Shown here piece after piece: positions 1 to 34,103 of a stretch of DNA of 34,103 bases (its first letter is position 1; each line of letters starts with the position of its first letter). The notes beneath the pieces were generated by a model. It did not search any database, was not told where the DNA came from, and saw only the letters and a program-made list of their open reading frames with translations. Position numbers and translations under genes: made by a program. The stretch is from Vulcanimicrobiia bacterium (GTDB taxonomy: Bacteria > Vulcanimicrobiota > Vulcanimicrobiia > Eremiobacterales > Eremiobacteraceae). Location: NCBI GenBank assembly GCA_025450855.1, contig JANWLL010000102.1, positions 1 through 34,103 of the forward strand. The letters are read 5' to 3'.

Positions 1-1384
1 CGAAGATGACGTTGACGACCGGCTCGAGGTAGCGGTTGAGCAAGTCGACGACCTGCTCGGGCATGAGGCGTTCGGAGAGCTCGGTGAAGCCGCGGATGTC
101 GGCGAAGAGCATCGTCGCGCGGACGCGCGTGCCGCCGAGCGCAAACGCTTCCGGGTCTTTGAGCAGCGCATCGACGACGTGCGGCGCGAGGTAGCGCTCG
201 AACGAGCGCGCGATACGGCTGCTCTTCTCGACCTGTGCGAGGTTCTCGGCGGCGAGTGCCCGGCTTTCGGTGAGGTCGTTGAGGACGACGGCGGTGCCCG
301 CGCCGCTGCCGGCAGCGCCGCGGATCCGGAAGAAGGTCAGCTGGAGGACGATGCTGCCGCGCACGAAGTGATCGCCGGCGATCTCGAGCACGAGACGCGC
401 ATCCGATTGGTTACGGAACCGCTCGACGAGCGACGAGAAACCGGGCAGCCACGTGTTGAGGATGCGTGCGTTGCGGCCGACGAGCGTCGACGCCGACAAG
501 CCGAACGTGATCTCGGCGGCGCGGTTGAACAGCGCGATCGTATCGGTCGAATCGAGGACGACGACGCCCGACGCGATCGACTCGAGGATCTCGTCCGTCT
601 GGCCCTTGATACCGGATAGTTCGGCGAAGCTCTTCGTCAAGTCGTCGTAGAGCCGTGCGTTGTCGATCGCGACAGCGGCTTGGTCGGCGATCGTCGCGAG
701 CAGCTCGGGATCGTGGTGGAGCAGGCTGTCGGGGCGGATCCGCGAGTCGACGTAGATGACGCCGACGACGCCGTCCTTGTTGCGGATCGGCACGCAGATG
801 ATGGACCGGATGTGGAGCGATCGGATGCTCGGGGCTTCGTCGACGTTCGGATCATTTTGCGCGTCGGTCGTCACGAGCGGTTCGCCTTCGCGCAGGACGC
901 GCTCGACGATCGACCGGCTGATGGCGAACGACGGCGCGCCGATGTCGGACGGATCGAGATTGCTCGCGGCGCTGTACTCGCGCGATCCGCCGGCCGGATC
1001 GGGGATGACGACCAGGCCGCGTTCTGCGGCCGTCGCGTCGATGGCGAGATCGACGACGAGTTGGAGAAGCGCCGGCACTTCGCGGACGGCGTTGATCGCC
1101 TTGCCGATTCGTACGAGCGTGTCAGCCCGGCGCAGCGCCTGCGCGAGCTCGACCTCGAGACGTTGCGCGCGCGTCGCCGCGACCGACGCTTCGACCTCGC
1201 GCGCGCGCACGTCGTGGCGGGCGTCCGCGAGAAGTTCGATCAGACGATCGGCGGCGTTCTTCGAACGCGCGGGCGGACGGCCGGAAGTGGGCTTCGCATC
1301 GGCGAGCGAGCGCGCGTCATCGTACGCTTCATCGAGACGCGAAGCGATACGCTCCCACGGATTGTCACGCCGGTCGTGACTCAT
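1..1384 (-). CDS. GAF-PAS class III adenylate/guanylate cyclase (3' end beyond window)
   Basis: Reading leftward from an ATG at 1384-1382, preceded by GGTGGTGAG, gives about 461 residues with no stop before the window edge. Residues ~1-85 are charged and helical. Residues ~88-245 resemble a GAF sensor domain, ending in a typical IADQAAVAIDNARLYDDL helix. Residues ~262-385 resemble a PAS domain (SGVVVLDSTDTIALFNRAAE). A linker with SFERYLAPHVVDALL leads into the class III cyclase catalytic domain at ~421, where FADIRGFTELSE holds the first metal-binding Asp. The protein would make cAMP or cGMP from ATP or GTP in response to a small ligand or redox cue. The substrate-specifying residues lie outside the window, so cAMP versus cGMP cannot be decided. 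No membrane segment is seen, so it is probably cytosolic. It is divergent from the flagellar operon. Confidence 0.9.
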   Translation of the reverse strand, partial: MSHDRRDNPWERIASRLDEAYDDARSLADAKPTSGRPPARSKNAADRLIELLADARHDVRAREVEASVAATRAQRLEVELAQALRRADTLVRIGKAINAVREVPALLQLVVDLAIDATAAERGLVVIPDPAGGSREYSAASNLDPSDIGAPSFAISRSIVERVLREGEPLVTTDAQNDPNVDEAPSIRSLHIRSIICVPIRNKDGVVGVIYVDSRIRPDSLLHHDPELLATIADQAAVAIDNARLYDDLTKSFAELSGIKGQTDEILESIASGVVVLDSTDTIALFNRAAEITFGLSASTLVGRNARILNTWLPGFSSLVERFRNQSDARLVLEIAGDHFVRGSIVLQLTFFRIRGAAGSGAGTAVVLNDLTESRALAAENLAQVEKSSRIARSFERYLAPHVVDALLKDPEAFALGGTRVRATMLFADIRGFTELSERLMPEQVVDLLNRYLEPVVNVIF

Positions 1385-1433
1385 CTCACCACCCGATGCT
1401 CGAGGCACGTCAGAACGAGCGGCGACGGCAATA

Positions 1434-1508
1434 GGTCCGACAAGCAAGGTCGGGACCGCCGCCTTCTCATCTATTACTATCGGCTGCAAAGCCACCGGCT
1501 TCGAGCCG
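1434..1508 (+). promoter_or_regulatory. possible structured 5' leader of the flagellar operon
   Basis: The 256-base gap between the cyclase and flgB holds several complementary segments. GGTCCGAC (1434-1441) can pair with GTCGGGACC (1449-1457). Further on, GGCT(1482)-GCAA-AGCC(1490) forms a small stem with a GNRA-type loop, and CGGCT(1496)-TCG-AGCCG(1504) a second one. GGCT and AGCC each occur twice in alternation, so pairings 1-2/3-4 and 1-4/2-3 exclude each other, as in a switch. Arms are only 4-8 bp in GC-rich DNA, so chance is a real alternative. No confident -35/-10 promoter was found. Confidence 0.3.
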
Positions 1509-1640
1509 ACGGGAGATCGAATATTTCCACGGTTCGTACTGGTGTTCTTTCGTCGGAGGTCGCTTTCGCGGCCGCCACTCCGCAGACAAACGCTGTTCAT
1601 ATGGTAAGCGTACGCTCGTTCCCAGCGGGAGGTCACGGCA

Positions 1641-1961
1641 ATGGCAGATGGGTCTTTCGGGTTGATCGAACAAGGTCTTCACGTGTCGCAACTGCGGGCG
1701 CGCGTGCTCGCGGAAGACGCTGCGAACGCGCGCTCGACCGGTTTCGTCGCGCGCGACGTAACGCCGGCACCCGAGTTGAGCGACCGCGGCCTTGAGTTCG
1801 CGGCGGCCGTACGTTCGGCGCCCACGTCCGGAGAGAGCGGCACGATCGAGTACGCGATGGGCGCGACAGCCGAGAATTCGCTGCGCTTTCGGGCGCTCGC
1901 CGACCAAGAGCGAGCGATGCTGCGCGAGTATCGCACCGTTGCTGAAGAGGCGCGGCGATGA
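1641..1961 (+). CDS. flgB: flagellar basal-body rod protein FlgB
   Basis: This 106-residue protein starts with an ATG behind a good GGGAGG ribosome site. Residues ~8-35 (LIEQGLHVSQLRARVLAEDAAN) follow the FlgB N-terminal helix pattern, in which this helix precedes the NIANADTPGY motif. Here that motif is degenerate (DAANARSTGFVARDV). The C-terminal helix (ENSLRFRALADQERAMLREY) matches the end of FlgB. The protein is somewhat shorter than the usual ~130 residues. FlgB forms part of the proximal rod that crosses the periplasm and is exported by the flagellar type III apparatus, which fits the lack of a Sec signal. It is first in the operon and overlaps flgC by 4 bases. Confidence 0.8.
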   Translation: MADGSFGLIEQGLHVSQLRARVLAEDAANARSTGFVARDVTPAPELSDRGLEFAAAVRSAPTSGESGTIEYAMGATAENSLRFRALADQERAMLREYRTVAEEARR

Positions 1962-2416
1962 CCGCGTCGGCGTTCGACATAGCGGCCAGCGGAATGGCCG
2001 CGCACCGCGCTGAGATGGATCTGATCGCGGAGAACATCGCCAATTCAGGTATCGCTCGTGCGGACGGCACCCCGTTCCGTCCCCGCGCTCCCGTCCTAGC
2101 GCCGGCCGGCGACGGCTCGTTCGCGAGCGCGCTCGAATCGGCGCTCGGATATGAGCCCAACGCCGGTTTCGCGTTCGACGACATGAAGGGGGTCGACGAA
2201 GGCGATTCGGCGTTCGGGTTTGCGATGTTCGGCGGCGGCGCGCCCGAGCCCGTACGAGTCGCGTCGATCGTTTCGAAAACAGGCGCCGGAGGCGACGATT
2301 CCATCGATCAAATGGTGTCGCTCGTCGCGGCCGGGCGAGCGTACGACGCGGACGTGGCAGCACTGCAGGCGGCGAAGCAGATGGACGTCGAGGCGATCGA
2401 CGTGGACCGCACATGA
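1958..2416 (+). CDS. flgC: flagellar basal-body rod protein FlgC
   Basis: The 152-residue product has the classic N-terminus FDIAASGMAAHRAEMDLIAENIANS (residues 6-30), the signature of flagellar rod and hook proteins. The C-terminal helix QMVSLVAAGRAYDADVAALQAAKQM matches the coiled FlgC end (family pattern MVDMIAASRAYEANVTA). The two ends pack as a coiled coil in the rod; the middle is variable. The start ATG overlaps the flgB stop (ATGA), so translation is probably coupled. It also overlaps fliE by 4 bases. FlgC, FlgB and FliE together build the proximal rod above the MS ring. Confidence 0.87.
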   Translation: MTASAFDIAASGMAAHRAEMDLIAENIANSGIARADGTPFRPRAPVLAPAGDGSFASALESALGYEPNAGFAFDDMKGVDEGDSAFGFAMFGGGAPEPVRVASIVSKTGAGGDDSIDQMVSLVAAGRAYDADVAALQAAKQMDVEAIDVDRT

Positions 2417-2697
2417 ACGTCGATATCGTCGACGGCGTCGCGCAAGCCGCCTTACCGCTCTCGGCGTCAACGTCTGCGCCGTCATCCTTTAGAGATGCGT
2501 TGGCGAGCGCGCTCGGGGGCGCCGCCGACGCGCTGCACGGCGCTGACGTCGAGGCCGCCGTGCTCGCAGGTGGCGGGGGTGACGTCGTCAGCGCTTCGAT
2601 CGCGCGAGCCAAGGCCGACGTCGCGCTCGAGGTGATCTCGGTCGCCGCATCGCGCGTGAGCGGCGCCGTCAACTCGCTCCTCCAGACGCAGGTGTGA
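2413..2697 (+). CDS. fliE: flagellar hook-basal body complex protein FliE
   Basis: This is a 94-residue protein of normal FliE length. The conserved part is C-terminal: ARAKADVALEVISVAASRVSGAVNSLLQTQV (residues ~63-94 in part) fits the FliE pattern in which a helix beginning with an Ala/Asp-Val cluster runs to a terminal MQV-like end. The N-terminal half is low-complexity Ala/Ser. FliE joins the MS ring (FliF) to the rod and is an early export substrate. Position between flgC and fliF is the usual one. It overlaps flgC by 4 bases and is followed by fliF after 3 bases. Confidence 0.85.
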   Translation: MNVDIVDGVAQAALPLSASTSAPSSFRDALASALGGAADALHGADVEAAVLAGGGGDVVSASIARAKADVALEVISVAASRVSGAVNSLLQTQV

Positions 2698-2700
2698 TCC

Positions 2701-4197
2701 GTGCTCGCAGAGATCCACCCTCGGCTGCCGACGCTCATCGAACGGACCGCCCTATGGGTCGGCAGGCGTCGTGCCGGCGTCGCAGGTGCGATCGCAACCG
2801 GCGCGGCCCTCGCGGCGATCGCGCTGGGCATCGGGCGCTTTCAAGGCGACGTGCCGCTGTTCGATGAGGCGTTGCGCCCATCGCAAACCAGTGACGTCGA
2901 AAGCGCACTAACGCTCTGGGGTGAGACGTTTCGCGCCGACGCCCAGGGCACGGAGATATTCGTGTCCGCTTCACGGCGACGAGATCTGCTCTTGCGGCTG
3001 ACGCTCGCCGGTCTACCGCGCCGCTACGTGCCGACTTCGGCCGACGTGTTAGACGATCGATCGAACGCGCTCACACCGCAGTCGATAATCGACGACCGAC
3101 GGCGCTCCGGTATCGAGGGCGATATCGTCGCCGGATTGCGGCGTATCGCCGGCATCGCCGATGCAGCCGTCGTGCTGCCGCCCGCACAGGCCGATCCGCT
3201 CGGGGATCCCGATCGAACCGAGCCGCCGAGCGCCGCGGTGCAGCTCATCATGCAGCCTGGGGAGACGCTCTCCGCGGAAGCGGTAGCCGGCGTTCGCCGT
3301 TTTGTCGCGTCGGCGTATCCTGGTTTGTCGCCGGATCGCGTCGCCGTCATCGACGCATCCGGCGCGGCGATCGGGTCGCCGCCGTCACCCGATGCCGCCA
3401 TGACGAAGGAGCGTCGCGTGCAAGGCTCGGTGCAGTCGGCGCTCGACGCGATCTTCGGCGCCGGCGTCGCCGTCGTGCGTGTGAGCGTCTCCGCCGCCGG
3501 CTCGGAGCAGCAGTCGCAGAGCACAAAGGTCGTGCCGCATGGCGCGTTGAGCGCGGATGTCGCGCACGAGCGCGGCACCGAGGCGGGCAAGTCGTTCGAC
3601 CGCGAGCGGACGACCCGCCGCTACGCATACGATACACTTTCTGAGCGGCGGGTGACGACGGCTGACGCGCCCGTCCGAATGGCGGTGGCCGTCTTCCTCA
3701 ACGCGTCGCGCGTCGCGTCGACGTCCGTTTCGGATGTCAGCGCGCTGGTGCGAGCCGCCGCCGGCGCGGATCTGGCAGCGGGTGACGAGGTCGTCGTGCA
3801 AACGCTCGACTTCGCATCGCCCGCTCCTCAATCGCCTCCTTCGCCCGCAGACGTTCCGGATGTTCGTGCCGGGATCGCGCGGGCCGCAGTCGCGTGCGCG
3901 CTCGCATTGTTCGGCTTTGCGACGCTGCCGCTTTCGCGCGCCCGCGGGTTCGCGTTGGAAAAGGCTGCTTTAGCGAAGACGCCGGTCACGTTTTCGTCAA
4001 TCGACCCGCACGCCGAGCGCTCGCGATCGATTCTCGCGTCCCTCGCCGGCGAATCGCCGCAAGCCGCGGCATACGTGCTCGCCTTCGAGCCGCACGACGT
4101 GCGCGAGGGCGTTCTGCGTCGGTGCGCCGCCGAACGGCGCGATGCGATCGTCGCGTATCTCGACCTTCGCTCGTCAACGGAGGTCGTCGGAAAGTGA
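2701..4197 (+). CDS. fliF: flagellar MS-ring protein FliF with a FliG-like C-terminal segment
   Basis: The 498-residue protein starts at a GTG 3 bases after fliE. Residues ~25-45 form a first membrane helix and ~391-412 a second, the normal FliF topology. The periplasmic part carries the family signature: EGDIVAGLRRIAGI, VVLPP, EPPSAAVQLIMQPGETLS, then VASAYPGLSPDRVAVID. After the second helix FliF normally ends in a short peptide that binds FliG. Here residues ~440-490 instead read SILASLAGESPQAAAYVLAF...VREGVL...RRDAIVAYL. This follows the armadillo-type FliG repeat (family pattern EHPQTIALVLSxLxPExAAEVLxxLP). No fliG gene follows; fliH starts inside the stop codon. FliF builds the inner-membrane MS ring. 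Fusion to a shortened FliG is inferred from residue pattern, not from an alignment score. Confidence 0.9.
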   Translation: MLAEIHPRLPTLIERTALWVGRRRAGVAGAIATGAALAAIALGIGRFQGDVPLFDEALRPSQTSDVESALTLWGETFRADAQGTEIFVSASRRRDLLLRLTLAGLPRRYVPTSADVLDDRSNALTPQSIIDDRRRSGIEGDIVAGLRRIAGIADAAVVLPPAQADPLGDPDRTEPPSAAVQLIMQPGETLSAEAVAGVRRFVASAYPGLSPDRVAVIDASGAAIGSPPSPDAAMTKERRVQGSVQSALDAIFGAGVAVVRVSVSAAGSEQQSQSTKVVPHGALSADVAHERGTEAGKSFDRERTTRRYAYDTLSERRVTTADAPVRMAVAVFLNASRVASTSVSDVSALVRAAAGADLAAGDEVVVQTLDFASPAPQSPPSPADVPDVRAGIARAAVACALALFGFATLPLSRARGFALEKAALAKTPVTFSSIDPHAERSRSILASLAGESPQAAAYVLAFEPHDVREGVLRRCAAERRDAIVAYLDLRSSTEVVGK

Positions 4198-4700
4198 TAC
4201 CAGACGGGTTTGCGCCGTTCGTGCCGCGCGTCGCGATCGTGCGGTCGCGAGCGCAAACAGCTACCGTAGAGCCAGACACATCGGTCGAAGAGGTTCTGCC
4301 GGGACCGGACGCGACCGACCGGGACGCCGTCGCCGAGTTTCGCGACGAGGTGGCGAGAAGCTGCGATGAGACTCAGGTCGCCGCGTCGGTCCGCGAACGC
4401 GCGATCAAGATCGCCGGCGAGGCCTGCGCGCGGGCACTCCGCGAGGCGATCGCGAGAAATCGGCTCTTCGTCGCTCGTTTCGTCGACGATGCGATAGAAG
4501 CCGCCGGACCTGGATCGAGCAGGACGGTTCGGCTCTCGCCGATCGATGCGGCGGCATGCCAAGGTCGCTTAGGCACGAGCGTCGTCGCGGACGAGGGCGT
4601 CGCGCCCGGCGAAGTCGTCGTCGAAACCGAACATGGAAAGATCACCGCCACGGTCGACCAGCGCGCGCTCCTCCTCGTCCGCGCCGTCGCCGACTCGTGA
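4194..4700 (+). CDS. fliH: FliH-like stator of the export ATPase
   Basis: A GTG at 4194 overlaps the fliF stop (GTGA) and gives 168 residues; earlier in-frame starts would lie deep inside fliF. The N-terminus has Pro/Asp-rich linker sequence, followed by a long charged helix (~60-105). The C-terminal part ADEGVAPGEVVVETEHGKITATVDQRA follows the FliH/SctL/V-ATPase E-subunit ending (typical: LxPGxCRVExxxGxVDAxLxxR). FliH binds and restrains the ATPase FliI and links it to the C-ring and export gate. It sits directly before fliI, as is usual. The family is poorly conserved, so the name rests on both the C-terminal motif and the position. Confidence 0.77.
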   Translation: MIPDGFAPFVPRVAIVRSRAQTATVEPDTSVEEVLPGPDATDRDAVAEFRDEVARSCDETQVAASVRERAIKIAGEACARALREAIARNRLFVARFVDDAIEAAGPGSSRTVRLSPIDAAACQGRLGTSVVADEGVAPGEVVVETEHGKITATVDQRALLLVRAVADS

Positions 4701-6076
4701 TGCCCGGTGACGCGCCGCTGCCGCTTTCCTACGCATCCGCCGACGGCTGGGTCCGCCATGGCACGGTGGCAGGAGTGTCGCGCCGCAAGATGCGCGTCGT
4801 CATGCCCGGCCTCGCGATCGGCGCATGCGTCCAAGTCGAGCGACGCGGAAGGCCGGATATCGCAGCAGAGGTGGTCGACCTCGACGGCTCGTGCGCAACG
4901 TGCGTGCCGCTCGGCGATGCGACCGGCGTCGTCACGGGAGCACGCGCGAGTTCGAGCGGCGCTCGCATCGGTTCGTTCGTGGGCGGCGCTCTGCTCGGCC
5001 GCGATACGGATGCGTGGGGTCGCTCTAACGGCATTCGTGGCGTGCGCGCCATCTGCGTAGACGATCCGGGCGGCGTTTCGGAGCGAGTCGCCATCGAGCG
5101 GGCGCTGCACACCGGCGTCGCGGCGATCGACGCGTTCGCGACGCTCGGGTACGGCCAGCGGATCGCGTTATTCGCCGGTGCGGGTGTCGGCAAGACGTCG
5201 CTCCTCCGACGCATCGTCGAAAACGCGGTGGTCGACGCGCGCGTCATCGCGCTCGTCGGTGAGCGGGGTCGCGAAGCCGCAGAGCTCATCGAATCGCTGC
5301 GAACCGACCCGCGTCGGAAGACGACGACGGTCGTATGCGCGACGGCCGACGCACCCGCGCTCGAGCGGCTCGCGGCGATCCGTACCGCGACCCTCCATGC
5401 GCGAACGCTGGCAGCGGAAGGCCGCGATGTCTTGCTCGTCGTCGATTCCCTCACGCGCGCTGCGACCGCTTGGCGCGAGCACGCGCTCGAGGCGGGCGAA
5501 TCGCCGGCGCATCGCGGTCATCCGCCCTCGCTTGCGTCGGTCCTCGCGTCGCTCGTCGAGCGCGCCGGCGCGTGGAACGGCGGCAGCGTCACGGGCATCT
5601 ATTCGGTTTTGGTCGACGGCGACGACGTGCGCGAGCCCGTCACGGATTCCGTCCGAGGGCTCCTGGACGGTCACATCGTCTTATCGAGACGGCTAGCCGA
5701 AGCCGGCGCTTTCCCGGCCATCGACGTTCTTCGCAGCCTGAGCCGGTTGATGTCGAATGTCGCATCCGACGTCCATCGTGCGGATGCGACGACGGTTCGA
5801 GCGGCGCTCGCGACGCTCGAGCGATCTGAGGACTTGTTCGCGATCGGCGCTTACGAACCCGGCGGCGACGCGGCGCTCGATGCGGCGGTCGCGATGCGCG
5901 ACGAGATCGCGGCGCTCCTCTACGGCGAGGCGACCGCGGACGCACCTTCGCAGGTGCCGACGCTTGAGGCGCTCGGCTCGATCGCCGGCCGCTTGAGAGC
6001 GGCGACGAGGCCCGCAATCGAGCCGCGCCGATCCGGAACGCACGGCGCCGGAAAGCGACGCGTCGTCAGACGCTAG
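4700..6076 (+). CDS. fliI: flagellum-specific export ATPase FliI
   Basis: This is a 458-residue protein of normal length, with an ATG that overlaps the fliH stop. The Walker A P-loop is GAGVGKT (residues 160-166). VGERGREAAELIE follows, then Walker B VLLVVDSLTRAA. The diagnostic FliI/SctN stretch GESPAHRGHPPSLASVLASL comes next, followed by GSVTGIYSVLVDGDDVREPV and DGHIVLSRRLAEAGAFPAID. All catalytic elements of a rotary F1-beta-like type III ATPase are present. It energises unfolding and delivery of export substrates. The usual downstream fliJ is not seen; 58 bases separate fliI from the transglycosylase gene. Confidence 0.95.
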   Translation: MPGDAPLPLSYASADGWVRHGTVAGVSRRKMRVVMPGLAIGACVQVERRGRPDIAAEVVDLDGSCATCVPLGDATGVVTGARASSSGARIGSFVGGALLGRDTDAWGRSNGIRGVRAICVDDPGGVSERVAIERALHTGVAAIDAFATLGYGQRIALFAGAGVGKTSLLRRIVENAVVDARVIALVGERGREAAELIESLRTDPRRKTTTVVCATADAPALERLAAIRTATLHARTLAAEGRDVLLVVDSLTRAATAWREHALEAGESPAHRGHPPSLASVLASLVERAGAWNGGSVTGIYSVLVDGDDVREPVTDSVRGLLDGHIVLSRRLAEAGAFPAIDVLRSLSRLMSNVASDVHRADATTVRAALATLERSEDLFAIGAYEPGGDAALDAAVAMRDEIAALLYGEATADAPSQVPTLEALGSIAGRLRAATRPAIEPRRSGTHGAGKRRVVRR

Positions 6077-6134
6077 ACGGCACGCGCATCTGCCGCGATA
6101 TCTCGTACGCGGACAACTCCCGAGGAGCGCACTC

Positions 6135-6896
6135 ATGGACATATCCCCGGCGTCGGCGATCGGCCTTGATGCATTTTCCGATGCCGATCCGCTTGCGAAC
6201 GCCGGCGCTTACGCAGGCGAGGTCGGATCGAGCCAGGCTTCTGAGGACGCAGTCGAACTGCCGACTTCGGACGCGCGCGTCACCGAACCGCAAGATCGAT
6301 TGCTCGACGATGCACAGTCGGGGGTGGCCGGACTCGAGCGCCGATTCGCGGCGTTCACGCAGCTGCTGCGCCGAGAGCTGTCGACGCTCGAGAGCCGCTG
6401 CTCTCTTGCGCTGCGCTCGCTGTTCGGGGCTTCATCCACCCATGCGCCGCCGGCTTCGAACGCCACGAGCGAAGTGGATCCAGGTTCGAGAGCCGCGCCG
6501 CCCAGCCGCTTCGCGGGAATCATCGACAATGCGGCGCACCGGAACCACCTCGATCCGGCGCTGCTCGACGCGGTCATCTCTCAGGAATCGGGTTTTCGCG
6601 CCGACGTCGTCTCGGGCGCGGGTGCGGTCGGGCTCATGCAGCTGATGCCCGGCACCGCGCGCGAGCTCGGCGTCTCGGATCCGTTCGACCCGGCGCAGAA
6701 CGTCGAAGGCGGTGCTAAGTACCTGCGCTCGCTCCTCGACCGCTACGATGGCCGGCTCGATCTCGCGCTCGCGGCATACAACGCCGGACCGGCGGCCGTC
6801 GACCATTTCGGCGGCGTGCCCCCATATCGAGAGACGCAGCAGTACGTGAGCAGCATCATGGCGGGTTACCGGTCGGCGGTGCTGCGCGGCGGGTAG
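6135..6896 (+). CDS. lytic transglycosylase (SLT domain), flagellar operon
   Basis: The product has 253 residues and starts at an ATG behind GAGGAGCG. Residues ~1-125 are acidic with a helical stretch (LERRFAAFTQLLRRELSTLESR), and no Sec signal or membrane helix is visible. Residues ~125-250 are a soluble lytic transglycosylase domain. The catalytic Glu is E151 in ISQESGF, followed by GAVGLMQLMPGTARELGV and the substrate-groove motif LALAAYNAGPAAV. The enzyme cuts peptidoglycan between MurNAc and GlcNAc. Being last in a rod/export operon and lacking a signal peptide suggests that it leaves through the type III apparatus to open the wall for the rod, as SltF/FlgJ-type enzymes do. That role is inference. 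Confidence 0.9.
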   Translation: MDISPASAIGLDAFSDADPLANAGAYAGEVGSSQASEDAVELPTSDARVTEPQDRLLDDAQSGVAGLERRFAAFTQLLRRELSTLESRCSLALRSLFGASSTHAPPASNATSEVDPGSRAAPPSRFAGIIDNAAHRNHLDPALLDAVISQESGFRADVVSGAGAVGLMQLMPGTARELGVSDPFDPAQNVEGGAKYLRSLLDRYDGRLDLALAAYNAGPAAVDHFGGVPPYRETQQYVSSIMAGYRSAVLRGG

Positions 6897-6923
6897 AGGG
6901 AAGCGGCGAGCGCGCCGACAATC

Positions 6924-6946
6924 TTATCGAGAATGATTCTCGATAA
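6924..6946. promoter_or_regulatory. perfect palindromic Fur/Zur-family operator over the znuA start
   Basis: TTATCGAGAAT (6924-6934), a central G (6935) and the exact reverse complement ATTCTCGATAA (6936-6946) form a perfect 11-1-11 palindrome. The core GAGAATGATTCTC has the 7-1-7 dyad layout seen in Fur, Zur, Mur and PerR boxes. The first ATG of znuA (6933-6935) lies at its centre. The operon encodes a metal importer and a Fur-family regulator, so autoregulated metal control is the natural reading. Which metal and which regulator act here is inferred. Confidence 0.78.
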
Positions 6947-7889
6947 CAAAAAGGCATCGCGCTCGGTCGAGATAAATCTCGACGGCTCCCGTGCCGTCAT
7001 CGCGGTCGCGTTTGCTTGCGCTATCGCGGCGGCATGTACCGGCCGCTCGGACTCGGGCACCGCGCACCCGCAAGTCGCTCCCGCGCCGCGGCTTCGCGTC
7101 GCCTGCACGATCACGACGTTGTGCTCGCTCGTCGCTTCGGTGGGCGGCGATCGCATCGAGCTCCACGGCATCGTGCCGGCCGGCGCTTCTCCCGAGACGT
7201 TCGAGCCGCGACCCGACGACATGGTCGCGCTTTCCGGCGCGAGCGTCCTCTTCGAAAACGGCCTTGGGCTCGAAGCGTGGCTCGCGCGACTCATCGACGC
7301 GGCCGGCGGAGCCGGCTTGCGCATCGAGACGTTGTCGGACTCGGTTCCGGCGGCGGACAAAGCGTCCGGCAATCCGCATCTATGGATGGATCCGGTCTAC
7401 GCCGCCGACTACGTCGCGACGATCGCGCGCACGCTGGAATCCGCCGATCCCCAGAACGCTTCCGTGTACGAGCAGAACGCGAGCATCGAGACGGCGAAGC
7501 TCGTGTCGCTCGACGGCTGGATCAGATACCACATCAATATGATCCCGCGCGATCGCCGGGCGATGATCTGCTTTCACGACGCGTGGTTGTACTTCGACAG
7601 GCGCTACGGCATAAAGGACGTCGGCGCGATCGAGCCGCTCCCCGGTCAAGAACCGGCGCCGGGTTCGTTCGCGCGGCTCATCGCGCTTGCGAAGGCGAAC
7701 CACGTGCGCGCCATCTTCGGCGAACCGCAGTATTCACCGAAGCTCGCGGATGCGCTCGCCTCGGGTGCGAACATCGCATACGTCACAAACCTATACGACG
7801 ACACGCTCGGGACCGGAGGCGTAGCCGCCGACTACGATTCGATGATGCGCCACGACGTCGAGACGATCGTCGGCGCGCTGCGCAGATGA
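6933..7889 (+). CDS. znuA: zinc/manganese ABC importer substrate-binding protein
   Basis: The 318-residue protein belongs to the cluster A-I metal-binding proteins (ZnuA/PsaA/MntC). ATG 6933 is the only in-frame start before the hydrophobic stretch AVIAVAFACAIAAAC (~22-36); the Cys there may be a lipoprotein site, though the lipobox is weak. Codons 12-17 come from the dispersed palindromic repeat. Expected metal ligands are H149 (NPHLWMDP), H215 (CFHDAW), E264 (GEPQYS) and D289 (NLYDD). The first ligand, normally His in a DPHTYEP-type motif, is Glu88 here (SPETFEP). It would capture Zn or Mn outside the membrane and pass it to the permease. No Shine-Dalgarno sequence is visible and the operator covers the start, so the transcript may be leaderless. 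It overlaps znuC by 4 bases. Confidence 0.87.
   Translation: MILDNKKASRSVEINLDGSRAVIAVAFACAIAAACTGRSDSGTAHPQVAPAPRLRVACTITTLCSLVASVGGDRIELHGIVPAGASPETFEPRPDDMVALSGASVLFENGLGLEAWLARLIDAAGGAGLRIETLSDSVPAADKASGNPHLWMDPVYAADYVATIARTLESADPQNASVYEQNASIETAKLVSLDGWIRYHINMIPRDRRAMICFHDAWLYFDRRYGIKDVGAIEPLPGQEPAPGSFARLIALAKANHVRAIFGEPQYSPKLADALASGANIAYVTNLYDDTLGTGGVAADYDSMMRHDVETIVGALRR
6966..6983. repeat. dispersed GGTCGAG palindrome, copy in znuA 5' codons
   Basis: GTCGAGAT-AA-ATCTCGAC is a perfect 8-2-8 inverted repeat. It belongs to the same family as the copies near 10129, 11035, 11139, 11960 and 18611. It lies in frame within the N-terminal region of the substrate-binding protein, just before its hydrophobic signal segment. 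Confidence 0.75.
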
Positions 7890-8827
7890 GCGAGGACGGG
7901 ATGACCGAACACGACGTCGAACACCACGACCACACGCATGTGTCGCCAAGCGAGCTGGCCGCGCCCGCCGACCATAGCCACTCCGTAGCGCCGACTGCGC
8001 CGCATCTCCACCCGCACGAAGGGCATACGCGCGGCACGACCGCCGTCATCGCCGAAGCGCTGCGCGCGCGCGGCGCGGCGGAACCGGCGGTCGACTTCGA
8101 AGGCGTATGCGCAGGCTATTTCGGACGCGACGTCCTCGACGAGGTCACCTTCGAAGTCGATCGCGGCGACTTCGTCGGCATCATCGGGCCGAACGGCTCG
8201 GGCAAGTCGACGCTCCTGAAGGCGATCGCGGGGATCCATCCGATCGAGTGCGGCGCCGCCTGGGTGCTCGGGGCAGAGCCGAGCGACGTCGACAAGCGGC
8301 GCATCGGCTACGTGCCGCAAGCGGAGTCGGTGAATTGGTCGTTCCCCGTCACCGTCAGCGACGTCGTCCTCATGGGCCGCTACGGCCGCCTCGGCCTCTT
8401 CCGCCGTCCGTCAGTCTCCGACAGAGCCATCGTCGACCAGGCGCTGGCGGAGGTCGGCATGTCGCAGTGGCGCGACTCGCAGATAGGTCAGCTGTCGGGC
8501 GGCCAACAGCAGCGTACGTTCGTCGCGCGCGCACTCGTCCAAGAGCCGGACCTGCTCTTGCTCGACGAGCCGATCGCGGGCGTCGACGCGGCGAGCCAGC
8601 ACGCGATCTTCACGCTCCTCGAAAAGCGCAACCGCGCCGGCACGACGATCATCGCTTCGACTCACGACCTGTCGTGCGTCGCGACGTGGTTCGGCAAGGT
8701 GCTCTGCCTGAACCATCACGTCATCGCGTTCGGGCCGCCGGACGAGGTGCTCACCCGCGACACGCTTGCGGCGACGTTCGGCAGCCATCCGCTGCTGATC
8801 GGCGGCCAGGAAGAGCCGCGCCCATGA
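7886..8827 (+). CDS. znuC: zinc/manganese ABC importer ATPase with His-rich N-terminus
   Basis: The product has 313 residues, about 60 more than usual for this family. The ATG overlaps the znuA stop. Residues 1-50 contain eleven histidines (EHDVEHHDHTHV, DHSHS, PHLHPHEGH), an apparent metal-binding extension. The ABC domain follows: Walker A GPNGSGKST (101-109), signature LSGGQQQRTFVARAL, Walker B LLLLDEP, and the switch His in ASTHD. The protein drives metal import through the permease from the cytosolic face. The His-rich extension may sense or buffer zinc; this is inferred from composition. A second in-frame ATG at codon 6 is possible. It overlaps the permease gene by 4 bases. Confidence 0.94.
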   Translation: MSEDGMTEHDVEHHDHTHVSPSELAAPADHSHSVAPTAPHLHPHEGHTRGTTAVIAEALRARGAAEPAVDFEGVCAGYFGRDVLDEVTFEVDRGDFVGIIGPNGSGKSTLLKAIAGIHPIECGAAWVLGAEPSDVDKRRIGYVPQAESVNWSFPVTVSDVVLMGRYGRLGLFRRPSVSDRAIVDQALAEVGMSQWRDSQIGQLSGGQQQRTFVARALVQEPDLLLLDEPIAGVDAASQHAIFTLLEKRNRAGTTIIASTHDLSCVATWFGKVLCLNHHVIAFGPPDEVLTRDTLAATFGSHPLLIGGQEEPRP

Positions 8828-9690
8828 TCCATTGGCTCGCCGATCCGATGCAAAACGCGTTCATGGTGCGCGCGCTCGTCGCTGCGACGTTCATCGGGCT
8901 GACGTGCTCGGTGATCGGCGTCTTCGTCGTACTGCGCAATTTGTCGTTCATCGGCGACGGTCTCGCGCACGCGTCGTTCGCCGGCATCGTCATCGCATAC
9001 ATGATGAAGGCGAACCTCTACGTCGGCGGTCTCGTCGTCGCGGTGCTCACCGCGCTCGGTATCGGTTCGATCGCCAAGCGCTCCGAGCTGTCGCTCGACG
9101 CGGCGATCGGCGTCCTGTTCACGGCCGCATTCGCGCTCGGCGTCCTGCTCATGTCGCGCGCGCGCAGCTACTCGTCGGATCTGCAAGACTTCCTTTTCGG
9201 CAACATCCTCGGCGTCGACCGCCTCGACATCATCCTCGTCGTCACGCTCGCGGCGTTCGTGCTCGCGATCGTCATGCTGCTCTACAAAGAGCTGCTCTTC
9301 TCGTCGTTCGATCCGGTCATGGCGCAAGCGAGTGGACTGCCGACCGATTTCCTCTACTACTTGTTGCTCGTGCTGTTGGCGGTCACGATCATCGTCTCGC
9401 TGCAGGCGGCGGGCATCGTGCTCGTCGCGGCACTCCTCGTCACGCCCGCGGCGACGGCCTATCAACTGACGACACGCTTCGGCACGATGATGGTCGTTTC
9501 TGCCGTGGTCGGCGTGGTCTCGTCGGTCGGCGGCCTCTATCTGTCGTACTATCTCGACGCCGCGTCCGGCGCGACGATCGTCCTCACCGCGACGGCATGC
9601 TTCTTCATGGCCCTGCTGTTCTCGCCTCGCCGGCGTTCGCTGCTCTCAGCCGTGCTCGCGTCGCGGCGCGCGGCGGTGCGCGCACGATGA
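8824..9690 (+). CDS. znuB: zinc/manganese ABC importer permease
   Basis: This 288-residue protein is almost entirely hydrophobic, with about eight or nine membrane helices, as in the ABC-3 family. Recognisable family stretches are NLSFIGDGLAHASFAGIVIA, the coupling-helix region around DFLFGNILGVDRLDI, and LQAAGIVLVAALLVTPAATA. It forms the membrane channel with ZnuA and ZnuC. The start ATG overlaps the ATPase stop, and its own stop overlaps the fur-type regulator gene, so the four genes form one translationally coupled unit. Confidence 0.93.
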   Translation: MIHWLADPMQNAFMVRALVAATFIGLTCSVIGVFVVLRNLSFIGDGLAHASFAGIVIAYMMKANLYVGGLVVAVLTALGIGSIAKRSELSLDAAIGVLFTAAFALGVLLMSRARSYSSDLQDFLFGNILGVDRLDIILVVTLAAFVLAIVMLLYKELLFSSFDPVMAQASGLPTDFLYYLLLVLLAVTIIVSLQAAGIVLVAALLVTPAATAYQLTTRFGTMMVVSAVVGVVSSVGGLYLSYYLDAASGATIVLTATACFFMALLFSPRRRSLLSAVLASRRAAVRAR

Positions 9691-10115
9691 CGAAAGAGCA
9701 GGCACGGCGCGAGGTCCGAGCCGCGCTGTCGGGCGGCTCGTTCCGCGTGACCAAACAGCGCCTCGCGATCGTTGACGAGCTTGCCGCAGTCGAGCGGTAC
9801 GAAACCGCGAAAGAACTTCATCAACGTCTCTCCCGAAAGCGCAGCGGCATTGGGCTTGCGACGATCTATCGCACGCTCGAAACGCTCGAGTCGGTCGGCG
9901 CGGCGTCGGTCCGCACCCAGGGCCGCGGCGAAAGCGCATATCTTTTCTGTTCGCCCGAACATCACCACCACGCGGTGTGCACGAAGTGCGGCAAAGTCGA
10001 AGACGTGCCATGCCGGTCGATCGGCCGCATCGAGCGCGATCTCACGCAAGCGCTCCGCTTCAAGACGACCCAGCACCGCTTCGAGTTCTTCGGTCTGTGC
10101 GACCGGTGTTCGTGA
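9687..10115 (+). CDS. Fur-family metal-dependent repressor (Zur/Mur-like)
   Basis: The 142-residue protein has the Fur layout. Its winged helix carries RVTKQRLAIVDELAAV and the recognition region GLATIYRTLETLESVG. The metal-binding/dimerisation half follows, with EHHHHAVCTKCGKVEDV and a terminal FGLCDRCS. The two CxxC pairs make the structural zinc site; the four-His run adds regulatory ligands. It most likely represses its own operon through the palindrome at 6924-6946. Membership in a Zn/Mn importer operon favours Zur or Mur over Fur, but the sequence alone does not fix the metal. It overlaps znuB by 4 bases. Confidence 0.92.
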   Translation: MTKEQARREVRAALSGGSFRVTKQRLAIVDELAAVERYETAKELHQRLSRKRSGIGLATIYRTLETLESVGAASVRTQGRGESAYLFCSPEHHHHAVCTKCGKVEDVPCRSIGRIERDLTQALRFKTTQHRFEFFGLCDRCS

Positions 10116-10117
10116 CG

Positions 10118-10999
10118 ATGCAAGGGGAGCGGTCGAGATTTATTTCGACCGCCGCGGCCTTAGCGTTCGTCGCCGCAGCGGTCTTGGGCGCAGCATCAGC
10201 GTCATCGTCCCCGACGCCGACGGCATCGCCGGCCGCGACGTCGTCGCCGTCACCGTCGCCCTCGCCACGCATTCCGCCCGCGGTGCCGGTCGCGCTTCAC
10301 GCCGGCGACTCGATCAGCGATCGACAGCTGTTCGCGTACCTCTCGTATCCGGTCGCTTCCGGCGACTGGGTGCGCTACCGCGTCGCCTTCACGGACGGTT
10401 CCACGGTCGACAAAACCGTCGGTTTCGCGAGCGAGCGGGTCCAGGGCACGCCGACGCTTTTCATCGAGACGCACGTGCACGCGCTGCCCGTCAGCGGACT
10501 TCCCGCCGAGACGACCGTCGGCATCGGCACCGATGCCGTGCTGAAGACGTATGTCATCGGCTCGACGCTCGGAGATCTCGCGCGGACGTACCGCGTGCTC
10601 ACGAGCGCGCTGAAAGTCTCGAGCTTCGAGTACGAGGTGTCCGCCGGAAATAGCGCGACCTATTCGATCTTGACCGGCGCTGTCGATACGTCACCGCGGT
10701 ACGGCAGGCTGCATTCGATCGACGCGGTCGACATGCGCATCGGCCGGACCGTCGTCCACGCGACGCGCCTCGTCGCAGAGTTCCCCTCGCGATCGCTCCC
10801 CGCCGGTGGGGTCGACTTGCCGATCACGATGGAGGTCTGGCAATCTCCCGACGTGCCGCTCGGCACCGTCGCGATCAAGGCCGGTGGTGGGCGATACATC
10901 GATTGGCGGCTGGTCGCGTTCGGTCGTGGGGGCTATCGCTCGATGTTCTCCAAGACGCTCGACCAGATCCGCAGCGCGTCACAACCCGCGATGCCGTAG
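10118..10999 (+). CDS. exported protein of unknown function
   Basis: I do not recognise the family. The 293-residue product begins 2 bases after the Fur-type gene, so it probably belongs to the same transcript. Residues ~1-30 form a signal peptide (RSRF then TAAALAFVAAAVLGAASA), followed by a Ser/Pro/Thr linker (~30-52). The rest is a soluble domain rich in beta-forming sequence and single Trp/Tyr residues (SGDWVRYRVAFTDGSTVDK, GGGRYIDWRLVAFGRGGY). No metal-binding cluster is obvious. Codons 3-12 are the palindromic repeat, and its stop codon overlaps another repeat half. A link to metal supply is suggested only by position. Confidence 0.75.
   Translation: MQGERSRFISTAAALAFVAAAVLGAASASSSPTPTASPAATSSPSPSPSPRIPPAVPVALHAGDSISDRQLFAYLSYPVASGDWVRYRVAFTDGSTVDKTVGFASERVQGTPTLFIETHVHALPVSGLPAETTVGIGTDAVLKTYVIGSTLGDLARTYRVLTSALKVSSFEYEVSAGNSATYSILTGAVDTSPRYGRLHSIDAVDMRIGRTVVHATRLVAEFPSRSLPAGGVDLPITMEVWQSPDVPLGTVAIKAGGGRYIDWRLVAFGRGGYRSMFSKTLDQIRSASQPAMP
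10129..10152. repeat. dispersed GCGGTCGA palindrome, copy in signal-peptide codons
   Basis: GCGGTCGA (10129-10136) and TCGACCGC (10145-10152) flank an 8-base centre, GATTTATT. The copy lies inside the first codons of the exported protein gene and supplies part of its signal-peptide n-region, as the 6966 copy does for znuA. Confidence 0.75.
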
Positions 11000-11034
11000 C
11001 GGTCGAGCATCGACGACTTGCATTCTAGTCTGTA

Positions 11035-11058
11035 GCGGTCGAGCTTTAGCTCGACCGC
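11035..11058. repeat. dispersed palindrome, perfect full-length copy
   Basis: GCGGTCGAGCT-TT-AGCTCGACCGC is a perfect 11-2-11 inverted repeat, the most complete simple copy of the family in the window. It is flanked by TAG on the left and CGCGG on the right. As RNA it would form a stable hairpin but has no T-tract, so it is not a standard terminator. Confidence 0.85.
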
Positions 11059-11128
11059 CGCGGTCTCTGCGGAGGGAAAGATGGAGCGATCCACCTTCAG
11101 GGTCGACCGCCGCGATCTTCGCACTGAG

Positions 11129-11166
11129 AGGTCGGCTCCGGTCGAGCTAAAGCTCGACCGCTACAT
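11129..11166 (+). repeat. left direct repeat (38 bp) bounding a less GC-rich cassette
   Basis: These 38 bases, starting AGGTCGGCTC and ending CGACCGCTACAT, recur identically at 11950-11987 in the same orientation; the following CCAC also matches after one mismatch. Each copy contains the palindrome CGGTCGAGCT-AA-AGCTCGACCG (here 11139-11160). The 783 bases between them differ in composition from the surroundings. Confidence 0.9.
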
Positions 11167-11351
11167 CCCACTACGTTATCGTATACAAATGCGACGAACT
11201 AAATACGTCCGACGGTTCGGCTCGGAAGCAAAAGGCTGATCTAATCCCGCTTAGCGGCACTATCGCCGGGAAGTATCCGCTCTTAATCGATCACCTCAAC
11301 CGAGCCAGGTGCTTAGTCTATTCATCACGCGCAAGCATGAAGGCGAACCTC

Positions 11352-11504
11352 ATGGGTAAGGCTCGCCCCGTCAGTCTATTTCCACTTGACCTTGATAAGG
11401 CGATGCGCGGACTGCTCGCAGTTCCTAAGGAAGCGGTCGAGCCCGACACCAAACCCGATCCTAAGAAGAAGAGCAAACGACACGCGAAGAGTAAACGAAG
11501 ATGA
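11352..11504 (+). CDS. small basic protein, function unknown
   Basis: The 50-residue product starts MGKARPVSLFPLDLDKAMRG, continues LLAVPKE and ends in a Lys/Arg-rich tail (KKKSKRHAKSKRR). It resembles a widespread class of tiny proteins with an S-L-x-P-L-x-x-x-x-A-h-x-x-L-L core and a charged tail, for which I know no function. ATG 11352 has AAGG 9 bases upstream; ATG 11337 is an alternative adding five residues. The stop overlaps the next ATG (ATGA at 11501), suggesting coupling to the lipoprotein gene. Codon use is less GC-biased than in the neighbours, hinting at transfer. Confidence 0.55.
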   Translation: MGKARPVSLFPLDLDKAMRGLLAVPKEAVEPDTKPDPKKKSKRHAKSKRR

Positions 11505-11937
11505 GGCCTAGAAACAAGATTGTTCGGTTACTGGTATTGCTTTGCGCATCGTTCGCATTATCAAGCGCAGGGTGTGGGAACGTGTCATCCCCTTCGTCGC
11601 CGCCTTCCGCGCAAGACGTTTCTCTTTGGGTCAAATCGGGAATTCCTCTCGGGGCGTCAAAGTCGGAGGCGTTGCGTTTCTTGAGGACTAACACGCTAGA
11701 GGGTTACGCCGCAAGGGTGACTTGTCGGCAATTAGGCCACGCGTTTTTTATGGCGGCGGATTTCGATCATATCATAAGGATGTGCTGATCGCCACCCTCG
11801 GACAACCTCCAGACCGGTACGCCTCCACGGTTTGTACGAACATAATTTTTGTTTCGTTCGACAGTCATTGGAGTGTCGATTTTAGAGATGCGGAATCGGC
11901 CTGTGCGACTTTCCCAAAGGTGTCAACAGGCAGATAA
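11501..11937 (+). pseudogene. small lipoprotein gene with an apparent frameshift
   Basis: The first frame (11501-11788) encodes a lipoprotein signal, MRPRNKIVRLLVLLCAS then LSSAGC with Cys as the lipid site. It continues VKSGIPLGASKSEALRFL, a motif I associate with small exported proteins that start a domain with IPLGxSxxxVxxFL. This frame stops at 11788. The -1 frame, open to 11937, continues with YGGGFRSYHKDVLIATLG and TNIIFVSFDSHWSVDF, ending TGR. Joining the two at a run of six T (11744-11749) gives one sensible protein of about 145 residues. Possible causes are a real mutation, an assembly or sequencing error in the homopolymer, or slippage during expression. Base composition is lower in GC than the neighbours. 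Confidence 0.55.
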
Positions 11938-11949
11938 TCGCCCAATGCA

Positions 11950-11987
11950 AGGTCGGCTCCGGTCGAGCTAAAGCTCGACCGCTACAT
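11950..11987 (+). repeat. right direct repeat (38 bp) bounding the cassette
   Basis: Identical to 11129-11166 and in the same orientation. It contains the palindrome CGGTCGAGCT-AA-AGCTCGACCG at 11960-11981. A truncated third copy, TAAAGCTCGACCGCTACAT, follows at 11997-12015. Confidence 0.9.
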
Positions 11988-12054
11988 TCCACGTGGTAAA
12001 GCTCGACCGCTACATGCCAATTCAGCAGGCTTTCATCGCCGCCGGGCTGAAGTT

Positions 12055-12072
12055 TGTTAACCATGGTTAACA
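12055..12072. promoter_or_regulatory. palindromic DtxR/MntR-type operator over the regulator start codon
   Basis: TGTTAACCATGGTTAACA is a perfect 18-bp palindrome. The ATG at its centre (12063-12065) is the start of the regulator gene. GTTAACC/GGTTAAC half sites resemble the dyads bound by DtxR/IdeR/MntR proteins (family pattern TTAGGTTAG...CTAACCTAA). Autoregulation by the gene it covers is the natural inference. Confidence 0.65.
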
Positions 12073-12761
12073 CCGGCGGGGATCGATGGCCCGATCGCGC
12101 CCGGCAGGACTATTTGAAATCGATCTACCTGGCGGGGAGCGGTCAGGCCGTCAAGGCCGCCGACGTCGCGCGACGGCTTGGCGTCTCGAGAGCGTCGGTG
12201 AGCAAGCGGGTGAGAGAGCTCGAGCGCGGTGGGCTCGTCAAGCGCGACAAGGCGGGCGTCGCTCTGAGATTGACGCAGGCCGGGCGGAAGATCGCGCTCG
12301 CGGTCATCCGGCGGCATCGGATAGTCGAGACGTTTCTCCATAGCTCGCTCGGCGTACCGCTCGACCGCCTCCACGCAGAGGCGGAGCGCATCGAGCATGC
12401 GGTATCGGACGACGTCGCGATGCGCCTCGAGCGGCTCATGCGCTTCCCCGAGATCGATCCGCACGGCGACGCGATCCCGGACGCACGCGGTAGACTTGTC
12501 CGCGTCGCCGACGAAGCGCTGTCGGGGATCGCGACCGGCGTCGTCGCGCACGTGAGCAGGATCGACGACCGCGTCCCCGCGGTGGTCCGCGCACTCGAAC
12601 GCGCGGGCGTCCTTCCGGGTGCGAGAGTCCGCGTTATCGCAAAGCGCGCCGGCGAAACGCGGCTGCGCATCGGCGCGCGGATCGTGTCGTTATCCGAGAA
12701 AGCATCGAACTCGGTTCGCCTGCGTCGCCGGTCATCGGCCGCGAAACGGACGGTCGCATGA
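12063..12761 (+). CDS. DtxR/MntR-family metal-dependent transcriptional regulator
   Basis: The 232-residue protein starts at the ATG inside the palindrome; a TTG at 12054 is a weaker alternative. Residues ~10-65 are the winged helix-turn-helix (QDYLKSIYLAGS, VKAADVARRLGVSRASVSKRV). The dimerisation/metal region follows: HRIVETFLHSSLGVP and HAEAERIEHAVSD supply the His/Glu ligands of the DtxR family. The C-terminus (~150-215) looks like the FeoA/SH3-like domain (VVRALERAGVLPGARVRV, GARIVSL). With metal bound it would repress itself and the Nramp gene, which starts in its stop codon. Mn is favoured by the Nramp partner, though Fe is possible. Confidence 0.92.
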   Translation: MVNTGGDRWPDRARQDYLKSIYLAGSGQAVKAADVARRLGVSRASVSKRVRELERGGLVKRDKAGVALRLTQAGRKIALAVIRRHRIVETFLHSSLGVPLDRLHAEAERIEHAVSDDVAMRLERLMRFPEIDPHGDAIPDARGRLVRVADEALSGIATGVVAHVSRIDDRVPAVVRALERAGVLPGARVRVIAKRAGETRLRIGARIVSLSEKASNSVRLRRRSSAAKRTVA

Positions 12762-14041
12762 GCGACGCCATCATCGCACAAGAACCATCGACCACGCTCA
12801 CCGAAGCGCGCGCCTCCCTCGACGGGCGGCGCCGAGGGATCGCTGCGCTGCTGCCGTTCCTCGGGCCGGCGGTCATCGCGGCGGTCGCGTACATCGATCC
12901 CGGCAACATCGCGACCGACGTCCAAGGCGGCGCGCAGTTCGGCTACCGTCTGCTCTGGGTCGTGGTCTTCGCGAATCTCACCGCTATGTTCGTGCAAGCG
13001 CTCTCCGCGAAAGTCGGCATCGCCACCGGACGCAACCTCGCGGAGCTCTGCCGCGACCATTTCGGTGCGCCCGCCGCATACGCGTTATGGGTCGTCGCTG
13101 AGATCGGCGCGATGGCGACCGATGTCGCCGAGTTCGTCGGCGCCGCGGTCGGGTTCTATCTGCTGCTGCGCGTGCCGCTCCTGTGGGGCGCCGGACTTGC
13201 CGCGGTCGCGGTCATAGCACTCCTCGCGCTCGAACGGCGCGGCTTTCGCAGGCTTGAAGCAGCGATGGCGACGTTCGTCGTCATCATCGGCGCGGCGTAC
13301 GTCTTCGAGCTCATCGTCGCGCATCCGACCGGCTGGGTTTCGGGCGGCGCTTTCGTCGTCACGCTCCCGCAAGGCGCGATGTATCTCGCGGTCGGCATCA
13401 TCGGCGCGACGATCATGCCGCACATCGTCTTCCTCCACTCGTCGCTGACGCAGAACCGGATCAAGCCGTCGAGCGAGGCGGACGCCAGGCACATCTACCG
13501 CTTCGAGGTGATGGATGTCGTCATCGCGCTCGGCGCCGCGGGCATCATCAACGTCGCGATGCTCGTCGTCGCGGCGGCCGCATTCCACTCATCCGGGCAC
13601 GCCGACGTCGCGACCTTAGGTCAAGCCTACCAGATGCTGACGCCGGCGCTCGGCCCCGCGGCCGCCGCTGCGTTCGCGATAGCACTGCTCGCGTCGGGCC
13701 TATCGTCTTCGGCGGTGGGCACGATGTCGGGTCAGGTCATCATGCAGGGCTTCGTGCGTTTTTCGATACCGATTTGGGTGCGCCGAGCGGTGACGATGGT
13801 GCCGAGCTTCATCGTCATCGGTCTCAGTCAGAATCCGCAGGCGGTGCTTATCTTCACGCAGGTCGTGCTGTCGTTCGTCTTGCCGTTCGCGCTCGTGCCG
13901 CTCGCGCTCCTGACGTCGCGCAAGGACGTCATGGGCGGGCTCGTCAACTCGCGTGCGACGACCGCGACCGCGTGGCTGATCGTCGCGCTCATCATCGCGT
14001 TCAACGTCGTGCTCATCGGCGCGCAGTTCACGGCGCGATGA
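12758..14041 (+). CDS. mntH: Nramp-family divalent metal transporter (MntH type)
   Basis: This is a 427-residue membrane protein of normal Nramp length with about eleven helices. The helix 1 metal motif DPGN is at 47-50 (AYIDPGNIATD) and the helix 6 motif MPH at 220-222 (GATIMPHIVFLHSSL). These are the metal-coordinating elements that define proton-coupled Mn/Fe importers. The start overlaps the regulator stop by 4 bases, so expression is coupled to MntR-type control. The 3' end overlaps the convergent lipid kinase gene by 14 bases. Confidence 0.95.
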   Translation: MSDAIIAQEPSTTLTEARASLDGRRRGIAALLPFLGPAVIAAVAYIDPGNIATDVQGGAQFGYRLLWVVVFANLTAMFVQALSAKVGIATGRNLAELCRDHFGAPAAYALWVVAEIGAMATDVAEFVGAAVGFYLLLRVPLLWGAGLAAVAVIALLALERRGFRRLEAAMATFVVIIGAAYVFELIVAHPTGWVSGGAFVVTLPQGAMYLAVGIIGATIMPHIVFLHSSLTQNRIKPSSEADARHIYRFEVMDVVIALGAAGIINVAMLVVAAAAFHSSGHADVATLGQAYQMLTPALGPAAAAAFAIALLASGLSSSAVGTMSGQVIMQGFVRFSIPIWVRRAVTMVPSFIVIGLSQNPQAVLIFTQVVLSFVLPFALVPLALLTSRKDVMGGLVNSRATTATAWLIVALIIAFNVVLIGAQFTAR

Positions 14042-14930
14042 CGCGCATGCCCCGGGGCACGACGGCGATCGACGCATGCTCGACCGTCGTCAGCTCGCCG
14101 TCGACGTGCATGGCGACCTTTCGGTCGACGTCGATCTCGAGCGACGCCGCGCGTGACGAATCGACGTTCGGCTGACCGACGTGCTTGCCGGCGCGGATGC
14201 GTTGCATGAGCGAGAGCCGGCGGAAAAATCCTTGGACATCCGAGAAGACGTTGACGTCGAGCAATCCATCGTCGAGCGACGCCCCGGGCGCGCCCTTGAA
14301 GCCGCCGCCGTAGTCGGGACCGTTGCCGATCGTCACCATCACGCCGTCGTCGCGGCGTATGGTCCTATCACCGATGCGCACCATGATGCCGACGGCTTTG
14401 ACCATGAAAAGGCCGGCGAGCGCAGCCGAGTAGTATGAAGGTCCGGGCGGGAAGCCGCGGCCGCGCATGCGTGCCGACAACGCGCCGACCTCTGCGTCTA
14501 GCCCGATGCCGACGCAGTTCGCGAAGCGGCGTCCGTTCACGGTGCCGAAGTCGACGGGTTTCGAAGCGCCGCGATCGATCGCGTCGAGAGCCGCGTCGAT
14601 GCTTGCGATCCCGAGCGCCGTGGCGAAATCGTTGCCCGATCCGACAGGGACGACCGCGAGCGTTACCGCCGACGGATCCGTGAGCGCGTTGAGCGCGATC
14701 GAAAGCGTGCCGTCTCCGCCGACGGCGATGAGCGCAGGTCGCTCACCCGTGGCGACGACGTCGCGGATCGCGTCGCGCATTCGCAGGTCGAAACCGTCGG
14801 CGAGCGACGTCTCGAGCACTGCAGCGATCTTGCCGTCGAGCCTCGTCGTGACGGCGCGCAGCGCTTCGTGCGCACCGCGGCGTCCTGCTGCCGGATTGAA
14901 GACGACGACGGCCGCGCGATGGTCTGCCAT
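14028..14930 (-). CDS. diacylglycerol/lipid kinase family protein
   Basis: The start is set at ATG 14930, giving 300 residues beginning MADHRAAVVVFNPAAGRRGA. Upstream in-frame ATG 15014 would overlap the divergent gene at 14987 and adds non-family sequence. The DAGK catalytic domain shows FNPAAG (11-16), the ATP-binding GGDGT (71-75) and PVGSGNDFATALG. The C-terminal part has the YegS/DgkB-type ending with MHVDGE. It would phosphorylate diacylglycerol or a related lipid at the inner membrane surface; the real substrate (lipid, sphingoid or polyprenol) cannot be told. It ends inside the convergent mntH gene. Confidence 0.9.
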   Translation of the reverse strand: MADHRAAVVVFNPAAGRRGAHEALRAVTTRLDGKIAAVLETSLADGFDLRMRDAIRDVVATGERPALIAVGGDGTLSIALNALTDPSAVTLAVVPVGSGNDFATALGIASIDAALDAIDRGASKPVDFGTVNGRRFANCVGIGLDAEVGALSARMRGRGFPPGPSYYSAALAGLFMVKAVGIMVRIGDRTIRRDDGVMVTIGNGPDYGGGFKGAPGASLDDGLLDVNVFSDVQGFFRRLSLMQRIRAGKHVGQPNVDSSRAASLEIDVDRKVAMHVDGELTTVEHASIAVVPRGMRVIAP

Positions 14931-14986
14931 CGAGCGATGCGGGTTCCGCCAGGCTCGGACCGCGGCCTTCCCGAACCTGCGCCGCC

Positions 14987-15676
14987 ATGAGCAAGAAGAA
15001 CAAACGGTCGACATCCGGTCCGAGCCCGTCGTCCGGCCAGGCCCGGCGCCCCGGCCTGACGCCGGCGATCGCCGGTGCCGCGCTCGGCGTCTTCGTGCTC
15101 GTCGTCATCGTCTGGATATGGCGCGGAGCGCATGCGGGATCTCCGGCGGCAGCGACGGCGGGGTCGCCATCCGCGACGTCGACCGCATCGCTGCCTCCGT
15201 TCCCGGGCGCTTCGTTCCCGTCGCAGGGCCACGCGCATCTGGATCCCGGGGCAAAAGACGACTTCGTCTACAACTCAAACCCCGCGACGAGCGGGCCGCA
15301 CAAAGAGATCTTCTCCGATCAATTCGTGAGCCCGAACCCGCTCCCCGTGTACGTCCAAGTGCATCTGCTCGAACACGGCAACGTGCTGCTCCAATACAGC
15401 TGCACGTGTCCGGATGTGGCTGCGAGCCTCAGCTCCATCGCGTTTGGCTTCGACGCGCCGCTCATCGCGCCGAACGAGCTTCAGCCTTCCGTGCAGGAAG
15501 TGCAGCAGGGCGAGGAAGTCGGCAAGGCCGTCATCGTCGCGCCGTATCCACACATGAAAGCACGCATCGCGCTCACCGCGTGGACGCATCTCGCGACGCT
15601 GCAGTCCGCCGACAAGTCGAAGATCGATTCGTTCATCAACCTGTATCTGACGAACGAAGCGAACGCTGCTAAGTAA
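14987..15676 (+). CDS. DUF3105-type membrane-anchored protein
   Basis: The 229-residue product has a basic N-terminus (MSKKNKRST), one membrane helix (~25-46) and an extracytoplasmic domain. The domain has the hallmarks I associate with DUF3105: GHAHLDPG, VYNSNPATSGPH (the NSNPPTSGPH motif), VHLLEHGNVLLQYSC (LEHGxV) and VAPYPHMKARIALTAWTH. Conserved His residues in these motifs suggest metal or cofactor binding, but no function is established that I know of. It is divergent from the lipid kinase and followed by lemA after 30 bases. Confidence 0.82.
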   Translation: MSKKNKRSTSGPSPSSGQARRPGLTPAIAGAALGVFVLVVIVWIWRGAHAGSPAAATAGSPSATSTASLPPFPGASFPSQGHAHLDPGAKDDFVYNSNPATSGPHKEIFSDQFVSPNPLPVYVQVHLLEHGNVLLQYSCTCPDVAASLSSIAFGFDAPLIAPNELQPSVQEVQQGEEVGKAVIVAPYPHMKARIALTAWTHLATLQSADKSKIDSFINLYLTNEANAAK

Positions 15677-15706
15677 CGGCTCGCAGTAGACTCCATAGGA
15701 GAAGGT

Positions 15707-16309
15707 ATGACTACTAGGATCGTACCGCTCGTCATCGTGCTCGCCATCGTCGCGATCGGCGCGTGGTTCGTATCGTCGTACAACACGCTCGTCGCGCTCG
15801 ATCAAGGAGTCCAAGCCCAGTGGGGGCAGGTCGAGAACGTCTACCAAAGGCGCGCCGACCTCATCCCGAACCTCGTCGCGACCGTGAAAGGCGTGGCCAA
15901 CTTCGAGAAGAGCACGTACATCGCCGTGGCGCAGGCGCGGGCGAAGGTCGGACAAGTGACGATCCGCGGCACCGATAATTTGCCGACCGATGCGGCGGCG
16001 CTCGCGAAATATCAAGCGGCGCAAGACGGATTGAGTTCGGCGCTCTCGCGGCTGCTCGCCGTCGTCGAGAACTATCCGGACCTCAAGTCGAACGAGAACT
16101 TCCTCGAGCTCCAATCGCAGCTCGAAGGGACGGAGAACAGGATCGCCGTCGAGCGCATGCGCTACAACTCCGCCGCGCAGAAATTCAACACGATGCGGTT
16201 GTCATTTCCGATGACCGTGATCGCCGGGATGTTCGGCGACAAGTTCAAGGAGAAGGCGTACTTCCAAGCGACCTCGGGTGCCGAGACCGCGCCGAAAGTC
16301 CAGTTCTGA
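15707..16309 (+). CDS. lemA: LemA family protein
   Basis: This 200-residue protein starts behind AGGAGAAGG. It has a single N-terminal membrane helix (~5-24) and the LemA core: YNTLVALDQGVQAQWGQVEN, YQRRADLIPNLVATVKG, VVENYPDLKSNENFLELQSQ, and ENRIAVERMRYN. LemA proteins are envelope-anchored helical bundles of uncertain function. They are commonly encoded next to TPM-domain proteins, as here, which suggests joint work at the membrane. Confidence 0.95.
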   Translation: MTTRIVPLVIVLAIVAIGAWFVSSYNTLVALDQGVQAQWGQVENVYQRRADLIPNLVATVKGVANFEKSTYIAVAQARAKVGQVTIRGTDNLPTDAAALAKYQAAQDGLSSALSRLLAVVENYPDLKSNENFLELQSQLEGTENRIAVERMRYNSAAQKFNTMRLSFPMTVIAGMFGDKFKEKAYFQATSGAETAPKVQF

Positions 16310-16313
16310 TAGC

Positions 16314-17090
16314 GTGAGAGCTTCGCTCGCGTGCGCCTTCGCGGCGTCCGTGCTGCTGTTCGCCGCTCAGGCACGTGCCGACGAACCGCGCGTTCCGCCG
16401 TCGCCGGCGAGCTGGGTGACGGACAACGCAGCCTTCCTGTCCGCGACCGAGCGCGAGGCGCTCGATAACGAGCTCCATGGCTATCAGACGCGGACCGGGC
16501 ATCAAGTCATCGTCTGGATCGGTCAGACGACGGGCGATACACCGCTCGAAGAGTTCACGATCAACGCGTTCACCAAATGGAAGGTCGGGCGCAAGGGTCT
16601 CGACGACGGGGCCGTCCTATTCGTCTTCGCGCAAGACCACAAGCTTCGCATCGAGGTCGGATACGGCCTCGAGCCTATGCTCACCGACGCGCTGTCGTCG
16701 GAGATAATCAGAAACGTCATCGTTCCGAAGATCCGCGCCGGTGACGACGACGGAGCGATCCAGAGCGGCGTCGACGCGATGATCGCGGCGATCGGCGGAA
16801 AACCGATCCCGGCTTCGAGCGACGGATCAACCGATATCCCACCGTTTGTCGTCATCGTCATCTTCCTCATCGTCTTCGCGAGCTTCGTGACGATGGTGTT
16901 CATCACGGCTCGGAGAGCATACACGCTCGGATCCGGCCGCGGCTACGGCGGATACGGCGGTTCTGGCGGCTTTTGGGGCGGTGTGGGCGGTCTGGGCGGT
17001 GGCGGCTTTGGCGGCGGCGGCGGATTCGGCGGCGGTTTCTCAGGCGGCGGCGGCATGGGCGGCGGCGGAGGCGCATCCGGCGGATGGTGA
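16314..17090 (+). CDS. TPM-domain membrane protein (YgcG family)
   Basis: GTG 16314, 4 bases after the lemA stop, gives 258 residues with a clear signal peptide (VRASLACAFAASVLLFAAQARA). An ATG at 16278 inside lemA would add 12 residues and spoil the signal. Residues ~35-165 are a TPM domain (WVTDNAAFLSATEREALDNE, VIVWIGQTT, KGLDDGAVLFVF, LRIEVGYGLEPMLTDA). A membrane helix lies at ~185-207 and the C-terminal ~45 residues are almost pure Gly with Phe/Ser. TPM domains occur with LemA in many bacteria and in photosystem-repair proteins of plants; the bacterial role is unclear. Confidence 0.92.
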   Translation: MRASLACAFAASVLLFAAQARADEPRVPPSPASWVTDNAAFLSATEREALDNELHGYQTRTGHQVIVWIGQTTGDTPLEEFTINAFTKWKVGRKGLDDGAVLFVFAQDHKLRIEVGYGLEPMLTDALSSEIIRNVIVPKIRAGDDDGAIQSGVDAMIAAIGGKPIPASSDGSTDIPPFVVIVIFLIVFASFVTMVFITARRAYTLGSGRGYGGYGGSGGFWGGVGGLGGGGFGGGGGFGGGFSGGGGMGGGGGASGGW

Positions 17091-17518
17091 AGCGACCGGT
17101 GCGCAACATCGATCCCGAGCGTGTCGTCCGCGCGATCGTCGATGCGGAGCGCAATACGACAGGCCAGATCCGCGTATCGATCGCGCCGCCGCCGTGGGGC
17201 AGCGTGCGCAACGCCGCCGAGCGCGCGTTCGCGCGGCTGGAGATGACGCGGACGCCGCAGCGCAACGGCGTGCTCATCTTCGTCGTGCCCGCTCGCCGCG
17301 AATTCGTCATCCTCGGTGACGTCGCGATCCACGAGCGGGTCGGGCAAGAATTCTGGGAGCGAGTGGCGTCGGCGATGTCGGAGCGGATCCGCAGCGGCGA
17401 CCTCACCGACGGCATCGTGCACGGCGTCGAAGCGTCGGGCGTGGAGCTCGCGGCGCACTTCCCGCCGGACGGCGGCTCGGGCCGCGACGGGTCGCTGCCG
17501 AATACCGTCGATATGTGA
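17084..17518 (+). CDS. second, cytosolic-type TPM-domain protein
   Basis: The 144-residue protein overlaps the previous gene by 7 bases. It has no signal peptide or membrane helix. The sequence matches the short TPM type that often ends LemA-TPM operons: DAERNTTGQIRVSI, RNGVLIFVVPARREFVILGD, IHERVGQEFW, LTDGIVHGVEASGVELAAHFP. It likely acts with LemA and the larger TPM protein, but the activity is unknown. It ends 16 bases from the convergent thioredoxin gene. Confidence 0.8.
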   Translation: MVKRPVRNIDPERVVRAIVDAERNTTGQIRVSIAPPPWGSVRNAAERAFARLEMTRTPQRNGVLIFVVPARREFVILGDVAIHERVGQEFWERVASAMSERIRSGDLTDGIVHGVEASGVELAAHFPPDGGSGRDGSLPNTVDM

Positions 17519-17534
17519 GGACGGGAGAAGCGGC

Positions 17535-18188
17535 CTAGCCGCCCGCTTTCAGGATCGCGGCGACGAGCGACTTCTCGTCGATCTCGCCGCTATGCGCGTA
17601 TCTGATCGTGCCCTTCGCATCGACGATATAGATGCCCGGGAAGCCGCCGAATCCCCACGTCTTCGCGACGGTGAGATCCTTGTCGAACGCTGCCGGCCAC
17701 GTCACGTTGAATTGTTCGTCGAAAGCGTCGACGTCGGCTTGCGTCTCAGGCACCTCATTGTCGGGCGTGCTCGCCATGCCGATCGGCGATCCCGTCGCCG
17801 AGACCATGCCGAGTTTATCGAGCGGGAACCGCTTGCGGATGTCGCGTAGGACGCTCGTCATGCGCTGGCAGTGGGGACACCATGTCGCGAATATCTCGAG
17901 CAGATATGGCTCGCCCGCGAACGAGTCCTGCGTGAGGACGCCGCTCTTCGTCGTCACCGAAAAGCCCGGCGCCTTCGTGCCGACTTTCAGCGGTGGCGGT
18001 ATCGAGGGCAGCGCGTTCGGGCTGACCGACGCGCCGCTCACCTGCGCGTTGCGCTGGATGACGGCGTACGCGATGATGCCGATCATCGCGATGACGAGGA
18101 CGATCGCCGCGATCGTACCGCCGCTCATGCCTTTTGGGGAATCGCCTTGACTGCGCTGCTGTCGGCGGCGTTCGGACCGCGTGCTCAT
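17535..18188 (-). CDS. membrane-anchored TlpA/ResA-like thioredoxin
   Basis: ATG 18188 follows AGGAGCGAT and gives 217 residues; an upstream ATG at 18260 lacks such a site. The N-terminus is basic (STRSERRRQQRSQ), followed by one membrane helix (~22-45). The exported thioredoxin domain (~70-217) has LLEIFATWCPHCQRM with the redox pair C104 and C107, then a cis-Pro region GGFPGIYIVD. It would transfer electrons in disulfide reduction or cytochrome maturation outside the membrane. It is divergent from a MauE-type gene, a frequent electron-supply partner, and their 5' ends overlap by 42 bases. Confidence 0.9.
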   Translation of the reverse strand: MSTRSERRRQQRSQGDSPKGMSGGTIAAIVLVIAMIGIIAYAVIQRNAQVSGASVSPNALPSIPPPLKVGTKAPGFSVTTKSGVLTQDSFAGEPYLLEIFATWCPHCQRMTSVLRDIRKRFPLDKLGMVSATGSPIGMASTPDNEVPETQADVDAFDEQFNVTWPAAFDKDLTVAKTWGFGGFPGIYIVDAKGTIRYAHSGEIDEKSLVAAILKAGG

Positions 18189-18602
18189 ATCGCTCCTCTG
18201 ATCGCGCGAATCGCGCTTGGGCTCATATTTCTCGCCGCTGGTGCGCTCAAGATCGGACATGCGTCGGATCTCGCGGCGACCATCACCGCTTTCGGGTTCG
18301 GGCTACCTCCGGTCCTCGTGGCGATCGCCGCCATCGCGCTTCCGCCGTTCGAGGTGCTCCTCGGCGTCTATCTCATCGGCGGTTGGCTCCTCTCAGGCAC
18401 ATCGGTCGTAGCGGCCGCTATGCTCGCACTGTTCATCGGCGTCGTCGCTTCCGTCGTCGCGCGCGGGCTAAATGTCTCGTGCGGCTGCTTCGGTTCGGCC
18501 GACACCGCGCCCGCGACGTGGTGGACGGTGGCGCGCGACGCCGTCTTCCTCTTTCCGGCGATCTATCTCGTGTGGTGGTCTCGCGCTTCAGAGCGAAAGT
18601 GA
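18147..18602 (+). CDS. MauE/DoxX-type membrane protein
   Basis: TTG 18147 has GGGGA 8 bases upstream and gives 151 residues; no other in-frame start precedes the first helix. There are four membrane helices, with LIARIALGLIFLAAGALKI first and LPPFEVLLGVYLIGGW second. The Cys pair NVSCGCFGS lies before the last helix. These features fit the MauE family, in which the cysteines pass reducing power across the membrane to a thioredoxin-like partner. The divergent TlpA-like gene is the obvious partner. The TTG start places its first codons opposite the tlpA 5' end. Confidence 0.78.
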   Translation: MTALLSAAFGPRAHIAPLIARIALGLIFLAAGALKIGHASDLAATITAFGFGLPPVLVAIAAIALPPFEVLLGVYLIGGWLLSGTSVVAAAMLALFIGVVASVVARGLNVSCGCFGSADTAPATWWTVARDAVFLFPAIYLVWWSRASERK

Positions 18603-18610
18603 CTTCGAGT

Positions 18611-18646
18611 AAGGGAGCGGTCGAGTTTCATCTCGACCGCTCCCTT
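18611..18646. terminator. strong bidirectional hairpin terminator, repeat-family core
   Basis: AAGGGAGCGGTCGAG and its exact reverse complement CTCGACCGCTCCCTT form a 15-bp perfect stem around a 6-base loop (TTTCAT), followed by TTTCGTTT on the + strand. It lies between two convergent genes, mauE (stop 18602) and the S9 peptidase (stop 18711). The inner GCGGTCGAG/CTCGACCGC is the dispersed repeat. Just downstream CGTTTCTCGCGTTCGT occurs twice in tandem. Confidence 0.75.
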
Positions 18647-18710
18647 TCGTTTCTCGCGTTCGTTCGTTTCTCGCGTTCGTCCGTTGCGCGAGTTTGTTCG
18701 TCGCGCGTCG

Positions 18711-20789
18711 TTAGGGGTGCAGGTATTTCGCGAACCAGTCGGCACCGATACGGAGCCGCTCGACGCGATGGATCGGCTCGCCCGTCCGCGAGAGGTCGTG
18801 GTTGTCGCGCGGAAACTCGACGTATTGGACTTCGCGGCCGAGGATCTTGAGCGCCGAAAAGACCTGCAGCGTCTCGCCGATGGGCGTGCGGATATCGTTG
18901 TCGCTGTGGAGCAGCATGAGCGGCGTGTGGATCTTGTCGACGTAGGCCGACGGCGACACGCGCCAGTTCTGCGAGAAGTGGTCCCATGGGTTGCCCCACG
19001 AGTACTTCGGATCGAATGCGAAATTGACGTCACCGGCAAGCCACTGCGTCGTCATGTTCACCGCCGGCCGTTCCGAGATCGCCGCCTTGAAGCGATCGGT
19101 GTGTTCGATTACCCAGAGGGTCGCGTAGCCGCCATAGCTGCCGCCAGAGACGCCGAGCCGGCCAGAGTCGACATCCGGACGCTGCGCGACGGCGTCCATG
19201 ACACGCATCTCATCATCGAACATCGCATCGCCCCAGCTCAGATTGAGCGCCGCCTCGAACGCATGACCGAAACCGGGGCTGCCGCGCGGATCCGCGTAGA
19301 CGACGTTGTAGCCGAGGCCGGCAAGATATTGGAACTCGTCGAAATAGGCGTTGCCGAATTCCGTCTGCGGGCCGCCGTGGATGTCGAGGATCGTCGGGTA
19401 GCGTCTCCCAGCGACCGCGTTCGGCGGACGCATCACCCAATAGTGCACGTGGTAGCCGGCGTTGTCGACGATCTCGAACTCCTGCGGCGTCGAGAGCGAA
19501 ACCGTCGCGAGATACGCGCCGTTGACGTTCGTCAAACGCTTCGGCGCGCCGGCGTTCGTGTCGACGACGTAGAGCTCGCTCGGGTGCGTCGCATCCGACG
19601 CGACGAACGCGGCCTTCGAACCGTCATCGCTCATCGAGCACTCGAGGACCTCACGGTCCCCGCCGGCGATCGTCGTCGCCGCTCCGGTCCGAGCGTCGTA
19701 CTTGACGAGCGCGGACGCGCCGGGTCTGCTGACGATCGCGAGATACCAGCGATCGCCGGGGCCGAGCAGCGGCCCGCAGCCCGCGCCGCCCTCAGTCATA
19801 TCGGTGATGACGGCATCGCCCCACGCGAGCGTATCGGGCGGCACGAGCTCGCGCTGTGCTGTTGCGTCGAGCGACGTGTAATCGAGCGACGCGTAACCCG
19901 CGGGGTCGTGAGTCACTTGTTTGAAGTAGTAGATGCCCTTGCCGTCACCCGACCACGTCGGCTGGTAGTTGCCGACCAGGGCGAGCGGGATCTTGCGTGC
20001 CGCGCCGCCGGACGACGGGATCACGTAGATGTCGTTGCGCACGCCGTATGGGTCGTCGCCATGGAGCGTGCCGAACGCGATCTGTCTGTCGTCCGGCGAC
20101 CACACGGCGCCCTGCTCCGACCATTCGTGCCCTGATGTGAGCGCGCGCTGTCCACCGCCGTCGGCCGACATGACCCAGAGATGGACGTGCCTGTCGTACG
20201 TGTCACCTTGGCCGTTGCTCTCGAAGTGGCGGACGGTGATGATGCGGACGTCGCTCGTCTTCTGTTCGTCCTTCGGCGTGAAGCCGGCTGCCTTGAAGTC
20301 GATGTGCGCGGGGGTCTTCGCATCGAGCGTCACCGATGAGAACAAGATGCGCGATCCGTCGTGGGAATAGCTCGGCGCGAATGCGCCGTTGGGAAGATCG
20401 GTCAATCGCTGCGCTTCGCCGCCGCCGAGCGAGATGCGATAGACTTGTCCCTTGTCGCCGCGACCGCTGTCGAAGGCGAGCCATTTGTCGTCGGGCGACC
20501 ACGCCGGATCCGCGTCGCTATCGCCTTGCGTCAATTGCCACGCATGGCCCGTCGAGACGTCCGCCACCCAGATGTCCGTGAGATACGTGTCTTTAGGTCC
20601 GTCCATTTTCGTCACGACGTAGGCGATGCGCGAGCCGTCGTGCGAGATGATCGCCGACGACACCGTGTGAAGCGCGAAGAGATCCTCCGCTTTCACGGGT
20701 CGCGTCGCGGCCATGGCCGGCGTCGAGAACGCGAAGAGCGACGCATACGCGGAAACGGCGGCGATCGCAAAGGAGATGGAAGGGCGCAT
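18711..20789 (-). CDS. secreted S9 family prolyl oligopeptidase-like peptidase
   Basis: ATG 20789 follows an AAAGGATC site and opens a Sec signal peptide (MRPSISFAIAAVSAYASLFA...AMA); in-frame sequence upstream is not family-like. The 692-residue protein has WD40-like/TolB-like propeller repeats in its first ~400 residues (PAWSPDDKWLAFDSG, FAPSYSHDGSRILF, AVWSPDDRQIAFG). The alpha/beta hydrolase domain follows. The nucleophile is S551 in GVSGGSYGGYATLWV, and the catalytic His lies in FPRDNHDLS. HSDNDIRTP holds the acid. It would cleave short peptides outside the cytoplasm, like acylaminoacyl peptidases or DPP-type enzymes. It is monocistronic and divergent from lutA. Confidence 0.94.
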   Translation of the reverse strand: MRPSISFAIAAVSAYASLFAFSTPAMAATRPVKAEDLFALHTVSSAIISHDGSRIAYVVTKMDGPKDTYLTDIWVADVSTGHAWQLTQGDSDADPAWSPDDKWLAFDSGRGDKGQVYRISLGGGEAQRLTDLPNGAFAPSYSHDGSRILFSSVTLDAKTPAHIDFKAAGFTPKDEQKTSDVRIITVRHFESNGQGDTYDRHVHLWVMSADGGGQRALTSGHEWSEQGAVWSPDDRQIAFGTLHGDDPYGVRNDIYVIPSSGGAARKIPLALVGNYQPTWSGDGKGIYYFKQVTHDPAGYASLDYTSLDATAQRELVPPDTLAWGDAVITDMTEGGAGCGPLLGPGDRWYLAIVSRPGASALVKYDARTGAATTIAGGDREVLECSMSDDGSKAAFVASDATHPSELYVVDTNAGAPKRLTNVNGAYLATVSLSTPQEFEIVDNAGYHVHYWVMRPPNAVAGRRYPTILDIHGGPQTEFGNAYFDEFQYLAGLGYNVVYADPRGSPGFGHAFEAALNLSWGDAMFDDEMRVMDAVAQRPDVDSGRLGVSGGSYGGYATLWVIEHTDRFKAAISERPAVNMTTQWLAGDVNFAFDPKYSWGNPWDHFSQNWRVSPSAYVDKIHTPLMLLHSDNDIRTPIGETLQVFSALKILGREVQYVEFPRDNHDLSRTGEPIHRVERLRIGADWFAKYLHP

Positions 20790-20886
20790 GGATTTCGATC
20801 CTTTCGTCGCGACGGATGGATGACGGCGCCTTCGCTTCTCCGCGGTGCGGGGCGGACCTGTGCGCCGGGCCGGCGAACACGCGCCC

Positions 20887-21633
20887 ATGAGCCGCGCCGG
20901 CACGGCGAGCGAAGCGTACGCACCGGGTGATACGGTCGCGCTGTTCATCCCGTGCTTCATCGACGTCTTGTTCCCGTCGGTCGGCAAAGCGGTCGTCTCA
21001 ATCTTCGAGCGTCTCGGCGTCGACCTCGCCTATCCCGAAGACCAGACGTGCTGCGGCCAGCCGGCGTTCAACGGCGGCCATCGCAAGGAAGCGCTCGAGC
21101 TCGCCGCGCGTTTCGGCGACGTCTTCGAAGAATACAAATGGATCGTCGTGCCTTCGGGGTCGTGCGGAGCGATGGCGAAGCGTTTCTACTCGACCCTCGA
21201 CCCCGGCAGCAAGGGGGCGACGGTCGGTGCTCGGGTTTTCGACCTCGCGACGTTCTTGGTCGACGTGCTCGGCACGGTCGACGTCGGAGCGCGGTTCCCC
21301 CACTCCGTGACGATGCTCGACGGCTGTCACGGCCGGCGCGAACTCGGCTGCACCGATGCGGCGCGGCGCTTGCTGGAAGCGGTCGGCGACATCGAATACC
21401 GCGAGTTGCCCGCCATCGAGGAGTGCTGCGGCTTCGGCGGTCTGTTCAGCGTCAAGTTCGACGCGCTTTCGACGTCGATGGGCTCGGCGAAGTGCGCGAA
21501 CGCAACGGCGACCGGCGCGGAATATCTCGTCTCGGGGGACTCGAGCTGTCTCATGCACGTCGGCGGCATGCTCGACCATCGCGGGTCGAACCTCAAGACC
21601 GTACACCTCGCCGAGGTGCTCGCGAGCCGATGA
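20887..21633 (+). CDS. lutA: lactate utilization Fe-S protein LutA (LldE/YkgE)
   Basis: ATG 20887 gives 248 residues starting close to the conserved VALFIPCFIDVLFPSVGKA. Two CCG domains carry the cysteine-rich motifs: DQTCCGQPAFNGG (first) and EECCGFGGLFSVK (second), with LDGCHGRRELG before the latter. LutA, LutB and LutC form a cytosolic complex that oxidises L-lactate to pyruvate. CCG domains bind an unusual Fe-S or heterodisulfide-reductase type cluster. lutB follows after 13 bases. No lactate permease or LutR-type regulator is seen in the window. Confidence 0.93.
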   Translation: MSRAGTASEAYAPGDTVALFIPCFIDVLFPSVGKAVVSIFERLGVDLAYPEDQTCCGQPAFNGGHRKEALELAARFGDVFEEYKWIVVPSGSCGAMAKRFYSTLDPGSKGATVGARVFDLATFLVDVLGTVDVGARFPHSVTMLDGCHGRRELGCTDAARRLLEAVGDIEYRELPAIEECCGFGGLFSVKFDALSTSMGSAKCANATATGAEYLVSGDSSCLMHVGGMLDHRGSNLKTVHLAEVLASR

Positions 21634-21646
21634 ACGCGGTGCGCGG

Positions 21647-23014
21647 ATGACGATCCACTTCGATCGCAAGCAGGTGCACGACGACCTGCATAGCCCGAGC
21701 GCGCCCGCCGTCCTCGATTCGTCGATGCGCCGCGCTGTGGAGCACAAACATGCCGCGCAGGCGCTGATCGCTTGGGACGAGCTGCGCGAACGGGCACACG
21801 AGATCAAGGCCTACGCGATCGAGCATCTCGACGAACTGCTCGTCCGGTTCGAGAGCGAATTCATCGCGCGCGGCGGGCGCGTCCTGTGGACCCAGACCGC
21901 CGACGAGGCCGCATCGCGCTTTCTCGACATCTGCCGGACGCACGGGGCGCGCAGCGTCGTCAAAGGCAAGTCGATGGTGTCCGAAGAGCTCGAGCTCAAT
22001 GCGCGCCTGACCGCCGCCGGGATCGATCCGGTCGAGACGGACCTGGGCGAATACATCGTGCAGCTCGCGGGCGAGCGCCCGACGCACATCATCGCACCCG
22101 CTATCCACATGTCGCGCCAGGACGTCGGCTCGCTCTTCGAACGCAAGCTGAAGGTCGACTATACCGACGACCCGGAGGTGCTGAGCGAGATCGCGCGCGT
22201 CCGTCTGCGGCAGCGCTACCTCGACGCCGGTGTCGGCATGACCGGCGCGAACTTCGGCATCGCCGAGACCGGCACGGTCGTCGTCGTCGAGAACGAAGGC
22301 AACGGCGGCTTGTCGTCGCAGGCGCCGCCGGTGCAGATCGTCGTCATGGGCATCGAAAAAGTCATCCCGACGCTCGACGACCTCATCGTTTTTCTCCAGC
22401 TGCTCGCTAGGTCCGGGACCGGCCAGAAGATGTCGACGTACGTCCACCATTTCCTCGGGCCCGTCGACGGGCGCGCGATGTATTGCATCTTCGTCGATGC
22501 CGGTCGCACGGCATTGCTCGCCGACCCCGTCGCGCGCGAATCGCTCTACTGCATCCGCTGCGGTGCGTGCCTCAACGTCTGCCCGATCTACCGGCGTGTC
22601 GGCGGCGGTGCGTACGGCTGGGTCTACCCCGGTCCGATCGGGTCCGTCATCACGCCGTCGATGGTCGGCGTCGAAGACGCGGGCGAGCTCCCCTTCGCGT
22701 CGACGCTTTGCGGCGCATGCGCAGTGGAGTGCCCGGTGAAGATCGACCTTCCGCACCTGCTCGTCCATCAACGTGCGCGAGCGGTCGATGAGGGCGCCGC
22801 GTCCTCGCCGTTCGAGAACGCCGCCGTCGCTTCATGGACGCGGGCGATGTCATCGTCGCGAGGTTACTCGTTCGCGGTTTTGGCAGCGCGCGTCGGCGGT
22901 GCCGCCTCATCGATGCTACCGTGGATCTCGCCTGCCGCGCGCGCGTGGTCGAAAGAACGATCGATGCCGAAGGTCGCGTCGATGACGTTCAAGGATTGGT
23001 GGCGCGAGCGATGA
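21647..23014 (+). CDS. lutB: lactate utilization Fe-S protein LutB (LldF/YkgF)
   Basis: The 455-residue protein has the LutB layout. The N-terminal LUD domain (~60-290) includes KGKSMVSEELELN, IVQLAGERPTHIIAPAIH, GMTGANFGIAETGT and NEGNGG. The middle holds two 4Fe-4S motifs, CIRCGACLNVCPIY and CGACAVECPVKID (~305-380). The C-terminal region ends in TFKDWW, typical of the family. It passes electrons from lactate oxidation. Its stop overlaps the lutC ATG. Confidence 0.95.
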   Translation: MTIHFDRKQVHDDLHSPSAPAVLDSSMRRAVEHKHAAQALIAWDELRERAHEIKAYAIEHLDELLVRFESEFIARGGRVLWTQTADEAASRFLDICRTHGARSVVKGKSMVSEELELNARLTAAGIDPVETDLGEYIVQLAGERPTHIIAPAIHMSRQDVGSLFERKLKVDYTDDPEVLSEIARVRLRQRYLDAGVGMTGANFGIAETGTVVVVENEGNGGLSSQAPPVQIVVMGIEKVIPTLDDLIVFLQLLARSGTGQKMSTYVHHFLGPVDGRAMYCIFVDAGRTALLADPVARESLYCIRCGACLNVCPIYRRVGGGAYGWVYPGPIGSVITPSMVGVEDAGELPFASTLCGACAVECPVKIDLPHLLVHQRARAVDEGAASSPFENAAVASWTRAMSSSRGYSFAVLAARVGGAASSMLPWISPAARAWSKERSMPKVASMTFKDWWRER

Positions 23015-23640
23015 CGGACGATTCCGGACGAGCGAGTTTTCTCGCTCGCGTCGCTGCCGCGCTCGGGCGGAAAGAAGGCGAGCCTCGCCCGGCCGCGCCG
23101 ATCCAACGGGCTGTCGGTGCGTCGACGTTTGACGAAGAAACCACGCGTGACGCGGCTGCGCTCGCAATACGGTTTCGCGACGAGCTCGGGCTCGTCTCGG
23201 GCGAAACTGTGTTCGTGCCCGATGTGGGCGGAGTCGACGCGGAGATCGAGCGCATCGTCCGATCGCGTGGTCTCGGCCCAGCGGAAAGCGATTTGAAGAA
23301 GGCCGACTACGCGGTGTTGCGAGCTGAAGCGCTCATCGCTGACACCGGAACGGCGCTCGTCATCGAGCGTACCGCGGAACGCCGGCTGGCTCCGTACTTG
23401 CCGAGGACGTGCATCGTCGTCGCGGATTCAGACGCGCTGTTCCCCACGATGTCGAGCGCATCGCTCGCCGCGCTTCACGCAGCCGCACGGCGGGGCGATA
23501 AGGGCGAGGCGGTTTTGATAACAGGACCGGCGCGCACGGCGGACATCGAAAAGACGCTCGTCCTAGGCGCGCACGGTCCGCGACATCTCATCGTCATCAT
23601 CGCCGGAATCCAGGCGGCAGAAAAAGACGCGCCGTCGTGA
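23011..23640 (+). CDS. lutC: lactate utilization protein LutC (LUD domain)
   Basis: The 209-residue product begins in the lutB stop (ATGA). After a family-typical start (RASFLARVAAALGRKEG) it shows the LUD domain: ADYAVLRAEALIADTGTALV, RTCIVVADSDALFPTMS and GPARTADIEKTLVLGAHGP. The motif GPSRTADIE-like near the end is diagnostic. It completes the LutABC lactate-oxidising complex. It overlaps the following SDR gene by 4 bases, so that enzyme belongs to the same operon. Confidence 0.94.
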   Translation: MTDDSGRASFLARVAAALGRKEGEPRPAAPIQRAVGASTFDEETTRDAAALAIRFRDELGLVSGETVFVPDVGGVDAEIERIVRSRGLGPAESDLKKADYAVLRAEALIADTGTALVIERTAERRLAPYLPRTCIVVADSDALFPTMSSASLAALHAAARRGDKGEAVLITGPARTADIEKTLVLGAHGPRHLIVIIAGIQAAEKDAPS

Positions 23641-24389
23641 TCGGCGACGTCACCGGGAAATCGGTCCTCGTCATCGGCGGCACGCGCGGCATCGGCGTGG
23701 CGATCGTGCGGCGTCTCGCTGAGGGCGGCGCGTCGGTCGGTCTCACCGGGCGCGACCTCAAGGCGGCAGAAGGCACCGCGATGAGGATCGGCGCGAAAGC
23801 GAAAGGCTACGCGCTCGACGTTGACGACCGCGCGGCGATCGACGATGTCGTCAAAAGCTTCGATGCGGCCTACGACGGTGCCGATGCGCTCGTCTACAGC
23901 GCCGGCATCAGCCCGACATATACGTCGGGCGAGAAACTCGACGTCGCCGATTGGGATTCGATCCTGAGCGTCAACCTGACCGGTGCGTTCGTCGCGGCGA
24001 AGGCGTTCGCGCGGCACGCGATCGAGCGCGGCCGATCGGCATCGATCGTCTTCGTCGGATCGATAGCCGGCTCGTCAGGAGCCGCGCGCCTTACTGCCTA
24101 CTCCGCGTCGAAAGCCGGGCTCGTCGGCCTCGCGAAATCGCTCGCGCTCGATTGGGCCCGCTACGGGATCCGGGTCAACGTGCTCGCGCCCGGCTGGGTC
24201 GAGACCGACATGACGACAGGCGTTCGCGCGAGCGACACGCTTTCGAAATGGATCGAGTCGCGCACCCCGCAAGGACGGATGGCCAAGCCGGAAGAGATCG
24301 CCGATATGGCGACCTTCCTCGTATCCGATAGCGCTTCGTTCGCGACGGGCGCCGTCTTCATGCTTGACGGCGGCTGGACGGCGGGCTAA
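23637..24389 (+). CDS. short-chain dehydrogenase/reductase
   Basis: GTG 23637 overlaps the lutC stop and gives 250 residues, the normal classical-SDR length. The Rossmann motif is GGTRGIG (residues ~14-20) and NAG is replaced by SAG (LVYSAGIS). The catalytic set includes a Ser in FVGSIAGS, Y155 and K159 (TAYSASK). The C-terminal GAVFMLDGGWTAG closes the family pattern. It would oxidise or reduce a hydroxyl or keto group with NAD(P)H. Coupling to lutABC suggests a hydroxy- or keto-acid link, but the substrate cannot be named. Confidence 0.93.
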   Translation: MIGDVTGKSVLVIGGTRGIGVAIVRRLAEGGASVGLTGRDLKAAEGTAMRIGAKAKGYALDVDDRAAIDDVVKSFDAAYDGADALVYSAGISPTYTSGEKLDVADWDSILSVNLTGAFVAAKAFARHAIERGRSASIVFVGSIAGSSGAARLTAYSASKAGLVGLAKSLALDWARYGIRVNVLAPGWVETDMTTGVRASDTLSKWIESRTPQGRMAKPEEIADMATFLVSDSASFATGAVFMLDGGWTAG

Positions 24390-24392
24390 AGG

Positions 24393-25607
24393 CTAGTACT
24401 TCTCGACGTTCGGATCGACGTCGTCTGACCAGCGCGTGATGCCGCCCTTCAGATTACGTGCATTAGAAAACCCGCTGCGACGCAAGAACTCGACGGCGCG
24501 CCCGCTGCGGCCGCCCGTGTGGCAATAGACGATAGTCTCCGCGTCCTTGTCGAGCTCGCCGATGCGATCGGTGAACTCGCCGAGCGGTATCCACTTCGTG
24601 TACGGCAGCGCCGCGATGTCGAGCTCGAAGTCCTCGCGCACGTCGACGAGTTCGATGCGTTCGCCGCGATCGAGCTTCGCCTTCAGCTCGACGGGGGTGA
24701 GGTCGGTTCCCGGTTCGCTCACGCTCGCGCCGCCTGACCCTTCCGCGTCGGCCGCGCCGACGCCGCAAAACGCCTCGTAATCGATGAGCTCTGTGACGCT
24801 CGGATGCGCTCCACACACCGGACACTCCGGGTCCTTGCGCAGCCGCAGCTCGCGGAAGCGCATCTCGAGCGCATCGAAGACGAGCAGCCGTCCGGCGAGC
24901 GATTCGCCGATGCCGGTGATGCGCTTTATCGTCTCCGTCGCTTGTATCATGCCGATGAGACCGGGCAACACGCCGAAGACGCCGCCCTCCTCGCATGACG
25001 GCACCGACCCCGGCGGCGGCGGTTCGGGGAAGAGGCAGCGATAGCATGGGCCGATCGTGGCGTCGAAAAGCGACGCTTGGCCTTCGAATCTGTAGACCGA
25101 ACCGTAGACGAGCGGTTTGCCGAGCAGCACGCACGCGTCGTTCGTCAGATAGCGCGTCGGGAAATTATCGGTGCCGTCGACGATGACGTCGTAGCCGCGC
25201 ATGATGTCCATCGCGTTCGCGCTCGTCAGCCGTTCCTCGTGGATGATGGTGCGGACGAATGGGTTAAGCTCGGTGATCCGGCGCGCGGCCGACTCGGCCT
25301 TCGAGCTGCCGACGCCGCTCGTCGAATGGATGACCTGACGCTGGAGATTCGACTCCTCGACGACGTCGAAGTCGGCGATGCCGAGCGCGCCGACTCCCGC
25401 CGCCGCGAGATAGAGTCCGACGGGCGCACCCAAGCCGCCGGCGCCGACGATGAGGGCGCTCGCCCGCTTGAGCTTTTCTTGGCCTTCGATGCCGACTTGA
25501 GGCAACGTCAGATGACGCGAGTACCGCTTACGTTCCTCGCGCGTGAGACCGGACGTCAGGTGAGTCGCCACGGCCGGCAGGTTTCGACGGCCGCGGCCTG
25601 CGTTCAC
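24393..25607 (-). CDS. MoeB/ThiF-type adenylyltransferase fused to a rhodanese domain
   Basis: The GTG at 25607 overlaps the aquaporin stop and gives 404 residues; a second GTG at 25571 starts nearer to the family N-terminus (LTREERKRYSRHLTLPQVG). The E1-like domain shows GAGGLGAPVGLYLAAAGVG, ESNLQRQVIH, DGTDNFPTRY and zinc Cys pairs CYRC and CPVC. The C-terminal rhodanese domain (~295-404) carries the persulfide Cys in YCHTGGRSGRA. The enzyme adenylates the C-terminal Gly of a ubiquitin-like sulfur carrier (MoaD/ThiS type) and loads sulfur, for molybdopterin, thiamine or thiolated metabolites. The carrier gene is not in the window. It ends 3 bases from the convergent SDR. Confidence 0.92.
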   Translation of the reverse strand: MNAGRGRRNLPAVATHLTSGLTREERKRYSRHLTLPQVGIEGQEKLKRASALIVGAGGLGAPVGLYLAAAGVGALGIADFDVVEESNLQRQVIHSTSGVGSSKAESAARRITELNPFVRTIIHEERLTSANAMDIMRGYDVIVDGTDNFPTRYLTNDACVLLGKPLVYGSVYRFEGQASLFDATIGPCYRCLFPEPPPPGSVPSCEEGGVFGVLPGLIGMIQATETIKRITGIGESLAGRLLVFDALEMRFRELRLRKDPECPVCGAHPSVTELIDYEAFCGVGAADAEGSGGASVSEPGTDLTPVELKAKLDRGERIELVDVREDFELDIAALPYTKWIPLGEFTDRIGELDKDAETIVYCHTGGRSGRAVEFLRRSGFSNARNLKGGITRWSDDVDPNVEKY

Positions 25608-26251
25608 TCCTTGTCGCGGATCACCATATAGACGAGCGCCGCGACGATGCCGCCGACGATCGGGGCGACGATGAACAGCCATAACTGGCTGACGGGATCT
25701 CCGCCGCCGGAATACAGCGCCGGGCCGATGCTGCGCGCCGGGTTGATCGACGCGTTCGTCACCGGGATCGCCACGAAGTTCGTCACCGCAAGCGCAAGGC
25801 CGATCGGGATGCCGGCGAGCCCGGCAGGAGCGATCTTCGACGTCGAGCCGATGACGGTCAGCACGAGCACCATCGTCAGCAAAGCTTCGGTCAGGAAGCC
25901 GCCGAGCACGGTGTAGTCGCCTTGGATCGAGTTCGCGGTCGCGGCGATGCCGCCGGACACGATGGGGAGCAGCGCTCCCGCGCCCGCGATGCCGCCGACC
26001 ACTTGCGCGATGACGTAGCCGGGGACGTCCGCCCAGCTCATGCGGCCCGCGACCGCAAGACCGATCGTCACCGCCGGATTGATGTGGCAGCCGGAGATCG
26101 GACCGATGGCGTACGCCATCGCGACGAGCGTGAGACCGAATGTGAGAGCGATGCCGACGATGCCGATCTTGTCGCCGCTGATAGCGGCAGCGCCGACGCC
26201 GCAGAACACCAGCACGAACGTGCCGACGAGCTCGGCCAAATACTTCTTCAT
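25604..26251 (-). CDS. aqpZ: aquaporin Z-like water channel
   Basis: The 215-residue protein starts behind a perfect AGGAGG-type site. It has six membrane helices and both pore loops with NPA motifs: SGCHINPAVT and NASINPARSIGPAL. The N-terminal MKKYLAELVGTFVLVFCGVG is typical of AqpZ. The Arg after the second NPA forms part of the selectivity filter. The water-channel subtype, rather than a glycerol channel, is suggested by its short loops and by the lack of a GlpF-type Asp after NPAR. The downstream MoeB-rhodanese gene overlaps by 4 bases. Confidence 0.92.
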   Translation of the reverse strand: MKKYLAELVGTFVLVFCGVGAAAISGDKIGIVGIALTFGLTLVAMAYAIGPISGCHINPAVTIGLAVAGRMSWADVPGYVIAQVVGGIAGAGALLPIVSGGIAATANSIQGDYTVLGGFLTEALLTMVLVLTVIGSTSKIAPAGLAGIPIGLALAVTNFVAIPVTNASINPARSIGPALYSGGGDPVSQLWLFIVAPIVGGIVAALVYMVIRDKE

Positions 26252-26304
26252 CCGTTCCTCCTATGGAAGAGCTGGAAGAGCACAGCGCAGTCGGAGCGGG
26301 ACTT

Positions 26305-26325
26305 GTCGCAACGCCGAGTTGCGAC
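26305..26325. repeat. inverted repeat upstream of aquaporin
   Basis: GTCGCAAC-GCCGA-GTTGCGAC is a perfect 8-5-8 inverted repeat in the 120-base gap between the divergent aquaporin and small-ORF genes. It could be a regulator-binding site or a hairpin; there is no T-tract. Confidence 0.5.
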
Positions 26326-26346
26326 CTGCGATGAAGGGCGTGGCAC

Positions 26347-26371
26347 GGCTCGCGCAGTAGACGCGCGAGCC
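26347..26371 (+). promoter_or_regulatory. 9-bp stem-loop directly abutting a start codon
   Basis: GGCTCGCGC (26347-26355) and GCGCGAGCC (26363-26371) are perfect complements around a 7-base loop. The last base of the stem touches the ATG of the 68-residue ORF at 26372. In mRNA this would bury the ribosome-binding region. Confidence 0.55.
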
Positions 26372-26578
26372 ATGACGGACGAAAGCCAAAAACACGAGCC
26401 GGTCCTCGACCTGCGCCACATCGGTCGCGTGCTCGACAAGGACATGCCCGTCCGCCAAGCCGGTTGGGAGATGTCGAAGCCGGGTTCACCCGACATGCGA
26501 CGCCGCAGGTACACGGTGCCGATGCCGCACCTGGAACCGAAGCCGGGTCCCGACAACCCGCCTCAGACCGTTCGCTAG
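26372..26578 (+). CDS. small hypothetical protein
   Basis: The 68-residue hydrophilic product (MTDESQKHEPVLDLRHIGRV...) has an Arg run (DMRRRRYTVP) and ends in a Pro-rich stretch. I do not recognise it. It fits exactly between the divergent aquaporin and the convergent GNAT gene, with sensible amino-acid composition, which favours a real gene. Against it, no Shine-Dalgarno sequence is visible and a hairpin abuts the ATG. Confidence 0.5.
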   Translation: MTDESQKHEPVLDLRHIGRVLDKDMPVRQAGWEMSKPGSPDMRRRRYTVPMPHLEPKPGPDNPPQTVR

Positions 26579-26585
26579 GCGGCCG

Positions 26586-27047
26586 CTAGAGCCGCAGCTC
26601 CATCTCACCGGTCAGTACGAAACCCATCGACTCGTAGAGCGGCCGCCCGAACGGCGACGCTTGCAGCCGGACGACTTTGCATCCTAGGGAGCGAAGCCAG
26701 TCGATCGCGGCCGTCGTCAGCGCCCGTGCGGCGCCTCGGCGGCGGTACGACGGTTCGACGAACACGTTGGCGACATATCCGCTCGGCACTGTCTTGAGGT
26801 AACGCTCGGACATCGAACGTTTGAGCAGCGCGACCGCCGATCCGACGACCTTCGAGTTCATGTCGACGACGAAGTAGCGGCTCTCACCGCTCGCCGCGCT
26901 TTCCGAATACGTCGCTGCGAAAAGCGAGACGAACTGCGGGTCGAGCTCGCCATCGGGCCATCCGAGCTCGCGCCGCATACCGAGATAGTGTTCCGCCGCG
27001 AGCGCCAGCTCGCTGCGCTGCGCCTCGCGTGTGACGATCCTGCTCAT
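26586..27047 (-). CDS. GNAT family N-acetyltransferase
   Basis: The 153-residue protein has the GNAT fold: a beta strand YFVVDMNSKVVGSAVALL, then the acetyl-CoA site in VANVFVEPSYRRRGAARALT (the R/Q-x-x-G-x-G/A pattern as RRRGAA), and the terminal ASPFGRPLYESMGFV. It would move an acetyl group from acetyl-CoA to a small amine or protein; the substrate is unknown. It is divergent from the MocR-type regulator, with 60 bases between the two starts. Confidence 0.9.
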   Translation of the reverse strand: MSRIVTREAQRSELALAAEHYLGMRRELGWPDGELDPQFVSLFAATYSESAASGESRYFVVDMNSKVVGSAVALLKRSMSERYLKTVPSGYVANVFVEPSYRRRGAARALTTAAIDWLRSLGCKVVRLQASPFGRPLYESMGFVLTGEMELRL

Positions 27048-27071
27048 GCGGAAGGGTTCTAAGGCGGCATG

Positions 27072-27100
27072 CTTGTACCTATCCAGCGAGTAAGGACAAG
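27072..27100. promoter_or_regulatory. possible regulator binding site in the GNAT/MocR gap
   Basis: CTTGT (27072-27076) and ACAAG (27096-27100) flank an imperfect dyad in the only promoter-bearing gap between the divergent GNAT and MocR-type genes. MocR proteins usually control their neighbours from such sites. The arms are short, so this is weak. Confidence 0.3.
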
Positions 27101-27107
27101 TATATCA

Positions 27108-28646
27108 ATGCCGGCTACCCTGACTCAGATCCAATTCCACGGCCGCGATAAGCGCCCGCTCTATCAGCAGCTCGCGGAGGGCATCGCGCAGCAGATCCGC
27201 AACGGGGCGCTCCCGCTCGGGACCCGCTTGCCGCCGCTGAGAGAGCTCGCGAAACGGCACGCCGTCGCGCTCGTCACCGCGAGTCAGGCGTACGAAGCGC
27301 TCTCGGCCGAAGGCCTCGTCGAGTCGCGAACCGGACGCGGTACATTCGTGTCGTTCGATTCCGACGGCGTCGAAACGATCGAGAGCCCGCGGCCCGTCAC
27401 GGCGCGCCAAGACGATCAGTGGGATTCGGCGTTGTCGCGCTATAGCGCGCAGACGCGCCGCGTCGCGGCCATGCATCTGCTCCGCTCGTCGTTCCGGCCA
27501 GGGACGATAGCGCTTTCGAACGGCCACACCGCACCAGAGACGTATCCGCTCGCAGATTTCGCGCGCTGCTACGCGCGCACGTTCCTCGACGATCCGCCCG
27601 AGATCCACCAGTATCGCGCCGACCGCGGTGATCCGGCGTTGCGCGAGATCTTCGCCGCGCGCTTGCGCGCGCGCGGTGCCGATGTCAGCGCCGACGACAT
27701 CCTCGTCGTCAGCGGCGCGCAGCAAGCGCTCAGCCTCGTCGCAGAGACGTTCCTCGACCTTGGCGATTTCGCCGCGGCGGAGGCGCCGACGTACTTCTCG
27801 GCGCTCGAGGTGTTCGATCAGAAGCGCGTCTCGTGGGTGAACCTCGCTGGCGATGCCGACGGTGCCCTGCCCGATTCGATCGCAGGAGCCGTGAGACGCT
27901 TCTCGCCGCGTCTCATGTACTTGAACACGGCGTCGCAAAATCCGAGCGGCTCGTTCCTCGCGCGCTCGCGTCATCGGGCGGTGCTCGACGTCGCGCGCGC
28001 GGCGAAGCTGACGATCGTCGAAGACCAGACGTCGTGGCCGCTTTCGTACGAAGGCGAAGCGCCGCCGCCGCTCCTCGCGAGCGACGCCGACGGGCGCGTC
28101 GTCCTCATCGAGAGCTTCTCGAAGCTGTTATTCCCGAGCTTGCGCATCGGCTACATCGCCGCGCGCGGACACGCGATGCAGGAGCTCGTCGCCGCAAAAC
28201 TGCGCGCCGACACGTTCACGACGACGGTCGCGCAACGCGCGCTCGTCCGCTTCATGGAATCGAAGGCTTCGGCGCGGCATCTCCGCACGACGCGCTTTCT
28301 CTACCGGCGACGGCGCGACGCGCTCATGACCGCGCTCGCGGGCGTCCTGCCGGACGGGGCGAGAGCGGTGGCCCCGCGCGGCGGCGTCAACGTCTGGGTC
28401 GAACTGCCGGTGGATTGGTCTTCGCTCGAGCTGTTCGGATACGCCGCGCAAGAGGGAGTGCTCTTTCTGCCGGGAACGCCGTTTTATCCGACGATGCCGG
28501 CGAACAACACGCTGCGCCTGTCGTTCGGAACCCTGCCCGAGAATCTCGCCGGGGAAGCGATGGCGCGGCTCGGCCGCGCGATCAGGCATTACGCATCCGC
28601 GCGCAAGAAGGCGCGGCGGACGGACGTCGCGGCGGCAGCCGTCTAA
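27108..28646 (+). CDS. MocR/GabR-type PLP-dependent transcriptional regulator
   Basis: ATG 27108 follows AAGGACAAG and gives 512 residues; an earlier ATG at 27069 would lie in the regulatory gap. The GntR winged helix occupies ~10-80 (RPLYQQLAEGIAQQIRNGALPLGTRLPPLRELAK, in part, then VTASQAYEALSAEGLVESRTGRGTF). A linker leads to a fold-type I aminotransferase domain. The PLP-binding lysine is K339 in LIESFSKLLFPSLRIGYI. Such proteins sense an amino-acid-derived amine or aldehyde. The next gene, P5C dehydrogenase, starts 9 bases after the stop and is the likely target. Confidence 0.93.
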   Translation: MPATLTQIQFHGRDKRPLYQQLAEGIAQQIRNGALPLGTRLPPLRELAKRHAVALVTASQAYEALSAEGLVESRTGRGTFVSFDSDGVETIESPRPVTARQDDQWDSALSRYSAQTRRVAAMHLLRSSFRPGTIALSNGHTAPETYPLADFARCYARTFLDDPPEIHQYRADRGDPALREIFAARLRARGADVSADDILVVSGAQQALSLVAETFLDLGDFAAAEAPTYFSALEVFDQKRVSWVNLAGDADGALPDSIAGAVRRFSPRLMYLNTASQNPSGSFLARSRHRAVLDVARAAKLTIVEDQTSWPLSYEGEAPPPLLASDADGRVVLIESFSKLLFPSLRIGYIAARGHAMQELVAAKLRADTFTTTVAQRALVRFMESKASARHLRTTRFLYRRRRDALMTALAGVLPDGARAVAPRGGVNVWVELPVDWSSLELFGYAAQEGVLFLPGTPFYPTMPANNTLRLSFGTLPENLAGEAMARLGRAIRHYASARKKARRTDVAAAAV

Positions 28647-28654
28647 GGAGAGAC

Positions 28655-30223
28655 ATGTCCACCGTCCTAGAGAAAGTCAGCGAATTCCGCAACGAGCCCG
28701 TCAAGACGTTCGCCGATGCCGCTTCACGCGAGGCGATGTCCGCCGCGATCGAAGCAGAGCGCAAGAAGTTCGGCACCGTGTACGATCTCGTCATCGACGG
28801 CAAGAAAGTCGAAGGCGGCAAGCAGTTCGCATCGCGCAATCCGGCGCGTCCCTCCGAAGTCGTCGGCATGGTGCAGTCCGCGACCCCCGATCAAGCGCGC
28901 GCCGCGATCGAGGCCGCCGATCGCGCTTTCCGGCGGTGGTCGAAGACGCCGGCCGAAAAGCGTGCTGAGGTGCTCTTCCGCGCGGCCGGAGCGGTGCGCA
29001 TGCGTCGCTACGAATTCGACGCGTTGCTCGTCCTCGAGGTGGGCAAGACTTGGGTCGAGGCCGACGGCGACGTCGCCGAAGGCATCGATTTCCTCGAATA
29101 CTACGGCCGCGAGATGCTCCGCTACGCGCAGCCGCACCCGATCACGCCGTTCGAAGGCGAGCGCAATGAGATGCGCTACATCCCGCTTGGCGCCGGCGTC
29201 GTGATCCCGCCCTGGAACTTCGCGTTCGCGATCATGGTCGGCATGACCGGAGCGGCGGTCGTCACCGGCAACACCGTCGTGCTCAAGCCGTCGAGCGACT
29301 CACCGGTCATCGCAGCGCGTTTCGTCGATCTGCTCGTCGACGCCGGACTTCCGGAGGACGTCGTCAGCCTCGTGACCGGTTCCGGGGGCGCGATCGGCGA
29401 CGAGCTCGTCAAGCATCCGCGCACGCGGTTCATCTCGTTCACCGGCAGCAAGGACGTCGGTCTGCACGTCAACCGGCTGGCTGCGGAGACTCAGCCCGGC
29501 CAGATATGGATCAAACGCGTCGTCGCGGAGATGGGCGGCAAAGACGGCATCATCGTCTCGGCCGACGCCGACATTGCGGCAGCGGTCGAAGGCGTCGCAC
29601 AGGCCGCGTTCGGTTATCAGGGGCAGAAATGTTCCGCCTGCTCGCGCGCGATCGTCGAGGCTCCCGTGTACGACGAGTTCGTCAAACGGCTCGTCGACCG
29701 CACGCACAAGATCACCGTCGGCGACACGACCGATCCGAACAAGGGCATGGGACCGGTCATCAACGAGTCGTCGATGAAGAAGATCCAGCAATACATCGAG
29801 GCCGGCAAAGCCGAAGGGAAGCTCGCGCACGGCGGCAAGCGCGTCGGCAGCGACGGTTACTTCGTCGAACCGACGATATTCGTCGACGTTCCGCCCGACG
29901 GCAAACTCGCACAGGAAGAGATCTTCGGTCCCGTGCTCGCCGTCATCAAGGCGAAGGACTACGACGACGCGCTCGCGATCGCCAACAACACGGAGTTCGG
30001 GTTGACCGGCTCCGTGTACTCGAAAGATCGCGCGAAGCTCGAGCGCGCGCGCGACGAGTTCCATGTCGGCAATCTCTACTTCAATAGGAAGAGCACGGGT
30101 GCGCTCGTCGGCGTCCACCCGTTCGGCGGATTCAATATGTCGGGAACGGATTCGAAGGCCGGAGGCCCGGATTACCTGCTGCTGTTCCTGCAGGCCAAGA
30201 GCGTCAGCGAAAAGACCGCCTAA
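28655..30223 (+). CDS. pruA: L-glutamate gamma-semialdehyde (P5C) dehydrogenase
   Basis: ATG 28655 with GGAGA upstream gives 522 residues, the length of the RocA/PruA class. Key elements are PPWNFAFAI, the cofactor region FTGSKDVGLHVN, the catalytic E292 in AEMGGKDGII and nucleophile C326 in GQKCSACSRA. The end HPFGGFNMSGTDSKAGGPDYLL is specific to P5C dehydrogenases among aldehyde dehydrogenases. It oxidises glutamate semialdehyde to glutamate, the last step of proline, ornithine or arginine breakdown. No proline dehydrogenase gene is in the window. Its stop overlaps the convergent hypothetical gene. Confidence 0.95.
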   Translation: MSTVLEKVSEFRNEPVKTFADAASREAMSAAIEAERKKFGTVYDLVIDGKKVEGGKQFASRNPARPSEVVGMVQSATPDQARAAIEAADRAFRRWSKTPAEKRAEVLFRAAGAVRMRRYEFDALLVLEVGKTWVEADGDVAEGIDFLEYYGREMLRYAQPHPITPFEGERNEMRYIPLGAGVVIPPWNFAFAIMVGMTGAAVVTGNTVVLKPSSDSPVIAARFVDLLVDAGLPEDVVSLVTGSGGAIGDELVKHPRTRFISFTGSKDVGLHVNRLAAETQPGQIWIKRVVAEMGGKDGIIVSADADIAAAVEGVAQAAFGYQGQKCSACSRAIVEAPVYDEFVKRLVDRTHKITVGDTTDPNKGMGPVINESSMKKIQQYIEAGKAEGKLAHGGKRVGSDGYFVEPTIFVDVPPDGKLAQEEIFGPVLAVIKAKDYDDALAIANNTEFGLTGSVYSKDRAKLERARDEFHVGNLYFNRKSTGALVGVHPFGGFNMSGTDSKAGGPDYLLLFLQAKSVSEKTA

Positions 30224-30522
30224 CGGCGGCGGAAGTGGACCTCGACGCCCGTACACGCGGCGAACGAACGCAGCTGGCTTTCGACGTCGCCGAGCCACTC
30301 GTCGGACGGCACCGAGCGGTCGAGCCACGAGATCGTTATCGCGCTGAGACCCGGCGTGATGATGCGCTCGACCGACGTGCCGCTGATGTCTGCGATGCCG
30401 TCGATCAGCTGACCGAACGCGACGGCGAGCTCGTTCGGAGAAGCGAGCGGACGCGTCACGGTGAACTGGATCGGATCGAAACCCGGCGGCAGCGGCTGGT
30501 TCGCGTGGGACGCTTCGTTCAT
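30220..30522 (-). CDS. hypothetical protein, 100 residues
   Basis: ATG 30522 follows AGGTGAG, a good ribosome site. The product begins MNEASHANQPLPPGFDP and contains a regular alternating pattern (ELAVAFGQLIDGIADISGTSVERIIT, in part; AITISWLD) ending GVEVHFRRR, consistent with a small alpha/beta fold. No family is recognised. It is convergent with pruA and has its own promoter region in the gap before the methyltransferase. Confidence 0.65.
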   Translation of the reverse strand: MNEASHANQPLPPGFDPIQFTVTRPLASPNELAVAFGQLIDGIADISGTSVERIITPGLSAITISWLDRSVPSDEWLGDVESQLRSFAACTGVEVHFRRR

Positions 30523-30686
30523 TGCTCACCTATACGAAGGTCTGCTGGTCGGCGTGCCACCCATGATACCCAACAACCCCATCGCTTAGAAGTGACGCCG
30601 ATTGCACTAAACGAGCGCTCCGACGGGAAGGCCACCTCCTTCGTGCTAAGGTGTTTTTCATCACCCTGCTCTAGAATGCGAGGACG

Positions 30687-31373
30687 ATGCCGCGCCTGAT
30701 CGCCCGCGAATTGATGGACGACGACACGACGAGCGGCGACGACGCCCTCTGGCGCGGGAGCTTGCACGACCTCGCGCGCGTCAATAGGCTGCTCGGCGGA
30801 CGGCGCTGCCTCCGCCTCGAGCTCGACCGCATCGAACCCCCTCCGCGCACCATCCTCGACGTCGCGACCGGCGGCGCGGACCTGCCTGCCTTCATGCTCG
30901 ATCACCTCCGCAGCCGCGGGATCGCGGCGACGTGCGTCGCGGTCGACCGTTCGCCGAAGGTGCTCGCCATCGCCGCCGGGCGCGTCTCAGGTCGAGATGA
31001 TATCCGCCTCCAGCAAGCGGACGCTACCTCGTTGCCCTTCGCCGATAAGAGTTTCGACCTCGCGACGATCGTGCTCGCGTTCCATCACTTCGACGGCGAT
31101 GCGGCCGTTGCGGTGCTCCGCGAGCTCGCGCGCGTCGCGAAGACCGTCATCGTCAACGATCTGCGGCGCAGCATGCTCGCGTATGCGTTCGCGAAGTACG
31201 CGTTCCCGCTGTTCACCCGCAACAAGTTCACGCTCGCGGACGGACCGATGTCGGTGCTGCGCGCGTATACTCCGCAAGAAGTATCGGCGCTCGCTCGAAA
31301 CGCGGGCTGGACTCGAGTCGCCGTCCGCAACTATCCCGGATATCGCATGGCGCTCGTCGGAGGAACGGCGTGA
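30687..31373 (+). CDS. class I SAM-dependent methyltransferase
   Basis: The 228-residue protein starts 4 bases after a GAGGA site. The N-terminus ELMDDDTTSGDDALWRGSLHDLARVNRLLGG matches a methyltransferase type often found in polyketide clusters (pattern MDDPxxD...ALRxLARINR), seen in parts here. The SAM-binding motifs are ILDVATGGADLP (motif I), VAVDRSPKVLAIA (acidic end of strand 2) and FDLATIVLAFHHF. It is first of four overlapping genes; its stop shares bases with the oxidoreductase GTG. It probably methylates the product of the cluster. Confidence 0.9.
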   Translation: MPRLIARELMDDDTTSGDDALWRGSLHDLARVNRLLGGRRCLRLELDRIEPPPRTILDVATGGADLPAFMLDHLRSRGIAATCVAVDRSPKVLAIAAGRVSGRDDIRLQQADATSLPFADKSFDLATIVLAFHHFDGDAAVAVLRELARVAKTVIVNDLRRSMLAYAFAKYAFPLFTRNKFTLADGPMSVLRAYTPQEVSALARNAGWTRVAVRNYPGYRMALVGGTA

Positions 31374-32515
31374 CGGACGTTCTTGTCGTCGGCGGAGGTC
31401 CCGCGGGTTCGTCGTCGGCCCTTCGGCTCGCGCGTGCCGGCTTCGAAGTCAGCGTTCTCGAGCGCGCACAGTTCCCGCGGACGAAAGTATGCGGCGAATA
31501 TGTGAGCCCGGGCGCCTGCAACGCACTCGCCGAACTCGGGCTGCTCGACGCTATCGCGGCAGAAGCATTTCCGTTGCGTACCATCGCGCTCGCCGGTTTC
31601 GGCACGCAACCCGTGCGCCTGCGCTTGCCCGATCGCGGTGCGCTCTCGATCCCGCGCAGCCGGTTCGATGAGATCCTGCTCGAAGCGGCGTGCGACGCCG
31701 GCGCGACGGCGATCGGCGGCGCGTTCCTCGACATCGAGAGATCGCGCGATCGTCTCGTCGTTTCGTATCGCGACCGCGACGGCGCGACCCGGAACATCGA
31801 GTGCCGCGTTCTCGTCGGGGCCGATGGCGCGTTTTCGACGGTCGCGCAGCGAGCGGGCATGGCGCGACGCCGCGGGCGCGGCGGCCGCTGGGCGATCGGC
31901 GGCCACCTCACCGGACAAAAGGACGAAGATGCGCTCGAGATGTTCGTCGGTCCGGGCGGCTACTACGCGCGAAACCCGCTCGGGAACGGAAAGGTGAACT
32001 CGATGCTCGTCATGCCGGACGCGCGGCGCGGCAGCGATGCCGACAGGACGGTCATCGAGTTGACGAAAGGCAAGTGCCGTTTCGAAGAGGACAAGCTCGA
32101 GCGCCGCGTCGCTGTCGGTCCGCTGCGCTATGCGGCCGACGTCGCCGCGCGCGGTCGCGTGCTGCTCGTCGGCGACGCGGCCGGGCTACTCGATCCTTTC
32201 GTCGGTCAGGGCATGGCGATCGCGCTCGAGACATCGTCGTCTGTCGTCACGGCGACGGACGCGCTCTTGCGCGGTTCGCGGTCTTCGGCGATAGCGCGCG
32301 ATTTCGCCGCAGCGCGCACGAGCGCGGTGCGGCCCCGGACCATGCTCGCTGCCGCGGTCGATGCGGTCATCAGAATCCGGCCGCTGCGCGATCGAGCCGA
32401 ACGAGCGATCCGCCGCGATCCCTCGCACGCCGAGTCGGTGCTCGCAGCCCTTGCCGGCGCCGTGCCGGCCCGGACGGCGCTCACTCCGCGGGCGCTCCTC
32501 GGTCTCATCGCATGA
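31370..32515 (+). CDS. FAD-dependent oxidoreductase (geranylgeranyl-reductase family)
   Basis: GTG 31370 overlaps the methyltransferase stop and gives 381 residues. The FAD-binding motif is VVGGGPAGSSSALRLARAG near the N-terminus. KVCGEYVSPGA (~42-52) matches the KVCGGxLS-type motif of geranylgeranyl reductase-like flavoproteins, and GDAAGLLDPFVGQGMAIALE is the second FAD site. It may reduce double bonds or hydroxylate an intermediate made by the ketosynthase. The exact reaction cannot be read from the sequence. Confidence 0.92.
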   Translation: MTDVLVVGGGPAGSSSALRLARAGFEVSVLERAQFPRTKVCGEYVSPGACNALAELGLLDAIAAEAFPLRTIALAGFGTQPVRLRLPDRGALSIPRSRFDEILLEAACDAGATAIGGAFLDIERSRDRLVVSYRDRDGATRNIECRVLVGADGAFSTVAQRAGMARRRGRGGRWAIGGHLTGQKDEDALEMFVGPGGYYARNPLGNGKVNSMLVMPDARRGSDADRTVIELTKGKCRFEEDKLERRVAVGPLRYAADVAARGRVLLVGDAAGLLDPFVGQGMAIALETSSSVVTATDALLRGSRSSAIARDFAAARTSAVRPRTMLAAAVDAVIRIRPLRDRAERAIRRDPSHAESVLAALAGAVPARTALTPRALLGLIA

Positions 32516-32964
32516 TGCATCTCGAACGCTCGGTCGAGGTCGCGGCTCCGGCGCGGAGGATCTACGATCTCGCACAGGACGTGGCGGCGTGGCCGGCGAT
32601 ACTTCCGCACTACCGTTGGGTGAAGGTGCTTCGCGAGAACGCGCGTGAACGCGAAGTCGAGATGGCGGCGCGGCGAGACTGGATCCCGGTGCGATGGACC
32701 GCGCTTCAGACGCTCGATCCGTCGACGCCGCGCATCGAGTTCAAGCACTTGTCGGGGTGGACGAAGGGGATGTCGGTCGCGTGGACCTTCGCGCCGTGCG
32801 CCGGCGGGACGCGCGTGACGATCGCCCACGATCTCGACGAGAACGTGCGGCCGATGTTGCGCGGCTGGTTCGGCCGCCGGGTCGTCGGCGATTTCTTCAT
32901 ACAGTCGATCGCGGGCCGGACGCTCGCACGAATGAAACAGCTCGCGGAGGAGCGCAATGGCTAG
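32512..32964 (+). CDS. SRPBCC (START-fold) polyketide cyclase/aromatase-like protein
   Basis: The 150-residue protein begins in the stop of the oxidoreductase gene; either of two adjacent ATGs (32512, 32515) may be used. The N-terminus LERSVEVAAPARRIYDLAQDVAAWPAILPHYRWV is the START-fold signature (V-x-APxxxVYxLxxDxxxWPxxLPH), quoted in family terms. Such proteins shape or dehydrate polyketide chains, or bind hydrophobic ligands. The terminal helix (FIQSIAGRTLARMKQLAE) is normal. It overlaps the ketosynthase gene by 8 bases. Confidence 0.87.
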   Translation: MMHLERSVEVAAPARRIYDLAQDVAAWPAILPHYRWVKVLRENAREREVEMAARRDWIPVRWTALQTLDPSTPRIEFKHLSGWTKGMSVAWTFAPCAGGTRVTIAHDLDENVRPMLRGWFGRRVVGDFFIQSIAGRTLARMKQLAEERNG

Positions 32965-34103
32965 TCGTGTCTTCATAACCGGCATCGGTGCGATCACGCC
33001 GATCGGATCGGGCCGCAGCGACTTGTGGCGGGGCACGCTCGACGGCCGCCGAGGCGTGAAGGCGATCGATCGCTTCGATGCTTCGGCGTTCCGCTCGCAA
33101 GTCGCGGGTCAGGTCGACGATTTCGATCCCTCGGCATTGCTGTCGCGCCGCGAGACGCAGCGGACCGACCGCTACAGCCAATTCGCGATCGCAGCGGCGC
33201 AGATGGCGTTCGACGACGCGAACTACACGCCGCAAGGCGACGACGGCGACTTCGGCGTCTGGATCGGCAGCGCGCTCGGCGGCGCAGCGTTCGGTGAAAG
33301 CGAGTTCGGCCGCTATTACGAGAAGGGGCCGAAGGCGATCAGCCCGATCCTCGCGCTCAGCGTCTTTCCGGCAGCGGCCTGCTGCAACGTCGCGATCCAC
33401 TTCGGACTGCACGGCCCGACGATTTCGAACTCCAATTCCTGCGCGGCCGGCGCGGTCGCGATCGGCGACGCGTTCCGTGCCGTGCGCAGCGGCTTGTGCC
33501 GCGCGGCCATTGCCGGCGGGGTCGAGGTGCCGCTGGCACCGCTCATCTTCGACGCATTCGACGTCATCCGCTCGATGTCGACGCGCAACGGCGATCCCGC
33601 GACCGCGAGCCGCCCGTTCGATGCGGCCCGCGACGGATTCGTGATGGCCGAAGCCGCGGGTCTTCTATTGCTCGAATGCGAGGAAGACGTCATCCGTCGC
33701 GGCGCGACGCCGTACGGCGAAATCGTCGGCTACGCGCTGACGAACGACGGCGTGAGCATGGTGGCGCCGCGCGAGGACGGCCGCGAGGCGGCGCGCGCGA
33801 TGACGCTTGCGCTGCGCGACGGCGGCGTCGATCCGTCGGAAGTCGATCATGTGAGCGCGCACGGATCGTCGACGCCGCTCAACGACGCGACGGAAAGCAA
33901 AGCGATCCGCGCCGCTCTCGGTGCGGCGGCAGACAATATCGTCGTGTCGGGGACGAAGGGGATGACCGGGCACGCTCTCGGCGCGACCGGCGCCGTCGAG
34001 ATCGCGATGTGCGTGCTCGGCATACGCGACCATCGCGTCGCGCCGACGATCAATCTCGAAACGCCGGGCGACGGCTGCGACCTCCGTTACTCGCCGGAGA
34101 CGC
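32957..34103 (+). CDS. beta-ketoacyl-ACP synthase, FabF/KS-alpha type (3' end beyond window)
   Basis: ATG 32957 follows GGAGG and the frame is open to the window end (382 residues). The sequence starts VFITGIGAITPIGSG, typical of FabF-class condensing enzymes. The catalytic triad is intact: C162 (NSNSCAAGA), H302 (SAHGSSTPLND) and H339 (KGMTGHALGATGAVE). It would extend an acyl chain on an acyl carrier protein by decarboxylative condensation. The neighbouring methyltransferase, oxidoreductase and cyclase point to specialised metabolism rather than housekeeping fatty acid synthesis. An acyl carrier protein and a second KS would be expected to the right of the edge. Confidence 0.93.
   Translation, partial: MASRVFITGIGAITPIGSGRSDLWRGTLDGRRGVKAIDRFDASAFRSQVAGQVDDFDPSALLSRRETQRTDRYSQFAIAAAQMAFDDANYTPQGDDGDFGVWIGSALGGAAFGESEFGRYYEKGPKAISPILALSVFPAAACCNVAIHFGLHGPTISNSNSCAAGAVAIGDAFRAVRSGLCRAAIAGGVEVPLAPLIFDAFDVIRSMSTRNGDPATASRPFDAARDGFVMAEAAGLLLLECEEDVIRRGATPYGEIVGYALTNDGVSMVAPREDGREAARAMTLALRDGGVDPSEVDHVSAHGSSTPLNDATESKAIRAALGAAADNIVVSGTKGMTGHALGATGAVEIAMCVLGIRDHRVAPTINLETPGDGCDLRYSPET

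Follow-up and report, generated by a model that had tools for sequence, protein, structure and literature searches.

The window, by which we mean the whole 34,103-nucleotide stretch of DNA that was analyzed, carries on its forward strand an operon of rod, MS-ring and export genes. The first gene encodes a divergent FlgB-like proximal rod protein of 106 amino acids (1641..1961), which matched TIGR01396 FlgB with E=2.3e-4, below the model cut-off, and which occupies the same place 5' of flgC in the genus and the family. It is followed by genes for the proximal rod protein FlgC (1958..2416; TIGR01395 FlgC, E=2.9e-16, with Pfam Flg_bbr_C and Flg_bb_rod) and the rod adaptor FliE (2413..2697; PF02049, E=9.6e-5, above cut-off, and TIGR00205). 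The MS-ring protein FliF, 498 amino acids long (2701..4197), contains the domains PF01514 (YscJ_FliF, E=6e-21) and PF08345 (YscJ_FliF_C, E=8e-10), and its closest folds are Salmonella FliF MS-ring chains (E from 2.0e-16). The inner ring is therefore built from one FliF protein, with both domains and the FliF fold, in contrast to the two-protein SctJ and SctD ring of the injectisome. Downstream lie FliH (4194..4700; PF02108, E=2.1e-7) and a FliI/SctN export ATPase (4700..6076; PF00006, E=1e-69, and T3SS_ATPase_C), for which the FliI and SctN models score nearly alike. The last gene encodes an SLT lytic transglycosylase (6135..6896; PF01464, E=3e-29), probably the wall opener for the rod, whose best NCBIfam match is the flagellar-assembly lytic transglycosylase of BB0259 type (E=7e-29, below cut-off). 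Several rod proteins of the window gave weak scores against Pfam and NCBIfam profiles.

A sequence-only reading of this DNA had described the operon as running straight from fliF into fliH, and this is what we found: the GTG start of fliH at 4194 overlaps the fliF stop codon (4195-4197), and fliG is absent between the two genes in the window. In FliF itself, a second membrane helix is predicted at residues 388-423, followed by a disordered stretch and then by a C-terminal tail (residues 436-496; 4006..4188, forward strand).

On the opposite strand, adjoining the operon and divergent from it, lies a GAF-PAS-adenylate/guanylate cyclase gene (window 1-1636). All three families include genomes with the same cyclase neighbor (L058:10078-11790, L062:4480-6282, and L069:1600-3210), and cyclic-nucleotide signaling may therefore be tied to the system to which this FliF belongs. 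Downstream of the operon is a metal-homeostasis block (window 6933-14041), which up to 10115 holds a ZnuA-like binding protein, identified by search, and an ABC ATPase and permease and a Fur-like protein, recognized by eye; after 10115 come a DtxR/MntR-type repressor (by search) and an NRAMP-like transporter (by eye).

The FliF tail is a FliG middle domain

The segment that follows the second membrane helix had been proposed to resemble the FliG repeat carrying the EHPQ motif, and both profile and structure comparisons upheld this, placing the resemblance at residues 436-496 and in FliG_M rather than FliG_N. AlphaFold modeled the tail of the window's FliF as four compact helices with a pLDDT of about 90-94. 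Searched alone, this tail matched Pfam FliG_M at residues 442-484 (4024-4152) with E=0.0047, under the Pfam curated cut-off; all 28 tails of relatives matched the same model, with a best E of 1.6e-9. When a profile of the 28 tails was compared with the PDB, the top 11 matches were 11 FliG chains (best 3.8e-7) and nothing else was credible. Alignment of the tails by hhalign with FliG and FliF domain profiles from the same phylum gave a probability of 94% for FliG_M (E=1.3e-7), as against 9.8% for FliG_N, 0.1% for FliG_C and 1.7% for the canonical FliF C-terminus, and this comparison ruled out the latter three as the origin of the tail. The torque domain FliG_C was absent from the tail both in Pfam searches of the 28 sequences and by hhalign. 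Moreover, the best fold match of the isolated tail model was FliG_M bound to FliM (4qrm; Foldseek probability 0.99, TM 0.75), with an E-value that is weak because the domain is tiny.

The tail match spans the helices around the EHPQ motif of FliG_M and, in the larger family f2, appears by hhalign to reach the last FliG_M helix. The motif itself is degenerate in the tails (ESPQ, the form that replaces EHPQ in the window, and EPPH). Pfam MgtE_N also matched 21 of the 28 tails (best 4.8e-4), which we take as an ARM-like resemblance because FliG_M scores far better. A lengthened but otherwise normal FliF C-terminus with an ARM-like L-x-x-L-A-x-E-x-P pattern and no FliG piece is hardly credible: canonical FliF C-termini of the phylum (LEKLAKEKPTKVAELLKSTWL) do resemble the tail by eye over about 20 residues, but their hhalign probability is far below that of FliG_M and the four matched helices have no counterpart in the canonical tail. 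The FliF tail is the FliG middle domain, that is, the FliM-binding EHPQ domain.

The tail is a regular feature of the relatives, being present in 28 of 28 tested; tailed FliF proteins are about 470-500 amino acids long and include the collar domain. FliF proteins from other classes of the phylum are 550-570 amino acids long and have the usual C-terminus, with FliG alongside in five loci. The tail is therefore a gain of this class.

The remaining machine and its distribution in the class

The MS ring, the rod, FliH and FliI, and the FliPQR-FlhBA export gate are all present in the system, which has one conserved gene set across three families. In the relatives we identified a FliM-like and a FliN protein (both SpoA), FliP, FliR, FlhB, and FlhA, with FliQ assigned by position only, together with a short FlgE/F/G-like protein and a FliK-like protein recognized by eye from its C-terminus. 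These parts lie within about 20 kb in Vulcanimicrobium alpinus (L057, L058). In the window's family the system is split into two pieces, one beside rplM-rpsI and the other beside secD/secF; in the window's own genome the second piece is on contig C22, which is cut within flhA, and SpoA proteins and the FlhA fragment were found there.

When compared with canonical FliM of the same class, the FliM-like protein could be aligned across its middle and C-terminal domains (E=8e-7). The EHPQ of FliG_M and the GGXG of FliM are established contact motifs (PMC4642947); GGXG is not found in every FliM-like protein, and GGPG is retained in that of one member of the window's family (G005). Because FliM-like and FliN-like proteins are present, the C ring, or sorting platform, appears to be retained and the torque layer alone to be gone. 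The earlier picture of an export apparatus with a rod but no torque ring thus stands as regards torque and needs refining as regards the C ring, whose FliM-like and FliN-like proteins are kept.

A second locus, present in all six genomes read for it, holds tandem FlgF/FlgG-like rod genes and a FliA/WhiG-like sigma factor near gpmI (L168:5035-7687 and L167:4908-7025, reverse strand, with equivalents in L169-L172). In annotated cases it also adjoins the yggS-sepF-divIVA cell-division cluster, and this position is a lead toward a division- or pole-linked regulon.

We surveyed the 81 nearest genomes, which belong to a class of Candidatus Eremiobacterota (Vulcanimicrobiota), soil bacteria. A FliF search found the tailed protein in 70 of the 81, and the recurrence of the same architecture in these 70 genomes rules out a sequencing gap as the source of the missing fliG. 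FliG_C was detected in 34 genomes, MotB_plug in 33, Flagellin_N above cut-off in 34, and FlgI in 31; most members of the class have no genes for a working flagellum. FliG, MotB, flagellin, and FlgI co-occur almost perfectly (p<1e-15), but the presence of FliG is independent of that of tailed FliF (Fisher p=0.75). Therefore, these four components are part of a flagellum that is complete and distinct from the tailed-FliF system. Consistent with this, genomes with FliG have a second, canonical FliF of 550-600 amino acids and usually a second FlhA, along with MotB and flagellin, which indicates that they encode an ordinary flagellum as well. Altogether, 30 genomes keep the tailed-FliF system beside a complete flagellum.

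FliG is missing from the other 40 genomes with a tailed FliF, among them all 14 of the window's family. MotB_plug was found in none of these 40, and flagellin and FlgI were found in a single one (G072, 86% complete); FlgI was absent from the rest. The torque-bearing FliG C-terminal domain, already noted as missing from the operon, was not detected in the window's own genome (a draft, 81% complete, in 178 contigs, in which neither FliG_C nor FliG_M gave a match), in the 13 further genomes of the family, or in V. alpinus, while positive controls were detected. MotB_plug and Flagellin_N were likewise absent from all 14 family genomes and from V. alpinus WC8-2 (G014), whose closed chromosome of 3,508,363 bp carries the system and also lacks FlgI. 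Torque and filament genes are thus missing from closed and near-complete genomes. The authors who described V. alpinus WC8-2 reported no flagella on negatively stained cells and no flagellin gene (PMC9758169).

Some genomes depart from these patterns. G025, a small genome of 1.9 Mb, carries the tailed-FliF system twice (L070 and L071), together with FliG, canonical FlhA, and MotB, and gave no match to flagellin or FlgI. Six genomes, several of them near complete, miss both FliF and FlhA (G019, G027, G047, G051, G075, and G078); they probably represent losses of the system and are useful for phenotype comparison. Nearly all named matches to a FliF profile of 14 sequences were labeled Candidatus Eremiobacterota, with one labeled UBP12 and two labeled Rhodospirillales; these two records with a tailed FliF (L089 and L097) are probably mislabeled or contaminated MAGs.

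History and proposed function of the system

In a tree of FlhA, the system's sequences formed one clade with 100/100 support, within which the window's family separated from the others. The flagellar FlhA proteins of the class formed a separate clade, also at 100/100, and three SctV sequences made up a third group. The tailed-FliF system is, on this tree, one old, vertically inherited lineage. The export gate protein FlhA does not group with SctV, in a tree with three SctV and four outside flagellar rows, where long branches limit deeper reading. A dN/dS of 0.136 for fliF, and of 0.167 for its tail part, between the window and its closest relative indicates purifying selection and no decay.

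In the flagellum, FliG_N is bound by FliF, FliM is bound by FliG_M, and the stator is met by FliG_C; the FliM/FliN ring also recruits FliH-FliI and cargo. A FliF that ends in a small piece of FliG makes the machine look built for export and not for spin. We consider it likely that the system represents the inner half of a type III export machine that derives from the flagellum, has no rotary motor, and has been passed down through the whole class. In this machine, the FliF tail would take the place of FliG as the adaptor to the C ring. FliF would form a membrane ring surrounding the FliPQR-FlhBA gate, and a rod of FlgB, FlgC, FliE, and FlgE/F/G-like proteins would pass through the periplasm behind the lytic transglycosylase, rod and transglycosylase together suggesting a conduit through the wall. 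By carrying its own FliG_M, FliF would bypass FliG_N and omit FliG_C; the tail, which we infer to bind the FliM-like protein, would join the FliM/FliN-like ring directly to the membrane ring, so that cargo and the FliH-FliI ATPase could still be recruited. Judged from the established roles of the families, torque would have been abandoned, with the torque domain, stators, and filament gone. Such a machine presumably exports proteins and does not rotate, and the absence of FliG_C, MotB_plug, and Flagellin_N from the window's family and from the V. alpinus chromosome supports the initial suggestion of a non-rotating, secretion-only derivative.

Among other explanations, injectisome-like delivery of effectors into other cells, as an independent exaptation, fares best and is still unlikely. 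All that motility needs is missing while export, FliK-like, and rod parts are kept, and the same has been inferred for the ancestral non-flagellar type III secretion system (NF-T3SS) of Myxococcales (PMC3459982). However, no secretin or translocator was seen in the loci read, FlhA stands apart from SctV in the tree, and the one-protein FliF ring and the rod proteins are flagellar. We regard as very improbable a degenerate remnant of a lost flagellum whose genes persist by inertia in non-motile lineages. The 40 genomes that hold the system without torque, stator, or filament genes (flagellin in G072 excepted), the weak scores of several rod proteins, and the complete loss of the system from a few genomes (G019, G027, G047, and G051) would fit such decay, but one gene set is conserved across three families, dN/dS is 0.14, the system is maintained beside a complete flagellum in 30 genomes, and the FliG_M tail, which canonical FliF proteins of other classes lack, is a derived gain of the whole class. 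Also very improbable is a machine that rotates, whether by means of an unusual stator or by borrowing torque parts from a second flagellar locus, the latter having been put forward in the sequence-only reading: retention of FliM/FliN-like ring proteins would suit it, but the tail has no torque domain, FliG_C, MotB, and flagellin are absent from V. alpinus and the window's family, FliG is elsewhere independent of the tailed-FliF system, and the closed V. alpinus chromosome and the co-occurrence counts together rule out torque parts at another locus.

The export machine proposed here shares features with several known systems. Chlamydiaceae have a natural FliF-FliG_M fusion that was proposed to dock the FliM homologue SctQ (Bergeron 2016, PMC4768692); there, as here, the cytosolic end of FliF is homologous to the M region of FliG, no separate FliG exists, and the bacteria are non-flagellated. 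By description, however, chlamydial FliF has about 330 amino acids and an incomplete periplasmic region, and it occurs alongside an injectisome and only a few flagellar genes, whereas the FliF described here has about 470-500 amino acids with all ring domains, and the rod, FliM/N, and export genes are the system's own set. The flagellum of the class itself likewise comprises FliF, FliH, FliI, rod proteins, FliM/N-like proteins, and FliPQR-FlhBA, but its FliF is 550-600 amino acids long and accompanied by FliG, MotB, flagellin, and FlgI, and its FlhA falls in a separate clade. The Myxococcales NF-T3SS is also a vertically inherited, flagellum-derived export system of environmental bacteria with motility parts missing (PMC3459982). 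That lineage is classed with NF-T3SS, and the present system is set apart by description through its FliG_M-tailed FliF and its rods of FlgB/FlgC/FliE type, which the same study used as flagellum-specific markers (PMC3459982). Laboratory FliF-FliG fusions, for example in Vibrio (PMC11481574), also join the two proteins covalently; they carry FliG for motor study, whereas the fusion here is natural and contains half to all of FliG_M and no full FliG. Finally, Buchnera retains genes for the flagellar basal body and for export, presumably for a role other than motility (PMC8109811), but by description it is a reduced symbiont, whereas the system here is ancient, extends across a class of environmental bacteria, and has a re-engineered FliF.

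Exaptation of flagella for secretion has been described before (PMC3459982), and we found no prior account of this system in Eremiobacterota in the open-licence literature. As far as that literature shows, the following are new: a complete version with rod and export parts that is vertically inherited across a class of environmental bacteria, its occurrence alongside true flagella, and a host that is in culture and unflagellated.

Arguments on how injectisomes originated from flagella usually draw on a single lineage. On balance, we lean toward an ancient, independent conversion of a flagellum into a dedicated export machine that was inherited by nearly the whole class, beside ordinary flagella in some members, and in which FliF acquired a fragment of FliG, the C ring was kept, and the motor was dropped, in parallel to the injectisome lineage and not as part of it. 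If this is true, the conversion of a flagellum to secretion would have evolved a second time, separately. Because the system still stands beside intact flagella in sister species, the steps of this conversion would be directly readable: the stator, torque ring, and filament were lost, the rod and C ring were retained, and a FliG domain was transferred to FliF. It would also be a natural experiment in which the two functions of the C ring, generating torque and sorting cargo, are separated, and one that can be tested now, since V. alpinus WC8-2, reported to be unflagellated, is in pure culture (DSM 115291).

Follow-up and report, generated by a model that had tools for sequence, protein, structure and literature searches.

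The four genes at the end of the window, by which we mean the whole analysed stretch of 34,103 bases, probably constitute a complete operon for an aromatic polyketide lipid, in which a type III polyketide synthase (PKS) has been replaced by a ketosynthase (KS) together with an aromatase/cyclase. The presumed product class is a phenolic lipid (alkylresorcinol) or a polyketide quinone. The window is one whole contig of the draft genome G000 (81% complete, 2.34 Mb), and the coordinates of the genes are collected in Table 1.

Table 1. Genes of the putative polyketide lipid operon, with positions in the window.
Gene product	Position	Strand	Features
Methyltransferase (MT), SAM-dependent, UbiE-like	30687..31373	+	Pfam Methyltransf_25; PRK06202
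FAD-dependent oxidoreductase (FAD), geranylgeranyl-reductase-like superfamily	31370..32515	+	GTG start; Pfam FAD_binding_3; TIGR02032
SRPBCC (START-like) protein, predicted aromatase/cyclase	32512..32964	+	Pfam Polyketide_cyc; fold and profile matches
FabF-like ketosynthase (KS), separate clade	32957..34103, cut at contig end	+	Pfam ketoacyl-synt N and C

The family calls made for these genes in the preliminary description were backed by Pfam domains, and the overlaps given there (4 bases for MT/FAD, 4 for FAD/SRPBCC and 8 for SRPBCC/KS) agree with the coordinates. Because the contig stops inside the KS gene, the 3′ end of this gene is missing: 382 of about 410 residues are encoded, and about the last 28 are gone. 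A same-genus KS copy of 410 aa, 93% identical, possesses the C-terminal residues absent here; the complete copy is found at locus L034.

The genes had initially been regarded as the edge of a larger cluster, with ACP, second KS, ketoreductase and acyltransferase genes expected downstream, beyond the window. This view was not borne out by the same-genus genome G001 (97% complete), which contains all four genes at 93–96% identity. There the operon stops at KS, the four genes being the full set, and none of the expected genes lies beside it. Downstream of KS, a gene pair on the opposite strand comes next, read from its sequence as a putative sigma/anti-sigma factor. Upstream of the operon there are a 105-aa gene and two further genes, read in the same way as a putative P5C dehydrogenase and a GntR-type regulator. 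Gene calls were made with a simple codon-usage script.

In G001, inspection of the translations beside the operon revealed no ACP-like gene, no chain-length factor (CLF) adjoins KS, and no type III PKS is present downstream of KS. A search of G000 and G001 with PF02797 (type III PKS) gave no match. A KS-family search yielded two matches in each of these genomes, the operon KS and a FabF-like protein, neither of them a CLF. An 80-aa gene located directly upstream of MT in 10 inspected f2 loci was considered as an ACP and rejected, its cysteine motifs being those of a 4Fe-4S ferredoxin. Scanning around the G001 operon gave 0 promoter-like sites and 1 terminator-like site, compared with 2.3 expected.

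Two earlier statements on the KS, that it is catalytically complete and that its NSCAAG context is unusual, were upheld in a wider set of sequences. Cys, His, Lys and His occupy the catalytic columns both here and in 48/48 clade members, and Ser precedes the catalytic Cys in all 48 KS-clade sequences, so that it is no quirk of a single gene. In FabF, Ala precedes the catalytic Cys in 40 of 43 sequences, which represent all of the variants listed. The variable residue of the GFGG-x-N loop is aliphatic in the KS-clade variants listed and mostly His or Thr in FabF.

The KS phylogeny, proposed at the outset as a check, was calculated from 48 KS-clade, 43 FabF, 2 KS-alpha, 2 CLF and 1 other sequence. 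The KS was placed outside housekeeping FabF in a clade of its own, which was monophyletic with a support of 1.0 (48/48); FabF was separate with a support of 0.58, and the actinobacterial KS-alpha also stood apart. In the KS search of the genomes, the lowest score within the KS clade was 368.8 bits, and the next group followed at 306.9. With the fabF equivalog model, the operon KS reached 445.6 bits, below the cut-off of 493.75, while the other KS of G000 passed with 614.3 bits. The broader PRK07314 subfamily model was passed by the operon KS (440.3 vs a cut-off of 387), and a PDB search returned FabF enzymes as best matches. No close relative was found in a plasmid search, the best value among the matches listed being 44.6%.

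For the SRPBCC protein, an AlphaFold model with a pLDDT of 87.1 was obtained. Its best VIA-align match was the aromatase/cyclase ZhuI (Z 20.9, rmsd 2.0, 148 aligned, 24% identity), followed by TTHA0849, StfQ and BexL (each Z 19.5), thebaine synthase (19.3), TcmN (18.9) and WhiE (18.3); in this ranking, rows within Z 1 count as tied, and high scores also go to START-fold proteins with different functions. The top matches of the sequence profile were BexL (8.9e-21), WhiE (1.6e-13) and TcmN (1.4e-9). Judged by sequence and model, the SRPBCC protein appears closest to the type II polyketide aromatase/cyclases, and its function is predicted on this basis. The position that we take to correspond to R69 of TcmN, mapped via the profile alignment of a relative, is variable in this SRPBCC family. 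His79 and His106 are invariant.

MT, FAD, SRPBCC and KS follow one another in this order in Eremiobacterota, Chloroflexi and Paenibacillus, and since the order is kept in three phyla, it is no chance arrangement. Among the Eremiobacterota, a KS-clade gene was detected in 12/14 f1 and 18/47 f2/f3 genomes, and named Candidatus Eremiobacterota/Vulcanimicrobiota loci carry the same operon; G000 is assigned to this phylum through its relatives. The same order was observed in a Thermomicrobiales locus (L058) and a Paenibacillus locus (L059). Of the other Chloroflexi loci, L061 is complete, its SRPBCC gene having been located by tblastn, and L054, L060 and L073 are partial. In the Paenibacillus genus group, the KS was present in 14/51 genomes at 83–100% identity, the remainder giving only matches of ~45%, and all four genes were found at each of the 10 Paenibacillus KS loci inspected.

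Across the 48 KS-clade loci, SRPBCC lies directly upstream of KS in 47, FAD is found upstream, within reach, in 43, and MT in 31; several of the 17 loci lacking MT have too little upstream sequence. On these adjacency counts, SRPBCC-KS is regarded as the core, with MT and FAD as tailoring genes. MT is absent beside the operon in G004, G005, G007 and G011. In G022 and G039, SRPBCC-KS stands alone at the locus, and a strong MT match occurs elsewhere in the genome. The KS-clade gene of L055 has no SRPBCC neighbour; its genome, G066, contains a type III PKS and is the only one to do so among the nine genomes behind the named loci. Loci L056 and L027 probably belong to one genome, in which case the 48 KS loci represent 47 genomes.

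The two tailoring enzymes connect the operon with those of type III PKS. Both score below the cut-off of their best models, MT reaching 122.8 bits with the NCBIfam model PRK06202 (cut-off 243) and the FAD enzyme 150.8 bits with TIGR02032, the geranylgeranyl reductase superfamily (cut-off 158.8). A type III PKS scored over the cut-off in 30 Paenibacillus genomes, 12 of which were profiled for MT and FAD. In all 12, the best genome-wide match of the KS-operon MT profile adjoins the type III PKS, with 120–144 bits compared to 62.7 for the best match elsewhere, and the same adjacency was obtained with the FAD profile (12/12). PRK06202 was the best model, under its cut-off, for the operon MT and the MT beside type III PKS alike. 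At the 11 Paenibacillus type III PKS loci inspected, an FAD gene was near in all cases and an MT in most gene calls. In two planctomycete genomes, the FAD-profile match beside the type III PKS was the best (G128) and the second-best (G129).

For the Eremiobacterota, the type III PKS is partnered by a different methyltransferase in 13/20 loci, read from its sequence as probably ICMT-like, so that the exchange there would not be gene for gene. G032 and G026, two Eremiobacterota genomes with type III PKS, contain no close MT relative (about 45 bits). A swap in place was rejected for Paenibacillus: 0 of the 30 largest gene families were common to 10 KS and 11 type III PKS loci.

The KS operon and the type III PKS rarely co-occur and are near-exclusive, but the independent events are few. 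Among 47 f2/f3 genomes of Eremiobacterota, 3 contain both (G015, G043 and G059, all f2), 15 the KS only, 26 the type III PKS only and 3 neither (G025, G033 and G057). The corresponding values for 51 Paenibacillus genomes were 0, 14, 30 and 7. Expressed as frequencies, type III PKS occurs in 3/18 f2/f3 genomes with KS vs 26/29 without it, and in 0/14 vs 30/37 Paenibacillus genomes.

Naive Fisher tests of the exclusivity gave p values of 7e-7 and 9e-8; they ignore kinship, and tree-aware figures are for that reason preferred. Trees comprised 49 Eremiobacterota and 47/51 Paenibacillus genomes (without G078, G102, G104 and G115). Fitch reconstruction gave 3 changes for KS and 5 for type III PKS in Eremiobacterota, and 1 and 5 in Paenibacillus. 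A Pagel-type test, run with a custom script and midpoint rooting, yielded p values of 0.037 for Eremiobacterota and 0.13 for Paenibacillus. The pattern was read as about three coincident exchanges, located in the large f2 clade, in G017/G058 and in the Paenibacillus clade.

In the literature, hidABC (hierridin, cyanobacteria) and operons of Planctomycetota are described with the order methyltransferase, oxidoreductase and type III PKS, their products being alkylresorcinols (PMC10896814, PMC8086630), and operons of the pkqABC type (Mycobacterium; srsABC of Streptomyces) make respiratory polyketide quinones (PMC9927152). The present operon resembles the former in its compactness and in the sequence of methyltransferase, oxidoreductase and ring-forming synthase, but the ring former here is a FabF-like KS with SRPBCC and no type III PKS. 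With pkqABC/srsABC, which can give rise to an alternate respiratory quinone, it shares a methyltransferase and an oxidoreductase for a polyketide ring, a likeness drawn from described roles, whereas those operons contain a type III PKS and are actinobacterial. The operon would work in the manner of the hid and pkq groups but is not a member of them, as it lacks the type III PKS by which they are defined. A catalogue of type II PKS clusters demanded KS-CLF pairs (PMC10132072), and on that requirement the operon falls outside its scope.

A resemblance to type II polyketide systems had been suspected from the start. The part concerning condensing and tailoring enzymes of the polyketide type in a non-actinobacterial genome stands; there is no CLF, and an alkylresorcinol/polyketide-quinone operon offers the closer parallel. 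Like actinobacterial type II PKS, the operon has a stand-alone KS together with an SRPBCC protein akin to aromatase/cyclases (cf. ZhuI, TcmN, WhiE), but the CLF, the dedicated ACP and the ketoreductase are lacking and the KS belongs to a different clade. The operon is therefore, with CLF and ACP absent, not a standard type II PKS. In the dialkylresorcinol/flexirubin pathway, the ketosynthase and cyclase DarA-DarB give a resorcinol without a type III PKS; DarB belongs to the KAS III type and two chains are linked in that pathway, whereas the KS here is FabF-like. In literature searches of open-licence PMC papers, no KS/SRPBCC version of an alkylresorcinol operon was recognised.

In the pathway proposed here, the KS would load a fatty acyl chain, for which acyl-ACP of the cell itself is the probable source, and extend it with malonyl units without reduction. 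The SRPBCC protein would then fold the resulting poly-keto chain so that a single aromatic ring is formed, which yields an alkylresorcinol-like phenol; this role is suggested by its fold, its profile matches and its adjacency to KS. MT may methylate a ring carbon or oxygen, as known methyltransferases of alkylresorcinol operons suggest, and the FAD enzyme may hydroxylate or oxidise the ring towards a quinone. KS and SRPBCC would jointly take the part that the type III PKS plays in hidABC, srsABC and pkqABC, operons with the same tailoring plan. Weighing against the proposal are the few independent events behind the exclusivity, the genomes with both systems or neither, the different methyltransferase beside the type III PKS in Eremiobacterota, the scores of MT and FAD below their cut-offs, the loci without MT or with SRPBCC-KS only, the L055 gene without an SRPBCC neighbour, and the variable position matched to R69 of TcmN.

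Other explanations were weighed against this pathway. The operon might serve fatty-acid modification, the KS adding one elongation to a special acyl chain with no ring made, the FAD enzyme reducing double bonds in the manner of geranylgeranyl reductases, MT methylating the fatty acid and SRPBCC merely carrying lipid. The FabF-like KS without CLF, the best model of the FAD enzyme and the ferredoxin upstream of MT in the 10 f2 loci, a possible donor for a reductase, are consistent with such a role. We nevertheless consider it rather unlikely, as SRPBCC is nearest to aromatase/cyclases in sequence and fold and adjoins KS in nearly all loci, and relatives of MT and FAD belong to operons with a type III PKS.

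A classical type II PKS, with CLF and ACP encoded elsewhere in the genome, would account for the aromatase/cyclase-like SRPBCC and an iterative-type KS, and its genes could be scattered; given only two KS-family matches in each of G000 and G001, and a KS not grouped with actinobacterial KS-alpha, this is very improbable. Scarcely any probability attaches to a divergent second FabF of ordinary fatty acid synthesis with unrelated neighbours. Its FabF matches in the PDB and the passed PRK07314 cut-off speak for it, and against it stand the distinct clade, marked by signatures of its own at the active site and in the loop, the better FabF in the same genome and the gene order kept across phyla.

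The replacement of a type III PKS by KS and aromatase/cyclase can be taken further in a reading that we regard as possible but doubtful. Here, a lone FabF-like KS, without CLF or dedicated ACP, feeds the aromatase/cyclase, and the tailoring pair of type III PKS operons leads on to a polyketide quinone. As part of the same reading, the spread over the species tree suggests that the KS operon is ancestral in the Eremiobacterota class, and that KS with cyclase and the type III PKS have taken each other's place on more than one occasion. The product would serve beside menaquinone, either as a second electron carrier or as a membrane lipid. MenG/UbiE scored over the cut-off in 30/31 genomes; the product as sole quinone was rejected on this count, and any quinone from the operon would be an extra one.

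If the proposed function is right, a type III PKS and a FabF-like KS with aromatase/cyclase have been exchanged within one operon plan, which would link type II with type III polyketide chemistry and provide a minimal CLF-free aromatic PKS for study. Searches that ask for KS paired with CLF, or for a type III PKS, would overlook such operons. Phenolic lipids or quinones would then be predicted in Eremiobacterota and in cultivable Paenibacillus without type III PKS.

Immediately upstream of the methyltransferase gene, a conserved 4Fe-4S ferredoxin gene (80-84 aa) was observed in 10 loci of f2, a group of Eremiobacterota genomes in which the ketosynthase (KS) operon occurs, and it was absent from this position in group f1. 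The f2 ferredoxin could serve as the electron source for the FAD enzyme. In the same-genus genome G001, the region 3' of the operon was predicted from sequence to encode a membrane-protein pair flanked by related, secreted-looking proteins.

In Paenibacillus, a GH18-family gene was located upstream of the KS operon in all 10 loci, and in 4 of the 10 the KS gene was followed by one encoding a methylmalonyl-CoA-mutase-type fusion protein of about 1076 aa, comprising B12-binding, MeaB and mutase domains. This protein is a possible source of a branched starter or extender. Beside the type III PKS operon of Paenibacillus, an MMPL-family transporter gene was present in L202, and a gene of the same family in L198 and L206.

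A KS-clade gene without neighboring methyltransferase, FAD oxidoreductase or SRPBCC genes was found in a Herpetosiphonaceae MAG (L055), the genome of which also contained a type III PKS. This gene possibly represents a different use of a KS of the same clade.

Coordinates of genes neighboring the operons and of the stand-alone KS-clade gene
Feature	Locus and position	Remarks
Ferredoxin gene	L050:15969-16211; L044:4565-4819	also 8 other f2 loci
Secreted-looking proteins and membrane-protein pair (predicted)	L034:6309-11344	
GH18-family gene	L187:2928-4859	also 9 other Paenibacillus KS loci; divergent from operon
Fused methylmalonyl-CoA-mutase-type gene	L187:8760-11990	also L059, L188, L189
MMPL-family transporter gene	L202:4866-7019	
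KS-clade gene	L055:3483-4724
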